Positions 1-64,000 of a stretch of 64,000 bases of DNA are shown here, in pieces. The notes beneath the pieces were generated by a model that did no database searches, was not told the DNA's origin, and saw nothing but the letters and a program-made list of their open reading frames with translations. A program made the position numbers and the translations under genes. This DNA comes from Hymenobacter swuensis DY53 (lineage in GTDB: Bacteria > Bacteroidota > Bacteroidia > Cytophagales > Hymenobacteraceae), in the NCBI RefSeq assembly GCF_000576555.1, contig NZ_CP007145.1, positions 1,674,001-1,738,000 on the forward strand, written 5' to 3'. Every line of letters begins with the position of its first letter. The first letter of the stretch is position 1.

Positions 1-518
1 TCCGTTACCGATACGGCTTTTGCCCCAGCTTCGGATTGGTTCTTGGTGGCAATGCATACTGGTGGGTACAGGCTCAGTAGCTGGCCCGGGTGCAGCACCC
101 CGCCCGCCTGCTGAAACGCCCGTAGCGGCTGCATGCCCAGGGCATCCAGCGGAAACTTCTCAGCCCCGAACAGGAAGTGCTTGAAATCCACTTCCAGGTC
201 GGCCAGCTCGCCGGTTTCGGTATCCAACCACAGCACCGCGTCGCCGCGCAGCAGGAACTGATTGCCGGCACAATCCTGAGCAAAGGGAATATCCGCTTTC
301 TGCACTTCGGCGTAGGTACGCCACAAAGCCCGTTCGCCCTGCCATACGCCGGCCAGCGCGTGCCAGCCGGGAGCCGCCACGCAACCCCGGATGTGCAACC
401 CGCCGAAGTAGGCTACCACGCCGTTTTGCTCGCGCAGAAAAGCCTGCAGATAGGAGGGAAGCCGGGCAAACGTTACAAGGTCCGTCAGCTCGCCACCGGT
501 GTAAATAATGCCTTTCAT
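1..518 (-). CDS. SMI1/KNR4 (SUKH) family protein, partial
   Basis: Reading frame on the minus strand from an ATG at 518 and open through the left window edge, so the C-terminus is missing. The 172 visible residues start MKGIIYTGGELTDL and contain PSYLQAFLREQNGVVAYFGG, then PFAQDCAGNQFLL and WLDTETGELADLEVDFKHFL. The pattern of an early 'L..FL...NG' block followed by 'PFA.D..GN.FLL......WLDTETGE' is typical of the SUKH fold. SUKH proteins often serve as immunity proteins in contact-dependent or polymorphic toxin systems, but many are orphans. No toxin is visible on this side. Function beyond the fold is inference. Confidence 0.7.
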   Translation of the reverse strand, partial: MKGIIYTGGELTDLVTFARLPSYLQAFLREQNGVVAYFGGLHIRGCVAAPGWHALAGVWQGERALWRTYAEVQKADIPFAQDCAGNQFLLRGDAVLWLDTETGELADLEVDFKHFLFGAEKFPLDALGMQPLRAFQQAGGVLHPGQLLSLYPPVCIATKNQSEAGAKAVSVT

Positions 519-610
519 TTTCAATTAGAAATTGAGACTTGAAAACTGAGAATTGGAAAAACGCCCTGCATAATCCATTCAGGATGATGTGAGGTGGTTC
601 GTCGCAGAAA

Positions 611-684
611 GTAAAAATTGAGCGTCCTAACGCCCAAAGGTCGCCAGAACGCTCAATTTTTACTTTTTAACGCTCAGTTTTTAC
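611..684. terminator. Inverted repeat between two minus-strand genes
   Basis: A perfect 15-bp inverted repeat pairs 611-625 with 649-663 (GTAAAAATTGAGCGT and its complement). A third, imperfect copy of the arm (ACGCTCAGTTTTTAC) follows at 670-684, directly against the alanine dehydrogenase stop codon at 685. The position fits transcription termination after that gene. The triplicated arm also allows two alternative hairpins. Confidence 0.55.
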
Positions 685-1812
685 TTACGCCACAGCGGCT
701 TCCATTACGGCATCAACCGACTCCAGAGGTAGGCCCCAGGCATCGGCTACGCCTTTGTACACCACTTTGCCGTGTACCACATTCAGACCGAGGCGCAGAG
801 CCTCGTCGCGGCGGCAGGCTTCCTGCCAGCCCAGGTTGGCCAGCTTCACGGCGTAGGGCAGCGTGGCGTTGGTCAGGGCCAGGGTAGAGGTATAGGGCAC
901 GGCACCCGGCATGTTGGCCACGCAGTAGTGCACGATGTCGTCGATGATGAAGGTCGGGTTTTCGTGGGTGGTGGGCTCGCAGGTTTCGATGCAGCCGCCC
1001 TGGTCCACAGCTACGTCGACCAGTACGGTGCCGGCCCGCATGGTCTTGAGCATGTCGCGGGTGATGAGGTGCGGGGCTTTGGCACCCGGAATCAGCACCG
1101 CGCCGATGATGAGGTCGGCGGTTTTGATGGCTTCGCGGATGTTGTACTCGTTGGAATACTGCGTTACCACATTTTTGGGCATGAAGTCGTCCAGCTCGCG
1201 CAGGCGGTTCAGGCTAATGTCCATCACGGTAACTTTCGCGCCCAGGCCGGCGGCAATTTTAGCGGCCTGCGTGCCCACGATGCCGGCACCCAGTACCAGT
1301 ACTTCAGCAGGCTTTACACCGGGTACGCCGCCCAGCAGAATGCCACGGCCTTTCAGCGGCTTCTCCAAGTACTTGGCACCTTCCTGCGGGGCCATGCGGC
1401 CGGCTACCTCACTCATCGGGATGAGCAGGGGCAGGGCGCGCGAAGGCAGCTCAACAGTTTCGTAGGCCAAGCACACGGCTTTGCGCTCAATCATGGCGTG
1501 GGTCAGTTCCTCGCCCGAGGCAAAGTGGAAGTAGGTGAACAGCAGCTGGTTTTCCTTGATGAGCGGATATTCCGAGGCAATCGGTTCCTTCACCTTCACA
1601 ATCATCTCCGCCTTGGCGTACACCTCCTCAATGGTAGCCAGCACGGTAGCGCCAGCCTGCTCGTATTCGGCATCGGAGAAGCCGCTGCCGTTACCGGCAG
1701 TAGCCTGCACGTACACCGAGTGGCCGTGCTTGCGGAATTCAGCTACACCGGCGGGCGTCAGGCCCACGCGGTTCTCGTTGTTCTTGATTTCTTTCGGTAC
1801 GCCGATCAGCAT
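685..1812 (-). CDS. ald: Alanine dehydrogenase
   Basis: 375-residue NAD-dependent alanine dehydrogenase, which interconverts L-alanine with pyruvate and ammonia. The N-terminus MLIGVPKEIKNNENRVGLTP is the family signature with substrate-binding Arg15. VKVKEP carries Lys75, the Rossmann motif GAGIVGTQAAK lies near residue 176, and DVAVDQGG carries the catalytic Asp near 270. The reading frame extends upstream to 1941, but I chose the ATG at 1812. It matches the family start, and a minus-strand TATCTTTG box at 1866-1873 would otherwise fall inside the gene. Full length and intact. Confidence 0.95.
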   Translation of the reverse strand: MLIGVPKEIKNNENRVGLTPAGVAEFRKHGHSVYVQATAGNGSGFSDAEYEQAGATVLATIEEVYAKAEMIVKVKEPIASEYPLIKENQLLFTYFHFASGEELTHAMIERKAVCLAYETVELPSRALPLLIPMSEVAGRMAPQEGAKYLEKPLKGRGILLGGVPGVKPAEVLVLGAGIVGTQAAKIAAGLGAKVTVMDISLNRLRELDDFMPKNVVTQYSNEYNIREAIKTADLIIGAVLIPGAKAPHLITRDMLKTMRAGTVLVDVAVDQGGCIETCEPTTHENPTFIIDDIVHYCVANMPGAVPYTSTLALTNATLPYAVKLANLGWQEACRRDEALRLGLNVVHGKVVYKGVADAWGLPLESVDAVMEAAVA

Positions 1813-1865
1813 GAGATAATGCGGGTGGTGAAACGTAGGTGGATGAAAATGCCCGGAGAGCAAGG

Positions 1866-1873
1866 CAAAGATA
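1866..1873 (-). promoter_or_regulatory. Bacteroidota -7 box for ald
   Basis: TATCTTTG on the minus strand matches the Bacteroidota TAnnTTTG element and lies 54 nt upstream of the chosen ald start. No TTG is seen at the usual -33 spacing, so this is moderate evidence. Confidence 0.45.
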
Positions 1874-1957
1874 AGACAAGCCGTTGGCATTATGCGGGGG
1901 TACGCCATTGCGGGTAAGGGGCGGCACCAGTTTGCCCGCAATGGTGCCCAAAGCCCT

Positions 1958-1998
1958 GAAAAATAAAAAGCCCCGATGCCGGCAGGACATCAGGGCTT
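1958..1998 (-). terminator. Intrinsic terminator of the DUF1573 gene
   Basis: An 11-bp stem with one wobble pairs 1968-1978 with 1988-1998. On the minus strand it is followed by a TTTTTATTTTTC tract. It lies 63 bases past the stop codon of the minus-strand gene ending at 2061 and separates it from ald. Confidence 0.75.
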
Positions 1999-2060
1999 GG
2001 GCCTGGTTATGAGCTTGAAAAGTAAAGCCGGATAGTATGCTTTCGTGCAATCCAGTGGGC

Positions 2061-2834
2061 TTACTTGAACGGAACCGAAGCGCCGCTTTCCTTCACCATG
2101 CTGCTGCCATTCAGGTCCTGCACCACGTTGGCCTTCAGGGTCAGTTTAGCGTCGCCGGTAATGTCGTTGCTGGTAATAACCACGGGTTCAGCCTGTTCGC
2201 CTAGTTTGCGCTGGCTGTATACCAGCTCTACCACGCTGCTCTGGCCGGGTTTGATGGGGCCGGGTACGTTTTTGTAGCCCACGCAGTAGCATTGTGAAGT
2301 AATGGCGCCCAGCACCAAATCCTGCTTCCCGGTATTCTTCACCGTGAATTTGGCCGTCAGGGACTGGCCGGCTTCCATTTTGCCGAAATTATGCACGGCG
2401 CGGTCCAGCGTCAGGCGGGGCGACTGCGCAATTTGCTGGGGCGTGAGCGAGGATTTCATCTGCTCCTTGTTCAGCACATTGCCCTTGATAGTCAGCACCG
2501 AGCTGGGCGTGGTAGCGTTGCTGGTCACCGTGACGGTTTTGTTGAAGACGCCGGGGCGGCCGGCACTGCTATACACGGCTTTCACGATGCCGGTTTTACC
2601 GGGTAGTACAGGCGTTTTGGTCCAGTCGGGGGTGGTGCAGCCGCAGCTGGCCTGTACGTTGGCAATGATGATGGGCTGGTTGCCAGTATTCTTGAAGCGA
2701 AACTCGTGGGTGGCCATGGTGCCTTCCGGCACGCTGCCAAAATCATGCAGCTCTTTGTCAAAGGTGAGCACGCCCTGGGCCTGGGCGGCACCGGCCAGCA
2801 GCACAGCCAGCAGGAACGAGAAGAGGTGTTTCAT
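2061..2834 (-). CDS. Secreted DUF1573 protein with two repeats
   Basis: 257 residues beginning with the signal peptide MKHLFSFLLAVLLAGAAQAQ. Two tandem DUF1573 (Ig-like) units follow: residues about 22-120 (FDKELHDFGSVPEGT, then NVQASCGCTTPDW) and about 140-240 (LDRAVHNFGKMEAGQ, then TSQCYCVGY). The paired-Cys CGCTTP motif is characteristic of DUF1573. These periplasmic or surface proteins are common in Bacteroidota, but their biochemical role is unknown. The gene is transcribed divergently from the E1 gene. Confidence 0.85.
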   Translation of the reverse strand: MKHLFSFLLAVLLAGAAQAQGVLTFDKELHDFGSVPEGTMATHEFRFKNTGNQPIIIANVQASCGCTTPDWTKTPVLPGKTGIVKAVYSSAGRPGVFNKTVTVTSNATTPSSVLTIKGNVLNKEQMKSSLTPQQIAQSPRLTLDRAVHNFGKMEAGQSLTAKFTVKNTGKQDLVLGAITSQCYCVGYKNVPGPIKPGQSSVVELVYSQRKLGEQAEPVVITSNDITGDAKLTLKANVVQDLNGSSMVKESGASVPFK

Positions 2835-2860
2835 TTTCGATGGGGTTAGAAAAAAATGAA

Positions 2861-2895
2861 CGTCATGCTGAGCTTGTGAAGAAGCGCGCAGGATG
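2861..2895. repeat. Partial copy of family-A intergenic repeat
   Basis: CGTCATGCTGAGCTTG is the terminal sequence shared with the complete inverted-repeat copies at 9152, 38860, 39779 and 49255. Here only one arm is present, so it is a truncated or decayed copy in the divergent promoter region. Confidence 0.6.
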
Positions 2896-2976
2896 AGGCT
2901 GATTATTTACTCAGGTAGCAGCCGAGCGAGCTGCTTCGGCTGCGCCTCAGTATAACGAGCCTTTATTACTCTACTC

Positions 2977-3032
2977 CAAAGATAACCACAAAACTGCCTG
3001 TCACCGCATCAACGGCAAAGTCCGTACTTTTG
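2977..3032. promoter_or_regulatory. Divergent -7 boxes for DUF1573 and E1 genes
   Basis: Minus-strand TATCTTTG at 2977-2984 faces the DUF1573 gene. Plus-strand TACTTTTG at 3025-3032 faces the E1 gene that starts at 3099. Both match TAnnTTTG. The -33 TTG is not clear for either. Confidence 0.45.
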
Positions 3033-3098
3033 GGGGCCTGTTTCCCGCCGGGCGTTTTCCACCCACCCACTTTTTGCCCCAACACCCGCCTTTCATTT

Positions 3099-5522
3099 AT
3101 GTCTACTGCCGAAACCGCCGCCGACGTGCTATCCTCAGTTGCCACTCTCAGCAAAGAAGACCTGCTCCGGGACTACCGCCTGGGCTGGGAAAGTCGCCAC
3201 GCTTCCCTGGCTGGCCGTAAGGAAGTGTTCATGGGCAAGGCCAAGTTCGGTATCTTCGGCGACGGCAAGGAAGTGCCCCAGCTGGCCATGGCCCGCGCCT
3301 TCCGGGCCGGCGACTGGCGCGCCGGCTATTACCGCGACCAGACGTTTATGCTGGCCATTGGGGAGCTGACGCTGCAACAGTATTTCGCCCAGCTTTACGC
3401 CCACGCCGACGTTGAGGCCGAGCCCAGCACTGCCGGTCGCGCCATGAATGGTCACTTCGGCACCCGCCACCTCGATGAGAACGGTAACTTTAAAAACCTG
3501 GCGGAGAGCAAAAACTCCTCGGCCGATATTTCGCCTACCGGTGGCCAGATGCCCCGGCTCGTGGGCCTGGCTTACGCCTCCAAGCTCTTCCGCCAGAACC
3601 CCGATCTGCACCAGTTTTCGCAGTTTTCGGTGAACGGCAACGAGGTGGCGTTCGGCACCATCGGCAACGCCAGCACCTCCGAGGGTATGTTCTTCGAGGC
3701 CATAAATGCCGCCGGCGTGCTGCAGATTCCAATGCTGGTGAGCGTGTGGGATGACCATTACGGCATTTCGGTACCTGCCGAGTACCAGACGACTAAGCAG
3801 AACATCAGCGAAATCCTGAAAGGCTTCCAGCGCGAAGGCGAGGGCCAGGACGGCTTCGAGATTTTCCGGGTGCGCGGTTGGGACTATGCTGCCCTCATCG
3901 ACACCTATCAGCGCGCCGCCGAGGTGTGCCGCACCCAGCACGTACCCGTGCTGATTCACGTGCAGGAAGTGACCCAACCCCAGGGCCACAGCACCAGCGG
4001 CTCGCACGAGCGATACAAGAGCAAGGACCGCCTGAGCTGGGAAGAGGAGCACGACTGCCTGCGCAAAATGCGCGAATGGCTGCTGCAGGAAGGCCACGCC
4101 TCCGAAGACGAATTGACGCAGATTGAGAATGAGGCCAAGGAAACCGTGAAAGTGGCCCGCACGGCCGCCTGGAGCGAGTTCTTTAACCCCATCAAGGCAG
4201 AGGCCGTTGAGGTAGTGGCTTTGCTGAACCGCTTGGTGAAGGAAACCGGCACCGAAAACAAGCTGCACGAGCTGGTGGAGCCGCTGGAGCATAATCCGGC
4301 CCCCATCCGCGCCGATCTGGTGCGTACCGTGCGCCGTGCGTTGCGCGCCGTGCGCGGCACCCGCAGCGCCGCCCGCCGCGACCTGCAGAACTGGCTGGAG
4401 CAAGCCCTGGCCGAAAACTCGGACCGCTACAACTCCTACCTGTTCAGCCAGAGCGAGGAAGCCATTGGCAACATTGAAGAAGTAAAAGCCGAGTTTGCCG
4501 CCGACGCCCACCAAGTGGATGGTCGGGAGGTGTTGCAGGCCTGCTTCGACGCCAACTTCCAGCGCGACCCGCGCATCTTCGCCATCGGGGAGGACGTGGG
4601 CCGCATCGGCGACGTGAACCAGGCGTTTGCCGGTTTGCAGGAGAAATTCGGGGAACTGCGCGTGACGGATACCGGCATTCGGGAGTGCACCATTGTGGGG
4701 CAGGGCATCGGGGCAGCCATGCGCGGCCTGCGGCCCATCACCGAAATCCAGTACCTCGATTACCTGCTCTACGCCATCCAGATTCTGAGCGACGACGTGG
4801 CCTGCCTGCAGTACCGCACCAAGGGTGGCCAGAAAGCCCCGCTCATTGTGCGTACCCGGGGCCACCGCTTGGAAGGCATCTGGCACAGCGGCTCACCTAT
4901 CCAGATGATTCTGGGCGCTATCCGGGGCATGCACCTGTGCGTGCCGCGCAACATGACGCAGGCTGCCGGTTTCTACAACACACTGCTGCGCAGTGATGAG
5001 CCGGCTATTGTCATTGAGTGCCTCAACGGCTACCGCCTCAAGGAGCAGATTCCGTCCAACGTGGGCGAGTTCACGCTGCCCCTGGGCCGGCCTGAAACCC
5101 TGAAAAAGGGCGACGACCTGACCATCGTCACCTACGGCTCGATGTGCCGCATTGTACTGGATGCCGCCAAGCAGCTGGCCGAAGTAGGCATTTCGGTAGA
5201 GGTAATTGATGTGCAGACACTGCTGCCCTTCGACGTGGACCACATTATTGCCGACTCCCTGCAGCGTACTAACCGCGTCCTGTTTGCCGATGAGGACGTG
5301 CCCGGTGGCGGCACCGCCTACATGATGCAGCAGGTGCTCGACGAGCAGCAGGCTTACCGCTTTCTCGACTCGCAGCCGCGCTGCCTCGCGGCCCAGGCCC
5401 ACCGCCCACCCTACGGTTCCGACGGCGACTACTTCAGCAAACCCAACGCCGAGGACGTATTCGACACGGTGTACGAGATGCTGCAGGAAGCTGACCCCAA
5501 GCGGTTCCCGACCATTTATTAG
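3099..5522 (+). CDS. Fused 2-oxoacid dehydrogenase E1 (alpha-beta), thiamine diphosphate dependent
   Basis: 807-residue single-chain E1 carrying both alpha and beta parts. The alpha half (about 20-400) includes RAFRAGDWRAGYYRDQT, NGHFGTRH and ISPTGGQMPRLVGLAYASK, and a thiamine-diphosphate/Mg site read as GTIGNASTSEGMFFEAINAA followed by VWDDHYGIS. The beta half (about 470-800) begins REVLQACFDANFQRDPRIFA and contains GEDVG, GIGAAMRGLRPI and ADEDVPGGGTAY. It probably acts on branched-chain 2-oxoacids or pyruvate; the substrate cannot be settled from sequence. The start at 3099 (MSTAETAAD) is preferred over the upstream ATG at 3030, which would place the promoter-like TACTTTTG inside the gene. 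Confidence 0.88.
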   Translation: MSTAETAADVLSSVATLSKEDLLRDYRLGWESRHASLAGRKEVFMGKAKFGIFGDGKEVPQLAMARAFRAGDWRAGYYRDQTFMLAIGELTLQQYFAQLYAHADVEAEPSTAGRAMNGHFGTRHLDENGNFKNLAESKNSSADISPTGGQMPRLVGLAYASKLFRQNPDLHQFSQFSVNGNEVAFGTIGNASTSEGMFFEAINAAGVLQIPMLVSVWDDHYGISVPAEYQTTKQNISEILKGFQREGEGQDGFEIFRVRGWDYAALIDTYQRAAEVCRTQHVPVLIHVQEVTQPQGHSTSGSHERYKSKDRLSWEEEHDCLRKMREWLLQEGHASEDELTQIENEAKETVKVARTAAWSEFFNPIKAEAVEVVALLNRLVKETGTENKLHELVEPLEHNPAPIRADLVRTVRRALRAVRGTRSAARRDLQNWLEQALAENSDRYNSYLFSQSEEAIGNIEEVKAEFAADAHQVDGREVLQACFDANFQRDPRIFAIGEDVGRIGDVNQAFAGLQEKFGELRVTDTGIRECTIVGQGIGAAMRGLRPITEIQYLDYLLYAIQILSDDVACLQYRTKGGQKAPLIVRTRGHRLEGIWHSGSPIQMILGAIRGMHLCVPRNMTQAAGFYNTLLRSDEPAIVIECLNGYRLKEQIPSNVGEFTLPLGRPETLKKGDDLTIVTYGSMCRIVLDAAKQLAEVGISVEVIDVQTLLPFDVDHIIADSLQRTNRVLFADEDVPGGGTAYMMQQVLDEQQAYRFLDSQPRCLAAQAHRPPYGSDGDYFSKPNAEDVFDTVYEMLQEADPKRFPTIY

Positions 5523-5540
5523 CGGCAAAGGCTACTAACG

Positions 5541-5602
5541 AACTATGGGCCGCAGATTATGGGGTATTGCACCCGTAACCTGCGGCCCATAGTTGCCTTT
5601 TT
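5541..5602. terminator. Terminator between convergent genes
   Basis: A perfect 15-bp inverted repeat pairs 5541-5555 with 5580-5594. GCCTTTTTGC follows on the plus strand. It serves the E1 gene ending at 5522 and could act on the convergent lipoprotein gene. Confidence 0.7.
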
Positions 5603-5618
5603 GCTCTGGTTTTACCAG

Positions 5619-6179
5619 CTATTGCAACGTGATGGGGTCGGTAATGACTTCGTTGCTGACGCGTAAGGCCCGGTCTTTTATCTTCACTTTGAAGCGTAGC
5701 ACGGTTCCGGTGCGGAGCACCGAGTTCTTAAAGATTTGCAGGTTATAGTCGATTTCGCCCTTCAGCGGGGCTTTCCGGTCGCCTTGCTCATCTGGGGTGA
5801 GGCGGGGGTAGCGGCCATCGTAGCCGGGGTCGTTGGGGGAGAAAACGATGTCCTGGAAGACGGCGTTGGCATCCCGCACCTGCAGCCGGCAGATGTAGTT
5901 GTAGCCGTCGGGGTTGAGCGTGTTATCCGGCTTGGTGACGTTGAACGGCGGGTCGGTGTCCGTGTCGCGCAGGCCCAGGTCACCGTCGCCATCCTGATAG
6001 CTCACCGTCACGACTACCTTATCGTAGGTGCCGGTGGCATCGGAAATACGCTCCTTGGTGATGCGCCTGAACTCGATTTCCGGCGTTTCGGGGTAATCTG
6101 GCGGGCTGATGCAGGAAGTAATCATCAGGCCCGAGAGTGCCAGCAGGGAAGCAGAGCGGAGCGTACGAAATATGGCCAT
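5619..6179 (-). CDS. Hypothetical lipoprotein
   Basis: 186 residues. The start at 6179 gives a lipoprotein signal peptide, MAIFRTLRSASLLALSGLMI ending at the lipobox Cys of ITSC. The longer frame reaching 6452 lacks one and would overlap the divergent LuxE-like gene. The mature part contains SYQDGDGDLGLRDTD, an Asp-rich motif common in Bacteroidota surface lipoproteins and possibly calcium-binding, followed by beta-rich sequence. No enzyme signature is recognised. Confidence 0.75.
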   Translation of the reverse strand: MAIFRTLRSASLLALSGLMITSCISPPDYPETPEIEFRRITKERISDATGTYDKVVVTVSYQDGDGDLGLRDTDTDPPFNVTKPDNTLNPDGYNYICRLQVRDANAVFQDIVFSPNDPGYDGRYPRLTPDEQGDRKAPLKGEIDYNLQIFKNSVLRTGTVLRFKVKIKDRALRVSNEVITDPITLQ

Positions 6180-6296
6180 ACAAAGCAGAATAGGCAGTCG
6201 GGGGAAGCGGCCCCCGCCGGGCAGGAAGGTACAACATCTCAACGAACGAAGTACCGCCCGCATTGTTCTCTGTTCCGCTAACCCCAACGTACCCGA

Positions 6297-7298
6297 ATGA
6301 GTTTCCGCGCCGAATACCTCCGCCAGCTTCCCCTCCTGACCGATACCACCGCCCCCGCTGCCGCCCTGGAGCTGTTCCGGTACCAGGCTCAGCACTGCGC
6401 CCCATATGCCGCGTATCTGGCGGCTTTGGGCTACCAGCCAGCGCGGGTGCAACGGCTGGAGTCCATTCCGTTTCTACCCATTGAGTTCTTCAAAACCCAG
6501 GACGTACGCACGGATGCCGTTGACTGGCAGCCGGAGGAAACGTTCCTAAGCAGCGGCACCACCCGGCAGAGCCGCAGCCAGCACTTTGTGCGCGAGCCGC
6601 TGCTCTACCGCCAGCACGCGGCCCGCATCTTCGAGCAGTTCTACGGTCCGCTCACCGGCTGGACTTTTCTGGCACTGCTACCCTCGTATCTGGAGCAGGG
6701 CAACTCCTCATTGGTGGCGATGGTGGAGTACTTCGGCCAGCAGTCGGGGCAGCTGCAGCCGGCCTTCTTTCTGCACGACCACGAGGCTTTGTTGACTGCA
6801 CTGGCGCAGGCTAAGCAGCAACCCAGCCGGAAAGTGCTATTGCTGGGCGTAAGCTATGCGCTGCTTGATTTTGCGGCTACCTACGCCGGCCGTCCGGAGC
6901 TACACGGTGTTACGGTGCTGGAAACCGGTGGCATGAAGGGCCGCCGCCGCGAGATGATCCGGGAAGAGCTGCACGCGGAGTTGCAACAAGCCTTCGGGCC
7001 GGCCGGCATCCATTCCGAGTACGGCATGACAGAACTGTTAGGCCAGGCTTACAGCTTCGGCGACGGCCGGTTCCACGCGCCGCCCCAACTGCGGGTGCTG
7101 CTGCGCGACCCATCTGACCCGTTCTCCGTATCGGCTACCCGCGCCGCCGGGGCTATCAACGTTATTGACCTAGCCAACGTGGACAGCTGCGCCTTCATCG
7201 AAACCAAAGACTTGGCCCGTCTGCACCCCGATGGCTCGTTTGAAGTGCTGGGCCGCCTGGATAACTCCGATGTGCGCGGTTGCAACCAGATGGTGTAA
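6297..7298 (+). CDS. LuxE-like acyl-protein synthetase
   Basis: 333 residues of the ANL adenylating superfamily, nearest to LuxE acyl-protein synthetase and related acyl-activating proteins. Visible motifs are IPFLPIEFFKTQDV (about 57-70), the nucleotide-binding SSGTT (85-89), ETGGMKGRRREMIREEL (about 210) and SEYGMTELLGQAY (about 241). The C-terminal LGRLDNSDVRGCNQM corresponds to the end of the adenylation fold. LuxE activates fatty acids in bioluminescence, but no lux genes are here. Bacteroidota homologues are usually stand-alone and of unknown substrate. Confidence 0.8.
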   Translation: MSFRAEYLRQLPLLTDTTAPAAALELFRYQAQHCAPYAAYLAALGYQPARVQRLESIPFLPIEFFKTQDVRTDAVDWQPEETFLSSGTTRQSRSQHFVREPLLYRQHAARIFEQFYGPLTGWTFLALLPSYLEQGNSSLVAMVEYFGQQSGQLQPAFFLHDHEALLTALAQAKQQPSRKVLLLGVSYALLDFAATYAGRPELHGVTVLETGGMKGRRREMIREELHAELQQAFGPAGIHSEYGMTELLGQAYSFGDGRFHAPPQLRVLLRDPSDPFSVSATRAAGAINVIDLANVDSCAFIETKDLARLHPDGSFEVLGRLDNSDVRGCNQMV

Positions 7299-7304
7299 AG
7301 CCTA

Positions 7305-7814
7305 TTACTCCGCTTTCTTCACTACCGTGATAACGCCGTCGTGCTCCAGGCGTACTGTCTCCAGGGTGCTCAAATCGTCGGTGTTGGCGGCGGCCCGGAT
7401 GCCGGCGTGCAGCTCCGGTTCGCTCACGCTGGCTCGGCGCAGCTCGTGCTGATGAATGGTAGAACCCTCGGCCAGTACGGAATCGGAGCCTTTGACCAGC
7501 CGGCGCAGGGTGGGCGAGAAGTAGAGTGCGTAGGCCAGCGCCCGGTGCACGAACACCAGCGCGGCGGCAGCCGTGAAGGTGATGCCCATCGGGGCATCGG
7601 CAATGATGACGCGGCTCAGCAAAGCTCCGAACATAAACTTCACCACCATATCCAGGGCGCTGTTGCCGCCAAACGTGCGCCGGCCTGAGAGCCGCAGCAG
7701 CACTAAGGCCACCAGAAAAACCAGCACGGCCCGCGCGCAGGTCTGGGCCACCGTGATGGTTTCGGCCGTAGCCTGCATGCCCAGCAGTTGATTAAAAAAA
7801 GCTTCCATAAACAC
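7305..7814 (-). CDS. DUF421 (YetF-like) membrane protein
   Basis: 169 residues. Three hydrophobic segments in the first about 95 residues are followed by a soluble tail. LVLLRLSGRRTFGGNSALDMVVKFMFGA is the DUF421 core pattern (written here as consecutive motifs LLRLSGRRT and MVVKFMFGALLSR). The C-terminal piece SVLAEGSTIHQHELRRA corresponds to the YetF C-terminal domain, in truncated form. An alternative start lies at 7808. It converges with the LuxE-like gene with only 6 bases between them. Function unknown. Confidence 0.8.
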   Translation of the reverse strand: MFMEAFFNQLLGMQATAETITVAQTCARAVLVFLVALVLLRLSGRRTFGGNSALDMVVKFMFGALLSRVIIADAPMGITFTAAAALVFVHRALAYALYFSPTLRRLVKGSDSVLAEGSTIHQHELRRASVSEPELHAGIRAAANTDDLSTLETVRLEHDGVITVVKKAE

Positions 7815-7816
7815 AC

Positions 7817-7846
7817 AAAATGCCGGCCCAGGCGGGTCGGCATTTT
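7817..7846 (-). terminator. Terminator after the NtrC-like regulator
   Basis: A 13-bp stem with one wobble pairs 7817-7829 with 7834-7846. Read on the minus strand it ends in TTTT. It lies just past the regulator stop codon at 7878 and upstream of the DUF421 gene. Confidence 0.65.
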
Positions 7847-7877
7847 GCTTACGCAGTTAGGTTAAATTTGGTCTGGA

Positions 7878-9056
7878 CTACTTGCCAGCAAAGGCTTTCG
7901 CGTCGGTTTCCGTGATGGTGTCGTCGCTCATGATGACGAGGCGCTCTACCACGTTGCGTAACTCCCGGATGTTGCCGCGCCAGTCGAGGCTCTGGAGGTA
8001 TTTGAGGGCAGAAGGGTCCACTTTTTTGGGCTTGTTGCCATAGTCCTGGGCAATGTCCTTGAGGAATTTCTCGATGAGGGCCGGGATGTCGTCGCGCCGG
8101 TCGTTGAGGGCGGGTACCTGAATCAGGATGACGGACAGGCGGTGGTAGAGGTCCTCGCGGAAGTTTTTGTCGGCAATTTCATGGAGCAGGTTCTTGTTGG
8201 TGGCGGCCAGCACGCGCACGTTCACCGAAATTTCCTTTTCGCCGCCCACGCGGGTAATCTTGCTTTCCTGTAGAGCCCGCAGCACTTTGGCCTGGGCCGA
8301 CAGGCTCATATCGCCGATTTCGTCCAGAAACAGCGTGCCGCCATCGGCCTGCTCGAACTTGCCGATGCGCTGCTTCACGGCCGACGTGAACGAGCCCTTC
8401 TCGTGGCCGAACAGCTCCGACTCAATCAGCTCGGAGGGAATGGCGGCGCAGTTGACTTCTACCAGCGGGCCGCCGGCGCGGTTGCTGAGCTCGTGCAGCT
8501 GGCGGGCCACCATTTCCTTGCCTGCGCCGTTGGGCCCAGTGATGAGCACGCGGGCATCGGTGGGGGCCACCTTCTCGATGGCCTTTCGCACGGCAGACAG
8601 CGCCTCGGAGTCGCCAATCATTTCCGAATTTTTGGCCAGCTTTTTCTTGAGCGTCTTGTTCTCGGTGCTGAGCTTGGTGGTTTCGGTGCTGAGCTTGCTG
8701 TGGTCGAGGGCGTTACGCACCGTTAGGAGCAGGCGGTTCAGGTCCGGTGGCTTCTGCAGGAAATCGTAGGCACCTTTCTTGGTGGCATCCACGGCCATTT
8801 CCACGTTGCCGTGGGCCGATACCATGATGAACGTGGCACCAGGAGCCAGAATGCGGGCCCGCTCCAGCACTTCAATGCCGTCCATCTTGGGCATCTTCAC
8901 GTCGCAGAGCACCACGTCGTACTTGTCGCGGATGAGCATGTCGAGGCCGGTCGGGCCGTCTTCGGCCTGATCTACCTGGTAGCTTTCGTATTCGAGAATT
9001 TCCTTCAGCGTGTGCCGAATGGCCTTTTCGTCGTCGATAATGAGAATGCGGGGCAT
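7878..9056 (-). CDS. NtrC-like response regulator lacking a DNA-binding domain
   Basis: 392 residues. The receiver domain (1-118) has Asp9/Asp10, phosphoacceptor Asp52 in CDVKMP and Lys102 in LQKPPD. A Lys-rich linker leads to an AAA+ sigma-54-interaction-type domain (about 145-375) with Walker A GPNGAGKE (174-181), Walker B TLFLDEIGD (241-249) and the ending WRGNIRELRNVVERLVIM. The sigma-54 contact loop, normally GAFTGA, reads GSFTSA (221-226). The protein stops about 20 residues after the AAA+ domain, with no Fis-type helix-turn-helix. It could regulate without binding DNA itself or act with a partner. No histidine kinase is adjacent. Confidence 0.9.
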   Translation of the reverse strand: MPRILIIDDEKAIRHTLKEILEYESYQVDQAEDGPTGLDMLIRDKYDVVLCDVKMPKMDGIEVLERARILAPGATFIMVSAHGNVEMAVDATKKGAYDFLQKPPDLNRLLLTVRNALDHSKLSTETTKLSTENKTLKKKLAKNSEMIGDSEALSAVRKAIEKVAPTDARVLITGPNGAGKEMVARQLHELSNRAGGPLVEVNCAAIPSELIESELFGHEKGSFTSAVKQRIGKFEQADGGTLFLDEIGDMSLSAQAKVLRALQESKITRVGGEKEISVNVRVLAATNKNLLHEIADKNFREDLYHRLSVILIQVPALNDRRDDIPALIEKFLKDIAQDYGNKPKKVDPSALKYLQSLDWRGNIRELRNVVERLVIMSDDTITETDAKAFAGK

Positions 9057-9151
9057 AAAACAAGGAAGGTGTAGGCCGCGAAAGGTACAAAACGCGCCGC
9101 CGAGTTGCGGGGTTGGGTGAGCCAGGATGGTAGGTCGATAAAAATCAGCCC

Positions 9152-9301
9152 GTCATGCTGAGCATTCTGCGCATAAAGCAGAGGCGTAGCCGCAGTCGAA
9201 GCATCGCTACCGCTTCGTTGTGATAGTGATTAGTTAGCCAGAGGTAGCGATGCTTCGACTACGCTCCGTCTCTGCTTTATGCGCAGAATGCTCAGCATGA
9301 C
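9152..9301. repeat. Family-A palindromic repeat, complete copy
   Basis: A long inverted repeat. About 32 bp at 9152-9183 are the exact complement of 9270-9301, and the inner part (GTCGAAGCATCGCTACC against GGTAGCGATGCTTCGAC) continues the stem. The ends are GTCATGCTGAGC and GCTCAGCATGAC. It sits between two minus-strand genes. Similar ends recur at 38860, 39779 and 49255. Confidence 0.85.
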
Positions 9302-9331
9302 ACAGACCTTTCGGTTTCGCACCTGACTCGC

Positions 9332-11968
9332 CTACCGCAACTCCACCGACTCAATATCCAGAAACGGCCGCTCCGTAGAACCGGAAGCCGCAGCCGGGCT
9401 CAACAGAATCTGCAGGATTTCGGCCTGGGCCAGCGGCAGGGCGGGGCCGGCATTGCTTGGAGAGTTCATCGGCAAAAAGCTGGGGTAGGGGCGCGGCAGC
9501 AGCACTTGCTGCGCCGGCCGGAATGCCGCCAGCGGCATCCGGATTTCCTGCATGTCGGCTCCCACTTCTACTTCCGTTGCGTAGGCTGCCGCATCACGAG
9601 TGGTGAGCACCAGACGGACCGGGCCGGCCGCGCCGCCGCGCCGGGCGCGCAGCACCAGCTCCCGGAAGTTGCCCGCTTCACTGGCCCGCGCCGCCAGCCG
9701 GTCACCGAAATACGCTCGCAGAAACGCTACCGGCGCGGTCGGGTCGAAGAAGGCCGGCGGGCTGGCGGGCGTGGGGGCCTGGAGCAGCCGCAGGGCCAGG
9801 TGGCCGGTGCTGGTCGTCACGTAATCGGTCCAGCCGGAGCCGTTGACGCCGCCGGCTTCCACCCGCTGCTGGTCGTGGGCCGCCTGGAACAAGGGGAGCG
9901 GTGCCCCGGCTGGTACGATAGGCGTTTCCCAGCGGTCCTGGGGCGCGTAGTCCCAGTCGCGGGGGCTGCCGGCGAAGCCGCCGGGGAAGGTGGTGGTTTG
10001 CTGGTTATACTTCACGGCCACCCAGTAGCGTAGCAGGCCGGGGTAGAGCAGCTCGGCGGGTACGGTGGCTTCGGCGGTGGTAAGCGTAGGGCGACGCATA
10101 GGGATAGTGCGCGTCTGGCCATAGAAATGCTGGGCAATGAGCAGCACCGAATCGGCCGGCTCGGCCCCGGCAATGGTAGCGCGCAGCACCGCCGGCTGCC
10201 CGGCCGGCAGTTGGGCCGGAGCCGCGTGCATCACTTGAACCGGACCCGGAGTGGCCGCCGGAGCCACAAACTCGCCCAGCTTGAGGGCACCCAACTGGGT
10301 TTGCGCCGTGTAAGCGGTGGTACTTTTGCCCCGGGCTGCCACCACGTACACACCCGGCCGCAGCACCACCGTGCTATTGCTGGCCTGGGTTTGGAAAGCA
10401 TTGCCCTCGTTCAGGCCGCGCACCGTGAAATCAGCGCCCAGGCCGGGCAGCGTGAGACGCAGGGGCTGGGTGTTCCACGCAATGCGCGTGACGGTCTGGC
10501 GCAAAGACGTCTTAGCGAATGGGTCGCGCACCTGGATGGCATCGGGCATTACCTCCAGCCGCCAGATGCTGGGGGCCAGCTGGTCGAGGAAGTAGGCGCC
10601 GGTGCCTTGGTACTGCACCACGGGCGAGGAGCCGGTGCCGGCTACGCGGCGCAGAGCGGCGGGCTTGCGCGGGGCGGTAGTGGTGGTGCTGGTGTAGTAG
10701 AACTCCTCGGGCGTGTTCAGCTCGCTCAGGCCGTTGCGGTAGCTCACCCGGAAGTTGCCGAAAGTGGAATCCTGGGGGTAGGCCGCAAATTGCTGGTTGC
10801 GCTTCACCTGCCGGAATACCTGGCCCGCAATCAGTAAGCTGATGGCTTTGGCGGGCGTGTAAGCCAAGTTGAGGTAGTGCGTTTGGTATTCGGTGTTGGC
10901 GTAGGCCAAGGCCAGCGGGTCGTAGGCAAACTGGGTAGCCCACTGCATCCCGGCCGCCCGGAAGCTGCGGGCCATCAGCGGGTACATCACCGGTTGCAGA
11001 ATATCAGCCGACTCAAACTCGTATACCAGCCGGGGCTTGCTGACGAAGCGTGGGTCCTGGGCGTAGGGAATCGGGTATTTTTCCACCAGCGGTAGCAGGT
11101 TGCCGCGCAGCGTGTGGCCGTTCACCAGCGCCGAGGGGTACCACTGAAACGTGAAGCCCTGCACCGGGCTGCTCAGAATGGCATTGGCCACGGCTGGGCT
11201 TTCGGCTAGGTTGTAGAAGATGGGCTTTTTGTACCCCGTGGCCCGCATGGCGGCTACCATGCGCTGCACAAACTCGCTCACTTCGGCCTCGGGCTGGCGG
11301 TAGTGGGGCTCGTTGCAGACCTCGTAGGCAATGATGTCAGGGTCTTCGCGGTTGAGCAGGCCGGTGTACTGGTTGCGGTGGTTGAGGAACTGCCGGAGGT
11401 AGTTTTCCTGGGCCCGAATGGCGCGCGGGTTATTGTAGGCCTGGCCTTTGGGGTAGATGGCCGAGAAGCCGGTCTGGGCCGTGTCGGGCTCGGGGTAGCC
11501 GTTGCCCCAGTAGGCAATGGGCGTCAGCACCGTTTTGATGCCGCGCTGCTTGAGCCGCTGCAGCAGGTAGTCGAGCAGGCGCAGGTGCTCGTTTTCCAGC
11601 ACGTTGCCCAGCGTATCCGTGATTTCCACGTCCCAGACGTGCACCCGGAATGCATCAATGCCCAGCCGGGAGAGGTGGTACACGTCTTGGTCAATGCCCT
11701 GCTCGGGCGTGATGCCCAGGCGGCGGTGGGCCCGGTAAGAGTGGGCGAAGGGTGTGGTGTAGTTCACCCCGAACAGGGCTACTTCCTGCTTCGAGCCCTG
11801 CCAGCGCAGCACCCCGGCCGCATCCACGTACACGTCGGCCGTTTTGGGTGGGGCTTTCTGGGCGAAGGCAGGAAGGGAAATCAGCAGCGCCAGCAGCCAG
11901 CCGCAGCCAGCCAGCACCACCGGCCAGCGGCGGGAGACGCTGGGTACTACACGTATCAAATTAGACAT
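9332..11968 (-). CDS. Secreted clan GH-A glycoside hydrolase
   Basis: 878 residues with an N-terminal signal/membrane segment (about 15-36, ending LPAFAQ). The catalytic (beta/alpha)8 domain spans about 45-400. It carries GVNYTTPFAHSYR, RLGIDAFRVHVWD, YEVCNEPHYRQ (acid/base Glu220) and RLVYEFESAD (nucleophile Glu317 or Glu319), the usual placement in GH5-like enzymes of clan GH-A. The remaining about 450 residues are beta-rich accessory domains without a sorting tail that I recognise. The substrate is unknown; a mannan, glucan or galactan is plausible. A CG-centred palindrome directly precedes the start codon. Confidence 0.8.
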   Translation of the reverse strand: MSNLIRVVPSVSRRWPVVLAGCGWLLALLISLPAFAQKAPPKTADVYVDAAGVLRWQGSKQEVALFGVNYTTPFAHSYRAHRRLGITPEQGIDQDVYHLSRLGIDAFRVHVWDVEITDTLGNVLENEHLRLLDYLLQRLKQRGIKTVLTPIAYWGNGYPEPDTAQTGFSAIYPKGQAYNNPRAIRAQENYLRQFLNHRNQYTGLLNREDPDIIAYEVCNEPHYRQPEAEVSEFVQRMVAAMRATGYKKPIFYNLAESPAVANAILSSPVQGFTFQWYPSALVNGHTLRGNLLPLVEKYPIPYAQDPRFVSKPRLVYEFESADILQPVMYPLMARSFRAAGMQWATQFAYDPLALAYANTEYQTHYLNLAYTPAKAISLLIAGQVFRQVKRNQQFAAYPQDSTFGNFRVSYRNGLSELNTPEEFYYTSTTTTAPRKPAALRRVAGTGSSPVVQYQGTGAYFLDQLAPSIWRLEVMPDAIQVRDPFAKTSLRQTVTRIAWNTQPLRLTLPGLGADFTVRGLNEGNAFQTQASNSTVVLRPGVYVVAARGKSTTAYTAQTQLGALKLGEFVAPAATPGPVQVMHAAPAQLPAGQPAVLRATIAGAEPADSVLLIAQHFYGQTRTIPMRRPTLTTAEATVPAELLYPGLLRYWVAVKYNQQTTTFPGGFAGSPRDWDYAPQDRWETPIVPAGAPLPLFQAAHDQQRVEAGGVNGSGWTDYVTTSTGHLALRLLQAPTPASPPAFFDPTAPVAFLRAYFGDRLAARASEAGNFRELVLRARRGGAAGPVRLVLTTRDAAAYATEVEVGADMQEIRMPLAAFRPAQQVLLPRPYPSFLPMNSPSNAGPALPLAQAEILQILLSPAAASGSTERPFLDIESVELR

Positions 11969-11970
11969 TA

Positions 11971-11984
11971 TGCAAACGTTTGTG
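11971..11984 (-). promoter_or_regulatory. LacI-type operator-like palindrome
   Basis: TGCAAACGTTTGTG contains the perfect 10-bp palindrome CAAACGTTTG (11973-11982), the shape of a LacI-family operator. It begins 3 bases upstream of the glycosidase ATG at 11968, so a bound repressor would block transcription or initiation. Just beyond it, GCTAAATA/TATTTAGC (11988-12007) forms a second inverted repeat. Confidence 0.5.
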
Positions 11985-12010
11985 TATGCTAAATAACACT
12001 ATTTAGCAAC

Positions 12011-12048
12011 AAAAACGGCCGCCGCACCCGAAGATGCGGCGGCCGTTT
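12011..12048 (-). terminator. rnpB terminator with UUCG tetraloop
   Basis: On the minus strand AAACGGCCGCCGCAT pairs with its complement around a C-UUCG-G tetraloop and runs into TTTTTGTTG. It starts a few bases after the 3' end of RNase P RNA. Almost perfect 17-bp stem. Confidence 0.85.
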
Positions 12049-12053
12049 GATGA

Positions 12054-12501
12054 CGGTGATGAGTCTGTAAGCCGGGTTTTGTCCGCCTGCCCGAAAGCAA
12101 GCGGCCCCACCATTTATCTAGGCCCGAACTTGCGCGCGGGCTCCATCAACCTACCCGCCAGCGCCGGACGAGCCGCCCGGTGCAGCCCCGAAGGGCCACG
12201 TACTGGCTTATTTGGTCTTTCAACCCCTGAGGTTTACCCAGCCGGACTAGTCACCCAGCCGCTGGTGCGCTCTTACCGCACCTTTTCACCCTTACCAAAG
12301 GTGAAATTGAGAAGTGGTGAGATTGTGAAATTCACAACTTCACCTTTCACAACTTCACCGCCTGGCGGTACTTTTCTGTGGCACTGGCTGTCCTGAGAAG
12401 CTTTACGCCGCCCAGTCCTTCCCGTTAGGAAGCAGGGTGCTCTGCGTTGCCCGGACTTTCCTCGTCGCCTTGCAGCGCCGCGGTGGGGCGACCCATCACT
12501 G
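12054..12501 (-). ncRNA. rnpB: RNase P RNA (class A) with an inserted low-complexity hairpin
   Basis: Catalytic RNA of tRNA 5' processing, read on the minus strand. The 5' core GAGGAAAGTCCGGGC lies near 12460 and the 3' core AACCCGGCTTACAGACTC near 12063-12080. Both are diagnostic. Helix P1 can be drawn exactly: GTGATGGGTC at 12490-12499 (minus strand) pairs with GACTCATCAC at 12056-12065 with one G-U. A stretch at about 12298-12358 is unusual: it consists of GTGAAGTTGTGAAAGGTGAA-like units that fold back on themselves and sits in a peripheral variable helix. The ends are estimated from P1. A TACCTTTG -7 box lies just upstream, and a UUCG terminator follows. Confidence 0.93.
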
Positions 12502-12505
12502 CGGG

Positions 12506-12513
12506 CAAAGGTA
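12506..12513 (-). promoter_or_regulatory. rnpB -7 box
   Basis: Minus-strand TACCTTTG matches TAnnTTTG and lies 5-7 bases before the predicted 5' end of RNase P RNA. A TTG at 12539-12541 is 25 bases further up, longer than the usual 19-21. Confidence 0.6.
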
Positions 12514-12548
12514 GGTAAAGATGAACAGTGAAGCATACCAACTGTGTA

Positions 12549-12947
12549 TTAATAGGACGGTTTGATGCTTAGAATCTTAGGTACGCTCCAACGCTCGGGT
12601 ACCAGAAAGAAGTAGCCGCAGACGAACGGAAAAATGAGACTTACGGCCGTAAGGAGCGAATTAGCCACTAGCAGACCGTGGCCATGCTCCCAAAACCAGG
12701 TGATGAGCAGCCCTATTCCGCCCGGCACAATTACGCACGAGTTGAGGTACACGAAAGGAGGCTCCAAAGCGTGGAGTTTACCAGCAATTTTCCACCGGAT
12801 AAGCGGTCCAATCAAGCCCAGGAGCGCCAGCAGAATACCAGCCGCAACTTCAATGGAATCCAGTGGCCAGCCACCAGCAACAATGTAAGCTGCCAACCCC
12901 CAAACCAGCAGGCCCGGAATGAACACGAATAGAAGTAAAAGTCCCAC
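12549..12947 (-). CDS. Hypothetical four-helix membrane protein
   Basis: 132 residues with about four hydrophobic segments (roughly 2-24, 33-52, 67-86 and 92-113) and short loops; the C-terminus is basic. It starts 15 bases after the stop codon of the upstream M1 peptidase on the same strand, so the two are probably cotranscribed. No family recognised. Confidence 0.6.
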   Translation of the reverse strand: MGLLLLFVFIPGLLVWGLAAYIVAGGWPLDSIEVAAGILLALLGLIGPLIRWKIAGKLHALEPPFVYLNSCVIVPGGIGLLITWFWEHGHGLLVANSLLTAVSLIFPFVCGYFFLVPERWSVPKILSIKPSY

Positions 12948-12962
12948 AGTGGTAACGGCTAC

Positions 12963-14825
12963 CTACTTCCCCTCCCACACATTATCCTTTGGGTAGCTGT
13001 CGGGCACGAGGGTGGCGCCTAGCTTCACTTGCTTCACGGCTTTGGTGGTGGTCAGGGGTACGGTTACGGTTTTGGCACCCTGTTCCCACACGCCGATGGT
13101 GCGGTGCAGCTTCTCGGTGGAGTTGTCCTGGTAGGTTACGGTGAGGTCCACAGGGACGGGCTTGGTACCTTTGGCCTCTACCACCACATCGTAGCCAGCC
13201 GACGTTTTGGTAACCTGCCGGATGGCCAAGTCGGGGTAGCCGCCGTCGAAGAACCAGCGCTGCCAGAACCAGTTGAGGTTGCGGCCGGCCCCGGCGTTCA
13301 TCGAGTTGAAGAAGTCGTAGGGCATGGGGTGCTTGCCGTTCCACTGGCGGATGTAGGTGTGCAGGGCCTTGGTGAACAGCTCGTCGCCCAGCAAATCCTT
13401 CACGTAGAGGTAGCCCAGGCCCGGCTTGGGGTAGGAGTTGAGGAAGAAGGGCGTGCCCGTCTGCTGGGTGCTGAGCGTGACGATGGGTAGATCGGCCTCG
13501 GTATCGGCGGCGGCGGCGTAGGGGGCAATGCCGTAGTCGTCATCGAGCTTGGGGTCGATGATGCCCGAAATCAGCCACTCGCCGATGGTGGCCCAGCCCT
13601 CATCCATCCAGCCGTACTTGGTTTCGTTGATGCCCATGTAGAACGGGAACATCGTGTGGAAAATCTCGTGGTCGGTGAGGGTAATGGCGTCCTCGCGGGT
13701 GCTGGTGGGGTTGTCGTTCACCATCATCGGGTACTCCATCTGGTCCAGCCCGTCGAAGATGGTTTCGTGGGCGTAGGGGAAGGGCCACTTGGGGAAGGTA
13801 TAGCTCATGGCCTCCACCGTCTGGCGGGCGAAGTGCACCACCTCCTCGTAATCCTTGTGGGCGGGGTTGTACACGGCATCCACGCGGGTGCGGCGCTTGG
13901 TGGCAGGGTCCACTACCAGGCTGCTGGCCTGCCATACGTAATGGTCGGTGGTGGCAAAGGCGAAGTCGGTCACGTTTTTGGCCTCGAAGTGCCAGGTATT
14001 CTGGGCGGCGGGGGCCGTCAGGTCTTTGGCCTTAAGGTCGGCGGCGGTGATGATGGGGGTGATGCCGTCCTTGGTTTCGGCCTCGCGCAGGCGCTGAGCG
14101 TACTTTTTGCCCAGCACTTTGTCGGCGTTGGTCAGGTCGCCGGTGGCCCACACTACGAAGTTGCGGGGCACGGTGATATCGGCCGAGAAGTTGGCGAAGT
14201 CGTTGTAGAACTCCTGGCTGCCGAGGTAGGGGTTGCGGTTCCAGCCGTCGATGTCGTCGTACACGGCCACGCGGGGGAAGAAGTAGGCTACGAAATCGGC
14301 TCCCGGCTCCACCTCGCCGGTGCGCATGTGAGAGCCTTTGTTGAGGGTGTAGGAGTAATTGACAGAAATCTGGACAGTCTGCTTGGCCCCGATGGCCCGG
14401 CGCAGCGGTACCGTCAGGTTGGTGAAATCAGCTTTCAGTTTGGCTACGTCCATCGTCTGGCCGTTGATGGTCAGCTTCTCCAGCTTCATGCCTTCGCCCA
14501 CGTCCTCCGGGCTCATGCCGCCGGCGCGGGGCGCGCCTTTCTTATACAGGTTGGAGTAGAGCTTAAACCACAGCTGCCGCAGCGAATCGGGGCTTTGGTT
14601 GTGGTAGGCAATATCGGCCGTGCCCTTCACCAGCCGCGTGGTAGGGTCGAAGTTCACCTTCAGCTGGTAGTCGGCCGAGTTCTGCCAGTAGTTAGGGCCG
14701 GGCTGGCCGGTTACCGAGCGGGTGCCTTTGGTGTAGGTGGCCTGGAGGTTGCGCGGCACGGGCAGCTGCTGGGCCGCTAGGGATAAGGGGAGGAGAGAAG
14801 CGGCGAGAAGCGCAGGGAATTTCAT
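12963..14825 (-). CDS. Secreted M1-family metallopeptidase
   Basis: 620 residues from the ATG at 14825, which gives a clean signal peptide (MKFPALLAASLLPLSLAAQ); an in-frame ATG at 14843 would add six residues before it. The zinc site HEIFH lies at about 386-390 with the third ligand Glu 19 residues later (KYGWMDEGWA, Glu409), the exact HExxH-x18-E spacing of M1 aminopeptidases. DQMEYPMMV about 22 residues before it replaces the usual GAMEN substrate-binding motif. That suggests altered N-terminus recognition, as in other Bacteroidota M1 relatives. Probably periplasmic or surface. Confidence 0.9.
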   Translation of the reverse strand: MKFPALLAASLLPLSLAAQQLPVPRNLQATYTKGTRSVTGQPGPNYWQNSADYQLKVNFDPTTRLVKGTADIAYHNQSPDSLRQLWFKLYSNLYKKGAPRAGGMSPEDVGEGMKLEKLTINGQTMDVAKLKADFTNLTVPLRRAIGAKQTVQISVNYSYTLNKGSHMRTGEVEPGADFVAYFFPRVAVYDDIDGWNRNPYLGSQEFYNDFANFSADITVPRNFVVWATGDLTNADKVLGKKYAQRLREAETKDGITPIITAADLKAKDLTAPAAQNTWHFEAKNVTDFAFATTDHYVWQASSLVVDPATKRRTRVDAVYNPAHKDYEEVVHFARQTVEAMSYTFPKWPFPYAHETIFDGLDQMEYPMMVNDNPTSTREDAITLTDHEIFHTMFPFYMGINETKYGWMDEGWATIGEWLISGIIDPKLDDDYGIAPYAAAADTEADLPIVTLSTQQTGTPFFLNSYPKPGLGYLYVKDLLGDELFTKALHTYIRQWNGKHPMPYDFFNSMNAGAGRNLNWFWQRWFFDGGYPDLAIRQVTKTSAGYDVVVEAKGTKPVPVDLTVTYQDNSTEKLHRTIGVWEQGAKTVTVPLTTTKAVKQVKLGATLVPDSYPKDNVWEGK

Positions 14826-14833
14826 GCGGAAAG

Positions 14834-15337
14834 TTATTGCCAAAGATGTTGAAGTTTATGCCGGATGCGTTGCTGAAGACTATCTGGCATTTCACGCGCG
14901 TGACGTCGCAAAGCGGCTTCAACTACTTGATATATTCTGTGCTTTTCAGCCGTAGTGTCAATAGATAGAACATAATCTGCTGGGCCGCACCTTACCAATT
15001 TTAAGTCAAGCGGAGTAATACGGTGTTTGCCGTTTATGAAATACACAAAGGAACTATGAGAGCTGTTCTGTTGATCAATGGAAATTAGTCCTATACAAGT
15101 AGCAGATGTGGCTTCTGGAGAGAACCTGTAGGCTTTTATAGAATTATGCCGTTTGTCATAGTGGCATCTATCACTATTCTGCTGCCCTACAAACCGTTTA
15201 AGTCGCCAAAGTTGAATCTGATTAAGCCCAAGCTGTCTTGGAGAAAATGTGGAACGGTGGTACCCGTTCGTACATCCGGAGAGAGTGTAACTTAACAATG
15301 CAAGAGATGTCAAGACACATACAAAACGAATAGACAT
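14834..15337 (-). CDS. Hypothetical lipoprotein
   Basis: 167 residues with a lipoprotein signal peptide ending at TLSGC (Cys22). The mature part is rich in Arg, His and Gln (CHYDKRHNSIKAYRFSPEA, then EAALRRHAREMPDSLQQRIR). The reading frame is visibly more AT-rich than its neighbours and unlike any family I recognise. It is followed 9 bases later by the M1 peptidase start, so it may lead that operon. Confidence 0.6.
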   Translation of the reverse strand: MSIRFVCVLTSLALLSYTLSGCTNGYHRSTFSPRQLGLNQIQLWRLKRFVGQQNSDRCHYDKRHNSIKAYRFSPEATSATCIGLISIDQQNSSHSSFVYFINGKHRITPLDLKLVRCGPADYVLSIDTTAEKHRIYQVVEAALRRHAREMPDSLQQRIRHKLQHLWQ

Positions 15338-15356
15338 GAGAGAGTGTGTAATTAAT

Positions 15357-15404
15357 AAGTCTGCCCCGGAAAGCTACTAGTCAATAGCTTTCCGGGGCAG
15401 ACTT
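15357..15404 (-). terminator. Strong hairpin after the Smr-domain gene
   Basis: A perfect 20-bp inverted repeat pairs 15357-15376 with 15385-15404. It lies 15 bases past the stop codon at 15419 and is followed on the minus strand by ATTAATTA rather than a pure T run. Likely the 3' end of the Smr-domain transcript. Confidence 0.7.
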
Positions 15405-15418
15405 AGTTTCAGTCAAAT

Positions 15419-16534
15419 CTACTTTAGCCGCACCAGTGTGGCACCGTAGCCGAACTTCTCCTTCTTTGAATCCTCGAAGAACTTAATGTCGCGGTTGCGG
15501 CTGAGCAGCTTATGTAGCTCCTTGCGCAGGGTGCCGTTGCCGGAACCGTGGATGAACACGATTTCGTGCATGTTGGTGGCCAGGGCACGGCTTAGGGTGT
15601 CCTCGAAGGCTTCGAGCTGGAGCTTGAGGATGGCGGTGTTGCTCATGCCTTCGGCCCCTTCCGGCAGTAAGGCTTCCAGGTGCAGATCCACCTCATGGGA
15701 TGGAGCTACGATGGCCTTGGCAGGCTCGGGGGCCGGGGCTACGGCGGCGGGTTTGGCGGGAGCGTTGCCGGTCAGCTGGGCTTTCAGGGTTTCGGCCAGT
15801 TTCTCGGGGGCAATAACAACCGGGGCGGCGGGCTTCTCATCCAACTGGAAGAGGTAGGCTTCGCGCTGCAGCACTGGCACGTTGGGCTGGCGGCTGGTGT
15901 AGAAACTGGCGGCCTTGAACTGCAGCCGCTTGGTGAGCAGCTCGAAGGCCTCAGTACCATTGAACTTGTAGGGCAAGAGCTGCACCACGGCGGCCGGCCA
16001 TTGGTCGAAATCCTTGAGGTGCCAGTGGCCCAGGGCCGGGCTGGCGGCCTTGGCTTCCAGCTTTTCGGCCCGGAGGGCGCGGTACTTGCCCTGACGGTCC
16101 TCGCCGAAAGTGTAGAGCACGTCCCGCTCGGTGTGGTTGACCAAGTATAACGCCAGCAGCTCCGGCGACTGGTGGGTGAGGGCCAGATACAGGCCTTTCT
16201 GCACCGGCGGGGCCATCGTTTTATCGGCTTTCACCGGGGCGGGGCCTTCCGATTTGGCCGGTTGCGGTGCGCTTGTGGAGTTACCCGAGGCCTTGGCAGC
16301 GCGGGCCGCGTGGGCGGCTCCGGTGGCGGCGGCTTTCTTCTCGGAGGCAATGGCGGCGGCGCTCTGGCCGAAAGCTTTGGTTTCCTCAGCGGCTACCACT
16401 ACTACTTCGCGGCGTAGCACCGGAATGGTGAAATCGTTATCAATGGCTACCTCAACCAGCTCGTCGCTGAGCAGGCGGGTGACAATACCTTCTTCGCGCC
16501 CGGTGAGCAGGCGTACACGGTCTCCAACGTTCAT
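15419..16534 (-). CDS. DUF2027 protein with C-terminal Smr domain
   Basis: 371 residues. The N-terminus MNVGDRVRLLTGREEGIVTR is a small KOW/SH3-like segment. An Ala-rich linker (about 60-105) precedes a DUF2027 beta domain (about 110-230). After a second Pro/Ala-rich linker comes an Smr domain (about 280-371) with HEVDLHLEALL and the signature FIHGSGNGTLRKELHKLL. Smr domains occur in MutS2 and in stand-alone nucleases acting on branched DNA or stalled ribosomes. The catalytic role of this architecture is not known. A minus-strand TACCTTTG box lies 39 bases upstream. Confidence 0.88.
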   Translation of the reverse strand: MNVGDRVRLLTGREEGIVTRLLSDELVEVAIDNDFTIPVLRREVVVVAAEETKAFGQSAAAIASEKKAAATGAAHAARAAKASGNSTSAPQPAKSEGPAPVKADKTMAPPVQKGLYLALTHQSPELLALYLVNHTERDVLYTFGEDRQGKYRALRAEKLEAKAASPALGHWHLKDFDQWPAAVVQLLPYKFNGTEAFELLTKRLQFKAASFYTSRQPNVPVLQREAYLFQLDEKPAAPVVIAPEKLAETLKAQLTGNAPAKPAAVAPAPEPAKAIVAPSHEVDLHLEALLPEGAEGMSNTAILKLQLEAFEDTLSRALATNMHEIVFIHGSGNGTLRKELHKLLSRNRDIKFFEDSKKEKFGYGATLVRLK

Positions 16535-16572
16535 ATCAAGGGAAAGAAAAGTGCGGGTGGAATAGCAAACAG

Positions 16573-16580
16573 CAAAGGTA
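16573..16580 (-). promoter_or_regulatory. -7 box for the Smr-domain gene
   Basis: Minus-strand TACCTTTG, 39 bases upstream of the ATG at 16534, fits TAnnTTTG. No TTG at the ideal -33 distance. Confidence 0.45.
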
Positions 16581-16634
16581 GGTGCAAATTGGCCCCCTAC
16601 TGGTACTGGTTTACGCAGTAGGCCAGCAGTCGGA

Positions 16635-17597
16635 TCAATAGTACAGGCTGTGCGCTACGAAACCGCGCCGCTGGTTCCATTCCAGGGCGGGGGCGGGCAG
16701 GTGGAAGATGCTGGCCACGTAGAACACGCGCTTCAGCAGCTTGCTGCGGGTCGGAATCTGGCGCAGATCCACGTCTAGGCTCAGGTAGTATTGCCGGTAA
16801 GGGCGCAGGCCCAGGGCCGCGTTGGCGGCCGGGTCGTTGAATACCATCTGCTGGGCCCCGTAGCCCAGAGCCGGCTGCAGCCAGCGAGGCCAGAGCGACG
16901 TAGCCGGGAGCCAGGCCCCTACATCGGCGCAGAGCCAGTAGGTCTGGCCGTTATAGTCCTTCAGATGCTTTTCGGCTAGACTGCGGCCCAGCACGTTGGG
17001 GCGCATGGCGGAGTAGCGGGTGGTGTGGAACGAGTATTTGGGCATGAGGCGCACCTCGCCCCAAGCCAACTGCTGCCCGATGAGGCCGGCCGAGCCCAGG
17101 AAATTGGCGGCCAGATCGGTAGCCGACGCGCCGTACTGCGGGTCGCGGCCATCGAGCAGTTCAATGGGGCTTTGCAGCAGAAACCCCACAAAGCCTCCGT
17201 ACCAGGTGGCGCGGCGGTCGGGCACACCGGCCCAGCGCAACATATCCACGGCGCCCCGGCTTTCGTGAAACGCCCCCCAGAAGTGTCCTACTTTGTCCAT
17301 CTGCTTCCACTCGTGCGAATCATCAAACCAGTGAAAGCGGCTCCGCTCACCCGTGTACCAGCCTTGGCTGAGCAAGTACATCGTGGCCGAGTACGACACC
17401 ACCAGCCCACCGGCCAGCACTGGCAGCCGCTGGTTGAGGCGGCCGGCCGGCGCGGCTACACTGTCGGTAGCCGCTGGCACGGCTGCCAAGGGCGCCTGGG
17501 CTACGGCCGGCTGAAGACAGAAGCTGAAGGCCACGAATAGAACCGCTCGGCTGGCCGCTTGTACTACTGACGAAAAAGAGGCGGACGATTGATGCAC
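16635..17597 (-). CDS. DUF2279 family protein
   Basis: 320 residues with an N-terminal signal peptide (hydrophobic about 17-33, ending VAQA). The core WFDDSHEWKQMDKVGHFWGA (about 89-108) is the DUF2279 signature, followed by FVGFLLQSPIELLDG. The rest resembles a membrane-associated domain with hydrophobic stretches near 60-76 and 160-177. Function unknown; the family is widespread in Bacteroidota as envelope proteins. Confidence 0.75.
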   Translation of the reverse strand: MHQSSASFSSVVQAASRAVLFVAFSFCLQPAVAQAPLAAVPAATDSVAAPAGRLNQRLPVLAGGLVVSYSATMYLLSQGWYTGERSRFHWFDDSHEWKQMDKVGHFWGAFHESRGAVDMLRWAGVPDRRATWYGGFVGFLLQSPIELLDGRDPQYGASATDLAANFLGSAGLIGQQLAWGEVRLMPKYSFHTTRYSAMRPNVLGRSLAEKHLKDYNGQTYWLCADVGAWLPATSLWPRWLQPALGYGAQQMVFNDPAANAALGLRPYRQYYLSLDVDLRQIPTRSKLLKRVFYVASIFHLPAPALEWNQRRGFVAHSLYY

Positions 17598-17656
17598 AAG
17601 CAGAGAAGAAGAGAATTAAAAAGGGCTTAAAGCTACAAGAAAAGCCGCTGTTGACT

Positions 17657-17688
17657 TGGTGGTGTGTGAGTGGTTACCTTATCTTTAA
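17657..17688 (+). promoter_or_regulatory. Candidate promoter of the amylase gene
   Basis: TTG at 17657-17659, a 21-base spacer, and TATCTTTA at 17681-17688, one mismatch from TAnnTTTG. It lies about 100 bases before the start at 17787. Confidence 0.4.
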
Positions 17689-17786
17689 TGCCCTCTTGCG
17701 CCTGTTTGTTTGCTTAGGCAGCAAGTTAGGTTAATATAGGATTGGTTTTTACGTCAACTTTCCAAAATTCCCAACCCCTTTCTTAC

Positions 17787-20612
17787 ATGAAAACACTTCG
17801 ACTTTTACTGAGTCTGGTGGCAATGCTGAGCGCTATGCCGGTTTTGCGGGCACAGGTGGTCACCACCCAACCTACCTTCTTCCGCGACACCGACGCAGTG
17901 ACCCTGACCTTCGATGCCACCCAGGGCAATGGAGCACTAGCCAACTTCACCGGCGACGTGTACGCGCACACCGGCGTTGTCACCAACCTGAGTACCACCA
18001 ACTCCGACTGGAAGCATGTCAAGTTCACGAACTTTAACGCTCCCGATCCTTCGGTAAAGCTCACGCGCAGCACCACGAACCCCAACATATATACGCTGGC
18101 CATCACGCCCAGCGTGCGTGCCTGGTACAACGTTCCGGCTACCGAGCAGATTCAGAAAATAGCTATCCTGTTCCGCAACGGCACCGGCACTATCGTCGGC
18201 CGGGCGGCCAATGGCGGTGATATTTTCCTGGATGTGGCGCAGGGTGCCCTCACGGCGCGCATCACGGCTCCTTCGGTAACGGGCGCGCAGTTTGTTGCCC
18301 CGGGCACGCAGGTGAGCCTCACGGGTGAGGCCTCTACTTCTGCCGCCCTGAAGTTTGCGCTGAACGGTACTACCCTGGCTCAGCAGACGGGTACTACCCT
18401 TAGCACTACGGCCACTATCTCGCAGGCCGGCCGCAACGTGGTGCGTTTCTCCGCTACCAGTGGTGCCACCACCGTTACTGACTCCGTAGTGTATGTAGTG
18501 CGCCCCGCAGTGACGGTAGCCGCGCTGCCGGCCGGTGCCAAGGACGGTGTGACGTACCTGAACGGCGGTACCTCGGTACTTCTGAACCTGACGGCTCCCG
18601 GCAAGCAGTTCGTGTACGCCATTGGCGAATTCAACAACTGGCAGCCCGAAACCGGAGCCTTCCTGAACAAAACGCCTGACGGCAAGAACTGGTGGGTGCA
18701 GATCAATGGCCTCACGCCCGGCCGCGAGTATGCCTACCAGTATCTGGTAGACGGCAGCCTGCGCGTAGCCGACCCTTACGCAGAAAAGGTGCTTGACCCT
18801 AATAACGACGACTTCATTCCGGCCGTTACGTATCCCAATCTGAAAGCCTACCCGACCGGCAAAACCACCGGTATCGTTTCGGTGCTGCAAACCAACCAGA
18901 CTCCGTATGCCTGGCAGGTAACCAACTTCGCCAAGCCAAAGCGCACTGATCTGGTGATTTATGAGCTGCACCTGCGCGACTTCATTGCCCGCCACGACTA
19001 CCAAACCCTACGCGACACGCTGGGCTACCTGCAGCGGCTGGGCGTGAACTGCATCGAGCTGATGCCCGTGAACGAGTTCGAGGGCAACGAAAGCTGGGGC
19101 TACAACCCGTCCTTCCACTTCGCGGCCGACAAGTACTACGGCCCCAAAGATGAGTTCAAGCGCTTCATTGATGAGGCCCACCGCCGGGGTATGGCCATAG
19201 TGCTGGACGTGGTGCTGAACCACGCCTTCGGCCAGAGCCCGATGGTACAGATGTACTTCGATGCCGCCACTGGCAAACCCACAGCCAACTCGCCTTGGTT
19301 TAATGCCGACGCAACGCACCCCTTCAACGTTGGTTACGATTTCAACCACGAAAGTGCCGATACCCGCTACTATTCCAAGCGCGTGATGGAGTACTGGCTG
19401 AAGGAGTATCACGTAGATGGCTACCGCTTTGACCTGAGCAAAGGCTTTACCCAGCGCAACAACGCCAACGATGTAAACGCCTGGGGCCAATTCGACCAGT
19501 CGCGCATCAACATCTGGCAGGACTATTACAATACCATGGTGGCCGTGGACCCCACGCTGTACCCGATTCTGGAGCATTTTGCCGCCAACAACGAAGAAAT
19601 TGCGCTGTCAAACATGGGCTTTATGCTGTGGGGCAATATGAACCACGACTATAATGAGGCCACCATGGGCTACCTGCCTAACTCCAACTTCAGCGGCGGC
19701 TACTACGGTGCCCGGGGCTGGTCGCAGCCGAATCTGGTGACCTATATGGAAAGCCATGATGAGGAGCGTCTGATGTTCAAGAACCTCACGTACGGCAACC
19801 AGTCGGGCAGCTATTCTACCAAGGACCTCACGACGGCTCTGGCGCGGCAGGAGCAGGCAGCCGCTTTCTTCTTCACGGTGCCCGGTCCCAAAATGGTGTG
19901 GCAGTTCGGTGAGCTGGGGTACGATATCAGCATCGACCAGAACGGCCGCGTGGGCAACAAGCCCATCCTGTGGAACTACCAGCAGGTGGCCGCCCGCCGT
20001 AAGCTCTATGACACGTACCGCTACCTGATTGCTCTGAAAAAGGCTGACCCGGTGTTTGAAAACCCCACCAGCTACACCCAGAGCCTGGCCGGCGCCGGTA
20101 AAACCATTCACCTGACCAGCGCCACCCAGAACGTAACCATCATCGGTAACTTCGACGTGACGGCTACCAGCGTGAACCCCGAGTTCCAGCGCACCGGCAA
20201 GTGGTACAACTATCTCTCCGGCGACTCTATTACTGTAACGAGCACCACCAGCCCAATTTCGCTTCAGCCCGGCGAATACGCTGTGTATACCACCACCCGC
20301 CTGAAAAAGAAGCAGTTGGTTCTCGGCACGAAACAGCAGTTGCGTGATGCAGCCGCTCTGCAACTCACGGCCTGGCCAAACCCCGCTGGTTCAGCAGCTC
20401 AGCTGCGCTATGAGCTGCCCCAGGCCAGCACGGTGCAGGTAACCGTACTGAACCTGCTGGGAGCCGCCGTACAAACGCTGCCCGCTACCCGCCAGTCGGC
20501 CGGCCCGAAAGTGGTGGAGCTGCCCCTGCAGAACTTGTCCAACGGCGTGTACATTGTGCGCCTGAGCACTGGTCAGCAGCAGCAAACTATCCGGTTGGTA
20601 GTGCAGCACTAG
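17787..20612 (+). CDS. Secreted GH13 alpha-amylase family enzyme with T9SS tail
   Basis: 941 residues. Signal peptide (MKTLRLLLSLVAMLSAMPVLRAQ), a beta-rich N-terminal domain (about 25-270), then a CBM48-like early set domain (FVYAIGEFNNWQPE...YAYQYLVDG, about 285-360). The GH13 barrel (about 390-780) has all four conserved regions: DVVLNH, GYRFDLSKG (nucleophile Asp), ILEHF (acid/base Glu) and YMESHDEER. The C-terminal about 75 residues (LTAWPNPAGSAAQL...GVYIVRLSTG) are a type A T9SS sorting domain. The enzyme probably cleaves starch or pullulan outside the cell and feeds the Sus system downstream. The start at 17787 is chosen for the signal peptide. Confidence 0.93.
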   Translation: MKTLRLLLSLVAMLSAMPVLRAQVVTTQPTFFRDTDAVTLTFDATQGNGALANFTGDVYAHTGVVTNLSTTNSDWKHVKFTNFNAPDPSVKLTRSTTNPNIYTLAITPSVRAWYNVPATEQIQKIAILFRNGTGTIVGRAANGGDIFLDVAQGALTARITAPSVTGAQFVAPGTQVSLTGEASTSAALKFALNGTTLAQQTGTTLSTTATISQAGRNVVRFSATSGATTVTDSVVYVVRPAVTVAALPAGAKDGVTYLNGGTSVLLNLTAPGKQFVYAIGEFNNWQPETGAFLNKTPDGKNWWVQINGLTPGREYAYQYLVDGSLRVADPYAEKVLDPNNDDFIPAVTYPNLKAYPTGKTTGIVSVLQTNQTPYAWQVTNFAKPKRTDLVIYELHLRDFIARHDYQTLRDTLGYLQRLGVNCIELMPVNEFEGNESWGYNPSFHFAADKYYGPKDEFKRFIDEAHRRGMAIVLDVVLNHAFGQSPMVQMYFDAATGKPTANSPWFNADATHPFNVGYDFNHESADTRYYSKRVMEYWLKEYHVDGYRFDLSKGFTQRNNANDVNAWGQFDQSRINIWQDYYNTMVAVDPTLYPILEHFAANNEEIALSNMGFMLWGNMNHDYNEATMGYLPNSNFSGGYYGARGWSQPNLVTYMESHDEERLMFKNLTYGNQSGSYSTKDLTTALARQEQAAAFFFTVPGPKMVWQFGELGYDISIDQNGRVGNKPILWNYQQVAARRKLYDTYRYLIALKKADPVFENPTSYTQSLAGAGKTIHLTSATQNVTIIGNFDVTATSVNPEFQRTGKWYNYLSGDSITVTSTTSPISLQPGEYAVYTTTRLKKKQLVLGTKQQLRDAAALQLTAWPNPAGSAAQLRYELPQASTVQVTVLNLLGAAVQTLPATRQSAGPKVVELPLQNLSNGVYIVRLSTGQQQQTIRLVVQH

Positions 20613-20628
20613 GCTGTTGCTACCGAAT

Positions 20629-20658
20629 GCAAAAAAAAAGCGGCCGCTTTTTTTTTGC
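20629..20658. terminator. Perfect 30-bp palindromic bidirectional terminator
   Basis: A9-GCGGCCGC-T9 flanked by GC on both sides is a perfect palindrome without a spacer, placed between two convergent genes. Either strand gives a GC stem followed by nine Ts. Confidence 0.8.
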
Positions 20659-20703
20659 GTTATGGGCTATCGAAGATGTCTCCTTGAAGTTGACTTGTGG
20701 TAC

Positions 20704-21552
20704 TTACTTTAGATTTTCTTCGTGGTAAGCCACCAGGTCATCAATAGGGGAACGGATGATCTTGCCCACTTCCATGCTGTGGCTACGTGCTACCTGGGTG
20801 AGGGCGTCGCGGAAGTTGTAGCCCACTGAGCCCACGCAGTTGAATGTGTATTCCTGGTAGCTGGGGTAGTGCCGCACCAGGTTGTCAAAGAACGTTTCGA
20901 AGCCCTGTACCACAATGTCGCGGCAGTAGCTGATGTTGTTGTGGTCGTATGTGAATTTAGCGAAGCTGGCCAGAAACCGGTTAGGCAGCGGCTGGTTGTA
21001 GAGCCGGTCCAGAATTTCGTCGCGCGTGAGCTTGAACTCTTCCTGAAATATTTCCTGCAACCCATCGGGCAGCAAGCCGCGCAGGTAGTCTCGTAGCAGC
21101 CGCTTGCCAATAAATGAGCCCGAGCCTTCGTCGCCTAGGAAATACCCCAGCGAATCTACGTTGTAGGTGATTTTCTCGCCGTCGTAGAGACAGGAGTTGG
21201 TGCCCGTGCCCAGAATGGCCGCGAAGCCCGGCTTGTTGCCCAACAGCGCGTGGGCGGCCGCCAGCAGATCCTCAGCCACGTAGGCGTTGGCATTGGGAAA
21301 GGTTTCGCGCATGGCAGCCGCCACCCGCTCTGCTTTCTCCGCGTTGTGTACGCCCGCGCCGTAGTAATACACCTTCGTCACTTCCTGCCGGGGCAGGTTG
21401 TCGGGTAGGTTTTTGTCAAGCGAAGCCGCGATAGCCGCGGTGCTCATGAAATCGGGGTTGTATCCTTCGGTGTTGAAGTACACGCGGTTGCCCGTGTTAT
21501 CAAGCTGGCACCAGTTGCTCTTGGTCGAGCCGCCGTCGGCAATAAGAATCAT
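20704..21552 (-). CDS. BadF/BadG/BcrA/BcrD-type sugar kinase (N-acetylglucosamine kinase-like)
   Basis: 282 residues of the ASKHA fold. The phosphate-1 motif ILIADGGSTKSNW opens the protein, AILGTGTNSCLYDG (about 114-127) is phosphate 2, and GYFLGDEGSGSFIGKRLLRDYL (written as GYFLGDEGSGS then IGKRLLRDYL) is typical of the N-acetylglucosamine kinase branch. The predicted role is ATP-dependent phosphorylation of an amino sugar or a related sugar. It lies between the amylase and the sus genes but on the opposite strand to the amylase. Confidence 0.85.
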   Translation of the reverse strand: MILIADGGSTKSNWCQLDNTGNRVYFNTEGYNPDFMSTAAIAASLDKNLPDNLPRQEVTKVYYYGAGVHNAEKAERVAAAMRETFPNANAYVAEDLLAAAHALLGNKPGFAAILGTGTNSCLYDGEKITYNVDSLGYFLGDEGSGSFIGKRLLRDYLRGLLPDGLQEIFQEEFKLTRDEILDRLYNQPLPNRFLASFAKFTYDHNNISYCRDIVVQGFETFFDNLVRHYPSYQEYTFNCVGSVGYNFRDALTQVARSHSMEVGKIIRSPIDDLVAYHEENLK

Positions 21553-21854
21553 ATTAGGTCGGAAAAGTGAAGAAAAGAAAGTGTCCGGTTACTACCACGC
21601 ACGGTGATACGCAACGCAAGTTCCACAGTTATTGGAAAGGAAACCAAAAAAATCCGACGCTAAGAAATAGTGCTGGCCGCAGAGGTATACAATAAAAGTT
21701 AGCCAGAATGAATCTAGTGAGTAAAAAAAGTGAGTAAGTGCTCAATATATTACTAACCAATGAGGCTTCAGCAACGTACATTTTGTACTTTTAATCCTCT
21801 GCCACACCCGTGGGTAACGCGCAGTATTTTTCACTTCTTCATTTTTCAAATACC
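21553..21854. other. Divergent intergenic region, AT-rich
   Basis: About 300 bases between the kinase and the T9SS protein start. AT-rich with poly-A stretches near 21640 and 21723. TACATTTTG and TACTTTTA near 21777-21793 are imperfect -7-like boxes. No gene or convincing operator seen. Confidence 0.4.
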
Positions 21855-22946
21855 ATGAAAAAATCCTTTACTCTGGCTGCCCTTGGGCTTTTAACTGCTA
21901 CGTCGTTTTCGGCTAGTGCCCAGATTGTACTTGACGGCAAAGTAGCAGCTACCGAAATCGGAACTGGTACTAACCGATACCAATTGGCTGGTACTTATGC
22001 CGGGACACATTCAGTAACCGGCAAAGGTTTACAGTCGTTGTACGTTGGTGCGAGCAGCACGAAGCTCTACGTAATGCTGGTGGGCTCTGCTGAAACAGCT
22101 ACCGATTATCCCGGCTACGTGGTATACCTGAATGTGCCCGGTAAAGCGGGCGTAGCGGCAGGTACTCAACTCAAAGGCGGCTCAGCTGGTGACAGCCCGC
22201 TGAAGCATACACCCACGATGGACATGGAAACGGATTATGGGGTGCGCGCCACCTTATCTCCTTCCAATATGACTGATGTGTACTACAGCTTTGTCGATTA
22301 CACCAGCGGTAATACGGCTCCGGTCGCGGACAGCTACCAGGGTGCCGGCAAAAAGGACGGCACGGCTTTGACTTTCTCCGCAACGACGGGCCCTTTCACT
22401 GGCACACGAGTGGCACTGGTGAAATCGGCCGACCTGACGGCGGCAACAACCGCTGGCACTGGGCTGGAAATGGAGTTCGATCTGGCCGCTATGGGCCTGA
22501 CCGCTAGCAGCCAGATTAATCTGATGGTAGGTTACGTGAAAGACGGTGGTGCTTTCACTTCTGATGTGTTACCTCAGGTAGTAGGTCAGACAACTGACTT
22601 AGGTTCGTCTCCTAATTTTTCGACCTTGGCTGGCCGCCAAAATGTTACGTACAACTTGAGCACCGGGATTCTGGCTAACCGTAATGCCATTGCTTCCGCG
22701 CTGAAATTTAATGTTTATCCAAACCCTAGTGCTGGTACGGCACAGGTTAGTTATCAAGTGCCAAACGGCCAGCAAGATGTGCAAATGGAAGTGTTCAATT
22801 GCCTAGGACAGCGGGTACAGCAACTTAGCTTGGGACGGCGTAGCGGTACCCAGGTGCAGCCGCTAGAGGCACTTCAGGCCGGCTCCTACTTCGTGAAACT
22901 GCGGGTAGGTGACCAGACTACGGCCCAGCAATTGTCTGTGCTGTAA
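21855..22946 (+). CDS. Secreted T9SS-sorted protein of unknown function
   Basis: 363 residues from the ATG at 21855, which gives the signal peptide MKKSFTLAALGLLTATSFSASAQ. The body (about 25-280) is Thr/Gly/Ala-rich and beta-like (LYVGASSTKLYVMLVGSAE), resembling a secreted beta-sandwich. The last about 75 residues (FNVYPNPSAGTAQVSYQVPN...GSYFVKLRVG) are a T9SS type A sorting domain. Its place between the amylase and the sus genes suggests a surface glycan-binding role, which is inference. Confidence 0.75.
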   Translation: MKKSFTLAALGLLTATSFSASAQIVLDGKVAATEIGTGTNRYQLAGTYAGTHSVTGKGLQSLYVGASSTKLYVMLVGSAETATDYPGYVVYLNVPGKAGVAAGTQLKGGSAGDSPLKHTPTMDMETDYGVRATLSPSNMTDVYYSFVDYTSGNTAPVADSYQGAGKKDGTALTFSATTGPFTGTRVALVKSADLTAATTAGTGLEMEFDLAAMGLTASSQINLMVGYVKDGGAFTSDVLPQVVGQTTDLGSSPNFSTLAGRQNVTYNLSTGILANRNAIASALKFNVYPNPSAGTAQVSYQVPNGQQDVQMEVFNCLGQRVQQLSLGRRSGTQVQPLEALQAGSYFVKLRVGDQTTAQQLSVL

Positions 22947-22955
22947 TAAGCATGC

Positions 22956-23008
22956 TTTACCGAAGAGTGCCGGATGCGCATCACGCGTGTCCGGCACCCT
23001 TCGGTAAA
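22956..23008 (+). terminator. Hairpin after the T9SS-sorted protein
   Basis: A 19-bp inverted repeat with one internal mismatch pairs 22956-22974 with 22990-23008 (TTTACCGAAGAGTGCCGGA and complement), 10 bases past the stop codon. The downstream T tract is weak. Confidence 0.6.
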
Positions 23009-23141
23009 ACTATTTCAATAATTATGCAGCAAAGGTATTTTGGCCATAAGTATTTTCAATTGTGCAAGGAGTACAGGTAAACAAGCGGTATTAATTTTTT
23101 TGGGTATACACTATAATTTGGCGTATTATGCCCTCTTATTT

Positions 23142-23223
23142 CGGTACACAATAAAAATTATTGTGTACCGAATACAATAAAAAGAGCCACTGGTATACCA
23201 GTGGCTCTTTTTATTGTATTCGG
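23142..23223. terminator. Two interlocking palindromes at the sus locus 3' end
   Basis: A 13-bp stem pairs 23142-23154 with 23158-23170 around a 3-base loop. It shares its last bases with a perfect 56-bp palindrome, 23168-23223, centred on TGGTATACCA and carrying long A/T flanks. On the minus strand the second hairpin ends in TTTTTATTGTATT and lies 10 bases past the SusE stop codon. Either hairpin excludes full formation of the other. Confidence 0.75.
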
Positions 23224-23232
23224 TAAGTAGGG

Positions 23233-24036
23233 CTAGGGAGTAATAGTTACTTTACCAGTTGCTGCACCAGCAGCATCGGTACCAACTTCTAATTTAACAG
23301 TATACGTACCAGGGGTTGTAATCACCAAGTCCGAACCATTCTGAGTTAAGGCAATTCCTTTGGTAAAATCACCCGATGGGCCGCCAAGATTGGTGCCCCA
23401 GTCTTGATTACGCCGGAATTTAAAAGGACCTGCATTGAGTGCCATACGGGCCACATAAGCGCGTACCCGGCAGTCATAAGGTAAATTACGGTCAGTAGCA
23501 GTAGCACCAGGCCAGCCATCACCAGCTGGGCCTACTAAGCCCCACCGGTCAGTAGGAGCTATGAAGTCAGGATAAGGAGATGCTACCAGCGTTTGTACCG
23601 GAGAAATTACAGCAGGCACTGCATCCCCAATTGTCGCTCTCACCCGTACCTCCAGTGGAAAAGGCGTAGGGGTCGCAGGGAGACTACAGTCCACAGCATT
23701 ATATAGGTCGTTCAACTCTTTTACGGTGAATGACTTGCTAAGATTGCTGCCGGCGTTAAAATCCTGAGTGGCTGCGAAATTGGTTCCTTGCTTGGCAAAT
23801 TGCAATGTGTATACCACTGCAGCATCGTAGCCGTAGTCAACCTTATTCCAAGAATAAGTTACTGCTTGAGCGCTAGAATTCGACGTAGTTATGGTAGCAG
23901 ACGTAGCAGAAGCCGTTAGAGTAGCAGAGGCTTCTGGGTTGATAACTACTTTGTCTTCATCTTTTTCGCAAGATGCCAAAGTAACAGTTGCCAAGGCAAA
24001 TACACCGGCAACAGTTCGAGTAATCCAAGTTTTCAT
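23233..24036 (-). CDS. SusE-like starch-binding outer-membrane lipoprotein
   Basis: 267 residues with a lipoprotein signal peptide ending at TLASC (Cys23). The SusE-type Ig-like domain follows (about 35-165): SATITTSNSSAQAVTYSWNK, then VVYTLQFAKQGTNFA. The C-terminal part (PTDRWGLVGPAGDGWPGATA) matches carbohydrate-binding repeats of SusE/SusF. It is the last gene of the susC-susD-susE run on the minus strand, 111 bases after susD, with a strong hairpin between. Confidence 0.85.
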   Translation of the reverse strand: MKTWITRTVAGVFALATVTLASCEKDEDKVVINPEASATLTASATSATITTSNSSAQAVTYSWNKVDYGYDAAVVYTLQFAKQGTNFAATQDFNAGSNLSKSFTVKELNDLYNAVDCSLPATPTPFPLEVRVRATIGDAVPAVISPVQTLVASPYPDFIAPTDRWGLVGPAGDGWPGATATDRNLPYDCRVRAYVARMALNAGPFKFRRNQDWGTNLGGPSGDFTKGIALTQNGSDLVITTPGTYTVKLEVGTDAAGAATGKVTITP

Positions 24037-24069
24037 GAAAAGTCGATAATGAGTGGGAAATTCAGCAAG

Positions 24070-24138
24070 ATTTCTCTGGTTTTTGGAATTGATTTTTAAC
24101 CCTTTTGATAAGAAATCAATTCCAAAAACCAGAGAAAT
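24070..24138 (-). terminator. 26-bp intercistronic hairpin between susD and susE
   Basis: A perfect 26-bp inverted repeat pairs 24070-24095 with 24113-24138. It lies in the 111-base gap between the susD stop and the susE start. It has no long T run on the minus strand after the stem, so it could act as a partial terminator, an RNA-processing site or a 3' stabiliser of the susCD message. Confidence 0.6.
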
Positions 24139-24147
24139 ACCCTGGGA

Positions 24148-25764
24148 TTAGTAACCAGGATTCTGACGACCTGCCAGATTGGGATTGGCTACAATATCTG
24201 TGTTAGGGATGGGGAACAGTACACGCGTGGGCTCCACATCGCGGCCGGCACGTACGCCTCCTTTGAAGGGCCAGTTGTTACCCGATGTATACCGTCCAAA
24301 ACGGATCAGATCGGTACGACGGTGGCCTTCCCAAAACAGTTCCCGAGCCCGCTCATCTAAGATATTGTTGAGAGTGAGACTGGCCACAGTAGGAGCCTGA
24401 GAACGAGTGCGGAGTTCGTTCACATACGCTACGGCTTGAGCAGTGCTTCCACCAGAACCACCACGAAGTACGGCTTCAGCATACATGAGCTGCACATCAG
24501 CCAAACGGAACATTGGATAGTCGGTATCAGCAAAGTTACCTTCACCGCCTTGTTGCTGCGAGTCAGAACCACCTCTGCCCGTAGAAGTTACATTACGCCA
24601 CTTGGTAACTAAAGGCCCGCTGCTAAACTGATCGAGAGAATCAACGTTTGGGTTTTGGCCCCGGGTAAAGAGCATAGCCCGTCGCGTGTCATCGGCATTA
24701 GAGCCATTGAAGATTTGCGTCAGGTTCTGCTTGGCCCGCAGCCCCGCCCAGCCATTGTTGATGCCTGCGCTGGTTGGCGATACGCCGCGACCAACGGGAG
24801 CATGCACCAAAAACGTCATGCCACCAAAGGTTTTGGTACGCAAGCCGTCAAACGTAATAGGAAAGATAATCTCGTTTTTTGCGCTAGAGGTATTGTTGTC
24901 AGCTAGGAACAGATTAGCGTATACGGGGCTAAGTGTGTAACCGGCTGCCAGTACTTTTTTTGCATAAGTAATGGCTTCCGTGTTCTGAGCCGTGCCCGTA
25001 TACACCTGAGCATTCAAATACAACTTGGTCAATAACGTCCAGCATACAGCCTGATCAGCACGGCCATATACAGCACGGGGTGCTAGCAGTTCATTACCAG
25101 CATCTAAGGCTAACAATTCCGTTTCTACGAAACGGTATAACTCGGCCCGATTGCGATAAGGTGGGTTCGTTCCGATTGCGGCTTCTTCAGTAGCGAATGG
25201 ACCACCGCCGAACAAGTCAACTGCATGCCAGTAGCAAAGCGCACGTAGGAGACGGGCCTCAGCCCGGTACGTACGTACTGTAGCAGCAGCGTCACCATTG
25301 ATACCACGCTCACTAAGCCGTGCGTCTGTGGTCTGGCGAATAAACTCGTTACACAGACCAATTTCGTAATAAATACGGTCATACGTGGCACGTACAAACT
25401 CATTGTCGGCATTCCACTGCAAAGTGTTTACAGAAGGCAGGTTACCGTCATTCCAGCCCAGCACGGCCTCATCAGTAGTAATTTCCTGCAGCTGCCAATA
25501 CTGACGAATATAGTTTGAGAACCCTTCGTCAATACCCGTAATATCAGGCGAGCCAGCCGGACCGCTCTGGCCACTCACGGCGAAGGTCGCATATAGTCGC
25601 GCCAATACCTGTTCAATCTGAGCTGGATCGCGGTACACTACTTCGGAGTTAGCAGAGTAGTCCGGAATTTGATCCAAGTCGTTAATGCAAGAAGTAGTCA
25701 GGGAAGAGAGTCCGGCCGTTAGCGCCAGCATTCCCAACATGCGGGTGAATTTGTTGTGTGTCAT
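24148..25764 (-). CDS. SusD/RagB family nutrient-binding lipoprotein
   Basis: 538 residues. The lipoprotein signal ends at LTTSC (about Cys26), followed by INDLDQIPDYSANSEVVYRD. SusD signatures are visible: FVRATYDRIYYEIGLCNEFI (TPR-like helices), YRAEARLLRALCYWHAVDLFGG, ADVQLMYAEAVLRGG and the C-terminal ILDERARELFWEGHRRTDLI. Together with the SusC partner it forms the lid of an outer-membrane glycan importer. It starts 20 bases after the susC stop, so they are cotranscribed. Confidence 0.95.
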   Translation of the reverse strand: MTHNKFTRMLGMLALTAGLSSLTTSCINDLDQIPDYSANSEVVYRDPAQIEQVLARLYATFAVSGQSGPAGSPDITGIDEGFSNYIRQYWQLQEITTDEAVLGWNDGNLPSVNTLQWNADNEFVRATYDRIYYEIGLCNEFIRQTTDARLSERGINGDAAATVRTYRAEARLLRALCYWHAVDLFGGGPFATEEAAIGTNPPYRNRAELYRFVETELLALDAGNELLAPRAVYGRADQAVCWTLLTKLYLNAQVYTGTAQNTEAITYAKKVLAAGYTLSPVYANLFLADNNTSSAKNEIIFPITFDGLRTKTFGGMTFLVHAPVGRGVSPTSAGINNGWAGLRAKQNLTQIFNGSNADDTRRAMLFTRGQNPNVDSLDQFSSGPLVTKWRNVTSTGRGGSDSQQQGGEGNFADTDYPMFRLADVQLMYAEAVLRGGSGGSTAQAVAYVNELRTRSQAPTVASLTLNNILDERARELFWEGHRRTDLIRFGRYTSGNNWPFKGGVRAGRDVEPTRVLFPIPNTDIVANPNLAGRQNPGY

Positions 25765-25784
25765 AAGGCGAATGATGGGAAGAA

Positions 25785-28700
25785 TTAGATACCGAGATTC
25801 AGACCGACAGTGAACGTACGAGGACGCGGGTAAATCGTATTGTCGATGCCGCCAATTACCTCTGGGTCAAGTCCCTTGTACTTGGTAAGGAGGAATACAT
25901 TTTGAACCGCGAAGGACAGGCTTAAGTTCGTGCCTTTGCGCACCATTTCGCCAAAATTGTAGCCGAGTGTAACGTTCTCCATCCGCAGAAAGGAACCATT
26001 CTCCACAAAGTAATCGGAGAAGTACTGAGCACTGGAGAAGCCTGAGTTCAGTACCTCTCGATTCCGGTTAGGAACAAAGCCGCTGGTACTCAAATCGTAG
26101 AAGCTACTCGCGCGGTTATTATTGTACACGTAATTGCCAAGGTTGGAGCGCAGCGTGAAGGCTAGGTTAGCCCCACCGTAAGAAATGTTGGCGCCGCCAC
26201 CCAGCACGTAATCCGGACGAGCCGACTTGTAACGGTACCGGTCAGAACTGGTAATGGTGCCGCTACCGTCACGGTCTACATACACACCTTCCAAAGGCTT
26301 CCCATTCTGTCCATACACCTGCTGATTTACATAGAACGTTTGGGTAGAATAGCCCACTGTATTTACCTGAATGGTATTACCAACGCCGCCGCTGATACCA
26401 CCCGTCAACTGACCAATGTCATTAGGCGAATCAGAGCCAGTGAGTTTGGTGAGGCGGTTGCGGTTGTACGTTGCATTGGCATTCACCGTAATGTTCAGCC
26501 GGTCACCTTTCACTACATCTACGTTGGCAATCAATTCCACGCCCTTGTTGGTGAGGGAGCCAGTGTTGAAAGTGCCACCGTTGGAGAGGCCAGCCAGAGC
26601 TGCTACTGGCCGGAAGTTTAACAAATCCTCCGTGTCACGCTTGTAGAAATCCACCGAACCAAAGAAACGACCACCGAAGAAGCCATAGTCAAGACCGGCG
26701 TTGTACGTGGTAGTGGTTTCCCAAGTAATATCACCGTTGTACTGGTCAGGGCGTAGGGTACGTAGGAAGCGCGGGGTGCCATCGGCATTGTAGCCCACTT
26801 GATATTGCGCCGTGAGGTTGCTGAGCGAGAGGTTAGCCAGGAAGGGGTAGAAATTGCCGCCTAAGTCCTGCTGCCCGGTCTGGCCGTAGCCTAAGCGTAT
26901 TTTCAGATCGGAAATGGCAGTGGCATCCTTCAGAAAATCCTCGCCTTTGATCCGCCACGCGAAGGCACCGGAGGGGAAGAACCCGAAATGGTCAGGATTA
27001 AAACGCGACGTCCCATCCGCTCGGAATGTACCAGTGAACAGGTACTTATCAGATATATTGTAGTTCAGACGACCAAAAAAGCCGAGTAATACGTTGGTAT
27101 TCAGATAAGTGTCCTCTCCCGAGTAGCTCAGAGATACCGGCGCGAAGATGCTGCCATCGGCTCGGAAATCATTGAATACGTAGCTGCGGTTGTCAAACTT
27201 CTGGTAGGAGTAACCAGCTAACAATTCAGCCCGACCCGGTCCAATGGTACGCTCATATTTAGCGTAAGCTTCGAGCAAGGTATTATCTAAGTCCTGCGAG
27301 TAGTTGTTGTTAACACCCTGACGGTTGAAATCGGAACCAGCAGTGGCGGGCACGAATGTGGTACCTCGGCCGCGCTGGATATCGTAGCCCAGATTCAGGT
27401 TTGCACTCAGCCCCGTCAGAAATGGGAGTTTGTAATCTAACTGGATGTTTCCAATGCTACGCTTCACCGTGCTCCGGTCGCGACGCTGGTTAATCAAGCC
27501 CAGCGGGTTGCGGGGCGAGAGAGTATTCAGCGAAACGACGCCGTTTTCGTCTCTGTTGTTGAATTCCGTGTAGCCGCCATAAGCCCCCAACTGAGCAGGA
27601 GTGAGACCGAAAGGGTTGCCTTCCGTACCATTTACCTGAATAGGCTGCGTGGGGTCAAAAGTTACGGCATTGCCTACGGCACCTTGGTTAGAGAAGTTAT
27701 TGTCAATCCATGAGCCTTTTACGTTCACGGAAACGCGCAAGTTGCCATTGAGTAATACGGGCGTGAGGCTCAACGCGCCGCTGAAACGCTTGAGGTCATT
27801 GGCCTTCAGCAAACCCTCCTGCGAGAGGAAACCACCCGAAACCCGATAAGGCACTTTGCCAGCATTGCCGCTGATGCTTACATTGTTATCAGACGTATAG
27901 GCTGAGCGGTAAATTTCGCGCTGCCAATCGGTGCTGGCCGTGCCTAAAGTGGCCTTCTGGCCAGCCGTGCCCCGGGTGTTCACCAGTTCCCGGAATTCAT
28001 CGGCAGAAAGTATGTCGGAATATTTAACAACGTTAGCTATAGACTGCTGAGTGGACACGTTCACATGAAACGCCTCTCCTTGCACCCCTTTTTTGGTAGT
28101 TACCAGAATTACACCGTTCGAAGCCCGTACCCCATAAATAGCTGTGGAGGAGGCATCTTTCAAAACCGTAATGCTTTCGATGTCATTAGGGTTGATCAAC
28201 GACAGTGGGTTAGTCGCGCCAGCTAACCCATTATTATCGACAGGCACACCATCAATGATAATCAACGGAGAGTTGGAGGCCGATAAAGAAGAACCACCCC
28301 GAATCAAAATCTGAGAGCTTGTACCTGGTGCGCCACCGCCTGTCGTAATTTGTACGCCGGCTACTTTACCCTGCACCAACTGCTCGGGATTAGTTACTTG
28401 GCCTTTCACAAACTGCTTCTCTGAAATCTGCTCCACAGCACCAGTCAGATCCTGTCTACGTTGCGTACCGTAGCCTATTACCACGGCCTCGTTAAGCAGC
28501 GTGGTGTTCTCCGAAAGCGTCAGGCTGCTGACGGCCGTGTTCTGGCCGGCCGTTACGCTGATGCTCTGGCGCTGTGTGGTGTAACCCACGAACGACATGA
28601 TGAGGGTATGCGGGCCGGAAGGTACATTCTGTATTGAGAAAGAACCGTCAGAATTGGTGGAGCCACCCAGATTGGTGCCTTCAATGATTACAGTGACGCC

Positions 28701-28832
28701 GGGCATGCCTTCGCCTTTCTCGTCCAGTACACGGCCGCTCACCGTCCCGATTCCCTGAGCGTATGCGCTGCTCACGCTTGCACCTGCGAGCAGGATTGGC
28801 AGCGCCAGTTTCGCTAGATAGGGGTGTTTCAT
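25785..28832 (-). CDS. SusC/RagA TonB-linked outer-membrane receptor
   Basis: 1015 residues. Signal peptide ending SSAYAQ, then a carboxypeptidase-like regulatory domain (GTVSGRVLDEKGEGMPGVTV, about 28-110). A TonB-box-like segment is followed by the plug (GYGTQRRQDLTGAVEQIS, AGVQITTGGGAPGTSSQIL, IIDGVPVD, VLKDASSTAIYGVRASNGVI). The barrel ends in TFTVGLNLGI. The role is active import of oligosaccharides, probably maltodextrins given the adjacent GH13 and CBM20 proteins. First gene of the susC-susD-susE unit. Confidence 0.95.
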   Translation of the reverse strand: MKHPYLAKLALPILLAGASVSSAYAQGIGTVSGRVLDEKGEGMPGVTVIIEGTNLGGSTNSDGSFSIQNVPSGPHTLIMSFVGYTTQRQSISVTAGQNTAVSSLTLSENTTLLNEAVVIGYGTQRRQDLTGAVEQISEKQFVKGQVTNPEQLVQGKVAGVQITTGGGAPGTSSQILIRGGSSLSASNSPLIIIDGVPVDNNGLAGATNPLSLINPNDIESITVLKDASSTAIYGVRASNGVILVTTKKGVQGEAFHVNVSTQQSIANVVKYSDILSADEFRELVNTRGTAGQKATLGTASTDWQREIYRSAYTSDNNVSISGNAGKVPYRVSGGFLSQEGLLKANDLKRFSGALSLTPVLLNGNLRVSVNVKGSWIDNNFSNQGAVGNAVTFDPTQPIQVNGTEGNPFGLTPAQLGAYGGYTEFNNRDENGVVSLNTLSPRNPLGLINQRRDRSTVKRSIGNIQLDYKLPFLTGLSANLNLGYDIQRGRGTTFVPATAGSDFNRQGVNNNYSQDLDNTLLEAYAKYERTIGPGRAELLAGYSYQKFDNRSYVFNDFRADGSIFAPVSLSYSGEDTYLNTNVLLGFFGRLNYNISDKYLFTGTFRADGTSRFNPDHFGFFPSGAFAWRIKGEDFLKDATAISDLKIRLGYGQTGQQDLGGNFYPFLANLSLSNLTAQYQVGYNADGTPRFLRTLRPDQYNGDITWETTTTYNAGLDYGFFGGRFFGSVDFYKRDTEDLLNFRPVAALAGLSNGGTFNTGSLTNKGVELIANVDVVKGDRLNITVNANATYNRNRLTKLTGSDSPNDIGQLTGGISGGVGNTIQVNTVGYSTQTFYVNQQVYGQNGKPLEGVYVDRDGSGTITSSDRYRYKSARPDYVLGGGANISYGGANLAFTLRSNLGNYVYNNNRASSFYDLSTSGFVPNRNREVLNSGFSSAQYFSDYFVENGSFLRMENVTLGYNFGEMVRKGTNLSLSFAVQNVFLLTKYKGLDPEVIGGIDNTIYPRPRTFTVGLNLGI

Positions 28833-29780
28833 TGAAAAAGAATTAGGGGTTGAAATGGATTTTTCCGGTCAGACCGGAGTGGGAATTTAGTGGTCCTTCT
28901 CAGCGGAAAGTGAGTACGGTACCGGGTGAGTGACCCATTCTGTACCGACTACTTTATTCCGCGTTCAACATCACCAAATCGTTAAGAAACACCGCAAGTT
29001 AAAGGGTTCGACCAGATAAAAACAATGCCCCCTAGGTAGTAAGTAGGTTTCTTTATAATTGGATTTTGCAGCGGTAGGCCGGTTGGGTGCCCCAGAAGGA
29101 CGGTTTCCCCTCGCGCTGGGTAGGGCATCTGCGTATGGGCAAAGCCAGTGTCAATACACCATAAAAGCCCTGTGGTTTCCCGATTCGCCAATAAAGAGTG
29201 TCAATGGTAGGTAGTTTTGAATTGATAATATATGATGTTGTATTGACTAATATGTGCTTTGGATGTTGGCTTGCCGGAAGCGTTTTATGCTAATTATGTT
29301 TTCATGATAAGATCCTGGATTGATAGTGTGTTGACCTATTGTAGACGGTAATGGGAATGATTGTGGTGTTTATGGAGGGGTTTGCTAGTGAATATTCTGA
29401 ATATTTGAATTCACTGGCCTGAAAATAGAGGCTTAGCCGGTGTCAACAAAGAACTGGTTATTTGGTAGGAAATGGTTTTGTCGACGCAGGTCTTTTTTGT
29501 ATATATTCTAGGGCGGTAAGGATGCCTGGAATAAGGTGGGAAAAGCAGGGCTTTGCCAGACGTGTGCAATAGCTAACGGCTGTTGTTTCGTAAGGGCTTA
29601 CTTACCAGTCGCGGTCAAAATAACCGAAGAGTTGATATGGCACTTTCCCGGAAAAGTACAGGTTGAATTTGGCCAGTATTTTGACTTTATCAGCCCCACT
29701 GGCAGAAAACATTGCCAACACTGCCGCGTCCGGCCTCAAATGGTGGTAGCTTGCTTTTTGTTTCCATTCATTTTGTTTCT
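28833..29780. other. 948-base AT-rich gap upstream of susC, no gene seen
   Basis: Divergent region between susC and the esterase. It contains the palindrome TCCGGTC-A-GACCGGA at 28864-28878, 32 bases before the susC ATG. A partly dyad-symmetric GGTACCGGGT...ACCC...GTACC lies at about 28917-28949. The stretch 29200-29520 is strongly AT-rich with no open frame of coding character. The short frames present do not resemble genes. It may hold long-range regulatory sites or the remains of a lost gene. Confidence 0.5.
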
Positions 29781-31202
29781 ATGAATCGTTTTTTATTGAG
29801 CGGTATGCTTGCCCTGTCTGTGGGCAATGTGGTGGCTCAGACTACCTTTCGCCTGACAACGGTGCCGGCATCTACCCCCGCCGGGGCTACTGTGTATATG
29901 GCGGGTACCGTCAATAACTGGAGTCCAGCCAGTGCCGCTCACGCCTTTAGCCGCAACCCCGACGGCACCTACCAACTGACGTTGCCAGCTACCGTGACGG
30001 GTACCATCGAGTTTAAGTTTACGCGCGGTTCCTGGGCCACTGTGGAGTCGGATGCTCAGAATAACGATATAAGCAACCGGCAATACACGGTAGGCAGCGG
30101 CCCCGCTACCATAGAGTTGCAGGTGGTGAACTGGAAAGATATGGGCACTACCGGTGGGAGTTGCCAGAGCACAGCCCTGCAGCCCAACGTACGGGTGCTG
30201 AGTACCGGTTTTCAGATACCGCAGTTGGGCCGCACCCGCCGCGTGTGGGTGTACCTGCCCAACGACTACGCCACGGCCCCCGCCAAGCGCTACCCCGTAC
30301 TGTACCTGCACGACGGTCAGAACGTGTTCGATGCCTGCACCAGCTTCTCGGGCGAGTGGGGCGTAGATGAAACCCTGAGCCAGCTGCAGCAGCAGGGCCT
30401 CGACGCCACCGGCTCCATTGTGGTGGCCGTAGACAACGGCGGGGCCGACCGGCTAAACGAAATGTCGCCGTGGAACAACCCGCAGTACGGCGGCCAAGGC
30501 GACCAGTACGTGGATTTCATGGTGCAGACGCTCAAGCCTGCCATCGACCAGCAGTACCGTACCCTCACCGGCCGCGAGTACACGGGTATTGCGGGCAGCA
30601 GCATGGGCGGGCTGATTTCGACCTATGCCGCGCTGAAATACCCGCAGGTGTACGGCCGGGTGGGCGTGTTCTCGCCTGCCTTCTGGTTTGCGCAGGCGCC
30701 CCTGTTTCAGTACCTACGCCAGCACCCGGCCAATCCGGCCACGCGGTTCTACTTCGTGAGCGGCACACAGGAAAGCCAGACGATGGTGCCACTCATGCAG
30801 GCTATGCGGGATTCGCTGTCCCGCGGCGGCGTGCCGGCTGCTAACCTGAGCTTCAATGTCAAAGCCGATGGGCAGCACGCCGAATGGTTCTGGAAACGGG
30901 AGTTTTCGGCGGCGTACCAATGGCTGATGCAGCCGGCCGTGGTAACCGGCACCCACGCCGGCCGGCTGGCCCTAGCATTCAGTGCTTATCCCAACCCTGC
31001 CAAAGACCGCCTGACGCTGCAACTGCCCGCTTCCCTGCGCGAAGCCAGGGTGGAAGTGCTGGATATGAGTGGCCGGGTAGTGCTCCGCGACAAGGTAAAG
31101 GCCGGGGGCGTGCTCGATGTGAGCCGGCTGGCCAAAGGCCAGTACCAACTGCGCGTCACGGCCGGCCGCGAACAGGGTACGCAGGCGCTGGCGAAGGAGT
31201 AA
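29781..31202 (+). CDS. Secreted esterase with CBM20-like domain and T9SS tail
   Basis: 473 residues from the ATG at 29781 (signal peptide MNRFLLSGMLALSVGNVVAQ). Residues about 22-110 form a starch-binding CBM20-like domain (AGTVNNWSPASAAHAFSRNP, then EFKFTRGSWATVE). The alpha/beta hydrolase of the putative esterase (EstD/enterochelin esterase-like) type follows (about 150-390) with RVWVYLPNDY, LYLHDGQNVFD, nucleophile GSSMGG and probable His in KADGQHAEW. The C-terminus (FSAYPNPAKDRLTLQLPA...GQYQLRVTAG) is a T9SS sorting domain. It probably acts on the cell surface on starch-associated esters; the substrate is inference. Confidence 0.88.
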   Translation: MNRFLLSGMLALSVGNVVAQTTFRLTTVPASTPAGATVYMAGTVNNWSPASAAHAFSRNPDGTYQLTLPATVTGTIEFKFTRGSWATVESDAQNNDISNRQYTVGSGPATIELQVVNWKDMGTTGGSCQSTALQPNVRVLSTGFQIPQLGRTRRVWVYLPNDYATAPAKRYPVLYLHDGQNVFDACTSFSGEWGVDETLSQLQQQGLDATGSIVVAVDNGGADRLNEMSPWNNPQYGGQGDQYVDFMVQTLKPAIDQQYRTLTGREYTGIAGSSMGGLISTYAALKYPQVYGRVGVFSPAFWFAQAPLFQYLRQHPANPATRFYFVSGTQESQTMVPLMQAMRDSLSRGGVPAANLSFNVKADGQHAEWFWKREFSAAYQWLMQPAVVTGTHAGRLALAFSAYPNPAKDRLTLQLPASLREARVEVLDMSGRVVLRDKVKAGGVLDVSRLAKGQYQLRVTAGREQGTQALAKE

Positions 31203-31289
31203 GGCTACTGCTCTTGTCATTTCTCGCTCCGTCCTCAATAGCGTAGTTATCTGAGACGCGCGGCCCAGATAAAAAATTCGGGCCTATTG

Positions 31290-31319
31290 TTGCGCAAATC
31301 CGAACCCGGTGTACATTTG
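31290..31319 (+). promoter_or_regulatory. trp operon promoter
   Basis: TTG at 31290-31292 (part of TTGTTG), exactly 19 bases of spacer, and TACATTTG at 31312-31319. This is an ideal Bacteroidota housekeeping promoter. The transcript should start near 31325, about 30 bases before the trp leader ORF. Confidence 0.85.
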
Positions 31320-31352
31320 CACAGTTCAACGCTCCAAATTCAACTTTCGGCA

Positions 31353-31430
31353 ATGACCCTTTCGATGAACCTGCAAGCATGGTGGTGGCCCTACGGAGAA
31401 TCCGGACGGGACAGCCTGTGCGTGCGTTAA
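31353..31430 (+). CDS. trpL: trp leader peptide
   Basis: 25 codons, ATG at 31353 and TAA at 31428-31430. Codons 10-12 (31380-31388) are three consecutive TGG, read AWWWPYG. The ORF lies between a perfect promoter and a terminator that precedes trpE. This is the classic layout of Trp-sensing ribosome-mediated attenuation: with scarce Trp-tRNA the ribosome stalls at the TGG run and favours an antiterminator. Too short for ordinary gene prediction. No Shine-Dalgarno is obvious, as usual in Bacteroidota. Confidence 0.9.
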   Translation: MTLSMNLQAWWWPYGESGRDSLCVR

Positions 31431-31492
31431 GGTATCGAACTACTTTTTTCGCATCAGCTCAAAAGCCCGGCCGCCAAGCCGGGCTTTTTTTA
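31389..31492 (+). promoter_or_regulatory. trp attenuator
   Basis: The terminator stem pairs 31461-31471 with 31478-31488 (AAAAGCCCGGC and complement, loop CGCCAA), followed by TTTTTTTATTG counting the stem's own Ts. A competing antiterminator can be drawn: CGGACGGG (31403-31410) with CCCGGCCG (31466-31473), seven of eight pairs. A 1:2 hairpin can also form: CCC and CGG (389-391, 394-396 of this kilobase) with CCG and GGG (402-404, 408-410). Region 1 abuts the Trp codons. The terminator is clear; the alternative helices are predictions by eye. Confidence 0.8.
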
Positions 31493-31537
31493 TTGTCCGG
31501 CGCTGGCCAACCTCTACCAACACAACCAGCCCCGCTC

Positions 31538-32953
31538 ATGCAAACCTACCAGCTCACTACCCGCCACCTGCGCGTTCTGGCCGATACCGTAACGCCCGTT
31601 GGCCTCTACCTGCGCCTCCGTGACCGGTACGACAACTGCCTGCTGCTGGAAAGCTCCGACTACCACGGCCAGCAGAACGCCTTCAGCTACCTGGCCTTCG
31701 ACCCGTTGGCCCGCTTTGAACTGCGCGGCCGGGAACTGACCCTCACGCTGCCCGACGATACCACCGAAACCGAGACGCTCGACTCGCCGCGCACGGCTCT
31801 GGCGCGCCTGCAGGCCTTCGCAGCCAGCTTCCAGACCGAGGATACCGGCCACGACTTCATCACGGGCGGGCTGTTCGGGTACCTGGGCTACGAGGCGGTG
31901 CAGGCCTTTGAGGACCTCACGCTGAACCCCGACAAGCAGCCCGCCGGCCAGATTCCGGATATCCTGTACGGCACCTACCGCTACGTCATTGCCATCAACC
32001 ACTTCCGCAACGAGTTGTACGTGTTCGAGCACACGCTGCAGGGCCAGGAAGTGGACGAGGATGGGCTGACGAAGCTAGTGAACCTGATCCGCAACCCCTC
32101 GTTGCCCGATTTCAAGTTCCGGACGGAAGGGGAGGAGCAGACCAACCAGACCGACGAGGAGTTTCTCAAGGTGCTGGCCCAGGGCCAGCAGCACTGCCTG
32201 CGGGGCGACGTGTTTCAAATTGTGCTGTCGCGCCGCTTCCAGCAAGGGTTTTCCGGCGACGAGTTCAACGTGTACCGGGCACTGCGCTCCATCAACCCCT
32301 CGCCCTACCTGTTCTACTTCGATTACGGCTCCTTCAAGATTTTCGGGTCGTCGCCGGAGGCGCAGGTGCGTATTCAGGGGCGCGAGGCCAGTTTGTTCCC
32401 GATTGCGGGCACCTTCCGCCGCACCGGCCACGATGCTGAGGACGCCGCCCTGGCCCAGCAGCTGGCCGACGACCCCAAGGAAAACGCTGAGCATGTGATG
32501 CTGGTGGACCTGGCCCGCAACGACCTGGCCCGCCACGGCGACAACGTGCGGGTGAAAACATTCCGCGAAATCCAGTTCTACTCGCACGTGATTCACCTGG
32601 TAAGCGAGGTGAATGCCACCCTGGCTGCCGGCACCAACTCCCTGCAGGTGGTGGCCGATACCTTCCCGGCCGGCACGCTCTCGGGCGCCCCCAAGCACCG
32701 CGCCATGCAGCTCATTGATGGCCTGGAGCCCACCGCCCGCGGCTACTACGGCGGCGCCATCGGCCACCTGGGCTTCAACGGCGACTTCAACCACGCCATC
32801 ATGATTCGCTCGTTCCTGAGCACCGCCGGCCAACTTTATTTCCAGGCCGGCGCTGGCGTGGTAGCCGCCTCCGATATCAACTCCGAACTCAACGAAGTGC
32901 ACCACAAGCTGGCCGCCCTGCGCAAGGCGCTGCAGGCCGCGGAAGCCATTTAA
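31538..32953 (+). CDS. trpE: Anthranilate synthase component I
   Basis: 471 residues. Converts chorismate plus ammonia or glutamine to anthranilate with TrpG. The chorismate-binding half has QNAFSYLAFDP, TGGLFGYLGYEAVQAFED, FQIVLSRRFQQGF, INPSPYLFYFDYGSFKIFGSSPE, PIAGTFRRTG, HVMLVDLARNDLARHG and the ending FPAGTLSGAPKHRAMQLID...GYYGGAIGHLGFNG. The frame is open upstream to 31379, but that stretch overlaps the leader peptide and terminator. The ATG at 31538 gives the family start MQTYQL. Confidence 0.96.
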   Translation: MQTYQLTTRHLRVLADTVTPVGLYLRLRDRYDNCLLLESSDYHGQQNAFSYLAFDPLARFELRGRELTLTLPDDTTETETLDSPRTALARLQAFAASFQTEDTGHDFITGGLFGYLGYEAVQAFEDLTLNPDKQPAGQIPDILYGTYRYVIAINHFRNELYVFEHTLQGQEVDEDGLTKLVNLIRNPSLPDFKFRTEGEEQTNQTDEEFLKVLAQGQQHCLRGDVFQIVLSRRFQQGFSGDEFNVYRALRSINPSPYLFYFDYGSFKIFGSSPEAQVRIQGREASLFPIAGTFRRTGHDAEDAALAQQLADDPKENAEHVMLVDLARNDLARHGDNVRVKTFREIQFYSHVIHLVSEVNATLAAGTNSLQVVADTFPAGTLSGAPKHRAMQLIDGLEPTARGYYGGAIGHLGFNGDFNHAIMIRSFLSTAGQLYFQAGAGVVAASDINSELNEVHHKLAALRKALQAAEAI

Positions 32954-33068
32954 GTAGTGAGTAGTGGGTATTGAGTAGTGAGACAGGTATGTAGAATCCA
33001 GCTTGATAGATGGGTTTCCGCTCTGCTTCCCTCAATACTCCACCAATAATCTAACTACTCACTACTTA
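32951..33068. repeat. GTAGTGA-type inverted repeat between trpE and trpG
   Basis: TAAGTAGTGAGTAG at 32951-32964, overlapping the trpE stop codon, is the exact complement of 33055-33068. Extra GAGTAGTGAG copies occur inside. A low-complexity hairpin fills the entire 132-base trpE-trpG gap. Confidence 0.7.
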
Positions 33069-33085
33069 GTTCTCTCTACTGAACC

Positions 33086-33652
33086 ATGAACATTCTCGTT
33101 CTCGACAACTACGACTCCTTTACCTACAACCTCGTGCAGGTGCTGCGGGAGCTGGGGCATACGGACAACGTAACCGTGATTCGCAACGACAAGCTGGCCG
33201 TGGACGATGTGGCCGCATACGATGCGGTGCTGCTGTCGCCCGGCCCCGGCGTGCCTTCGGAAGCGGGCCTGATGCCCGAAATCATCCGCCGCTACGCGAG
33301 TTCCAAGCGCATTCTGGGCGTGTGCCTGGGCCATCAGGGCCTGGCCGAGAGCTTCGGCGGGGAGCTGTACAACCTGCCCCAGGTGCTCCACGGCTTTGCC
33401 ACCGACGCCCACCTCACTGCACCCGACAAGCTGTTCGAAGGCCTGCCCGATACCTTTAAAGTGGGCCGCTACCACAGCTGGAGCGTGCGCCCCGAGAGCG
33501 TGCCCGCCGAGCTGGAAGTCACCGCCCTCGACGCCGACGGTCAGGTGTTGGCATTCCGCCATCGGGAGTATGATGTGCGCGGCGTGCAGTTTCACCCCGA
33601 GTCCATCCTCACCGAGCACGGCCACCAGATGCTGCGCAACTGGCTGAGCTGA
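33086..33652 (+). CDS. trpG: Anthranilate synthase component II (glutamine amidotransferase)
   Basis: 188 residues, class I glutamine amidotransferase that supplies ammonia to TrpE and may also serve PabB. Landmarks are LVLDNYDSFTYNLVQ, LLSPGPGVPSEAGL, the nucleophile Cys in GVCLGHQGLAESFGG (about Cys79), YHSWSV and the His-x-Glu dyad in VQFHPESILTEHG. Second gene of the trp operon. Confidence 0.95.
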   Translation: MNILVLDNYDSFTYNLVQVLRELGHTDNVTVIRNDKLAVDDVAAYDAVLLSPGPGVPSEAGLMPEIIRRYASSKRILGVCLGHQGLAESFGGELYNLPQVLHGFATDAHLTAPDKLFEGLPDTFKVGRYHSWSVRPESVPAELEVTALDADGQVLAFRHREYDVRGVQFHPESILTEHGHQMLRNWLS

Positions 33653-33663
33653 ACAGGCTGAAT

Positions 33664-33762
33664 GTAGAGACGCAATACTTTGCGTCTCGTCGTCGAACGA
33701 TAATAGTAGCGCGGAGCTAACAACATCAGCACGCGGGGAGGCGCAAAATATTGCGTCTCTAC
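33664..33762. repeat. Family-C palindromic repeat between trpG and trpD
   Basis: Starts GTAGAGACGCAATA and ends TATTGCGTCTCTAC. Each end also carries a small internal hairpin (GAGACGCAA...TTGCGTCTC). It is related to copies at 42533, 46682 and 53456, and lies 11 bases after the trpG stop. Confidence 0.8.
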
Positions 33763-33816
33763 CTCCTACAATTACCCACCCAATTACCCCAAACCCGCCT
33801 TCGTGGCGGTCTGATT

Positions 33817-34809
33817 GTGAAACAGATCCTCAATAAACTATTCGACCAGCAGCTGCTGACTCACCCCGAGGCGCTGGAAGCCATGCTGCGCATTGGGCAG
33901 GGCGAGGCCAACGCGGCGGAAATGACGGCCTTTATGAGTGTGTACCGGATGCGGCCCATTTCGGTGCCGGAGCTGGCGGGCTTCCGCGAGGCCTTGCTGA
34001 GCCTCAGCCGCGACCCGGAGCTGGGCACCCGCGACACGGTGGACATTGTGGGCACCGGCGGCGACGGCAAAGACACGCTCAACATCAGCACACTGGCCTG
34101 CTTTGTGGTGGCCGGGGCCGGCTACAAGGTTACCAAGCACGGCAACATCGGCGTGTCGTCGGTGTGTGGGTCGTCGGATGTGCTGCAGCAGCTGGGCGTG
34201 GAGTTTGGGGTGGGCAATGACGTGTTGCAGCGGCAGCTGGAACGGGCCGGCATCTGCTTTCTGCACGCTCCGGCCTTCCACCCGGCCATGCGCCACGCCG
34301 GGCCGGTGCGCCGGGAGCTGGGCGTGCGTACGTTCTTCAACATCCTAGGCCCGCTGGTGAACCCCGCGCGGCCGAAGTTTCAGGTGGCGGGTACCTTCAG
34401 CCTGGAGCTGCTGCGCCTCTACCACTACCTGCTGCAGCAAACCGACACCCGCTACGCCGTGGTGCACGCCCTGGATGGCTACGATGAACTCTCGCTGACG
34501 GCCGCCGCCAAGCTGGCTACGCCCGAGGGCGAGCGGGTGGTATCAGCCGCCGACCTGGGCCTGACCCTGAACCAGCCCGAGGAGCTGGCCGGCGGCCGTA
34601 CCGCCGCCGAATCGGCCGCCATCTTTGTGGATGTGCTGGAAGGCCGCGCAACCCGCGCCCAGCGCGACGTAGTAACGGCCAACGCAGCCCTGGCCATCGG
34701 TTGCCTGGAACCCGCCTTCAGCTTCGCCGACAGCCTGGCCGCCGCCCGCGAGTCGCTGGATTCCGGCCGCGCCCGCCAGGCGCTGCGGGAGCTGGTGGCG
34801 GCTATCTGA
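33817..34809 (+). CDS. trpD: Anthranilate phosphoribosyltransferase
   Basis: 330 residues from a GTG at 33817 (VKQILNKLFDQQLL), which matches the family N-terminus. An ATG 66 bases earlier lies inside the preceding repeat and is rejected. Phosphoribosyl-diphosphate and metal-binding motifs are present: DIVGTGGDGKDTLNIST, the loop VTKHGNIGVSSVCGSSDVLQ, and FFNILGPLVNPARP. Intact. Confidence 0.95.
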   Translation: MKQILNKLFDQQLLTHPEALEAMLRIGQGEANAAEMTAFMSVYRMRPISVPELAGFREALLSLSRDPELGTRDTVDIVGTGGDGKDTLNISTLACFVVAGAGYKVTKHGNIGVSSVCGSSDVLQQLGVEFGVGNDVLQRQLERAGICFLHAPAFHPAMRHAGPVRRELGVRTFFNILGPLVNPARPKFQVAGTFSLELLRLYHYLLQQTDTRYAVVHALDGYDELSLTAAAKLATPEGERVVSAADLGLTLNQPEELAGGRTAAESAAIFVDVLEGRATRAQRDVVTANAALAIGCLEPAFSFADSLAAARESLDSGRARQALRELVAAI

Positions 34810-34827
34810 CCCCAATAAACAGGTCCT

Positions 34828-34927
34828 GTCATCCTGAGCGGAGCGAAGGACCTTATCAAACCAGAACGACTGTTGTTGTTACGCTTCGTGCGAATGGCAC
34901 AAGGTTCTTCGCTCCGCTCAGGATGAC
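34828..34927. repeat. Family-B palindromic repeat between trpD and trpC
   Basis: Ends GTCATCCTGAGCGGAGCGAA and TTCGCTCCGCTCAGGATGAC form about 20 bp of perfect inverted repeat around an about 60-base loop. A second copy is at 44863-44950. Confidence 0.85.
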
Positions 34928-34982
34928 ACACGATTTTCGAAACAGCTATCAGTCAACAGCTAATAGCTAACAGCTCAAAAAA

Positions 34983-35795
34983 ATGACCATTCTCGATACC
35001 ATCATTGCCCATAAGCGCCAGGAAGTTGCCACCCGCCAGAGCCTGGTGCCGGTGAAGCTGCTGGAGCAAAGCTTCTATATGCCGGCCCAGCCGCTGAGTT
35101 TGCGCCGCTACCTGCTGCGTGACGATTTGAGCGGCATCATTGCCGAGTTCAAGCGCAAGTCGCCCAGCAAAGGCATCATCAACGCCCACGCGCCGGTGGA
35201 GCGCACCACCTTGGGCTACATGCAGGCCGGGGCTTCGGCGCTGTCGGTGCTGACGGATACGGAGTTTTTCGGCGGCAAGAACGAGGACCTGACCACGGCC
35301 CGGCGCTTTAATTTCTGCCCCATCCTACGCAAGGATTTCGTGGTAGACGAGTACCAGATCATCGAAGCCAAAAGCCTCGGGGCCGATGCCGTGCTGCTGA
35401 TTGCGGCCGTGCTCAGCGGCGAGGAAGTGCTGCGACTGGGCCGCCTGGCCAAAAGCCTGGGCCTGGAAGTGCTGCTCGAAATCCACAACGCCGAGGAGCT
35501 GGACAAAACCCTGCACCCCGACGCTGTGAGCCTAGTGGGCGTGAACAACCGCAACCTCCACGACTTCTCCGTGAGCCTCGACACGTCCGGCGAGCTGGCC
35601 CAGCGCATCCCCGACGAGTACGTGAAGGTGACCGAAAGCGGCCTGAGCACCGCCGCCGACATCGAAGCCCTGCGCGCCGTAGGCTACCGCGGCTTCCTGA
35701 TGGGCGAAACCTTCATGCGCCACTCGCGCCCCGAAAAGGCCTGCGCCGCCCTGGTGCAGCAGCTCCGGGCTACCGAAGCGGTGACGTTGTTGTAA
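34983..35795 (+). CDS. trpC: Indole-3-glycerol phosphate synthase
   Basis: 270-residue TIM barrel converting carboxyphenylaminodeoxyribulose phosphate to indole-glycerol phosphate. Active-site motifs are IIAEFKRKSPSKG, ALSVLTDTEFFGG, PILRKDFVVDEYQ, the Glu in LEVLLEIHN, GVNNRNLHDF, VTESGLSTAADI and GFLMGETFM. Not fused to TrpF, which is encoded separately downstream. Confidence 0.96.
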   Translation: MTILDTIIAHKRQEVATRQSLVPVKLLEQSFYMPAQPLSLRRYLLRDDLSGIIAEFKRKSPSKGIINAHAPVERTTLGYMQAGASALSVLTDTEFFGGKNEDLTTARRFNFCPILRKDFVVDEYQIIEAKSLGADAVLLIAAVLSGEEVLRLGRLAKSLGLEVLLEIHNAEELDKTLHPDAVSLVGVNNRNLHDFSVSLDTSGELAQRIPDEYVKVTESGLSTAADIEALRAVGYRGFLMGETFMRHSRPEKACAALVQQLRATEAVTLL

Positions 35796-35803
35796 GGGCC
35801 AGA

Positions 35804-35947
35804 AAGCTAGAGCTAGCTCCCCTCCTTGGAAAGGAGGGGCTGGGGGTGGTTGACCATCGTCAGAACAACAGCTAGCTCTAGCTTCTAACTCTAAAAATCA
35901 ACCACCCCCAGCCCCTCCTTTCCAAGGAGGGGAGCTAGTTTTAGCTT
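35804..35947. repeat. Family-D palindromic repeat between trpC and trpF
   Basis: GCTAGCTCCCCTCCTTGG with GGTGGTTGA continues to its complement at 35898-35947: more than 40 bp of near-perfect inverted repeat, with a smaller CCCCTCCTTGGAAAGGAGGGG hairpin inside each arm. A second copy is at 40991-41134. Confidence 0.85.
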
Positions 35948-35956
35948 ATCATCCAC

Positions 35957-36607
35957 ATGCCCACTAACACCCACCACACGCCTCACCTCAAAGTCTGCGG
36001 GATGGCTGATGCCGACAGCTTGCGGGCAGTGGCGGCGCTGCAGCCCGATTTTCTGGGGTTCATCTTCTACCCGAAGTCGAAGCGGTACGTGGGGGAGCGG
36101 CTGCCGGCGGCGGCGGTGCGGGCCTTGCCGGTCGCCATCCGCAAGGTGGGCGTGTTCGTGGACGACGACGCGGCTACGGTGCTGGCGCGGGTGCGGGAGT
36201 TTGATTTGCAGCTGGCCCAGCTCCACGGCCACGAAACGCCCGAAACCTGCGCCGCGGTGCGGACCGGGGGCGTGCCGGTGGTGAAGGCGTTTGCGGTAGG
36301 TGAGGGGTTCGACTTCGCCCAGCTCCAGCCCTACGTGGGCTGCGTGGAGTATTTTCTCTTCGACACGGCCGGTCCCCAGCCCGGCGGCAACGGCACCGCC
36401 TTCGACTGGACGCTGCTGCAGGACTATAACCTGCCGGTGCCGTACTTTCTGGCCGGCGGCATCGGGCCGGAGCACGCGGCGACGCTGCGCAACCTTCGGC
36501 TGCCCGGCCTGTTTGCCCTGGACCTGAACAGCCGCTTCGAAACCGCCCCGGGCACCAAGGATGCCGGCCGGCTGGAGGCTTTTTTTCAGGAATTGAAAGC
36601 AGAATAA
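35957..36607 (+). CDS. trpF: Phosphoribosylanthranilate isomerase
   Basis: 216-residue TIM barrel. LKVCGMADADSL carries the catalytic Cys (about residue 14), FLGFIFYPKSKRYVG follows, VGVFVDDD and LAQLHGHETPE are strand ends, YFLFDTAGPQPGG contains the catalytic Asp, and FLAGGIGPEHAA and LDLNSRFETAPG.KD bind phosphate. Standard size. Confidence 0.95.
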   Translation: MPTNTHHTPHLKVCGMADADSLRAVAALQPDFLGFIFYPKSKRYVGERLPAAAVRALPVAIRKVGVFVDDDAATVLARVREFDLQLAQLHGHETPETCAAVRTGGVPVVKAFAVGEGFDFAQLQPYVGCVEYFLFDTAGPQPGGNGTAFDWTLLQDYNLPVPYFLAGGIGPEHAATLRNLRLPGLFALDLNSRFETAPGTKDAGRLEAFFQELKAE

Positions 36608-36657
36608 GCCAGCATCATACACAGGCAGATTGCGCCAAAGACGGATATACGAAAGCT

Positions 36658-37566
36658 ATGAGCGAAATAAAGATTGCGCTGGACTGGACGGTAAACACCA
36701 ACCACACGGGCTTTGTAGTGGCCCAGGAGCTGGGCTGGTACGCACAGCACGGGCTGGAAGTGGAGCTGCTGACCCCGGAAGCCGACAACTACGCCCTGAC
36801 TCCGGCCAAGAAAATAGAGCTGGGTCAGGCCGATTTTGCGCTTTGCCCGCTGGAAAGCATCATCAGCTACCGCACCAAGGCCCGGCCGTTCGATGCCATA
36901 GCCGTGGCCGCCCTGCTGACAGAAGATCTGAGCAGCATCGTCACGCTCAAGCGCCCGGATATTCAGTCGCCCAAAGATTTGGCCGGCAAAATCTACGCCT
37001 CGTACCAGGCCCGCTACGAGGACCAGATAGTGGCGAAGATGCTGGAAAACGACAGTGCTACCGGCCCGCTGACCATCACCTACCCGGACAAGCTGGGCAT
37101 CTGGAACACGCTGCTGCAACAGCAGGCCGACGCGACCTGGATTTTCGATAACTGGGAAGGCGTGCAGGCCCGACAGCAGGGCGTGGAGCTGACCAGCTTC
37201 CGCTTGGCCGAGTATGGCATTCCGTACGGCTATTCGCCCGTCATCATGGCGTCGGAAAAGCGGGTGCTGGAAAACGGGGAGGCCTACCGGAAGTTTCTGC
37301 GGGTGTCCGGGCAGGGCTTCCTGCACGCCAAAGACCACCCGGAGGAGGCGGTGGCGCTGCTGCAGAAGCTGGTGCCGGCCGCCGACCGCAACCCCGGTTT
37401 CCTGCTCGAAAGCCAGCAGTACACGGCCGAACACTACGGCAGCGGCCCCAACTGGGGCCACATGAGCCCTGCCAGGGTGCAGCGCTACCTGGACTGGCTG
37501 GCCGAGCATAGCCTGGAAACCCGGAAGCTTCCGTTGTCGGAAGTCATGACCAACGACCTGTTATAA
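36658..37566 (+). CDS. NMT1/THI5-like periplasmic-binding-fold protein without signal peptide
   Basis: 302 residues beginning MSEIKIALDWTVNTNHTGFV, the start of NMT1/THI5-like and ABC substrate-binding proteins of the thiamine-precursor and nitrate/taurine type. DFALCPLESIISYRT, IQSPKDLAGKIYASYQ and WIFDNWEGVQARQQG are typical of the fold. There is no signal peptide or lipobox, so it should be cytoplasmic. The Cys-rich CCCxC motif of yeast THI5 is absent. It lies between trpF and trpB with short gaps (50 and 84 bases) and no neighbouring permease. Its role in or beside Trp synthesis is unknown. Confidence 0.8.
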   Translation: MSEIKIALDWTVNTNHTGFVVAQELGWYAQHGLEVELLTPEADNYALTPAKKIELGQADFALCPLESIISYRTKARPFDAIAVAALLTEDLSSIVTLKRPDIQSPKDLAGKIYASYQARYEDQIVAKMLENDSATGPLTITYPDKLGIWNTLLQQQADATWIFDNWEGVQARQQGVELTSFRLAEYGIPYGYSPVIMASEKRVLENGEAYRKFLRVSGQGFLHAKDHPEEAVALLQKLVPAADRNPGFLLESQQYTAEHYGSGPNWGHMSPARVQRYLDWLAEHSLETRKLPLSEVMTNDLL

Positions 37567-37650
37567 GAACCCTTTTTTGCGTCTGATTTCGCGGGGTAAT
37601 CCACTGCGAGATCCTGCGCCACCCATCCCGAGACCCTGCGAGAAACTATC

Positions 37651-38847
37651 ATGAAACCAACCTACCAACAACCCACGGAGCGCGGCTACTACGGCCAGTT
37701 TGGGGGCGCGTTCATTCCCGAAATGCTCTACCCCAACGTGGAGGAGCTGCGCCAGCAATACCTGAGCATTATGGCCGAGCCGGAGTTCCAGCAGGAATAC
37801 CAGCAGTTGCTGCGCGACTACGTGGGCCGGCCCACGCCGCTGTTCGAGGCCAAGCGTCTGTCGGCTAAGTACAACACCCGCATCTACCTCAAGCGCGAGG
37901 ACCTCTGCCACACCGGCGCCCACAAGGTGAACAACACCGTGGGGCAGATTCTGCTGGCCAAGCGCCTGGGCAAAACGCGCATCATTGCCGAAACCGGGGC
38001 TGGTCAGCACGGCGTGGCCACCGCCACCGTGTGCGCCCTGATGGGCATGGAGTGCATCGTGTACATGGGCGAAATCGACATGGAGCGGCAGAAGCCCAAC
38101 GTGTACCGCATGCGCCTGCTGGGGGCCGAGGTGCGGGCAGCTATGAGCGGCAGCCGCACCCTCAAGGACGCCACCAACGAGGCCATCCGCGACTGGATCA
38201 GCAACCCAGTAGACACGCATTACATCATCGGCTCGGTGGTAGGCCCGCACCCGTACCCCGATCTGGTGGCGCGCCTGCAGGCCGTTATCAGCGAGGAAAT
38301 GCGCAAGCAGCTGCTGGAAAAAACCGGTTCCGAGCTGCCTAACTACGTTGTAGCTTGTGTGGGCGGCGGCTCCAACGCGGCCGGCGCGTTCTACCATTTC
38401 CTGGAAGAACCCTCGGTGCAGCTGGTGGCCGTGGAAGCCGCCGGGCACGGCGTGCACTCGGGCCACTCGGCCGCTACGTCGGTGCTGGGTACGCCGGGCG
38501 TCATCCACGGTAGCCGCACGCTGCTGATGCAGGACGAGGACGGCCAGATTACCGAGCCTTACTCCATTTCCGCCGGCCTTGATTACCCCGGCATCGGACC
38601 GCTGCACGCGTTTCTGGCCGATTCCAAGCGCGCCCGCTTCATCAGCATCGAAGATGAGCAGGCCCTGAAAGCCGTGGCCGAATGCAGCCGCCTCGAAGGC
38701 ATCATCCCGGCTCTGGAAACCGCCCACGCCCTGGCCGCCCTCGACCAGCTCGGTGCCGGCCCCGACGACGTGGTGGTCATCAATCTCTCCGGCCGCGGCG
38801 ACAAGGACCTGGAAACCTACATCAAGTACGCTGACGCTATTATGTAA
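37651..38847 (+). CDS. trpB: Tryptophan synthase beta chain
   Basis: 398-residue pyridoxal-phosphate enzyme joining indole and serine. [16 protein letters not shown] opens the protein, the cofactor lysine is in [13 protein letters not shown] (about Lys92), [17 protein letters not shown] and [14 protein letters not shown] follow, and the phosphate-binding [10 protein letters not shown] is near 232. Canonical TrpB1 type, partner of TrpA downstream. Confidence 0.97.
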
Positions 38848-38859
38848 GGCAATGGCATC

Positions 38860-38963
38860 GTCATGCTGAGCTTGTCGAAGCATCTCTACCTCTGGCTAAT
38901 TTCTACTTGTAGACCAAGCGGTAGAGATGCTTCGACTGCGGCTCCGCCTTCGCTCAGCATGAC
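38860..38963. repeat. Family-A palindromic repeat between trpB and trpA
   Basis: Ends GTCATGCTGAGC and GCTCAGCATGAC, with GTCGAAGCATCTCTACC and its complement inside. It occupies nearly all of the 133-base trpB-trpA gap. Confidence 0.85.
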
Positions 38964-38980
38964 AGACAATATCACGTGAC

Positions 38981-39763
38981 ATGACCAACCGAATCAAAGA
39001 CGCCTTCGAAAAAAAGCAGAAGAACCTGCTCAACATCTACTTCACCGCCGGCTACCCGCGCCTGCACGACACCGTACCGCTGATCAAAGCTTTGAGTGAA
39101 GCCGGGGCCGACCTCATCGAAATCGGGATGCCGTTTTCGGATCCGCTGGCAGATGGGCCGGTGATTCAGGCCAGCAGCACCGTGGCCCTGGCCAACGGCA
39201 TGAACCTGCGGGTGCTGTTTGAACAGCTGAAAGGCATTCGGGAGAGCGTGCCCGAAACGCCGATTCTGCTGATGGGCTACCTCAACCCGGTGATGCAGTT
39301 CGGGGTGGACAACTTCTGCCGCGAAGCCGCCGCCGCCGGGGCCGACGGCATCATCCTGCCCGACCTGCCCCTCGACGATTACGTGGCCGAGTACCAGGAC
39401 ATCTTCCGCCGCCACAACCTGCGGCCGGTGTTCCTCATCACCCCGCAAACCGCCCCGGAGCGCATCCGCCGCATCGACGAGCTGACCGATTCGTTCCTGT
39501 ACCTCGTGTCGGGTCCCGGCACTACGGGCGGAGCCAACACCCAGGCCGAGGGCGTGCAGGAAGCCTATTTCCAGCGCATCGAGGCCATGAACCTGCGCAA
39601 CCCTCGCCTCATCGGCTTCGGCATCGGCGACAAAGCCTCCTTCCAGAATGCCTGCCAGTACGCCGAGGGCGCCATCATCGGCTCCGCGCTGATTCGCGCC
39701 CTGGAAGGCGTGGATGACGCCCCGGCCGCGGCCAAGCGGTTCGTTTCTTCGGTGCTGGCTTAA
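38981..39763 (+). CDS. trpA: Tryptophan synthase alpha chain
   Basis: 260-residue TIM barrel cleaving indole-glycerol phosphate. Catalytic Glu in DLIEIGMPFSDPLADGPVIQ (about Glu47) and Asp in DLPLDDY; LLMGYLNPVMQFG, FLYLVSGPGTTGG and GFGIGDKASF are family blocks. Follows trpB after a family-A repeat. Confidence 0.96.
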   Translation: MTNRIKDAFEKKQKNLLNIYFTAGYPRLHDTVPLIKALSEAGADLIEIGMPFSDPLADGPVIQASSTVALANGMNLRVLFEQLKGIRESVPETPILLMGYLNPVMQFGVDNFCREAAAAGADGIILPDLPLDDYVAEYQDIFRRHNLRPVFLITPQTAPERIRRIDELTDSFLYLVSGPGTTGGANTQAEGVQEAYFQRIEAMNLRNPRLIGFGIGDKASFQNACQYAEGAIIGSALIRALEGVDDAPAAAKRFVSSVLA

Positions 39764-39778
39764 GCAACATAAAAAAGA

Positions 39779-39942
39779 ACGTCATGCTGAGCTTGCCGAA
39801 GCATCTCTACCGCGAGCTAACGCATTTTGCCCAAACGATAACCGCTCGCTAGCCCAGGGTTTAAACCCTGGGCTACGGAGAACGGCCAACGAAGCGGCAG
39901 AGATGCTTCGACTACGGCTACGCCTTCGCTCAGCATGACGTG
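39779..39942. repeat. Family-A repeat with nested second palindrome
   Basis: Outer ends ACGTCATGCTGAGC and GCTCAGCATGACGT. The loop holds another perfect palindrome, AGCCCAGGGTTTAAACCCTGGGCT, at about 39851-39874. The same nested unit recurs at about 46014-46037 in a different outer repeat. It fills the gap between trpA and DAHP synthase. Confidence 0.85.
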
Positions 39943-39966
39943 CTGATATTTTTCTCTCTCCCGAAC

Positions 39967-40980
39967 ATGATCATCCAACTCGACCCCCATATCACCGCCG
40001 CCAACAAAGCCGCTATTGAAGCCCGCATTCAGGAGCTGAAATACAAGGCCACGGAGGTGAAAACCCAGCGCGCCCACTACCTAGTGGCCATCGGCAAGGC
40101 CGATGTGGATCTGCGCGCCATCGGCCAACTGCCCGGCATCCTCGACATCCACCGCGTCTCGGACGACTATAAGCTGGTGAGCCGCAAGTGGCGCGTGCGC
40201 CCCACGGTGCTCGACCTCGGCGACGGGGTGCGCATCGGGGAAGGCTCGCTCACGCTGGCCGCCGGCCCGTGCAGCATCGAGAGCGAAAAGCAGATGGAAC
40301 TGATCATGCAGCACCTCGTGGACAACGACGTGCGCATCATGCGCGGGGGCGTGTTCAAGCCCCGCTCGTCGCCGTACGCGTTCCGCGGGCTGGGCATGGA
40401 AGGCCTGAAGGATTTCCACCGCATGGCCCGGGAACGGGGCATCAAGATTGTGACGGAGGTCATGCAGGTGTCGCAGGTGGAGGAGATGCACGACTACGTG
40501 GACGTGTTCCAGGTGGGCGCCCGCAACACCCAGAACTTCAACCTGCTGGATGCCCTGGGCGGCGTGGATAAGCCCGTAATGATCAAGCGCGGTATTTCCG
40601 GCACCATCGAGGAACTGCTGTCGTCGGCCGAATACGTGTTTTCGGGCGGCAACGAGAAGCTGATTCTCTGCGAGCGGGGCATCCGTACGTTTGAAACCGC
40701 CTCGCGCAACACCCTCGACTTGAACGCGGTGCCTATCCTGAAGGAGAAAACCCACCTGCCCGTCATCGTGGACCCCTCGCACGGCATCGGCATCCGCGAG
40801 TACGTGCCCACGATGGCCCTGGCTGGCGTCATGGCCGGTGCCGATGGCATCATCTACGAAGCCCACGAGAAGCCCGAAGAAGCCGCCTCCGACGGTGCCC
40901 AGACCCTGAATTTCGCCGAGTCGGAGCGCCTGATCCGCAACCTGCGCAAAGTGTACGCCCTGCGCCAGGAGCTGGAGTAG
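39967..40980 (+). CDS. aroF: 3-deoxy-7-phosphoheptulonate (DAHP) synthase, type I-beta
   Basis: 337 residues. Catalyses the first shikimate-pathway step (phosphoenolpyruvate plus erythrose 4-phosphate). An N-terminal ferredoxin-like regulatory domain (about 1-70) precedes the barrel, as in Thermotoga-type enzymes. Motifs are LAAGPCSIES (metal-binding Cys), RGGVFKPRSSPYAF, QVGARNTQNF, MIKRGISGT, LCERGIRTF and VDPSHGIG. Start at 39967 by homology; the upstream ATG at 39940 overlaps the repeat end. Its place at the end of the trp operon couples chorismate supply to Trp demand. Confidence 0.94.
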   Translation: MIIQLDPHITAANKAAIEARIQELKYKATEVKTQRAHYLVAIGKADVDLRAIGQLPGILDIHRVSDDYKLVSRKWRVRPTVLDLGDGVRIGEGSLTLAAGPCSIESEKQMELIMQHLVDNDVRIMRGGVFKPRSSPYAFRGLGMEGLKDFHRMARERGIKIVTEVMQVSQVEEMHDYVDVFQVGARNTQNFNLLDALGGVDKPVMIKRGISGTIEELLSSAEYVFSGGNEKLILCERGIRTFETASRNTLDLNAVPILKEKTHLPVIVDPSHGIGIREYVPTMALAGVMAGADGIIYEAHEKPEEAASDGAQTLNFAESERLIRNLRKVYALRQELE

Positions 40981-40990
40981 AAGGTAAACT

Positions 40991-41134
40991 AAAAGCTAGT
41001 TCCCCTCCTTGGAAAGGAGGGGCTAGGGGTGGTTGATGAACGTCAGAACGATGCTAGAGCTAGTTCTAAAAACCGTTCTAATGCAAGGTCAACCACCTCT
41101 AGCCCCTCCTTTCCAAGGAGGGGAACTAGCTTTT
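40991..41134. repeat. Family-D palindromic repeat after DAHP synthase
   Basis: AAAAGCTAGTTCCCCTCCTT to its complement GGGGAACTAGCTTTT, with the same GGAAAGGAGGGGCTAGGGGT core as the copy at 35804. Starts 11 bases after the DAHP synthase stop and could end the trp transcript. Confidence 0.85.
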
Positions 41135-41174
41135 TGAACATAGTAGAAGTCCGATCTACTGTTACCTTGCCGGT

Positions 41175-42536
41175 ATGTTCTTCGGCTTCAACCTCTACAG
41201 CGGCTTGCTGCTGCCGTTTTTCCTGCAAGGCGTAATCGTGGCGGCGGTGCTGTGGGCGCGGCGGCGGCGCGAGGATACGGCGGCCGATGGCTGGCTGGCC
41301 CTGCTGCTGCTGCTGTTTGCTGTGCGGCTGGCCCAGTGGATGCTGGGCTTTGCCGGCTGGTACGACTCGCACGACGCCCGCACGACATTCATGTTCTATT
41401 GGCCGTTCAGCAACTGGCTGGCGGTGGGGCCGGCGCTATACTTCTACTTCCGCAGCCTCACCAACCAGGAGTTCCGGCTGCAGCGGCAACACTGGTGGCA
41501 CTTCGCACCCGCGCTGGCCTTCGGGGCGTGGCTACTGGTGGTGTTCGGCTACGATATTGGCTGGTGGCACGGGCTGCAGGGTCAGCCGCTGCCCGCCCAT
41601 TTCGGCACCAAAGGCCCCCTGGCCAGCTGGGCCGATTACCAACCCATCGGGCTGCTGGCCGATACGCTGGGCTACCTCTCGGTGCTGGCCTACGCGGTGC
41701 ACACCCTGCGGGCCTACCGCGCCTACGCCCGCTACCTCAACGACAATTTCTCCGATACCGAGCAACTCCGGTTTCGGTGGCTGCGCAACGTGCTGGTGGC
41801 CGTGGTGGTGGGCACTGGCGTCACGCTGGTGTTCGGCGCGGTCAACCTCTTCATCACGCCCCTCAACTACGTGCAGAGCTGGTACGACTACCTGTTCACC
41901 GGCCTGCTGATCTACTACCTCAGTATCTCGGGCCTGCTGACAGGTTACCGCCTGGCCGCCCTGCGCTTCCAGCTGCCAGTTGCCGTGACTCCGTCGGCAA
42001 CCTCGTTACCAACGATAGAAGCTGCCGACGAAACGTCTGGCATCGTTGTACCGGCGGTAGACAAAAGAACTGTTGCCGATGCGGTACTCGATCTGCCTGA
42101 AATACCTGTTTCGGCTGCTACTGCGGCTGCCAGCGTACCGTTGGTAGCTGATGCCACCGTTGAAGAGCCAACTGAAACGGCCGCCGAACCCGACGCGGAG
42201 CTGGCCCGCTGGACGACCCGGCTGCTGGCCCATATGCAGGCGGCCCGGCCCTACCTGGAGCCCGAGCTGACGCTAGGCGAGCTGGCTACCCAGCTGCGCA
42301 CCAACACATCCTGGCTCTCCAAGGTCATCAACTCCGGCTGCGGTCAGAACTTCAACGACTTTATCAATGAGTACCGAGTGAGCGAGGCCGAGCGCCGCCT
42401 CCGCGACCCGCAGTTCCGGCACTATACGCTACTGGCCGTAGCCCTGGAGGCCGGCTTCAACTCCAAGTCCACGTTCAACCGCGTCTTCAAAAAGCTCCGC
42501 GGCCAGACTCCCAGCGAAGCCGCCCGGCAGCTGTAG
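41175..42536 (+). CDS. Membrane-anchored AraC-family regulator
   Basis: 453 residues. The first about 260 hold six to seven hydrophobic helices (for example LLPFFLQGVIVAAVLWARR, then LALLLLLFAVRLAQWML). An Ala/Val/Pro-rich linker follows (about 275-340), then a C-terminal AraC-type helix-turn-helix pair (about 355-453: LTLGELATQLRTNTSWLSKV, then EAGFNSKSTFNRVFKKLRGQ and TPSEAAR). Bacteroidota use this membrane-plus-HTH form as one-component sensors. The ligand is unknown. The stop codon TAG at 42534-42536 lies within the first bases of the next repeat. Confidence 0.9.
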   Translation: MFFGFNLYSGLLLPFFLQGVIVAAVLWARRRREDTAADGWLALLLLLFAVRLAQWMLGFAGWYDSHDARTTFMFYWPFSNWLAVGPALYFYFRSLTNQEFRLQRQHWWHFAPALAFGAWLLVVFGYDIGWWHGLQGQPLPAHFGTKGPLASWADYQPIGLLADTLGYLSVLAYAVHTLRAYRAYARYLNDNFSDTEQLRFRWLRNVLVAVVVGTGVTLVFGAVNLFITPLNYVQSWYDYLFTGLLIYYLSISGLLTGYRLAALRFQLPVAVTPSATSLPTIEAADETSGIVVPAVDKRTVADAVLDLPEIPVSAATAAASVPLVADATVEEPTETAAEPDAELARWTTRLLAHMQAARPYLEPELTLGELATQLRTNTSWLSKVINSGCGQNFNDFINEYRVSEAERRLRDPQFRHYTLLAVALEAGFNSKSTFNRVFKKLRGQTPSEAARQL

Positions 42537-42690
42537 AGACGCATACTTGCGTCTCCTCACTGAACGACTAATCCTGCGCCAACAACACGGTGTAAAGACG
42601 CGACCCTTCGCGTCTCGTCGTTGAACGACCCGGAACTGCGCTAATCAAACAACTTCAGCAACGGCGAGACGCGAAGTGTCGCGTCTCCAC
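42533..42690. repeat. Family-C palindromic repeat, double copy
   Basis: GTAGAGACGCATACTTGCGTCTC opens the element, a second GACGCGACCCTTCGCGTCTCGTCGTTGAACGA unit lies in the middle (about 42596), and GCGAGACGCGAAGTGTCGCGTCTC closes it. Three small hairpins of the same type, suggesting tandem or nested insertion. The first bases supply the stop codon of the AraC-type gene. Confidence 0.8.
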
Positions 42691-42803
42691 GCCTGCCCAG
42701 TGTCAAACTATAAGTTGAGGCATCCCAGGCTGTAAACTGGGGCGTTTGGGGGCGGCGGGGGCAGTTCCTTTGGGACATTGTTTCACTTCACCCCCCCATT
42801 GCC

Positions 42804-43190
42804 ATGCGTACTTTCCTGCCTTCCCGTTCGGCCACTGTTGCCACTTTCGCAGCCTTGTTGCTGCTTGTTACAGCCTGCTGGGCGGGCATCACTTCCAATC
42901 TGCTCATTGAGCCGGGCAAGCAGTTTGTGCTGGGCGGTGGCCAGCTGGGCGGCTTCAAAGTAGAGGCCCACAACGTGGGCAAAGTACCCGTCGAGTTCAA
43001 GGAGCGGCCCCGCGGCGGCGGCATCTTCGGCAAGACGACGCTGGCCCCCGGCGAGCGGGGCACGTTGCGGTTCATGGCTGGCTCCACGGCTTTATTACTC
43101 AACCCCTCGGCCCAGCAAGCCAAAGTAGACCTCAAAATCACCGGCGACACCCGACTGAGCATGACCTACGAGCCCAACGGCAAGCTGTAG
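42804..43190 (+). CDS. Hypothetical small lipoprotein
   Basis: 128 residues with a signal peptide whose lipobox-like end is LVTAC (about Cys25). The mature part (VLGGGQLGGFKVEAHNVGKV, then FGKTTLAPGERGTLRFMAG) looks like a small beta sandwich. No family recognised. The next gene starts 30 bases downstream on the same strand. Confidence 0.6.
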   Translation: MRTFLPSRSATVATFAALLLLVTACWAGITSNLLIEPGKQFVLGGGQLGGFKVEAHNVGKVPVEFKERPRGGGIFGKTTLAPGERGTLRFMAGSTALLLNPSAQQAKVDLKITGDTRLSMTYEPNGKL

Positions 43191-43220
43191 GCGGCATCAT
43201 CACAACCAGAAGGCTTCGTC

Positions 43221-43754
43221 ATGAAAAAGCAAATTCTCAGGTTCGCGCTGGCCTTGGCCAGCTTGGTTACGCTGGTAGTGGAGCGCGGCAATGCTCAGGC
43301 TGATGCTCCCCGCCTAACCATGCAGGAGCTACAGCTCCTGACGCAGCAGTGGGAGCAAGGCCAGCTCACGTATGCCAATGAGGCTTCGGCCCGACCCGTT
43401 GCCATTCGCAGTGGCCTGAACGGCATGAGCCCCGGCCCTAACGCCTTTGTCCTCGATTATATCTACCAGCAGCCCGAGGGCGGTATGGTAAAGGAGTTCG
43501 ACAAGCTCTGGCTGGCCCGCGACGGTCGTTCCGTCCGTTGGGACGATGCGCAATTGCAACTCCGGTCCAAAACCCGCCTGCCCGATGGCCGCCTTCAGGC
43601 AGTGTTTGAGGGGTCGGGCCGGGAGATGGGTCAGCCGTGCGAGCTGCGCCGCGTACTTACGCTGGGCTCCCAGAAGCTGGAAATCAGCAAAGAAGTGCGT
43701 CGGGCTAATACAACCACCTTCGTCGCCCTAGCCCGTTACGAGTTTACACGATGA
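43221..43754 (+). CDS. Hypothetical secreted protein
   Basis: 177 residues with a signal peptide (MKKQILRFALALASLVTLVV, cut after GNAQA). The rest has alternating beta-like segments (VLDYIYQQPEGGMVKEFDKL, then GRSVRWDDAQLQLRSKTRL) and one Cys. No recognised family. Probably cotranscribed with the preceding small lipoprotein. Confidence 0.6.
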   Translation: MKKQILRFALALASLVTLVVERGNAQADAPRLTMQELQLLTQQWEQGQLTYANEASARPVAIRSGLNGMSPGPNAFVLDYIYQQPEGGMVKEFDKLWLARDGRSVRWDDAQLQLRSKTRLPDGRLQAVFEGSGREMGQPCELRRVLTLGSQKLEISKEVRRANTTTFVALARYEFTR

Positions 43755-43911
43755 AAATGGCTTGTTTGAGAAATAAGACCATTCAATTATAGGGTAGTTA
43801 ATCATAAATAGTATAAAATTTTTGCTGGTGACCCCTTGTACAAGGGTGGTTATATGGGATACATGTGCCTGTTTATGTATTAGGCACTCTAAAATAAAGC
43901 GTTCTGAAATC

Positions 43912-43940
43912 TTGCTTATTCCGGAAGTCTTCTATATTTG
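43912..43940 (+). promoter_or_regulatory. Promoter of the first hydroxylase
   Basis: TTG at 43912-43914, 18-base spacer, TATATTTG at 43933-43940. The predicted start of transcription (about 43946) nearly coincides with the leader ORF ATG at 43948. Confidence 0.75.
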
Positions 43941-43947
43941 CATCATC

Positions 43948-44034
43948 ATGCTGAACCTATCCGCGAAATGCTTTATGACCATTAATCGTCCTGTCCAGGA
44001 CGAGGTCGGGCGCTTTTGCGGGTACGAAAGGTAG
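43948..44034 (+). CDS. Putative leader peptide of the first hydroxylase
   Basis: 28 codons ending GRFCGYER and TAG at 44032-44034, directly after a near-perfect promoter and before a terminator that precedes the hydroxylase at 44123. The position and the near-leaderless start match the Tyr leader at 44995, and both peptides end in YER. Unlike that one, it has no run of a single amino acid (Phe at codons 9 and 23, one Tyr at 26). What it senses, if anything, is unclear. An alternative 5-codon frame MLYDH starts at 43968. Confidence 0.5.
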   Translation: MLNLSAKCFMTINRPVQDEVGRFCGYER

Positions 44035-44108
44035 AACACGGCATGCTTCTCCTTCTCTGAAATCCACTTAAGAGCCCGACTCCTCCCCAGGAGCCGGGCT
44101 TTTTTTCT
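43987..44108 (+). promoter_or_regulatory. Attenuator-like element before the first hydroxylase
   Basis: Terminator stem 44073-44084 with 44089-44100 (11 of 12 pairs, loop CCCC) followed by T7. A rival helix pairs GTCGGGC (44005-44011, inside the leader ORF) with GCCCGAC (44074-44080), the left arm of the terminator. Upstream, CGTCCTG/CAGGACG (43987-44002) makes a further hairpin. The layout fits conditional termination coupled to translation of the leader. Confidence 0.65.
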
Positions 44109-44122
44109 GCCCTGTACGCGCT

Positions 44123-44857
44123 ATGATACAGCAACACTACGACCAGTATACCACGCAGGATCAGCTGGTTTGGAAGGTATTATTCGACCGCCAGACGGCT
44201 TTGCTGCACAAGCGCGCCTGCTCGGCCTTTGGCCGGGGGCTGGAGGCCGTGGGCTTCCACCGTAACGCCATTCCCGATTTTCAGGAAGTAAGCCAGCGCC
44301 TGCACAAGGCCACCGGCTGGCAGCTGGAACCGGTGCAGGGCATGCTCAATGATGCCGAGTTCTTCGGGTTGCTGGCCCAGCGCAAGTTCCCGGCCACCGT
44401 CTGGATCCGGAGCATGGCGCAGTTCGACTTCATTGAGGAACCCGACTTGTTCCACGGCGTATTCGGCCACGTGCCGCTGCTCATGGACCAGGCCTTCGCC
44501 GACTTCCTGCACTTCCTGGGACAGGTAGCCGCCCAGCACCTCGACGATGCCGTGGCCCTGGCCCGCCTCGAGCGGCTTTACGGTTTCACGGTGCAGTTCG
44601 GGCTGGTGGAAGAACACGGCCAGACGCGCATGTACGGAGCCGGTCTGCTGTCGTCGTCGGGTGAAATCCACCACTGCATCGGCGACGTTTCGCGCCGCTT
44701 CCCCTTCGACCTGGCCACCGTGCTGCACACGCCCTACAGCGAAGCCCACCTCCAAGACCAGTACTTCGTGCTCACCAGCTGGGACCAGCTCACCGAAAGC
44801 GTAGCCGAGCTGGCCGCACTGCTGTCCTCGGGCTGGGAGCTGCAGCCGGTGGAGTAG
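44123..44857 (+). CDS. Phenylalanine hydroxylase paralogue with Gln at the iron-ligand position
   Basis: 244 residues of the aromatic amino acid hydroxylase fold. The two iron-binding His are present in FHGVFGHVPLL (His111, His116), as are IPDFQEV, RKFPATVWIR and YGAGLLSSSGEIHHCI. The third ligand, a Glu in the WFTxEFGL block of known enzymes, is Gln here: YGFTVQFGLVEE, Gln158, codon CAG. Trp is Gly three positions before the Thr-containing block. The downstream paralogue keeps WFTAEFGL. Iron binding and hydroxylation may therefore be changed or lost. No N-terminal ACT domain, as in bacterial enzymes. Transcribed behind its own leader. Confidence 0.88.
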   Translation: MIQQHYDQYTTQDQLVWKVLFDRQTALLHKRACSAFGRGLEAVGFHRNAIPDFQEVSQRLHKATGWQLEPVQGMLNDAEFFGLLAQRKFPATVWIRSMAQFDFIEEPDLFHGVFGHVPLLMDQAFADFLHFLGQVAAQHLDDAVALARLERLYGFTVQFGLVEEHGQTRMYGAGLLSSSGEIHHCIGDVSRRFPFDLATVLHTPYSEAHLQDQYFVLTSWDQLTESVAELAALLSSGWELQPVE

Positions 44858-44862
44858 CCAAG

Positions 44863-44950
44863 CTGTCATCCTGAGCGGAGCGAAGGACCTTATCACGTCT
44901 GAACGAGTCGTTGGGCGTGATAAGGTCCTTCGCTCCGCTCAGGATGACAG
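44863..44950. repeat. Family-B palindromic repeat between the hydroxylases
   Basis: CTGTCATCCTGAGCGGAGCG to its complement, with AAGGACCTTATCACG and CGTGATAAGGTCCTT inside, giving more than 35 bp of inverted repeat. Same family as 34828-34927. It lies 6 bases after the first hydroxylase stop and may terminate it. Confidence 0.85.
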
Positions 44951-44980
44951 AGTGAAATCTACTTAATCCAAAATCTCTCG

Positions 44981-44988
44981 TACATTTG
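44981..44988 (+). promoter_or_regulatory. -7 box of the second hydroxylase
   Basis: TACATTTG, identical to the trp operon -7 box, 6 bases before the Tyr leader ATG at 44995. The transcript would be almost leaderless. No TTG at the exact -33 distance, where ACTTAATCC is found instead. Confidence 0.7.
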
Positions 44989-44994
44989 CTGCAC

Positions 44995-45084
44995 ATGCTG
45001 CTGTTCACGTCCCGCTATTATTACGCTGCCACCTATTACGCTCCCCTCCGGAGCGGAGCGGCCGCGGCGTACGAGAGGAACTGA
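44995..45084 (+). CDS. Tyrosine-rich leader peptide
   Basis: 29 codons, ATG at 44995 and TGA at 45082-45084. Codons 8-10 are TAT TAT TAC and codons 14-15 TAT TAC, read RYYYAATYYAP; a sixth Tyr is at codon 26. Six Tyr in 29 residues, placed before a terminator and followed by a phenylalanine hydroxylase gene, marks this as a regulatory leader whose translation reports charged tRNA-Tyr. Too short for gene finders and not similar to a structural protein. Confidence 0.88.
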   Translation: MLLFTSRYYYAATYYAPLRSGAAAAYERN

Positions 45085-45158
45085 AACTAGCACTTCACCC
45101 TCCCCAACGTCATTTCAAGCCTGCCTCCGCTCCCTGCGGAGGCAGGCTTTTTCTTTTT
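45039..45158 (+). promoter_or_regulatory. Tyr-responsive transcription attenuator
   Basis: Three mutually exclusive helices can be read directly. 1:2 pairs CGCTCC (45039-45044, starting at the last base of the second Tyr run) with GGAGCG (45050-45055). 2:3 pairs GGAGCGGAG (45050-45058) with CTCCGCTCC (45125-45133), nine perfect pairs. 3:4 is the terminator, 45118-45130 with 45136-45148, thirteen perfect pairs, loop TCCCT, followed by TTTTTCTTTTT. Predicted logic: a ribosome waiting at Tyr codons masks region 1, 2:3 forms and the gene is read; with ample Tyr the terminator forms. Confidence 0.88.
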
Positions 45159-45178
45159 CCACCTTCCCCGTTTTCGTT

Positions 45179-45937
45179 ATGCAGTCTGTTTCTGCCGCTC
45201 CCGTTGCTTCTGTTGCCCTGCCGCTACTCACCCAAGTATATGCCGATTACACCGCCGCCGACCAGCACGTGTGGCAGCTGCTCTTCGACCGCCAGATGGC
45301 CCTGCTGCCCGGCCGCGCCGCTGAGGCGTTTCTGGAAGGCGTGCGGCGGGTGGGCTTCACCCGCGACGCCATTCCCGATTTCCGGGAGGTGAACCCGCGC
45401 CTGCAGGAGTTGACCGGCTGGGAGCTGGTGGTTGTGCCCGGCATTGTGGACGCCGCCGTGTTTTTCCAACTGCTGGCTGACCGCAAGTTTCCCGCCACCA
45501 CTTGGCTGCGCACCCTCGAGCAGCTCGACTACCTCGAGGAGCCCGACATGTTCCACGACGTATTCGGCCACGTGCCGCTGCTGACGGATGCCGGCTTTGC
45601 TGATTTCCTGCAGAAACTGGGCGCGGCCGCCGTGCACCACGGCCAGCGCTGGCCCGGCACGCTGGAGCAGTTCACGCGCCTGTACTGGTTCACGGCCGAG
45701 TTTGGCCTGATTCAGCAGCCCGATGGCCTGCGCATCTACGGGGCCGGGCTGCTGTCGTCGCACGGCGAGGTGAAGTTCAGCCTCAGCGACGCGCCCACCC
45801 GCCTGCCCTTCACCCTCGACGGTGTGCTAGATACGCCCTTCGAGAAGGACAAATTCCAGGACCTCTACTTCGTGCTCACTGACATGCAGCAGCTCCCTGA
45901 GAGCCTAGCCCCGCTCCAGGCACGGCTGTTGGAATAA
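45179..45937 (+). CDS. phhA: Phenylalanine-4-hydroxylase
   Basis: 252 residues. Pterin-dependent, non-haem-iron enzyme converting phenylalanine to tyrosine. The full facial triad is present: His126 and His131 in FHDVFGHVPLL, and Glu174 in WFTAEFGL. IPDFREVNPRL, RKFPATTWLRT and IYGAGLLSSHGEV are further family blocks. Short bacterial form without regulatory ACT domain. About half the positions match the upstream paralogue, so the pair is an old tandem duplication. Controlled by the Tyr attenuator just upstream, which fits a biosynthetic role (making Tyr) rather than Phe breakdown. Confidence 0.94.
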   Translation: MQSVSAAPVASVALPLLTQVYADYTAADQHVWQLLFDRQMALLPGRAAEAFLEGVRRVGFTRDAIPDFREVNPRLQELTGWELVVVPGIVDAAVFFQLLADRKFPATTWLRTLEQLDYLEEPDMFHDVFGHVPLLTDAGFADFLQKLGAAAVHHGQRWPGTLEQFTRLYWFTAEFGLIQQPDGLRIYGAGLLSSHGEVKFSLSDAPTRLPFTLDGVLDTPFEKDKFQDLYFVLTDMQQLPESLAPLQARLLE

Positions 45938-45959
45938 GCTGCGGTTGATAAACAGCGCT

Positions 45960-46109
45960 GAACGTCATGCAGAGGCACAGCCGAAGCATCTCGCGTGCTG
46001 ACGTTGCTTCACTAGCCCAGGGTTTAGGCCCTGGGCTACGGAGCGGTTATCGTTTGACGATTGGATAACATCAGCACGCGAGATTCCTCGCAGGCTCGGA
46101 ATGACGTTC
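45960..46109. repeat. Composite palindromic repeat after the second hydroxylase
   Basis: Outer ends GAACGTCAT and ATGACGTTC, then AGCATCTCGCGTGCTGA with its approximate complement. The loop holds AGCCCAGGGTTTAGGCCCTGGGCT, nearly the same nested unit as at about 39851. A diverged family-A relative between convergent genes. Confidence 0.75.
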
Positions 46110-46128
46110 TATTTTGTCCAGCACCTTA

Positions 46129-46614
46129 TCAATACCGCCAGCCCAGCCGGCGGTAGATAAAATGGAGCAGCCACAGCGGGCCGATGAGCAGAAACTGTAG
46201 GTCTTTGAGGAAGCTGGGCTTCTTGCCTTCTACCTTGTGGCCCCAGAACTGCCCAACCCAGGCCAGCACGAAAATAATCAGGCATACGGCCCACAGGGGC
46301 AGGGCCGCCCCGCCATCTATCACGCGCAGTCCCAGTGCCATAGCCGCCCACACCAGCACCATCCCTACCGCCAGCCGCCCCGAGAGGCGCAGGTAATACC
46401 CTACGGCCAGCACCATTACCACAGTAGCCCAGTTCAGCCAGGGGCAGATGTTCCGCACCGCCGCCGGCACCGGCAACGACCACAGCAACCCCAGAATGGC
46501 GAACATAATCAGCGGTACGCACACCCAGTGCACCAGCTTGTTGGTAGGGTTCTGGTGGCTTTCGGCGTACTCGTTCAGCAGCCGCTGAACCGGAGAAACG
46601 AGGGCAGTAGACAT
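46129..46614 (-). CDS. DUF962 (Mpo1-like) membrane protein
   Basis: 161 residues. ESHQNPTNKLVHWVCVPLIM (about 18-37) is the DUF962/Mpo1 signature, and GQFWGHKVEGKKPSF with GPLWLLHFIY completes it. Four hydrophobic segments. The yeast homologue Mpo1 is an iron-dependent dioxygenase of 2-hydroxy fatty acids; the His residues (His20, His29, His126) fit metal binding, but bacterial function is unproven. A longer overlapping frame (46109-46696) in another phase is a shadow. Confidence 0.85.
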   Translation of the reverse strand: MSTALVSPVQRLLNEYAESHQNPTNKLVHWVCVPLIMFAILGLLWSLPVPAAVRNICPWLNWATVVMVLAVGYYLRLSGRLAVGMVLVWAAMALGLRVIDGGAALPLWAVCLIIFVLAWVGQFWGHKVEGKKPSFLKDLQFLLIGPLWLLHFIYRRLGWRY

Positions 46615-46681
46615 GGCGCAGGGCGTTGGTGGGAGCTAAAAGGTAGCAGATTCCCCGCAGTCTGGAAAGCTCTACATGGCT

Positions 46682-46765
46682 GTAGAGACGCGACACTTCG
46701 CGTCTCGGCGCGTGCTGACGTTGTTCAGGGAGTGCGGTGTCGGTTGTTCCGGCGGGAGACGCTAC
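46682..46765. repeat. Family-C palindromic repeat
   Basis: GTAGAGACGCGACACTTCGCGTCTC opens and GGGAGACGCTAC closes an 84-base element upstream of the DUF962 gene. Diverged relative of 33664 and 42533. Confidence 0.7.
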
Positions 46766-46783
46766 AACCGTGCAGGCTGAAAC

Positions 46784-46818
46784 AAAAAAAGGCTGCCCAA
46801 GCGGGCAGCCTCTTTTTT
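46784..46818 (-). terminator. Terminator of the dienelactone hydrolase gene
   Basis: GGCTGCCC (46791-46798) pairs with GGGCAGCC (46803-46810), with A7 before and T6 after, so either strand is served. The gene using it is the minus-strand hydrolase ending at 46932. Confidence 0.7.
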
Positions 46819-46824
46819 CTGGGG

Positions 46825-46918
46825 CGGTCAGTAGCGCGAACTTTGTAGTTCGCGCTCCAGAACGACAAGGATTCTAACGGCGCAGGGACGCGAACTACAA
46901 AGTTCGCGCTACTGACCG
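46825..46918. repeat. Family-E palindromic repeat
   Basis: CGGTCAGTAGCGCGAACTTT with GTAGTTCGCG is the exact complement of 46889-46918: 30 bp of perfect inverted repeat around a 34-base loop. Within each arm CGCGAACT...AGTTCGCG is itself palindromic. Ends 13 bases from the hydrolase stop codon. Confidence 0.85.
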
Positions 46919-46931
46919 ATACTGCGGAAAG

Positions 46932-47795
46932 CTATTTTACCTTCAGGTTCTTCTTCAAGTAGGCGACTGAGGCGGCGTGGGCGTCGGCAGCCATGTCCTT
47001 GCTGTATTTGGGATTGGATGGGTTGGCGAAGGCGTGGTCGGCGTCGTAGGTTTTCACCGTGAGGCCTTTTTTGGCGGCGGCCATGTCCTTGCGGAACTGG
47101 TCTACCACTTCTTGGTTGATCCACTTATCCTGCTTGGCGAAGACAAACAGCACATCGGTGTTCAGCGTCTTGAGCTTGGCTACGTCCTTCTCGGGCATGC
47201 CGTAGTAGGCCACGCAGGCTTTGGCTTTAGGTCCGGCCAGCAGGGCCGTCTGGATGCTCCAGCCGCCACCGAAGCACCAGCCGATGCTGCTGATCTGGGC
47301 TTTGGGGCCAGCGTAAGCCAGGGCACCGTTGATGATGGCCTGGGCACGCTCGGTTTTCACGCCCTGCATCAGCTTACCGGCTTGGTCGGCGTCGGTAGCA
47401 ATCTGGCCGTCGTAGAGGTCAAGGGCAATGACGTTGACGCCGGGCAGTTCCTCGGCGAAACGGCCGGCTTCCTGCTTGATGTAATCATTCAGGCCCCACC
47501 ACTCGTGAATCACGAACAGATACTTGTCGGACTTGGTCTTGCTCTTGATTTCGAAAGCTTTGCCGGTTTGGCCATCGGTGGTTTTGAACTCAATCATGCC
47601 GCCTTCGCCGGCGTAGGTGAAGGGCAGGGGGGCATCGTGGCCGCCGGAGAAGTCCTCGTTAGAGGCCAGCATGGCGAATACCTCGGTGGCAGCCTGACCA
47701 GCGGCGGGCTTGGTGCAGCAGCTCATCGTCGATTGGGCCGAGGCCACCGATACCACGCTCAGCAGCGCGGCGCAAAGGGTCCAGAGTTTTTTCAT
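46932..47795 (-). CDS. Secreted dienelactone hydrolase family protein
   Basis: 287 residues from the ATG at 47795 (signal peptide MKKLWTLCAALLSVVSVASAQ). Alpha/beta hydrolase of the dienelactone hydrolase type: HEWWGLNDYIKQEAGRFAE, VIALDLYDG, nucleophile Cys in IGWCFGGGWS, Asp in VFAKQDKWINQE and His in YDADHAFANPS. Cys-Asp-His triad complete. Substrate in the periplasm unknown. Confidence 0.9.
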   Translation of the reverse strand: MKKLWTLCAALLSVVSVASAQSTMSCCTKPAAGQAATEVFAMLASNEDFSGGHDAPLPFTYAGEGGMIEFKTTDGQTGKAFEIKSKTKSDKYLFVIHEWWGLNDYIKQEAGRFAEELPGVNVIALDLYDGQIATDADQAGKLMQGVKTERAQAIINGALAYAGPKAQISSIGWCFGGGWSIQTALLAGPKAKACVAYYGMPEKDVAKLKTLNTDVLFVFAKQDKWINQEVVDQFRKDMAAAKKGLTVKTYDADHAFANPSNPKYSKDMAADAHAASVAYLKKNLKVK

Positions 47796-47824
47796 GGAAA
47801 AAGGGAGGTGAAGATGGGGAGAGA

Positions 47825-47878
47825 AAAAAAGCATCCCGGAGTAATTCGTGTAAGTACACGAGTTGCTCCGGGATGCTT
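47825..47878 (-). terminator. Terminator after the ABC1 kinase gene
   Basis: A 24-bp stem (22 Watson-Crick plus two mismatch or wobble positions) pairs 47829-47852 with 47855-47878 around a tiny loop. On the minus strand it runs into TTTTTTTCTC. It separates the kinase gene from the hydrolase gene. Confidence 0.8.
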
Positions 47879-47915
47879 AAACTAGGCTATGCCGGTTTAG
47901 TTTATAAACCCTCGA

Positions 47916-49232
47916 TTATTCGGCGGGATTGGTGCGGATGGAGGCGCGTAACTCCGTGAGCAACGCGTAGAGACCCACGTAGGTGCGATTGAGGTAGATG
48001 AAATGCTCGGAGCCGCGGGGCTCGCGCTGCTGGCGCAGTTCGGGCTCCTGCATCAGGTCGTCGCCGAGGGCGTAGAGGCTTTGCATGTAGGCTGGGTCGC
48101 CAAAATCGAAGGTGGGCTGGCGGAACGGGCGGCCCACCAGCTCCAGTGACGACTGCATGGTGCGCACGTAGAAGTCGCGGCGGGCGGCTGGGTCGTCGGC
48201 GCGAAGCACGCCGCCTTCGGTCAGCAGCGCCGCTAGTTGGGCGGGGTCGGCGAGGGTTTCGGGCGTGAGCAGGGCCGTGAACAGGCGGTGCACATCGGCC
48301 GGAACTTCCTTTACACAGCCAAAATCCAGCACGCCCACGGTGCCGCCGTCGGTATCCGTGAGCAGGAAGTTGCCAGGGTGCGGGTCGGCGTGCACCTGGC
48401 GCAGCTCGTTGAGCTGGAACATGTAGAAGTCCCAGAGAGCCTGGCCGAGCTGGTTGCGAACTTCCTGGCTGGGGTTGGTGGCCAGAAACTCCTTCATGTG
48501 CTGGCCGGGCAGCCAGTCCATGGTCAGAATGCGCGCGGCCGACAACTCGGGGTAATATTGGGCGAACTGCAAATGCGCCAGACCGGCTGAAGCGGCGGCA
48601 ATCTGCTGGCCGCGGCGCAGCTCCAGGGCGTAGTCGGTTTCTTCGAGCAGGCGGGTTTCCACTTCCTGCATGTAGGGCCGCACGGTGGCTTCATCAAGGC
48701 CCAGCACGCGCAGCGCAATGGGCTTCACCAGCCGGATATCGGAGCGGATGCTGTCGGCCACGCCGGGGTACTGCACTTTCACGGCCAACTCCCGGCCATC
48801 CTTGCGCGCCGCGTGCACCTGCCCGATGCTGGCCGCCTGCCGGGCCTCAATGTCGAACTCGTCGAACACCTCGAACGGCGACTTGCCGAATGCCTCCCGA
48901 AACGTCTTCACCACCAGCGGGCCCGAGAGGGGTGGGGTCTGGTACTGAGCCTGGGCAAACTGGTCGGCGTAGGCGGTGGGCAGCAGGTTTTTTTCCATGG
49001 CCAGCATCTGGGCCACTTTCAGCACCGAGCCTTTCATTTCGCTGAGCGTGCCGTACAGCTCGGCCGCGTTGGCCGCGTGCAGGTCCTCGGTGGGGCTGTC
49101 GGCGCCCACGGCCCGCTTGGCGTAGTGCTTCACGTAGTTGGCCCCCACGTTGAGGCCGGTTTTGGCGAAACGCGCCGCCCGGGCCACTTTGGTGGTGGGC
49201 AGGGAAGTAAGCGACTTGGGGGTATCGTCCAT
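47916..49232 (-). CDS. ABC1/UbiB (AarF) family atypical kinase
   Basis: 438 residues. The N-terminal extension has the ABC1 hallmark KGSVLKVAQMLAMEKNLLP (KxGQ-type). The nucleotide site begins EARQAASIGQVHAARKDGRE (Ala-rich loop), with Lys in LAVKVQYPGV. LRQVHADPHPGNFLL holds the catalytic Asp and GVLDFGCVKEVP the metal-binding Asp. The family supports ubiquinone or menaquinone metabolism and membrane lipid homeostasis. It shares its strand with the TetR gene 139 bases upstream, a pairing I have noted as common in Bacteroidota from memory only. Confidence 0.9.
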   Translation of the reverse strand: MDDTPKSLTSLPTTKVARAARFAKTGLNVGANYVKHYAKRAVGADSPTEDLHAANAAELYGTLSEMKGSVLKVAQMLAMEKNLLPTAYADQFAQAQYQTPPLSGPLVVKTFREAFGKSPFEVFDEFDIEARQAASIGQVHAARKDGRELAVKVQYPGVADSIRSDIRLVKPIALRVLGLDEATVRPYMQEVETRLLEETDYALELRRGQQIAAASAGLAHLQFAQYYPELSAARILTMDWLPGQHMKEFLATNPSQEVRNQLGQALWDFYMFQLNELRQVHADPHPGNFLLTDTDGGTVGVLDFGCVKEVPADVHRLFTALLTPETLADPAQLAALLTEGGVLRADDPAARRDFYVRTMQSSLELVGRPFRQPTFDFGDPAYMQSLYALGDDLMQEPELRQQREPRGSEHFIYLNRTYVGLYALLTELRASIRTNPAE

Positions 49233-49254
49233 GAGGATGTATTATAAACCGAAA

Positions 49255-49351
49255 ACGGTCATGCTGAGCTTGCCGAAGCATCTCTACCGCACTGTTGCCT
49301 TACTACAACAACGAAGCGGCAGAGATGCTTCGGCAAGCTCAGCATGACCGT
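49255..49351. repeat. Family-A palindromic repeat
   Basis: ACGGTCATGCTGAGCTTGCC to its complement GGCAAGCTCAGCATGACCGT, with GAAGCATCTCTACCGC / GCGGCAGAGATGCTTC inside: nearly 40 bp of stem around an about 20-base loop. Between the TetR gene and the kinase gene. Confidence 0.85.
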
Positions 49352-49371
49352 TCTGATACAACTGAAAAACC

Positions 49372-50040
49372 TTACCGGCGCACCAGGAACCGCACAAAAT
49401 CGGCAGCGGAGTCCAAGGTGTTGCGGCCTACCAGATCGAAGCTCAGCGTTACGGCCTTTTCGATGGCGGCGTCGGTGCGCTCGAAGTTTACGGTGTCGTC
49501 TTTGGCGAAGAAGCCGAGCACGAACAGCTGCTGTTGCCAGAAGAAGCGCGGGTAGCCGTGCTGCACCAGCTGGCGGCTGGCCACTTCCTCGGTACGGCGG
49601 CCCTCGCGTAGCAAGTCCTCCACGAAGGCTTCAAAATCCTGCCGGAAATCGTTGAGCACGCGGGGCGTGATGCCGGGCATTTTGGAGAGCGAGCGGCGCA
49701 GGCTTTGCAGGGCATAGCTGCGGTTGTGCTTGAGAATCTCGATGAGCGTGTAGTAGTAGCCCAGCAGCTTTTCGCGGGCACCGTATTGCTCCCACACCGG
49801 CTCACGGGCGGCCGTGGCGCGGGCCTCTCGGCCAAAGTCAGCCCAGATTTCCCGGTCGATGGCGTCGAAATTGGCGTAGCTGGCGTAGAATTCCTGCTCG
49901 GGCAAGCCCAGCTTCTGGGTCAGCTTGAACACCGAAATCGGCGGCTTGCCTTTGCGCAGCACGTAGTCGAGGTAGGCTTGCTTGATCCGTTCTTTGGGCG
50001 AGAAAGCCGCTTCGGGAGCGGGCGTGGGTTGCTGTTTCAT
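49372..50040 (-). CDS. TetR-like transcriptional regulator
   Basis: 222 residues. FSPKERIKQAYLDYVLRKGK and PPISVFKLTQKLGLPEQEFY (about 14-53) form a TetR-type helix-turn-helix with the 'F..FY..F.....' tail. The C-terminal domain (about 80-222) is helical (YYTLIEILKHNRSYALQSLR). Probably regulates itself and the adjacent ABC1 kinase gene. Ligand unknown. Confidence 0.75.
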   Translation of the reverse strand: MKQQPTPAPEAAFSPKERIKQAYLDYVLRKGKPPISVFKLTQKLGLPEQEFYASYANFDAIDREIWADFGREARATAAREPVWEQYGAREKLLGYYYTLIEILKHNRSYALQSLRRSLSKMPGITPRVLNDFRQDFEAFVEDLLREGRRTEEVASRQLVQHGYPRFFWQQQLFVLGFFAKDDTVNFERTDAAIEKAVTLSFDLVGRNTLDSAADFVRFLVRR

Positions 50041-50097
50041 AGTAGCAGGATAACCGCTTCGGCGGCTGAAAGTTGTGAGAAACCCGGCCGGATTTGG

Positions 50098-51405
50098 CTA
50101 GGCGTGCAGGTCGCGGGAGGCGCGGTAGGCGGCCAAGGCCCGGTCGCGGGTGGCGGGGTGCTCCACCATGGGTTTGGGGTAGCGCGGCGTGCCAAACTCG
50201 GGCACCCACTGTTTCACGTAGGCGTGCTGCTTATCGAACTTGGCCAGCTGCGAATCGGGGCTGAATATGCGGAACCAGGGCTGCGAGTCGGCGCCGGTGC
50301 CGGCTACCCACTGCCAGTTGCCCACGTTGGAGGCCATTTCGTAGTCGAGCAGCTTCTCGGCAAAGTAGGCCTCGCCCCATTTCCAATCGATGAGCAGGTT
50401 TTTGATGAGGAAGCTGGCCGTGGCCATCCGCACGCGGTTGTGCATGAAGCCGGTGGCGTTGAGCTGGCGCATGCCCGCGTCGATGAGCGGGTAGCCGGTG
50501 CGGCCCTCGCACCACGCCCGAAACTCGTCCTCGTTGTTGCGCCACTTAATGTCGCGCAGCTTGGGGGCGTAGCTTTCGTGGGCGGTATGGGGGAAGTGCC
50601 AGAGCAGTTGCATGAAGAAATCGCGCCAGATCAGCTCACTCAGCCAGATTTCGGCCTTAGCCTCCAAGGCCCGCTGCACCAGATGCCGAATGCTCACGGT
50701 GCCGAAGCGCAGGTGCAACCCCATGCGGCTGGTAGAGTCGCGGGCGGGCAAGTCGCGGGTGTCGGCGTACTGCTCCAGTGTGCGGGTAACCAGCCGCCGG
50801 CCCGGAATGTGTTCGGGGCTGCGCTCAAAGCCCATATCGGCCAGGGTGGGGCGGGAGCCGGCCGGCACGCGGGCCAGCTTATCGAGGTGGTCGGCGGAAG
50901 GGTGGGGGCGGTAGTCGGCCTCGGTGAGGCGGGCCAGCCAGGCGCGCTTGTAGGGGCCGTAAATCTTGTAGGGCTGGCCGGTTTTGGTCTGCACCTCGTC
51001 CTTCTCGAAGACGACCTGATCCTTATAGGTGTGCAGCGTTACGTTGTGCTTATTCAGCAACTCGGTCACGGCTGCGTCGCGGGTTTTGGCGTAGGGCTCG
51101 TAGTCGTGGTTGGTGTGCACGGCGGCTACGTCCAGCTCCTTGAGCAGCTCGGCAAATACCTTTTCCGGCTTTCCGTAGCGCACCAGCATGGTGCCGCCGG
51201 CCGCCTCGGCTTCCGCCACTAGCCGCTGCACCTCGTCAAAGATGAACATGACGCGGGTATCCTGGCGGTTTTCCAGCTTGTCGAGGATTTTAGGGTCGAA
51301 GATGAACAGCGGCACCACCGGCTGCTCGCCCTGCAGCGCGGCGGCCAGCCCGGCATTATCCTGAAAACGCAAGTCGCGCCGGTGCCAGAACAGGGATACT
51401 TTCAT
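50098..51405 (-). CDS. phr: Cryptochrome/photolyase family protein
   Basis: 435 residues. The N-terminal alpha/beta domain (MKVSLFWHRRDLRFQDNAGL, about 1-130) and the helical FAD-binding domain (about 200-420) are complete. FAD and substrate motifs are LSELIWRDFFMQLLWHFP, GRTGYPLIDAGMRQL, GFMHNRVRM, and WQWVAGTGADSQPWFRIFSP with NP-type placement. Consistent with a class I CPD photolyase that repairs UV dimers with light. Upstream of the TetR gene and downstream of the SDR on the same strand. Confidence 0.93.
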   Translation of the reverse strand: MKVSLFWHRRDLRFQDNAGLAAALQGEQPVVPLFIFDPKILDKLENRQDTRVMFIFDEVQRLVAEAEAAGGTMLVRYGKPEKVFAELLKELDVAAVHTNHDYEPYAKTRDAAVTELLNKHNVTLHTYKDQVVFEKDEVQTKTGQPYKIYGPYKRAWLARLTEADYRPHPSADHLDKLARVPAGSRPTLADMGFERSPEHIPGRRLVTRTLEQYADTRDLPARDSTSRMGLHLRFGTVSIRHLVQRALEAKAEIWLSELIWRDFFMQLLWHFPHTAHESYAPKLRDIKWRNNEDEFRAWCEGRTGYPLIDAGMRQLNATGFMHNRVRMATASFLIKNLLIDWKWGEAYFAEKLLDYEMASNVGNWQWVAGTGADSQPWFRIFSPDSQLAKFDKQHAYVKQWVPEFGTPRYPKPMVEHPATRDRALAAYRASRDLHA

Positions 51406-51424
51406 AGGAGAGAAGTGAGATAAT

Positions 51425-51496
51425 GAGAGCTGAGAAGTGAGACTACGTTGAGCTCCCCATTGTGGAGGTTGAACATCGTCTCATTTCTCAGTTCTC
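51425..51496. repeat. GAGAANTGAGA-type inverted repeat
   Basis: GAGAGCTGAGAAGTGAGAC at 51425-51443 is the near-complement of 51478-51496. Similar low-complexity GTGAG/CTGAG units occur in rnpB and in the trpE-trpG gap. Located between the SDR and photolyase genes. Confidence 0.65.
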
Positions 51497-51518
51497 ACCG
51501 TCTAAGGTCTGAAAAAGG

Positions 51519-52232
51519 CTACTTCAACCGGCTCATGCCGCCGTCTACGGGCAGTACCTGGCCGGTGATGAAGGAGCCGTGGTCGGAGAGGAGGAAGGAG
51601 GCCATGTAAGCCAGATCCTCGGGCTCGCCGATGCGCTGCAGCGGGTGGCGCTTGGCGCTGGCTTCGGCTTTTTCGGGCGTGTTGAGGAGGGCGGCGGCCA
51701 GCGGGGTGTTGGTGAGCGACGGGGCCACGGCGTTTACCCGCACGCCGCTGGCGGCGTATTCGGCGGCCAGCGCGCGGGTGAGGCCCTCTACGGCGGCTTT
51801 GGAGGTGGCAATGCTGGCGTGGAACGCCATGCCCGTATCGGCGGCAACGGTGCTGAACAGCACCACCGAGGCTCCGCCGGCTTTCTTCAGCCGCTTCATG
51901 CTGGCCTGCAGCACCTGCACCGCGCCCAGCACGTTCAACTCAAAATCCCCGCGGAAATCCTCCACCGGAATCCGCTCGAAGGGCCGCAGCTTGATGCTGC
52001 CGGGGCAGTACACCACGCCGTGCAGCACTTCCGGCAGGCTATCCAGCGCCGTGCCGATGGGTTTGGTCACGTCCAGCTCCAGGAAGGTGGTGCCCAACTC
52101 GGCCAGCTCGGCCGACTGGTGGCGGGAGGCGGTGTAGAGGTTGGCGCCCAGGCCGTGCAGCAGCCGCGCCGTAGCGAGGCCAATACCTGAGGAAGCCCCT
52201 ACGATGAGGATGTTTTTGTCGGCAAATTCCAT
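51519..52232 (-). CDS. SDR family protein lacking the catalytic Tyr
   Basis: 237 residues with the NAD(P) site VGASSGIGLATARLL (about 11-25), NVLGAVQVLQASMKRL and a normal C-terminal PVDGGMSRL. The catalytic block has Ser127 in VVLFSTVAAD and Lys145, but the Tyr four residues before the Lys is Ile141 (HASIATSKAAVEGL, codon ATT). Classical SDR chemistry needs that Tyr, so this member may use another residue or have a non-redox role. Same strand as the photolyase gene, 113 bases upstream of it, so possibly light or UV-stress linked. Confidence 0.88.
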   Translation of the reverse strand: MEFADKNILIVGASSGIGLATARLLHGLGANLYTASRHQSAELAELGTTFLELDVTKPIGTALDSLPEVLHGVVYCPGSIKLRPFERIPVEDFRGDFELNVLGAVQVLQASMKRLKKAGGASVVLFSTVAADTGMAFHASIATSKAAVEGLTRALAAEYAASGVRVNAVAPSLTNTPLAAALLNTPEKAEASAKRHPLQRIGEPEDLAYMASFLLSDHGSFITGQVLPVDGGMSRLK

Positions 52233-52393
52233 GTGTGCGAAGTCAGGAGTGAGGGAGTGGGTTCAGAACTGACCGATTACGGGAAAGTTTTGGGCGTTGG
52301 CCATTGGAGCGGGGTGTCAATCGGGCTTGGCGGCCCGTTGCTGATTCTGCATATTGCTGATTGGACACGTGTTTCGCCTTTTTATCCCGCTAT

Positions 52394-53446
52394 ATGGAGC
52401 CAACCCAGGATATTCTGCTCTACCAATCGGCCGATGGCCGTGCCCAACTCGAAGTACAGCTCCAGAACGAAACCCTCTGGCTCACCCAGGCCCAGATGGT
52501 GGCGTTGTTTGGTCGCGACCAAAGCGTTATTAGCCGCCACTTGCGCACTGTTTTTCAGACAGGTGAACTAGTCGAATCCGACTGTGTGAGAAGCGCGACT
52601 GACTTTCCCGTTTTCACGGCTGAAAAGTCGGAAACGACTTCTATGCAAAAAATGCATAGAAGTTCAGAAGGAGCAAAAAAGAGGGACGGCCGCCCGGCCG
52701 ACTACTATAACCTCGACGTCATCATCTCCGTCGGGTACCGGGTGAACTCCCGGCAGGGCACGCAGTTCCGGCAGTGGGCCACGCAGGTGCTGCGGCAGTA
52801 TCTGGTGCAGGGTTTTGCGCTGAACGAGAAGCGGTTGCGCGAGGACGCCCGTAAGCTTACGGAGCTGAAACGGCTGTTGCAGCTGCAGGGCGAGCTGCTG
52901 GAAAACCAGGAGCTGACGCCCGACCAAACCACGGCCCTGCTGCGCGTGCTCAGCGACTATGCCCGGGCCCTCGACGTGCTTGACCAATACGACCACCAGC
53001 GCCTGCGCATCACCGGCACCACGCCCGATACGCCCTTCGAGCTGACCTACGAGGCCGCTTTGCAGGCTGTGGACGGCCTGCGCCAGCAGTTCGGGGGCAG
53101 CGTGCTGTTCGGGCGGGAGAAGGATGAGTCGTTCCAAAGCTCAGTTCGCACGATTTACCAGAGTTTTGACGGCGTAGAGCTGTACCCCAGCGCGGAAGAA
53201 AAAGCAGCCCACCTGCTCTACTTCGTGGTGAAAAACCATTCCTTTTTCGATGGCAATAAGCGCATTGCGGCCTTCCTATTCGTGTGGTTCATGGATAAGA
53301 ACCACTGCCTCTACAAACCCGACGGCTCCCGCCGCCTCGCCGACAATGCCCTGGTGGCCCTTACCCTGCTAATTGCCGAAAGCAAGCCGGAGGACAAGGA
53401 TGTCATGGTGAAGCTGGTGGTCAACCTGATCAACCAGGAAAACTGA
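52394..53446 (+). CDS. RhuM-type protein with Fic/Doc domain
   Basis: 350 residues from the ATG at 52394 (MEPTQDILLY). The RhuM region (about 8-190) includes LWLTQAQMVALFGRDQSVIS, a winged-helix-like DNA-binding start, and YYNLDVIISVGYRVNSRQGT. The C-terminal Fic/Doc region (about 215-345) has NHSFFDGNKR (His282 to Arg290), the Doc-like HxFxDxNKR form rather than HPFxxGNGR. No (S/T)xxxE(G/N) inhibitory helix is visible and no small antitoxin gene is adjacent. It may modify a target with nucleotide or phosphate. Often seen on genomic islands; here between ordinary genes. Confidence 0.85.
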   Translation: MEPTQDILLYQSADGRAQLEVQLQNETLWLTQAQMVALFGRDQSVISRHLRTVFQTGELVESDCVRSATDFPVFTAEKSETTSMQKMHRSSEGAKKRDGRPADYYNLDVIISVGYRVNSRQGTQFRQWATQVLRQYLVQGFALNEKRLREDARKLTELKRLLQLQGELLENQELTPDQTTALLRVLSDYARALDVLDQYDHQRLRITGTTPDTPFELTYEAALQAVDGLRQQFGGSVLFGREKDESFQSSVRTIYQSFDGVELYPSAEEKAAHLLYFVVKNHSFFDGNKRIAAFLFVWFMDKNHCLYKPDGSRRLADNALVALTLLIAESKPEDKDVMVKLVVNLINQEN

Positions 53447-53455
53447 TGCTTTGCT

Positions 53456-53553
53456 ATAGAGACGCAGTAGGTTGCGTCTCTTCTTTGAACAGTACGGTAA
53501 CGCACGTTTTAAACAACCTCAGTAACGACGAGATGCAACCTATTACGTCTCTA
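53456..53553. repeat. Family-C palindromic repeat
   Basis: TAGAGACGCAGTAGGTTGCG with CTC, closing with GAGATGCAACCTATTACGTC and TCTA. A diverged copy, about 10 bases after the RhuM-Fic stop codon. Confidence 0.75.
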
Positions 53554-53693
53554 CCCTCGCCTAAGCCTGACCATCCCACACCACTGTTTTCTGCGAAAAA
53601 TAATCGTTTAGCAAAAATTCGCTGACGAATCCCGCCCCGTTGCGTAGCTTGCACCGCTTCCCTGTTCCACCTTTCAACTTCTCCTGAAAACCG

Positions 53694-56600
53694 ATGAACA
53701 TCCGCAAACTGCTGGTCGCCAACCGGGGCGAAATTGCCATTCGCGTGCTGCGCGCTGCTACCGAGCTGGGCATCCAGACCGTTGCCATCTACACCTACGA
53801 GGACCGCTACTCCCTGCACCGCTACAAGGCCGACGAAGCCTACCAAGTGGGCCGCGACGACGAGCCGCTGAAGCCTTACCTCGATATTGAGGGCATCATC
53901 CGCACCGCCAAGGCCAATGGGGTTGATGCTATTCACCCCGGCTACGGCTTCCTGAGCGAAAACGCCACCCTGGCCCGCCGTTGCGGCGAGGAAGGCATCA
54001 TCTTCGTGGGGCCGCGCCCGGAGGTAATGGATGCCCTCGGCGACAAAGTGGCTGCCAAGCGGGTGGCCGTGGCGTGCCAGGTGCCCATCATCGAAAGCAG
54101 TGAGCGGGACCTGACCGACCTCGACGTGGCCCTGGAAGAAGCCCACCGCATCGGCTACCCGCTGATGCTGAAAGCGGCCAGCGGCGGTGGCGGGCGGGGT
54201 ATGCGCGTGATTCGGGACGATGAGCAGCTGGAGCGCGGCTTCTTCGAGGCCCGCAACGAGGCCCTCAAGGCCTTCGGCGATGATACCGTGTTCCTGGAGA
54301 AGTTTGTGGAGCAGCCCAAGCACATTGAGGTGCAGCTGGTAGCCGACAACCACGGCGGCCTCACCCACCTCTACGAGCGAGACTGCTCGGTGCAGCGCCG
54401 CTACCAGAAGGTGGTGGAAGTAGCACCTTCACTCAATTTGCCCGACCACCTGCGCCATCTGCTATACGAGTATGCGCTGCGCCTGGGCCGGGCCGTGAAC
54501 TACAACAACGTGGGCACCGTGGAATTCCTGGTGAACCCCGAGCAGGACCGCATCTACTTCATCGAGGTGAACCCGCGCATTCAGGTAGAGCACACCGTGA
54601 CGGAGATGATTACAGGCATCGACCTGATCAAAACCCAGCTCCACATTGCCGACGGCCGCCGCCTCCAGGACCCCGAAATCGGGCTGGGGCCGGACGTGAC
54701 GCCGCTCAAAATCGGGGTGGCCATCCAGTGCCGCATCACTACTGAAGACCCGGAACAGGATTTCAAGCCCGACTACGGCACCATCACGGCCTACCGCTCG
54801 GCGGGTGGCTTCGGCATCCGTCTCGATCAGGGCTCGGTGTACACCGGCGTGAAAGTGTCGCCGTTCTTCGATTCCCTGTTGGTGAAAGTCTCGACGCACG
54901 CCCCTTCGCTGGCCGAGGCCGCCACTAAGATGGCCCGCACCCTCGATGAGTTCCGGTTGCGCGGGGTGAGCACCAACATCCAGTTTCTGCAGAATATTAT
55001 TGCCCACCCGGTATTCATGGCCGGCGAGGCCAACGTCGACTTCATCAAGGACCACCCGGAGCTGTTCCGGTTTAAGCGGCGGCAGGACCGCGCCACCCGC
55101 GTACTCAGTTTCCTGGGCGACGTGATTGTGAACGGCAACCCCGACGTGCGCGGCCTGCTCGACCCCAAGCGCGAACTGCGCAAGGCCCGTCTGCCTGAGG
55201 CTGACCTGGCCGCCGCGCCGCCCGCCGGCACCAAGCAGAAGCTCACTGAGCTGGGCCCTGACTGCTTTGCCCAGTGGCTGCGGGCCGAAAAACAGGTGCA
55301 TTACACCGACACCACCCTACGCGACGCCCACCAGAGCCTGCTGGCCACCCGCATGCGCACCTTCGATATGCTGAAGGTGGCCGAGCGCTACGCCCGTCAG
55401 CATCCGCAAACCTTCTCGTTGGAATGCTGGGGCGGGGCTACGTTCGATGTGGCCTTGCGCTTTCTGCACGAAGACCCCTGGGAACGACTGGCCAAGCTGC
55501 GCGCCGCCGTGCCCAATATCTTGCTCCAGATGCTGATCCGCGGGGCCAATGGCGTGGGCTACAAGGCCTATCCTGATAACCTCACGGAGCAGTTTGTGCA
55601 GCAGGCCGCCGAAACCGGCATCGACGTATTCCGCATCTTCGATTCGCTGAACTGGATGCCGGGCATGGAGGCCTGCATCGGGTTCGTGCGGAATAAAACC
55701 GACCGGCTGGCCGAGGCCAGCATCTGCTACACCGGCGACATTCTGGACCCTAAACGCAACCAGAAGTACAACCTCGACTACTACCTGCGCCTGGCCCGCC
55801 AGATTGAAGACGCCGGCGCGCACATCCTCTGCATCAAGGATATGGCCGGGCTGTTGAAGCCCTACGCCGCCACCGAGCTGATTTCGGCCCTGCGCGCCAC
55901 CGTCAGCCTCCCCATCCATTTGCACACCCACGACACCAGCAGCCTGCAGGCTGCCACCTACCTGAAGGCCGTGGAAGCGGGCGTAGATGTGCTCGACGTG
56001 GCTCTGGGCAGCCTTTCGGGCCTTACCTCGCAGCCCAACTTCAACTCGGTGGTGGAGATGCTGCGCGGGCAGGAGCGCCACCGTGAGTTCGACCAGAAGT
56101 CGCTCAACGAATTCTCGAACTACTGGGAAACCGTGCGCGAGTATTACTACCCGTTCGAGTCGGGCCTGAAGGCGGGTACCTCGGAAGTATTCCAGCACGA
56201 AATTCCGGGCGGGCAGTACTCTAACCTGCGGCCCCAAGCCGCCTCGCTGGGCCTGCTGGATAAGTTCGAAACCGTGAAAACGACCTTCGCCGACGTCAAC
56301 CTGCTGTTTGGGGACATTGTGAAGGTAACGCCCAGTTCCAAAGTGGTGGGCGACATGGCCCTGTTCCTGGTCAGTAACAACCTCACCACCCACGACGTGC
56401 TGGAGAAAGGGGCGGGCCTGAACTTTCCCGAATCGGTGCGGGAGCTATTCCGCGGCGACATCGGGCAGCCCGAAGGCGGCTGGCCGGCGGAACTGCAAAA
56501 GCTCATCCTCAAAGACGAGCAGCCCTTTACCGACCGCCCCAACGAGCACCTGGCCCCCATTGATTTTGCGGCCGAGGAGCAGCGGTTCGAGGAGAAATTC

Positions 56601-57143
56601 GGGCGGGCCGGCAAGTTCACCGATGTGCTGTCGTGGCTGCTGTATCCGAAAGTATTCGAGCAGTACTGGCAGTTCCGCGAAGACCACGGCGACGTGGCCG
56701 TGGTGCCGACCCCGGTCTTCTACTACGGCCTGCAGCCTGGCGAGGAAACCATCATTGACATTGCCCGGGGCAAGAGCATCATTGTGGGCCTACAAAGCAT
56801 TGGGCCGGTGAACGAGGACGGCTGCCGCACCATCTTCTTCAACCTAAATGGCCAAACCCGCAACCTTGAAATCCGAGATACGAGCGTAGAAGTCAAGTGC
56901 ATCTTCAACCTCAAGGCCGACAAAGGCAACCCGCGCCAGTTGGGGGCCCCGCTCCAGGGCATGCTCAGCCGCGTGCTGGTGGAAAGCGGCCAGCAGGTGC
57001 GCAAAAACGAGCCGCTGTTTATCATCGAGGCCATGAAGATGGAAACCACCATCACCGCCCCCGACGATACCACTATTCAGGCCGTGAGCCTAACGGAAGG
57101 CAGCATGGTAAACGCCGACGACCTAGTACTGACGCTGGGGTAA
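53694..57143 (+). CDS. pyc: Pyruvate carboxylase
   Basis: 1149 residues, the usual single-chain length. Biotin carboxylase domain (1-455): LLVANRGEIAIRVLRAA, KAASGGGGRGMRV (ATP loop), FIEVNPRIQVEHTVTE. Carboxyltransferase barrel (about 530-810): YTDTTLRDAHQSLLATRMRT, ECWGGATFDVA, HLHTHDTS (metal site). A tetramerisation region follows, then the biotinyl domain with IIEAMKMETTI (biotin Lys about 1112). Makes oxaloacetate from pyruvate and bicarbonate to refill the TCA cycle. Intact. Confidence 0.97.
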   Translation: MNIRKLLVANRGEIAIRVLRAATELGIQTVAIYTYEDRYSLHRYKADEAYQVGRDDEPLKPYLDIEGIIRTAKANGVDAIHPGYGFLSENATLARRCGEEGIIFVGPRPEVMDALGDKVAAKRVAVACQVPIIESSERDLTDLDVALEEAHRIGYPLMLKAASGGGGRGMRVIRDDEQLERGFFEARNEALKAFGDDTVFLEKFVEQPKHIEVQLVADNHGGLTHLYERDCSVQRRYQKVVEVAPSLNLPDHLRHLLYEYALRLGRAVNYNNVGTVEFLVNPEQDRIYFIEVNPRIQVEHTVTEMITGIDLIKTQLHIADGRRLQDPEIGLGPDVTPLKIGVAIQCRITTEDPEQDFKPDYGTITAYRSAGGFGIRLDQGSVYTGVKVSPFFDSLLVKVSTHAPSLAEAATKMARTLDEFRLRGVSTNIQFLQNIIAHPVFMAGEANVDFIKDHPELFRFKRRQDRATRVLSFLGDVIVNGNPDVRGLLDPKRELRKARLPEADLAAAPPAGTKQKLTELGPDCFAQWLRAEKQVHYTDTTLRDAHQSLLATRMRTFDMLKVAERYARQHPQTFSLECWGGATFDVALRFLHEDPWERLAKLRAAVPNILLQMLIRGANGVGYKAYPDNLTEQFVQQAAETGIDVFRIFDSLNWMPGMEACIGFVRNKTDRLAEASICYTGDILDPKRNQKYNLDYYLRLARQIEDAGAHILCIKDMAGLLKPYAATELISALRATVSLPIHLHTHDTSSLQAATYLKAVEAGVDVLDVALGSLSGLTSQPNFNSVVEMLRGQERHREFDQKSLNEFSNYWETVREYYYPFESGLKAGTSEVFQHEIPGGQYSNLRPQAASLGLLDKFETVKTTFADVNLLFGDIVKVTPSSKVVGDMALFLVSNNLTTHDVLEKGAGLNFPESVRELFRGDIGQPEGGWPAELQKLILKDEQPFTDRPNEHLAPIDFAAEEQRFEEKFGRAGKFTDVLSWLLYPKVFEQYWQFREDHGDVAVVPTPVFYYGLQPGEETIIDIARGKSIIVGLQSIGPVNEDGCRTIFFNLNGQTRNLEIRDTSVEVKCIFNLKADKGNPRQLGAPLQGMLSRVLVESGQQVRKNEPLFIIEAMKMETTITAPDDTTIQAVSLTEGSMVNADDLVLTLG

Positions 57144-57197
57144 GTCCCGGAATCAGCCGCAAAAGCGTACATTAGGGCTTGCCTCCTTATCCTAAAA

Positions 57198-57929
57198 ATG
57201 ATGCGTATTTATTTTGCTTCCGTATTTCTGCTGGCCGTTTGCGCTACGTCCGGCCAGGCGCAGCAGTCCATCAGTCAGGCGGGTACTGCTGCGCAGGCAA
57301 ACATCGATGCCTTAGCAAACGGTGCGGCAGCCGTGTTACCTAAAGGTGAGTCTTACGGTCTGATTGGTTCACCTTATGTGGAAAACAGCTGGCTGCCGGC
57401 GCGGCTGAAGATGACTACCGGTGTACCTTTGGCACCGGTGCCGGTGAAGTACGATGTTCTGAACCACCGGCTGCTGATGCTGCCGCTCCACCGCAAGGAC
57501 TCTTTGGTGCTCGATGACCGGAAGCTGGCCAGCTTTGAGCTGGATGTACCAGCCCGTGGTCTGCAGCCGGCGCGGGTGCGCAGGTTCCGACGCTTTACCG
57601 AGGCTCCGGTGCTCAGCCAGCGTGCGGAGTACGTGGAAGTGCTGCACGAAGGCAAGTACGCGTTTCTGAAACGTTATGCCAAAACCCTGCGCAAAGCCAA
57701 TTACCAGGGCCCGTACAGCACAGGGGAACGGTATGACGAGGTCGAAGACAAAATCACCTATTACCTGTTGCGGCCCGATGGACAGCTACTGCCGGTAAAG
57801 CTCGGGCTGAAACCCCTGCAGGCGGCTGCCCCCGCGCTGGCCGCCGCGCTAAAGGCAACTCCCGAAGCTGCCACTGCCAAAACCGATGCCGATTGGGGCG
57901 CGGTACTGGCCAAAGTAGACACGCAGTAA
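57198..57929 (+). CDS. Hypothetical secreted protein
   Basis: 243 residues with a signal peptide (MMRIYFASVFLLAVCATSGQ, cut after AQ). The body has beta-strand-like blocks (GSPYVENSWLPARLKMTTGV, then VEVLHEGKYAFLKRYAKTLR) and ends in an Ala-rich helix. Resembles Bacteroidota secreted proteins of unknown function; no motif points to activity. Confidence 0.65.
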   Translation: MMRIYFASVFLLAVCATSGQAQQSISQAGTAAQANIDALANGAAAVLPKGESYGLIGSPYVENSWLPARLKMTTGVPLAPVPVKYDVLNHRLLMLPLHRKDSLVLDDRKLASFELDVPARGLQPARVRRFRRFTEAPVLSQRAEYVEVLHEGKYAFLKRYAKTLRKANYQGPYSTGERYDEVEDKITYYLLRPDGQLLPVKLGLKPLQAAAPALAAALKATPEAATAKTDADWGAVLAKVDTQ

Positions 57930-57932
57930 AGC

Positions 57933-58002
57933 AACCACCGGTTTGTAAAAAGCCCGGCCGTCCGAATTGTCGGGCGGCCGGGCTTTTTACAAACCGGTGG
58001 TT
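57933..58002. terminator. 28-bp bidirectional terminator
   Basis: A perfect 28-bp inverted repeat pairs 57933-57960 with 57975-58002. Its GC core GCCCGGCCG is flanked by A5/T5, between two convergent genes. Confidence 0.8.
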
Positions 58003-58005
58003 ACC

Positions 58006-58449
58006 CTATTGACCTTTGTGCAACTCCGCCAGAGGTAGCCCTGCAGGTTCCCCGTATAGCCGCAGTGTGTCACGGCTGATGCGGTAGGTGCGGGCGGCGT
58101 TCAGCGCACTCATAAACCCGGTTTCGATGGTTAGATCAGGGCAGGCCATTTTGGTAGCCATCAACGGTCCAAAGCGTAGCTGACCGGTGGCGGGCAACTC
58201 AATATTACCCCGAAAACGGTTGCACCCCGCCTGTCCTTCTGCCTGTAGCTCGGTGGTATTGAGTTGCAGATACACCTCCTTGCCAGCCGTAGGGGTAGTT
58301 GGTTGTTTGTCGAGAGCGTGCAGAAGCCAGCGGGTGCCCCGTAGCTCGGCGGGTGGAGTAGCTGGAGCAGCAGAAGTGGTAGTTTCCGTTGTAGGAGCTG
58401 TTGTCTGACAGGCCCCCAGCAGCAGGAGCAGAGGCAAGGAAAGGCGCAT
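58006..58449 (-). CDS. META-domain lipoprotein
   Basis: 147 residues. Signal peptide with lipobox LLGAC (Cys14), Thr/Ala-rich linker, then a META (HslJ-like) domain: LRGTRWLLHALDKQPTT, EGQAGCNRFRGNIEL (the conserved GCNRF.G), FGPLMATKMACPDL and the ending LRLYGEPAGLPLAEL. META proteins are envelope or stress proteins without known catalysis. A heat-shock or antibiotic-tolerance role is known for E. coli HslJ only. Confidence 0.85.
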   Translation of the reverse strand: MRLSLPLLLLLGACQTTAPTTETTTSAAPATPPAELRGTRWLLHALDKQPTTPTAGKEVYLQLNTTELQAEGQAGCNRFRGNIELPATGQLRFGPLMATKMACPDLTIETGFMSALNAARTYRISRDTLRLYGEPAGLPLAELHKGQ

Positions 58450-58548
58450 GCTATAAGGAAGGTGAAGTGAGAAAATAAACCAGCAGAAACCGGCTGGTTA
58501 CGGCACACAAATTGTACCGGCTAAAGAACAAAATGGTTATTTTGCGGT

Positions 58549-59889
58549 ATGCGAAAATTCCCCCCCTTCGTTCTGTTCCTCGCTCTGTTCAGTGCCAACG
58601 TTTATGCTCAGAAAAAACCAGCCATTGCCCCACTGACAGCCGGTGTTTCGGCCGCTACGGTAGAACGGATAGTGCGTACCCTAGCCGCTGATGATATGCA
58701 GGGCCGCGCCACCGGCAAGCCTGGCAGCCTGAAAGCCGCCGAGTTTCTGGCCGCTGAATTCCAGCGCATCGGTCTGGAGCCGCTGCCGGGTCTGACGTCT
58801 TTCGCCCAGACATTTCCGGCCTATGAGGCCCGTACGGCGGCCGCCTTCGTGTCCATCAACGGTAGCAATGTAAGCCCGGATAAGCTGCTGCTGATTTCCG
58901 GCCAGCCGCACCTGAACTGGACGGAGGCCGATGAACCCGCTGCCCGCGTTGTCACCATTGGTCCCAAAGACAACCTGATGAAGGACGTGCGGGCACTGCT
59001 CGACCCTAAGGAAAACACTATTGTGTTTGTGGACCCCACGCAGGCGGCCGCGTTTGCCAGAGTGGCTGGCTACGTGAAACGCGGCGGCCTGCGGGCCGAT
59101 AAGCCGGCTCCGTTCACCACCTTGCTTATTCTGGCGCCTCCGGCCCCTACGCCCCTTAAGTTTCAAGTGGCCGCTACCACCACCATCCGCACGGTGGAGT
59201 TGCGTAATGTGGTGGGCGTGCTGCCTGGCAAAGATGCCGCCCGCGCCACCGAGCAGGTGGTGTTCAGCGGCCACTACGACCACCTGGGCTTCCTACCCGC
59301 CGTGGTCGGTGACTCCATTGCCAACGGGGCCGACGATGACGCCAGCGGCACTACTGCTGTGGTAGCCTTGGCCGAATATTTCAAGAAGAAGAACGATAAC
59401 GCCCGCCCGCTGGTGTTCGTGGCCTTCACGGCCGAGGAAATTGGCGGTTTCGGAGCCCGGCATTTCTCGAAGCAACTCAATCCCCAGCAGGTGGTGGCCA
59501 TGTTCAACATCGAAATGATTGGCAAGCAGGCCAAATTTGGACCCAACACCGCCTTCATTACCGGTTTTGATCGGTCGGATTTTGGCAAGATGCTGCAGGA
59601 TAACGCCAAAGGCACTGTGTTCCGCTTCGAGCCCGACCCGTACCCCGAGCAAAACCTATTCTTCCGCTCCGACAACGCCACCTTGGCCCGCTTGGGTGTA
59701 CCCGCCCACACCATCAGCACCGACCAGATTCCGACCGACAAGAAGTATCATTCCGTGGACGATGAAGTCGAAAGCTTGGATCTGCCCAACATGACGGCCG
59801 TTATTACGGCCATTGGCCGGGCTGCCGTCGGCATCGTCAGCGGCCAGCAGACCCCCACCCGCATTGCGCCTGAAACGGTAAAGCAATAG
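58549..59889 (+). CDS. Secreted M28-family aminopeptidase
   Basis: 446 residues with a signal peptide (FVLFLALFSANVYAQ). The M28 dizinc centre is complete: His in FSGHYDHLG, bridging Asp in NGADDDASGT, catalytic Glu pair in VAFTAEEIGGFGARHF, Glu in MFNIEMIG and His in KKYHSVDDE. A PA-like insert (about 100-210) precedes the catalytic domain. Releases N-terminal amino acids outside the cytoplasm. Confidence 0.93.
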   Translation: MRKFPPFVLFLALFSANVYAQKKPAIAPLTAGVSAATVERIVRTLAADDMQGRATGKPGSLKAAEFLAAEFQRIGLEPLPGLTSFAQTFPAYEARTAAAFVSINGSNVSPDKLLLISGQPHLNWTEADEPAARVVTIGPKDNLMKDVRALLDPKENTIVFVDPTQAAAFARVAGYVKRGGLRADKPAPFTTLLILAPPAPTPLKFQVAATTTIRTVELRNVVGVLPGKDAARATEQVVFSGHYDHLGFLPAVVGDSIANGADDDASGTTAVVALAEYFKKKNDNARPLVFVAFTAEEIGGFGARHFSKQLNPQQVVAMFNIEMIGKQAKFGPNTAFITGFDRSDFGKMLQDNAKGTVFRFEPDPYPEQNLFFRSDNATLARLGVPAHTISTDQIPTDKKYHSVDDEVESLDLPNMTAVITAIGRAAVGIVSGQQTPTRIAPETVKQ

Positions 59890-59904
59890 CTGCCGGTAGC
59901 TTGT

Positions 59905-59953
59905 CAGCCCGTCAGATTGAGTTTTGGACTTAACCTGACGGGCTGCTTTTTTA
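59905..59953 (+). terminator. Terminator of the M28 peptidase gene
   Basis: CAGCCCGTCAG (59905-59915) pairs with CTGACGGGCTG (59935-59945), followed by CTTTTTTATTTT. 15 bases past the stop codon. Confidence 0.8.
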
Positions 59954-59991
59954 TTTTCTGTAAACGGTTCTCAGCTTACACTAAACTATCT

Positions 59992-60312
59992 ATGATACTA
60001 TTACCCGAGTATCGTAGGCTACTGGTTATCAATGGAGGTCTGCTGATTTTGGGTATACTTCTGTATGGATTTACCTACATAGCAGGTTTGCCAGACCGTA
60101 GGTTAGATGAGAGTGTGTTTACAGTACTCTTGCTTCTACTCGTGTTCCTTTTTGCTACTGTGTTGATTAATAGCTGGTACGCTGTGAAAATGCTGTTCAA
60201 AAAGAAATTCAAACTAACTCTATGCTACACGTTGGCTGCTTTGGTATGGTGGCCTCTATTCTATTTTTTGCTTGATGGCATTGGGCACTTGGGTGACAAG
60301 ATTGGGGGCTGA
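59992..60312 (+). CDS. Hypothetical small membrane protein
   Basis: 106 residues from the ATG at 59992 (MILLPEYRRLLVINGG); the frame also contains an ATG at 59917, but that would lie inside the preceding terminator. Three hydrophobic helices (about 11-30, 44-63 and 77-95). Base composition is clearly more AT-rich than the surrounding genes, a possible sign of recent arrival. No family recognised. Confidence 0.6.
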   Translation: MILLPEYRRLLVINGGLLILGILLYGFTYIAGLPDRRLDESVFTVLLLLLVFLFATVLINSWYAVKMLFKKKFKLTLCYTLAALVWWPLFYFLLDGIGHLGDKIGG

Positions 60313-60349
60313 ATAGCAGGTCGCCAGCTAGAATATTTGACAGCTCAAA

Positions 60350-60398
60350 AACGGGGAGAAGAGTCCAGTGCACCGGACTTTTCTCCCCGTTATCTTTG
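60350..60398 (+). promoter_or_regulatory. Hairpin plus -7 box before topB
   Basis: AACGGGGAGAAGAGTCC pairs with GGACTTTTCTCCCCGTT (60350-60391, one mismatch), which ends the small membrane gene. Its last base begins TATCTTTG (60391-60398), a TAnnTTTG -7 box 50 bases before the topB start. Confidence 0.55.
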
Positions 60399-60447
60399 TT
60401 GATTCCCTGCTGGCCCCGGCTGGCGTACTTCATCCAATCCGCTACGA

Positions 60448-62991
60448 GTGAAAGTTTGCATTGCCGAAAAGCCCAGCGTGGCCCGCGAAATTGCCCAGGT
60501 GCTGGGTGCCAACCGCAAAATGGACGGCTACTTCGAGGGCAACGGCTACCAAGTTACCTGGACGTTCGGCCACTTCTGCCAGCTGCGCGAGCCCGAGGAC
60601 TACCGCCCCGAGTGGAAGCGCTGGAGCATTCATGATTTGCCCATGTTGCCCGAGCAGTTTGGCATCAAGCTCATGCGCCGCGACGACGGCGTGGTGCGGC
60701 AGTTCAACGTGATTAAGAACCTGCTGGCCTCCGCCGAGGAAGTTATCAACTGCGGCGACGCCGGGCAGGAAGGGGAGGTGATTCAGCGCTGGGTGCTGCT
60801 GGAGGCCAAGTACCGCAAGCCCACCAAGCGCCTCTGGATTTCCTCGCTCACCGAAGAAGCCATCCGCCAGGGCTTCCAAAACCTGCGCGAGGGCTCGGAG
60901 TTCGACTCGCTGTACCAGGCCGGTAAGAGCCGCGCCGTGGGCGACTGGCTGCTGGGCCTGAACGCTACCCGGCTGTTCACGCTCAAGTACGCGCCCGGGC
61001 AGCGGCAGGTGCTCAGCATCGGGCGAGTGCAGACGCCCACGCTGGCATTGCTGGTAGACCGGCACCACGAAATTCAGAACTTCCGGCCCGAGCCCTACTG
61101 GGTGCTGCGTACCGAGTACCGGGGCACCATGTTCAGCCACGTGGCCGTGGTGAAAAAGGGCAAGGACGACGACGAGCCCGACGAAAAGGCCCGCCTGAAG
61201 GCCCGCGGCTACTTCGTGACCCAGGAGGAGGCCGATGCAGCCCTGGCCCAGGTAACCGGCCAGCCCCTCACGGTGACCAACGTGGAAATCAAAAAGGCGC
61301 TGGAGAGTCCGCCCGCGCTGTTCGACCTGACCTCCCTGCAGGTGCAGTGCAACAACCAGTTGGGCCTATCGGCCGAGGATACGCTCAAGACGGTGCAGGG
61401 CCTCTACGAGAAGAAAGTGGTGAGCTACCCCCGCGTGGATACCACCTACCTGCCCGACGACCAATACCCCAAAATTCCCGGCATCCTGCGCGGGCTGGGC
61501 GGGGCGCACGCGGCGCTGGCGGCCCCGCTGCTGGCGGGCGGCAAAATCCGCAAGAGCACCAAGGTGTTCAACAACCAGAAGGTAACGGACCACCACGCCA
61601 TCATCCCCACCGGAGCCAGTGCGGGCAGTCTGCACGGCACCGAGCAGCAGGTGTACGACATCATCACGCGCCGCTTCCTGGCCGCGTTTTACCCCGATTG
61701 TGAAGTCTCGAACACTACCGTGACGGCCGACGTGGCCGGGCGCACCTTCCGGGTACGGGGCCGGCAGATTCTGAGCCCCGGCTGGCGCGAAGTATACGGC
61801 GACCCGGAGAAGCAGCAGGCCCCCTCGGCCCCCAAAGCGGCCGGCGAAGGCGACGACGACGTGGTGAGCACCGTGCTGCCCAGCTTTCAAAAGGACGAAA
61901 CCGGCCCCCACAAGCCCCGCCTCGACGCCAAGCAAACCCAGCCCCCGCGCGAATACACGGAGGCCATGCTGCTGCGGGGCATGGAAACCGCCGGCCGCAA
62001 CGTGGACGACGACGAGCTGCGCCAGGCTATGAAGGAAAACGGCATCGGCCGCCCTTCTACCCGCGCCGCCATTATCGAAACCCTGTTCAAGCGCGGCTAC
62101 ATCCGCCGCGACCGGAAGAAAATTGTGCCCACGCCCACCGGCGTGGAGCTCATCGGCCTCATCCGCAACCCCACGCTGAAGTCAGCGGAGCTGACGGGCC
62201 AGTGGGAGCGGAAGCTGCGCCAGATTGAAGGCGGCCAGCTCGACCAGGAGCAGTTTCTGGGCGAGCTGAAACAGCTGGTGCGCGAAATGGTGCACGAGGT
62301 GAAGCATGACGGCTCCGGCCGCGCCGTCACGGTAGCCAACGCCGCGCAAGCCGCGCCGGCAGCTGGTAAACCTGCGGCTACTCGTCCGACTCCGGCAGCC
62401 GCCACGCCGGCCGTGCCGGGGGCATTGGGCCCATGCCCAGCCTGCGGCAGCGGCCACATCCTGCGGGGCAAGTCAGCGTTTGGTTGTTCGCGCTGGAAGG
62501 AGGGTTGCCAGTTCCGGCTGCCGGTGGAATTCGAGGGCAAGAAATTCACCGATAAGCAGGTGGGCGACCTGCTCAAAAAAGGCCGCACTCAGGTGATGCA
62601 GGGCTTCCTGGACGAGGTCGGTAATAAGTTCGGGGCCGCCATCCGCCTCACGCCCGCCCGCACCCTGGAACTGGTGCGCGCCGCCGAAAGCAAGCCTACC
62701 ACCCCGCAGGACCCCGGCCAGATACCCTGCCCGGTGTGCCGCTTGGGCCAGATGCTGAAGGGCAAGAGCGCCTGGGGCTGCTCCCGCTTCCGCGAGGACT
62801 GCCAGTTCCGGGCCCCATTCGAGTGGGGTGGCAAAACCCTCACCGATGCCCAGATGAACCAGCTTCTGCGCAAAGGCAAAACCGGCGTCATCCGCGGCTT
62901 CATTTCCTCGAAATCTGGCGCGCGGTACGAAGCCGCTTTGCAGGTCGGGGCCGATGGGCGCATTGAGCCGGTGTTTGATAACAAGGGGTAA
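60448..62991 (+). CDS. topB: DNA topoisomerase III
   Basis: 847 residues from a GTG (VKVCIAEKPSVAREIAQVLG). Type IA topoisomerase: Toprim domain with INCGDAGQEGE (about 100-110), GRVQTPTLALLVDRH, and the catalytic Tyr327 in VVSYPRVDTTYLP. Two C-terminal Topo-repeat zinc-ribbon-like units follow an Ala/Pro linker: CPACGSGHILRGKSAFGCSR (about 670) and CPVCRLGQMLKGKSAWGCSR (about 760), each with a second Cys in CQFR. Removes negative supercoils and decatenates. Plasmid and mobile-element copies are common; this one is in chromosomal context. Confidence 0.95.
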   Translation: MKVCIAEKPSVAREIAQVLGANRKMDGYFEGNGYQVTWTFGHFCQLREPEDYRPEWKRWSIHDLPMLPEQFGIKLMRRDDGVVRQFNVIKNLLASAEEVINCGDAGQEGEVIQRWVLLEAKYRKPTKRLWISSLTEEAIRQGFQNLREGSEFDSLYQAGKSRAVGDWLLGLNATRLFTLKYAPGQRQVLSIGRVQTPTLALLVDRHHEIQNFRPEPYWVLRTEYRGTMFSHVAVVKKGKDDDEPDEKARLKARGYFVTQEEADAALAQVTGQPLTVTNVEIKKALESPPALFDLTSLQVQCNNQLGLSAEDTLKTVQGLYEKKVVSYPRVDTTYLPDDQYPKIPGILRGLGGAHAALAAPLLAGGKIRKSTKVFNNQKVTDHHAIIPTGASAGSLHGTEQQVYDIITRRFLAAFYPDCEVSNTTVTADVAGRTFRVRGRQILSPGWREVYGDPEKQQAPSAPKAAGEGDDDVVSTVLPSFQKDETGPHKPRLDAKQTQPPREYTEAMLLRGMETAGRNVDDDELRQAMKENGIGRPSTRAAIIETLFKRGYIRRDRKKIVPTPTGVELIGLIRNPTLKSAELTGQWERKLRQIEGGQLDQEQFLGELKQLVREMVHEVKHDGSGRAVTVANAAQAAPAAGKPAATRPTPAAATPAVPGALGPCPACGSGHILRGKSAFGCSRWKEGCQFRLPVEFEGKKFTDKQVGDLLKKGRTQVMQGFLDEVGNKFGAAIRLTPARTLELVRAAESKPTTPQDPGQIPCPVCRLGQMLKGKSAWGCSRFREDCQFRAPFEWGGKTLTDAQMNQLLRKGKTGVIRGFISSKSGARYEAALQVGADGRIEPVFDNKG

Positions 62992-63486
62992 TGCAAAGGT
63001 GGTGGCGTCCTGAACCCGCGAATAGAACTGCGCGCGTCTGAACAGCTGCGCAAACGTCTGTGCCCTCTGCGGGAACCGATGGTAGGACGGCTCTGCACCA
63101 GTGACACAAACTTCTCAATCCGATAAAATGCCGCTGGCTTCCGGGCTGCTGGTGAGCATGCTGCTGAGCGCACTTCTGTGGCTGGGTGGCGATTGGTAGA
63201 ATAGCGAAAGGCAGAATATGATCGGCCTGAATATGCGCTAAATACAATTTATAGGCAGGGTGTCCGAAACTGCTTTTAAGCTGACGGAGGTGGTGTGGCA
63301 TTACTATATGCCGGGCAGGGGCGGATAAAAAGCGCGTAATTCGGCTACTGGCAACGTTCCCGACAACGATTGCGCAAATAATCAGCGGGTTGAAAGGCAG
63401 GAACTCCCGGAGATAGACCTAACATTAGTGAGGGCTTACTTCTTCAGGCTCTCAGCTCTTTCTTCGACCAGTCAAAATTCCCCGCT
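62992..63486. other. 495-base gap before the right-edge receptor
   Basis: No gene of normal size. It contains GCAAACGTCTGTG at 63050-63062, one mismatch from the palindrome GCAAACGTTTGTG before the glycosidase at 11972. It also holds a 23-codon hydrophobic frame at 63128-63199 (MPLASGLLVSMLLSALLWLG). The rest (63200-63486) shows nothing recognisable. Confidence 0.4.
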
Positions 63487-64000
63487 ATGAAAAAAAGCCT
63501 ACTGTTGAGCTCATTGGTGCTGCTGACGGCGGGAACGGCGCTGGCCCAGCAGACCCGCCCGGTGCAGGGCCGGGTGCTGGATGCAGCTACCGGCGAAGCC
63601 CTGCCCGGCGTCACGGTCATTATCAAAAACACCACCATCGGGGCCACAACCGATAACGACGGCAGCTTCTCGCTGAGCGTGCCCGCCGGCACGGAAGCGG
63701 TGCTCACCTTCAGCTACATCGGCTACGTGCCCCAAACGGTACCGGCCGGCAACCTCGACAAGCTCAAAGTGTCACTCAAGCCCGATCAGAAGGCGCTGGA
63801 TGAGGTGGTAGTTATTGGCTACGGGCAGGTGAAGAAGAGCGACGTAACCGGGGCCATCGTCTCGGTGAAGGAGGAGGATTTGAAGAAGGTGCCCTCGGCC
63901 AACGTGATGGAAACCCTCCAGGGCCGCCTGCCGGGCGTAGATATTACCCGCAGCAGCGGCTCGGCCGGCTCGGGCGTGAACATTGCCGTGCGCGGCAACC
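63487..64000 (+). CDS. SusC/RagA-type TonB-dependent receptor, partial
   Basis: The first 171 residues before the right edge. Signal peptide MKKSLLLSSLVLLTAGTALA, carboxypeptidase-like regulatory domain (VQGRVLDAATGEALPGVTVI, about 27-105), TonB-box-like EVVVIGYGQVKKSDVTGA and the plug start LQGRLPGVDITRSSG. Probably the first gene of a second SusC-SusD nutrient locus continuing beyond the window. Confidence 0.93.
   Translation, partial: MKKSLLLSSLVLLTAGTALAQQTRPVQGRVLDAATGEALPGVTVIIKNTTIGATTDNDGSFSLSVPAGTEAVLTFSYIGYVPQTVPAGNLDKLKVSLKPDQKALDEVVVIGYGQVKKSDVTGAIVSVKEEDLKKVPSANVMETLQGRLPGVDITRSSGSAGSGVNIAVRGN

Follow-up and report, generated by a model that had tools for sequence, protein, structure and literature searches.

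The classical amino-acid attenuators are the trp, his, leu, thr, ilv, pheA and pheST leaders of enterobacteria. T-boxes exert control through tRNA charging by another route, binding the tRNA directly and working without a leader peptide. Attenuation was also reportedly the subject of a comparative survey by Lopatovskaya and colleagues in 2010, listed among the references of PMC4833913. The trp, pheA and pheST attenuators are described in the available excerpts of a paper (PMC11802643) that also presents AroR, the leader of aroF in Corynebacterium glutamicum, which carries a Phe-Tyr-Phe stretch and is reported to respond to Phe limitation, not to Tyr availability. For tyrosine, the available excerpts of a survey of Actinobacteria name T-boxes as RNA control of Tyr genes and refer to Tyr-specific T-boxes of Firmicutes (PMC1262725), and those of a 2005 paper on TyrA mention predicted attenuators before tyrA operons, taken from a public attenuator database (PMC1173090). 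The open-access literature that we searched yielded neither a Tyr-specific leader-peptide attenuator nor an attenuator of a phenylalanine hydroxylase (PAH) gene, in agreement with an earlier sequence-only reading of the present locus that knew of no described Tyr-specific case on a hydroxylase; an earlier prediction in a survey or database is possible.

Here we describe a Tyr-codon leader that precedes a PAH gene (PAH-2) in a 64,000-nucleotide stretch of Hymenobacter DNA, the whole of which we call the window (Table 1). The leader ATG at 44995 lies 6 nt 3' of an TACATTTG box of the Bacteroidota -7 type (consensus TAnnTTTG); given this spacing, the transcript could be wholly or almost leaderless. 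The ORF caller starts the same frame earlier, at an in-frame TTG at 44986. The leader ORF contains a single Phe codon near its start and two runs of Tyr codons, YYY and YY, the last of them the TAC at 45037-45039. Directly after this codon, at 45040, comes the GCTCC arm of the protector hairpin, just as the sequence-only reading had placed the beginning of the 1:2 helix at the last Tyr codon, and in Hymenobacter leaders the protector helix overlaps both the control codons and region 2. Further, GGAGCGGAG (45050-45058) can pair without a mismatch with CTCCGCTCC (45125-45133), a segment that sits in the 5' arm and loop of an intrinsic terminator located between the leader ORF and the structural gene, and this 9-bp antiterminator competes for the terminator 5' arm. 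The terminator hairpin is followed by the T tract TTTTTCTTTTT. Folding of the leader (44989-45160) gives -67.1 kcal/mol, compared with -45.6 (sd 3.8) for shuffles (z -5.7; 0/200). The box, the ORF, the Tyr runs and the three helices claimed earlier are all where that reading had put them, base for base.

Table 1. Features of the Tyr leader, its neighbours and the trpE attenuator, in window coordinates.
Feature	Position	Strand	Details
Trp attenuator before trpE	31312..31492	+	TACATTTG 31312-31319; positive control in window
Trp leader ORF MTLSMNLQAWWWPYGESGRDSLCVR	31353-31430	+	terminator 31461-31492, -19.1 kcal/mol
Type A (Tyr-poor) leader	43933..44106	+	box TATATTTG 43933-43940; separate from Tyr attenuator
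Type A leader ORF MLNLSAKCFMTINRPVQDEVGRFCGYER	43948-44034	+	terminator about 44070-44106
PAH-1 paralogue	44123..44857	+	PF00351; third iron ligand Gln for Glu (TVQFGL)
TACATTTG box	44981..44988	+	Bacteroidota-type -7 promoter box
Tyr leader peptide ORF MLLFTSRYYYAATYYAPLRSGAAAAYERN	44995..45084	+	ATG 44995, 29 codons, TGA stop 45082-45084
Control codons TAT TAT TAC GCT GCC ACC TAT TAC (region 1)	45016..45039	+	
Helix 1:2, outer part	45023..45070 (45023-45027 with 45066-45070)	+	fold and alignment
Protector hairpin GCTCC/GGAGC	45040..45054 (45040-45044 / 45050-45054)	+	immediately after last Tyr codon
Antiterminator 2:3	45050..45133 (45050-45058 with 45125-45133)	+	9 bp
Intrinsic terminator 3:4	45118..45158 (45118-45130 with 45136-45148)	+	13 bp, loop 5, T tract
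Phenylalanine hydroxylase (PAH-2)	45179..45937	+	Biopterin_H PF00351, E 7e-47; HHE triad

We propose that the leader very probably acts by ribosome-mediated transcription attenuation, responding to charged Tyr-tRNA and turning PAH on under Tyr shortage. Transcription would begin at or beside the leader ATG. When Tyr-tRNA is ample, the ribosome would pass the Tyr cluster and reach the stop codon, region 2 would be covered or held by region 1, and regions 3 and 4 would pair and end transcription upstream of PAH. When Tyr-tRNA is scarce, the ribosome would halt on the Tyr cluster and cover the protector hairpin, and the freed region 2 (GGAGCGGAG) would pair with region 3, blocking the terminator and allowing PAH to be made and Phe to be converted to Tyr. 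Promoter use, leader translation, stalling and the direction of the response are what we infer here from the sequence. The sequence-only reading had arrived at the same chain of events, from Tyr shortage through stalling and antitermination to PAH expression, and the conservation of the leader supports this chain, in which charged Tyr-tRNA would be the signal.

The closest relatives of the PAH-2 locus are in Hymenobacter species, with PAH identity up to 98%, and a YYYAATYY or YYAYAYY leader lies upstream in all 19 loci (L003-L020, L074). In an alignment of 26 distinct Hymenobacter orthologue segments, the leader ORF is kept in frame and the cluster comprises five Tyr codons in every leader (26/26). 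Four of these align in all 26 sequences, where they change only between TAT and TAC, and the fifth takes one of two positions, giving YYYAATYY or YYAYAYY. Standard pairs are kept in 99.7% of cells for the terminator, 99.1% for the antiterminator and 97.3% for the protector, compared with 30-64% after the partner has been displaced by 1-3 columns; the tested structure came from one of the 26 aligned sequences, which favours it. Loss of the Tyr run or of the paired arms in homologues, the observation that would speak against the sequence-only reading, was looked for in this alignment, and all 26 leaders retain the Tyr codons and, at the frequencies just given (97.3-99.7% of cells), the pairs.

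Changes that preserve pairing are few within the genus. The protector hairpin is paired in 94.6% of cells and has one double change, C-G to U-A (L011); the outer helix 1:2 is paired in 100% of cells across the 26 sequences, two of its pairs being kept via G-U; and the terminator has A-U replaced by G-C at the stem base in 6/26 sequences, as its one double-changed pair. The antiterminator has no double change among the 26 sequences, and its covariation score is not above that of shuffled letters (295 of 500). The alignment thus supports constancy more than covariation, and we dropped Hymenobacter covariation as proof of pairing because the variation is too small (one terminator pair and one protector pair). 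With so little covariation in the genus, the case for pairing rests on constancy and on a complementarity test across families.

Searches for PAH found a match in 78/296 genomes at the level of the class, 129/192 at that of the order and 81/81 at that of the genus. Upstream DNA of most of these matches was pooled with 80 named loci, yielding 351 PAH ORF hits in 308 loci and 299 distinct upstream regions, for which 250 nt upstream were required and identical last 200 nt were removed (near-identical species remain). Under a strict rule, an ATG ORF of 9-60 codons with at least four Tyr within 10 codons, a Tyr ORF occurs in 76 of these 299 regions from Bacteroidia, whereas the reverse strand yields 1 and each of ten Markov-resampled sets of the same regions 0-4. 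Judged by these counts, the Tyr ORF before PAH is not a product of chance. Other residues at the same threshold of at least four per 10 codons give 71 (Ala), 48 (Leu) and 47 (Arg) versus 76 for Tyr, and the near-equal frequency of Ala in these GC-rich regions weighs against the Tyr reading. At a threshold of at least five per 10 codons, Tyr is the most frequent residue, with 57 of the 299 regions as against 27 for Ala and 10 for Leu.

Tyr ORFs are found in Hymenobacter, Nafulsella, Roseivirga, Fulvivirga, Pontibacter, Cesiribacter and Shiella loci and in further families of the class, examples being L098 (MNFNKQYYYYYQESSRPEKW), L113 and L299. Outside the Tyr cluster, the leader peptides differ among families, and their called length ranges from 13 to 57 residues. 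The leader ATG follows a TAnnTTTG-like box, mostly at 4-8 nt, at 59 Tyr-type sites and at 65 sites of the type A leader (the Tyr-poor leader of a neighbouring paralogue), in a search that allowed box variants and covered 2-14 nt only, and with one doubtful site among the 59 (L306). Tyr leaders with terminators precede PAH in other Cytophagales and in other Bacteroidia families as well, which carries the comparison of homologues beyond the genus with the same outcome. Mixed Tyr/His leaders with terminators (MNPTPRTYVHHSYHFLQ and kin) stand before PAH in L099, L104, L107, L109 and L247, which belong to one related family. The Tyr leader is far from universal: 130 of 290 labelled PAHs lack both types of leader, a Tyr leader with terminator (strict rule) is absent from 108 of 122 order-level PAH genomes, and a genuine Tyr-leader PAH occurs in 23 of 81 Hymenobacter genomes once two spurious cases among 25 (G512 and G527) are removed. 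Flavobacterial long PAHs, represented by 20 pieces (L306-L325), have no Tyr leader, and some of these pieces may stop short of the gene start.

A terminator-like hairpin lies downstream in 83 of 88 Tyr leaders defined by a slightly looser Tyr rule, and a looser-rule leader with a hairpin of -10 kcal/mol or lower no more than 60 nt from the leader stop is present at 79 of the 299 sites, at least one of which is doubtful (L031). We then asked how well the segment between the last Tyr codon and the terminator pairs with the 5' arm and loop of the terminator, using dinucleotide shuffles as a control and leaving out terminators weaker than -10 kcal/mol or more than 60 nt away as well as duplicate segments. 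Of 76 distinct leaders, 55 showed antiterminator complementarity at p<0.05, where about 4 were expected and one row (L168) was on the wrong hairpin, as did 30 of the 48 leaders whose terminator arms lack GCCTGC/GCCTGT. Complementarity fell short of this level in 21/76, being poorest (p 0.19-0.89) in L024, L028, L029, L042, L072, L082 and L299. When folds with the ribosome at the Tyr cluster and at the stop codon were compared, the difference went in the expected direction in 78/78 leaders, which is largely what the larger amount of free RNA would bring about in any case. If the ribosome occupies the last Tyr codon, the mean probability that region 3 pairs upstream is 0.68, as against 0.50 when the segments are shuffled (n=75 leaders; Wilcoxon p 8e-14; singly significant in only 18/75); the leaders in all these tests are related, and their counts and p-values are therefore not independent.

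These results bear on three other explanations. If a T-box, a metabolite riboswitch or a protein-binding leader ran the terminator and the Tyr ORF were incidental, a terminator and antiterminator would be present either way. The 12 hits obtained in 44500-45600 with E up to 10, however, include neither the T-box covariance model, with its conserved antiterminator core and specifier loop, nor any riboswitch family, nor the Rfam Trp, Phe, His, Leu and Thr leader families. Nor does any Rfam match reach its gathering score in the PAH leader loci scanned, which include seven related loci. Tyr codons are, moreover, the feature that the lineages have in common, with only synonymous changes where they could be aligned (Hymenobacter), and we regard an incidental Tyr ORF as highly unlikely.

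A sensor of mixed Tyr/His or general aminoacyl-tRNA signals, or a constitutive brake, would accommodate the lone Phe codon early in the leader of the window and the lineages in which His is mixed into the Tyr cluster (YHYHYYY and TYVHHSYH; Roseivirga loci and one further family), where Tyr specificity does seem less clean. Yet the cluster is without His in Hymenobacter and many others, and Tyr tops all amino acids at the threshold of at least five per 10 codons; we hold such a sensor or brake to be very improbable. Most improbable of the three is a small protein with a function and a terminator of its own, PAH being served by another promoter: the leader ORF is indeed kept in frame within Hymenobacter, but the peptides diverge between families outside the Tyr cluster and range from 13 to 57 residues in called length, and in most leaders the sequence that follows the Tyr codons is complementary to the terminator arm.

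If attenuation is governed by charged Tyr-tRNA, the gene behind the leader would make the sensed amino acid, Tyr, as judged by its family, its solved relatives and its HHE triad. The best solved match of PAH-2 is phenylalanine-4-hydroxylase (E 2e-67), which together with its PF00351 match bears out the identification of the gene as a phenylalanine hydroxylase in the sequence-only reading. At the positions of the iron ligands PAH-2 has two His and a Glu, the residues that bind iron in PAH, and HHE is kept in 78/78 scored Tyr-leader PAHs. Anatomy, conservation, competing pairings and enzyme family can be regarded as established at the level of sequence. Downstream of PAH-2, on the opposite strand, lies a gene for an Mpo1-like (PF06127) protein, 46129-46614 (-).

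Because a TyrA-family gene is present in the window's genome, PAH is not the only possible Tyr route there, and we rejected the idea that it is the sole one. Among 192 order genomes searched, those with PAH comprise 56 in which the match to TyrA is strong, taken as E 1e-25 or better, 39 with a weak match only and 34 with none, and the corresponding numbers for those without PAH are 19, 13 and 31; such co-occurrence led us to reject mutual exclusion of PAH and TyrA. A Tyr leader with terminator (strict rule) is present in 14 of 122 order-level PAH genomes, 7 with a strong TyrA match, the window's genome among them, and 7 with none. TyrA matches in the remaining 108 are strong in 49, weak in 36 and lacking in 23. 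Two Hymenobacter genomes without a TyrA match (G480, G486) carry Tyr-leader PAHs. When 20 TyrA-family loci were scanned for Tyr leaders, Tyr-rich ORFs turned up in L344 alone, itself a weak hit; there were three of them, and we judged none to be leader-like.

Echinicola vietnamensis, one of the Bacteroidetes, belongs to the same order as Hymenobacter. According to the available excerpts of PMC7311316, gene fitness supports a biosynthetic role of its PAH, and the conditions in which PAH is important differ from those in which prephenate dehydrogenase is. A Tyr-starvation switch would fit a back-up or sole route to Tyr and would be difficult to explain if PAH were purely catabolic. The Tyr leader would then be an argument from sequence that these PAHs are biosynthetic rather than catabolic, matching the E. 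vietnamensis fitness results as excerpted (PMC7311316), and could mark organisms whose Tyr supply may hinge on PAH.

Immediately upstream of PAH-2 lies its paralogue PAH-1, which has a box, a leader ORF and a terminator of its own and no Tyr run. When both strands of the 64 kb were scanned for TAnnTTTG with an ATG 3-12 nt on, 4 hits were obtained, two of which are the PAH leaders. Leaders of type A, which look translated and are structured, number 82 sites, none outside Hymenobacter; L091, L198 and L215 are examples. Most alignment gaps in its ORF are multiples of three, a local hairpin (CGTCC/GGACG) has changes on both arms, and in many members GGAGTCGGGC stands opposite GCCCGACTCC of the terminator, with 7 bp in the window. 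Between the two PAH genes is a long, nearly perfect inverted repeat (44862-44951) with weak miRNA-model matches; these Rfam miRNA hits and a HepC_CRE hit at 45033-45179 were dismissed as below gathering scores.

In a PAH tree, the type A PAHs form one group, in which a few unlabelled Hymenobacter sequences are the only others. The ligand positions of this clade are HHQ in 50, HHE in 25 and without either His in 13 (n=88, six rows being assigned to the clade by the tree, not by leader). A Gln ligand is also present in 11 of 124 PAHs with neither leader and is thus not confined to the type A clade. The clade members with altered ligands would appear to be divergent or inactive PAH homologues that still keep a leader of this type. 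Tentatively, the two leaders could be tandem attenuators, one with Tyr codons on a PAH with an intact iron site, the other with no amino-acid run and a non-Tyr signal on a clade that often has Gln or lost ligands, with an enzyme making no Tyr or something other than Tyr; we put this forward as a possibility that is rather doubtful.

A His-rich short ORF (HHHHHGHH, seven His in eight codons) precedes hisG in the same genome (L345, 1024-1152); a scan found no terminator after it, for which reason it was rejected as a second positive control, and only trpE counts. The trpE attenuator in the window has the same design as the Tyr leader, the same TACATTTG box and a GC-rich terminator past the leader stop; by contrast, it has Trp codons, serves the trp operon and has its ATG 33 nt after the box instead of 6. 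In Flavobacterium psychrophilum, the available excerpts of PMC9723704 report strong clues of leader-peptide attenuation before amino-acid operons. Together with the trpE attenuator, these clues suggest that the mechanism is at home in this lineage.

If our proposal is correct, the Tyr leader is a leader-peptide attenuator that answers to tyrosine across several Bacteroidota families and explains control of the PAH route to Tyr in these organisms. With the Tyr-specific T-boxes it would share RNA control of Tyr genes, but T-boxes have no leader peptide. AroR is the nearest known case that we found, by virtue of its Phe-Tyr-Phe stretch: like the Tyr leader it is an attenuator of the aromatic pathway, whereas aroF encodes DAHP synthase and, as far as the available excerpts go, does not respond to Tyr (PMC11802643). 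The Tyr leader shares with the classical attenuators its control codons, protector, antiterminator, terminator with T tract and biosynthetic gene, and it differs from them in its Tyr control codon, its PAH target and an ATG 6 nt past the -7 box. The element is real and present in several families, with an architecture that is known and a Tyr sensor and PAH target that appear new.
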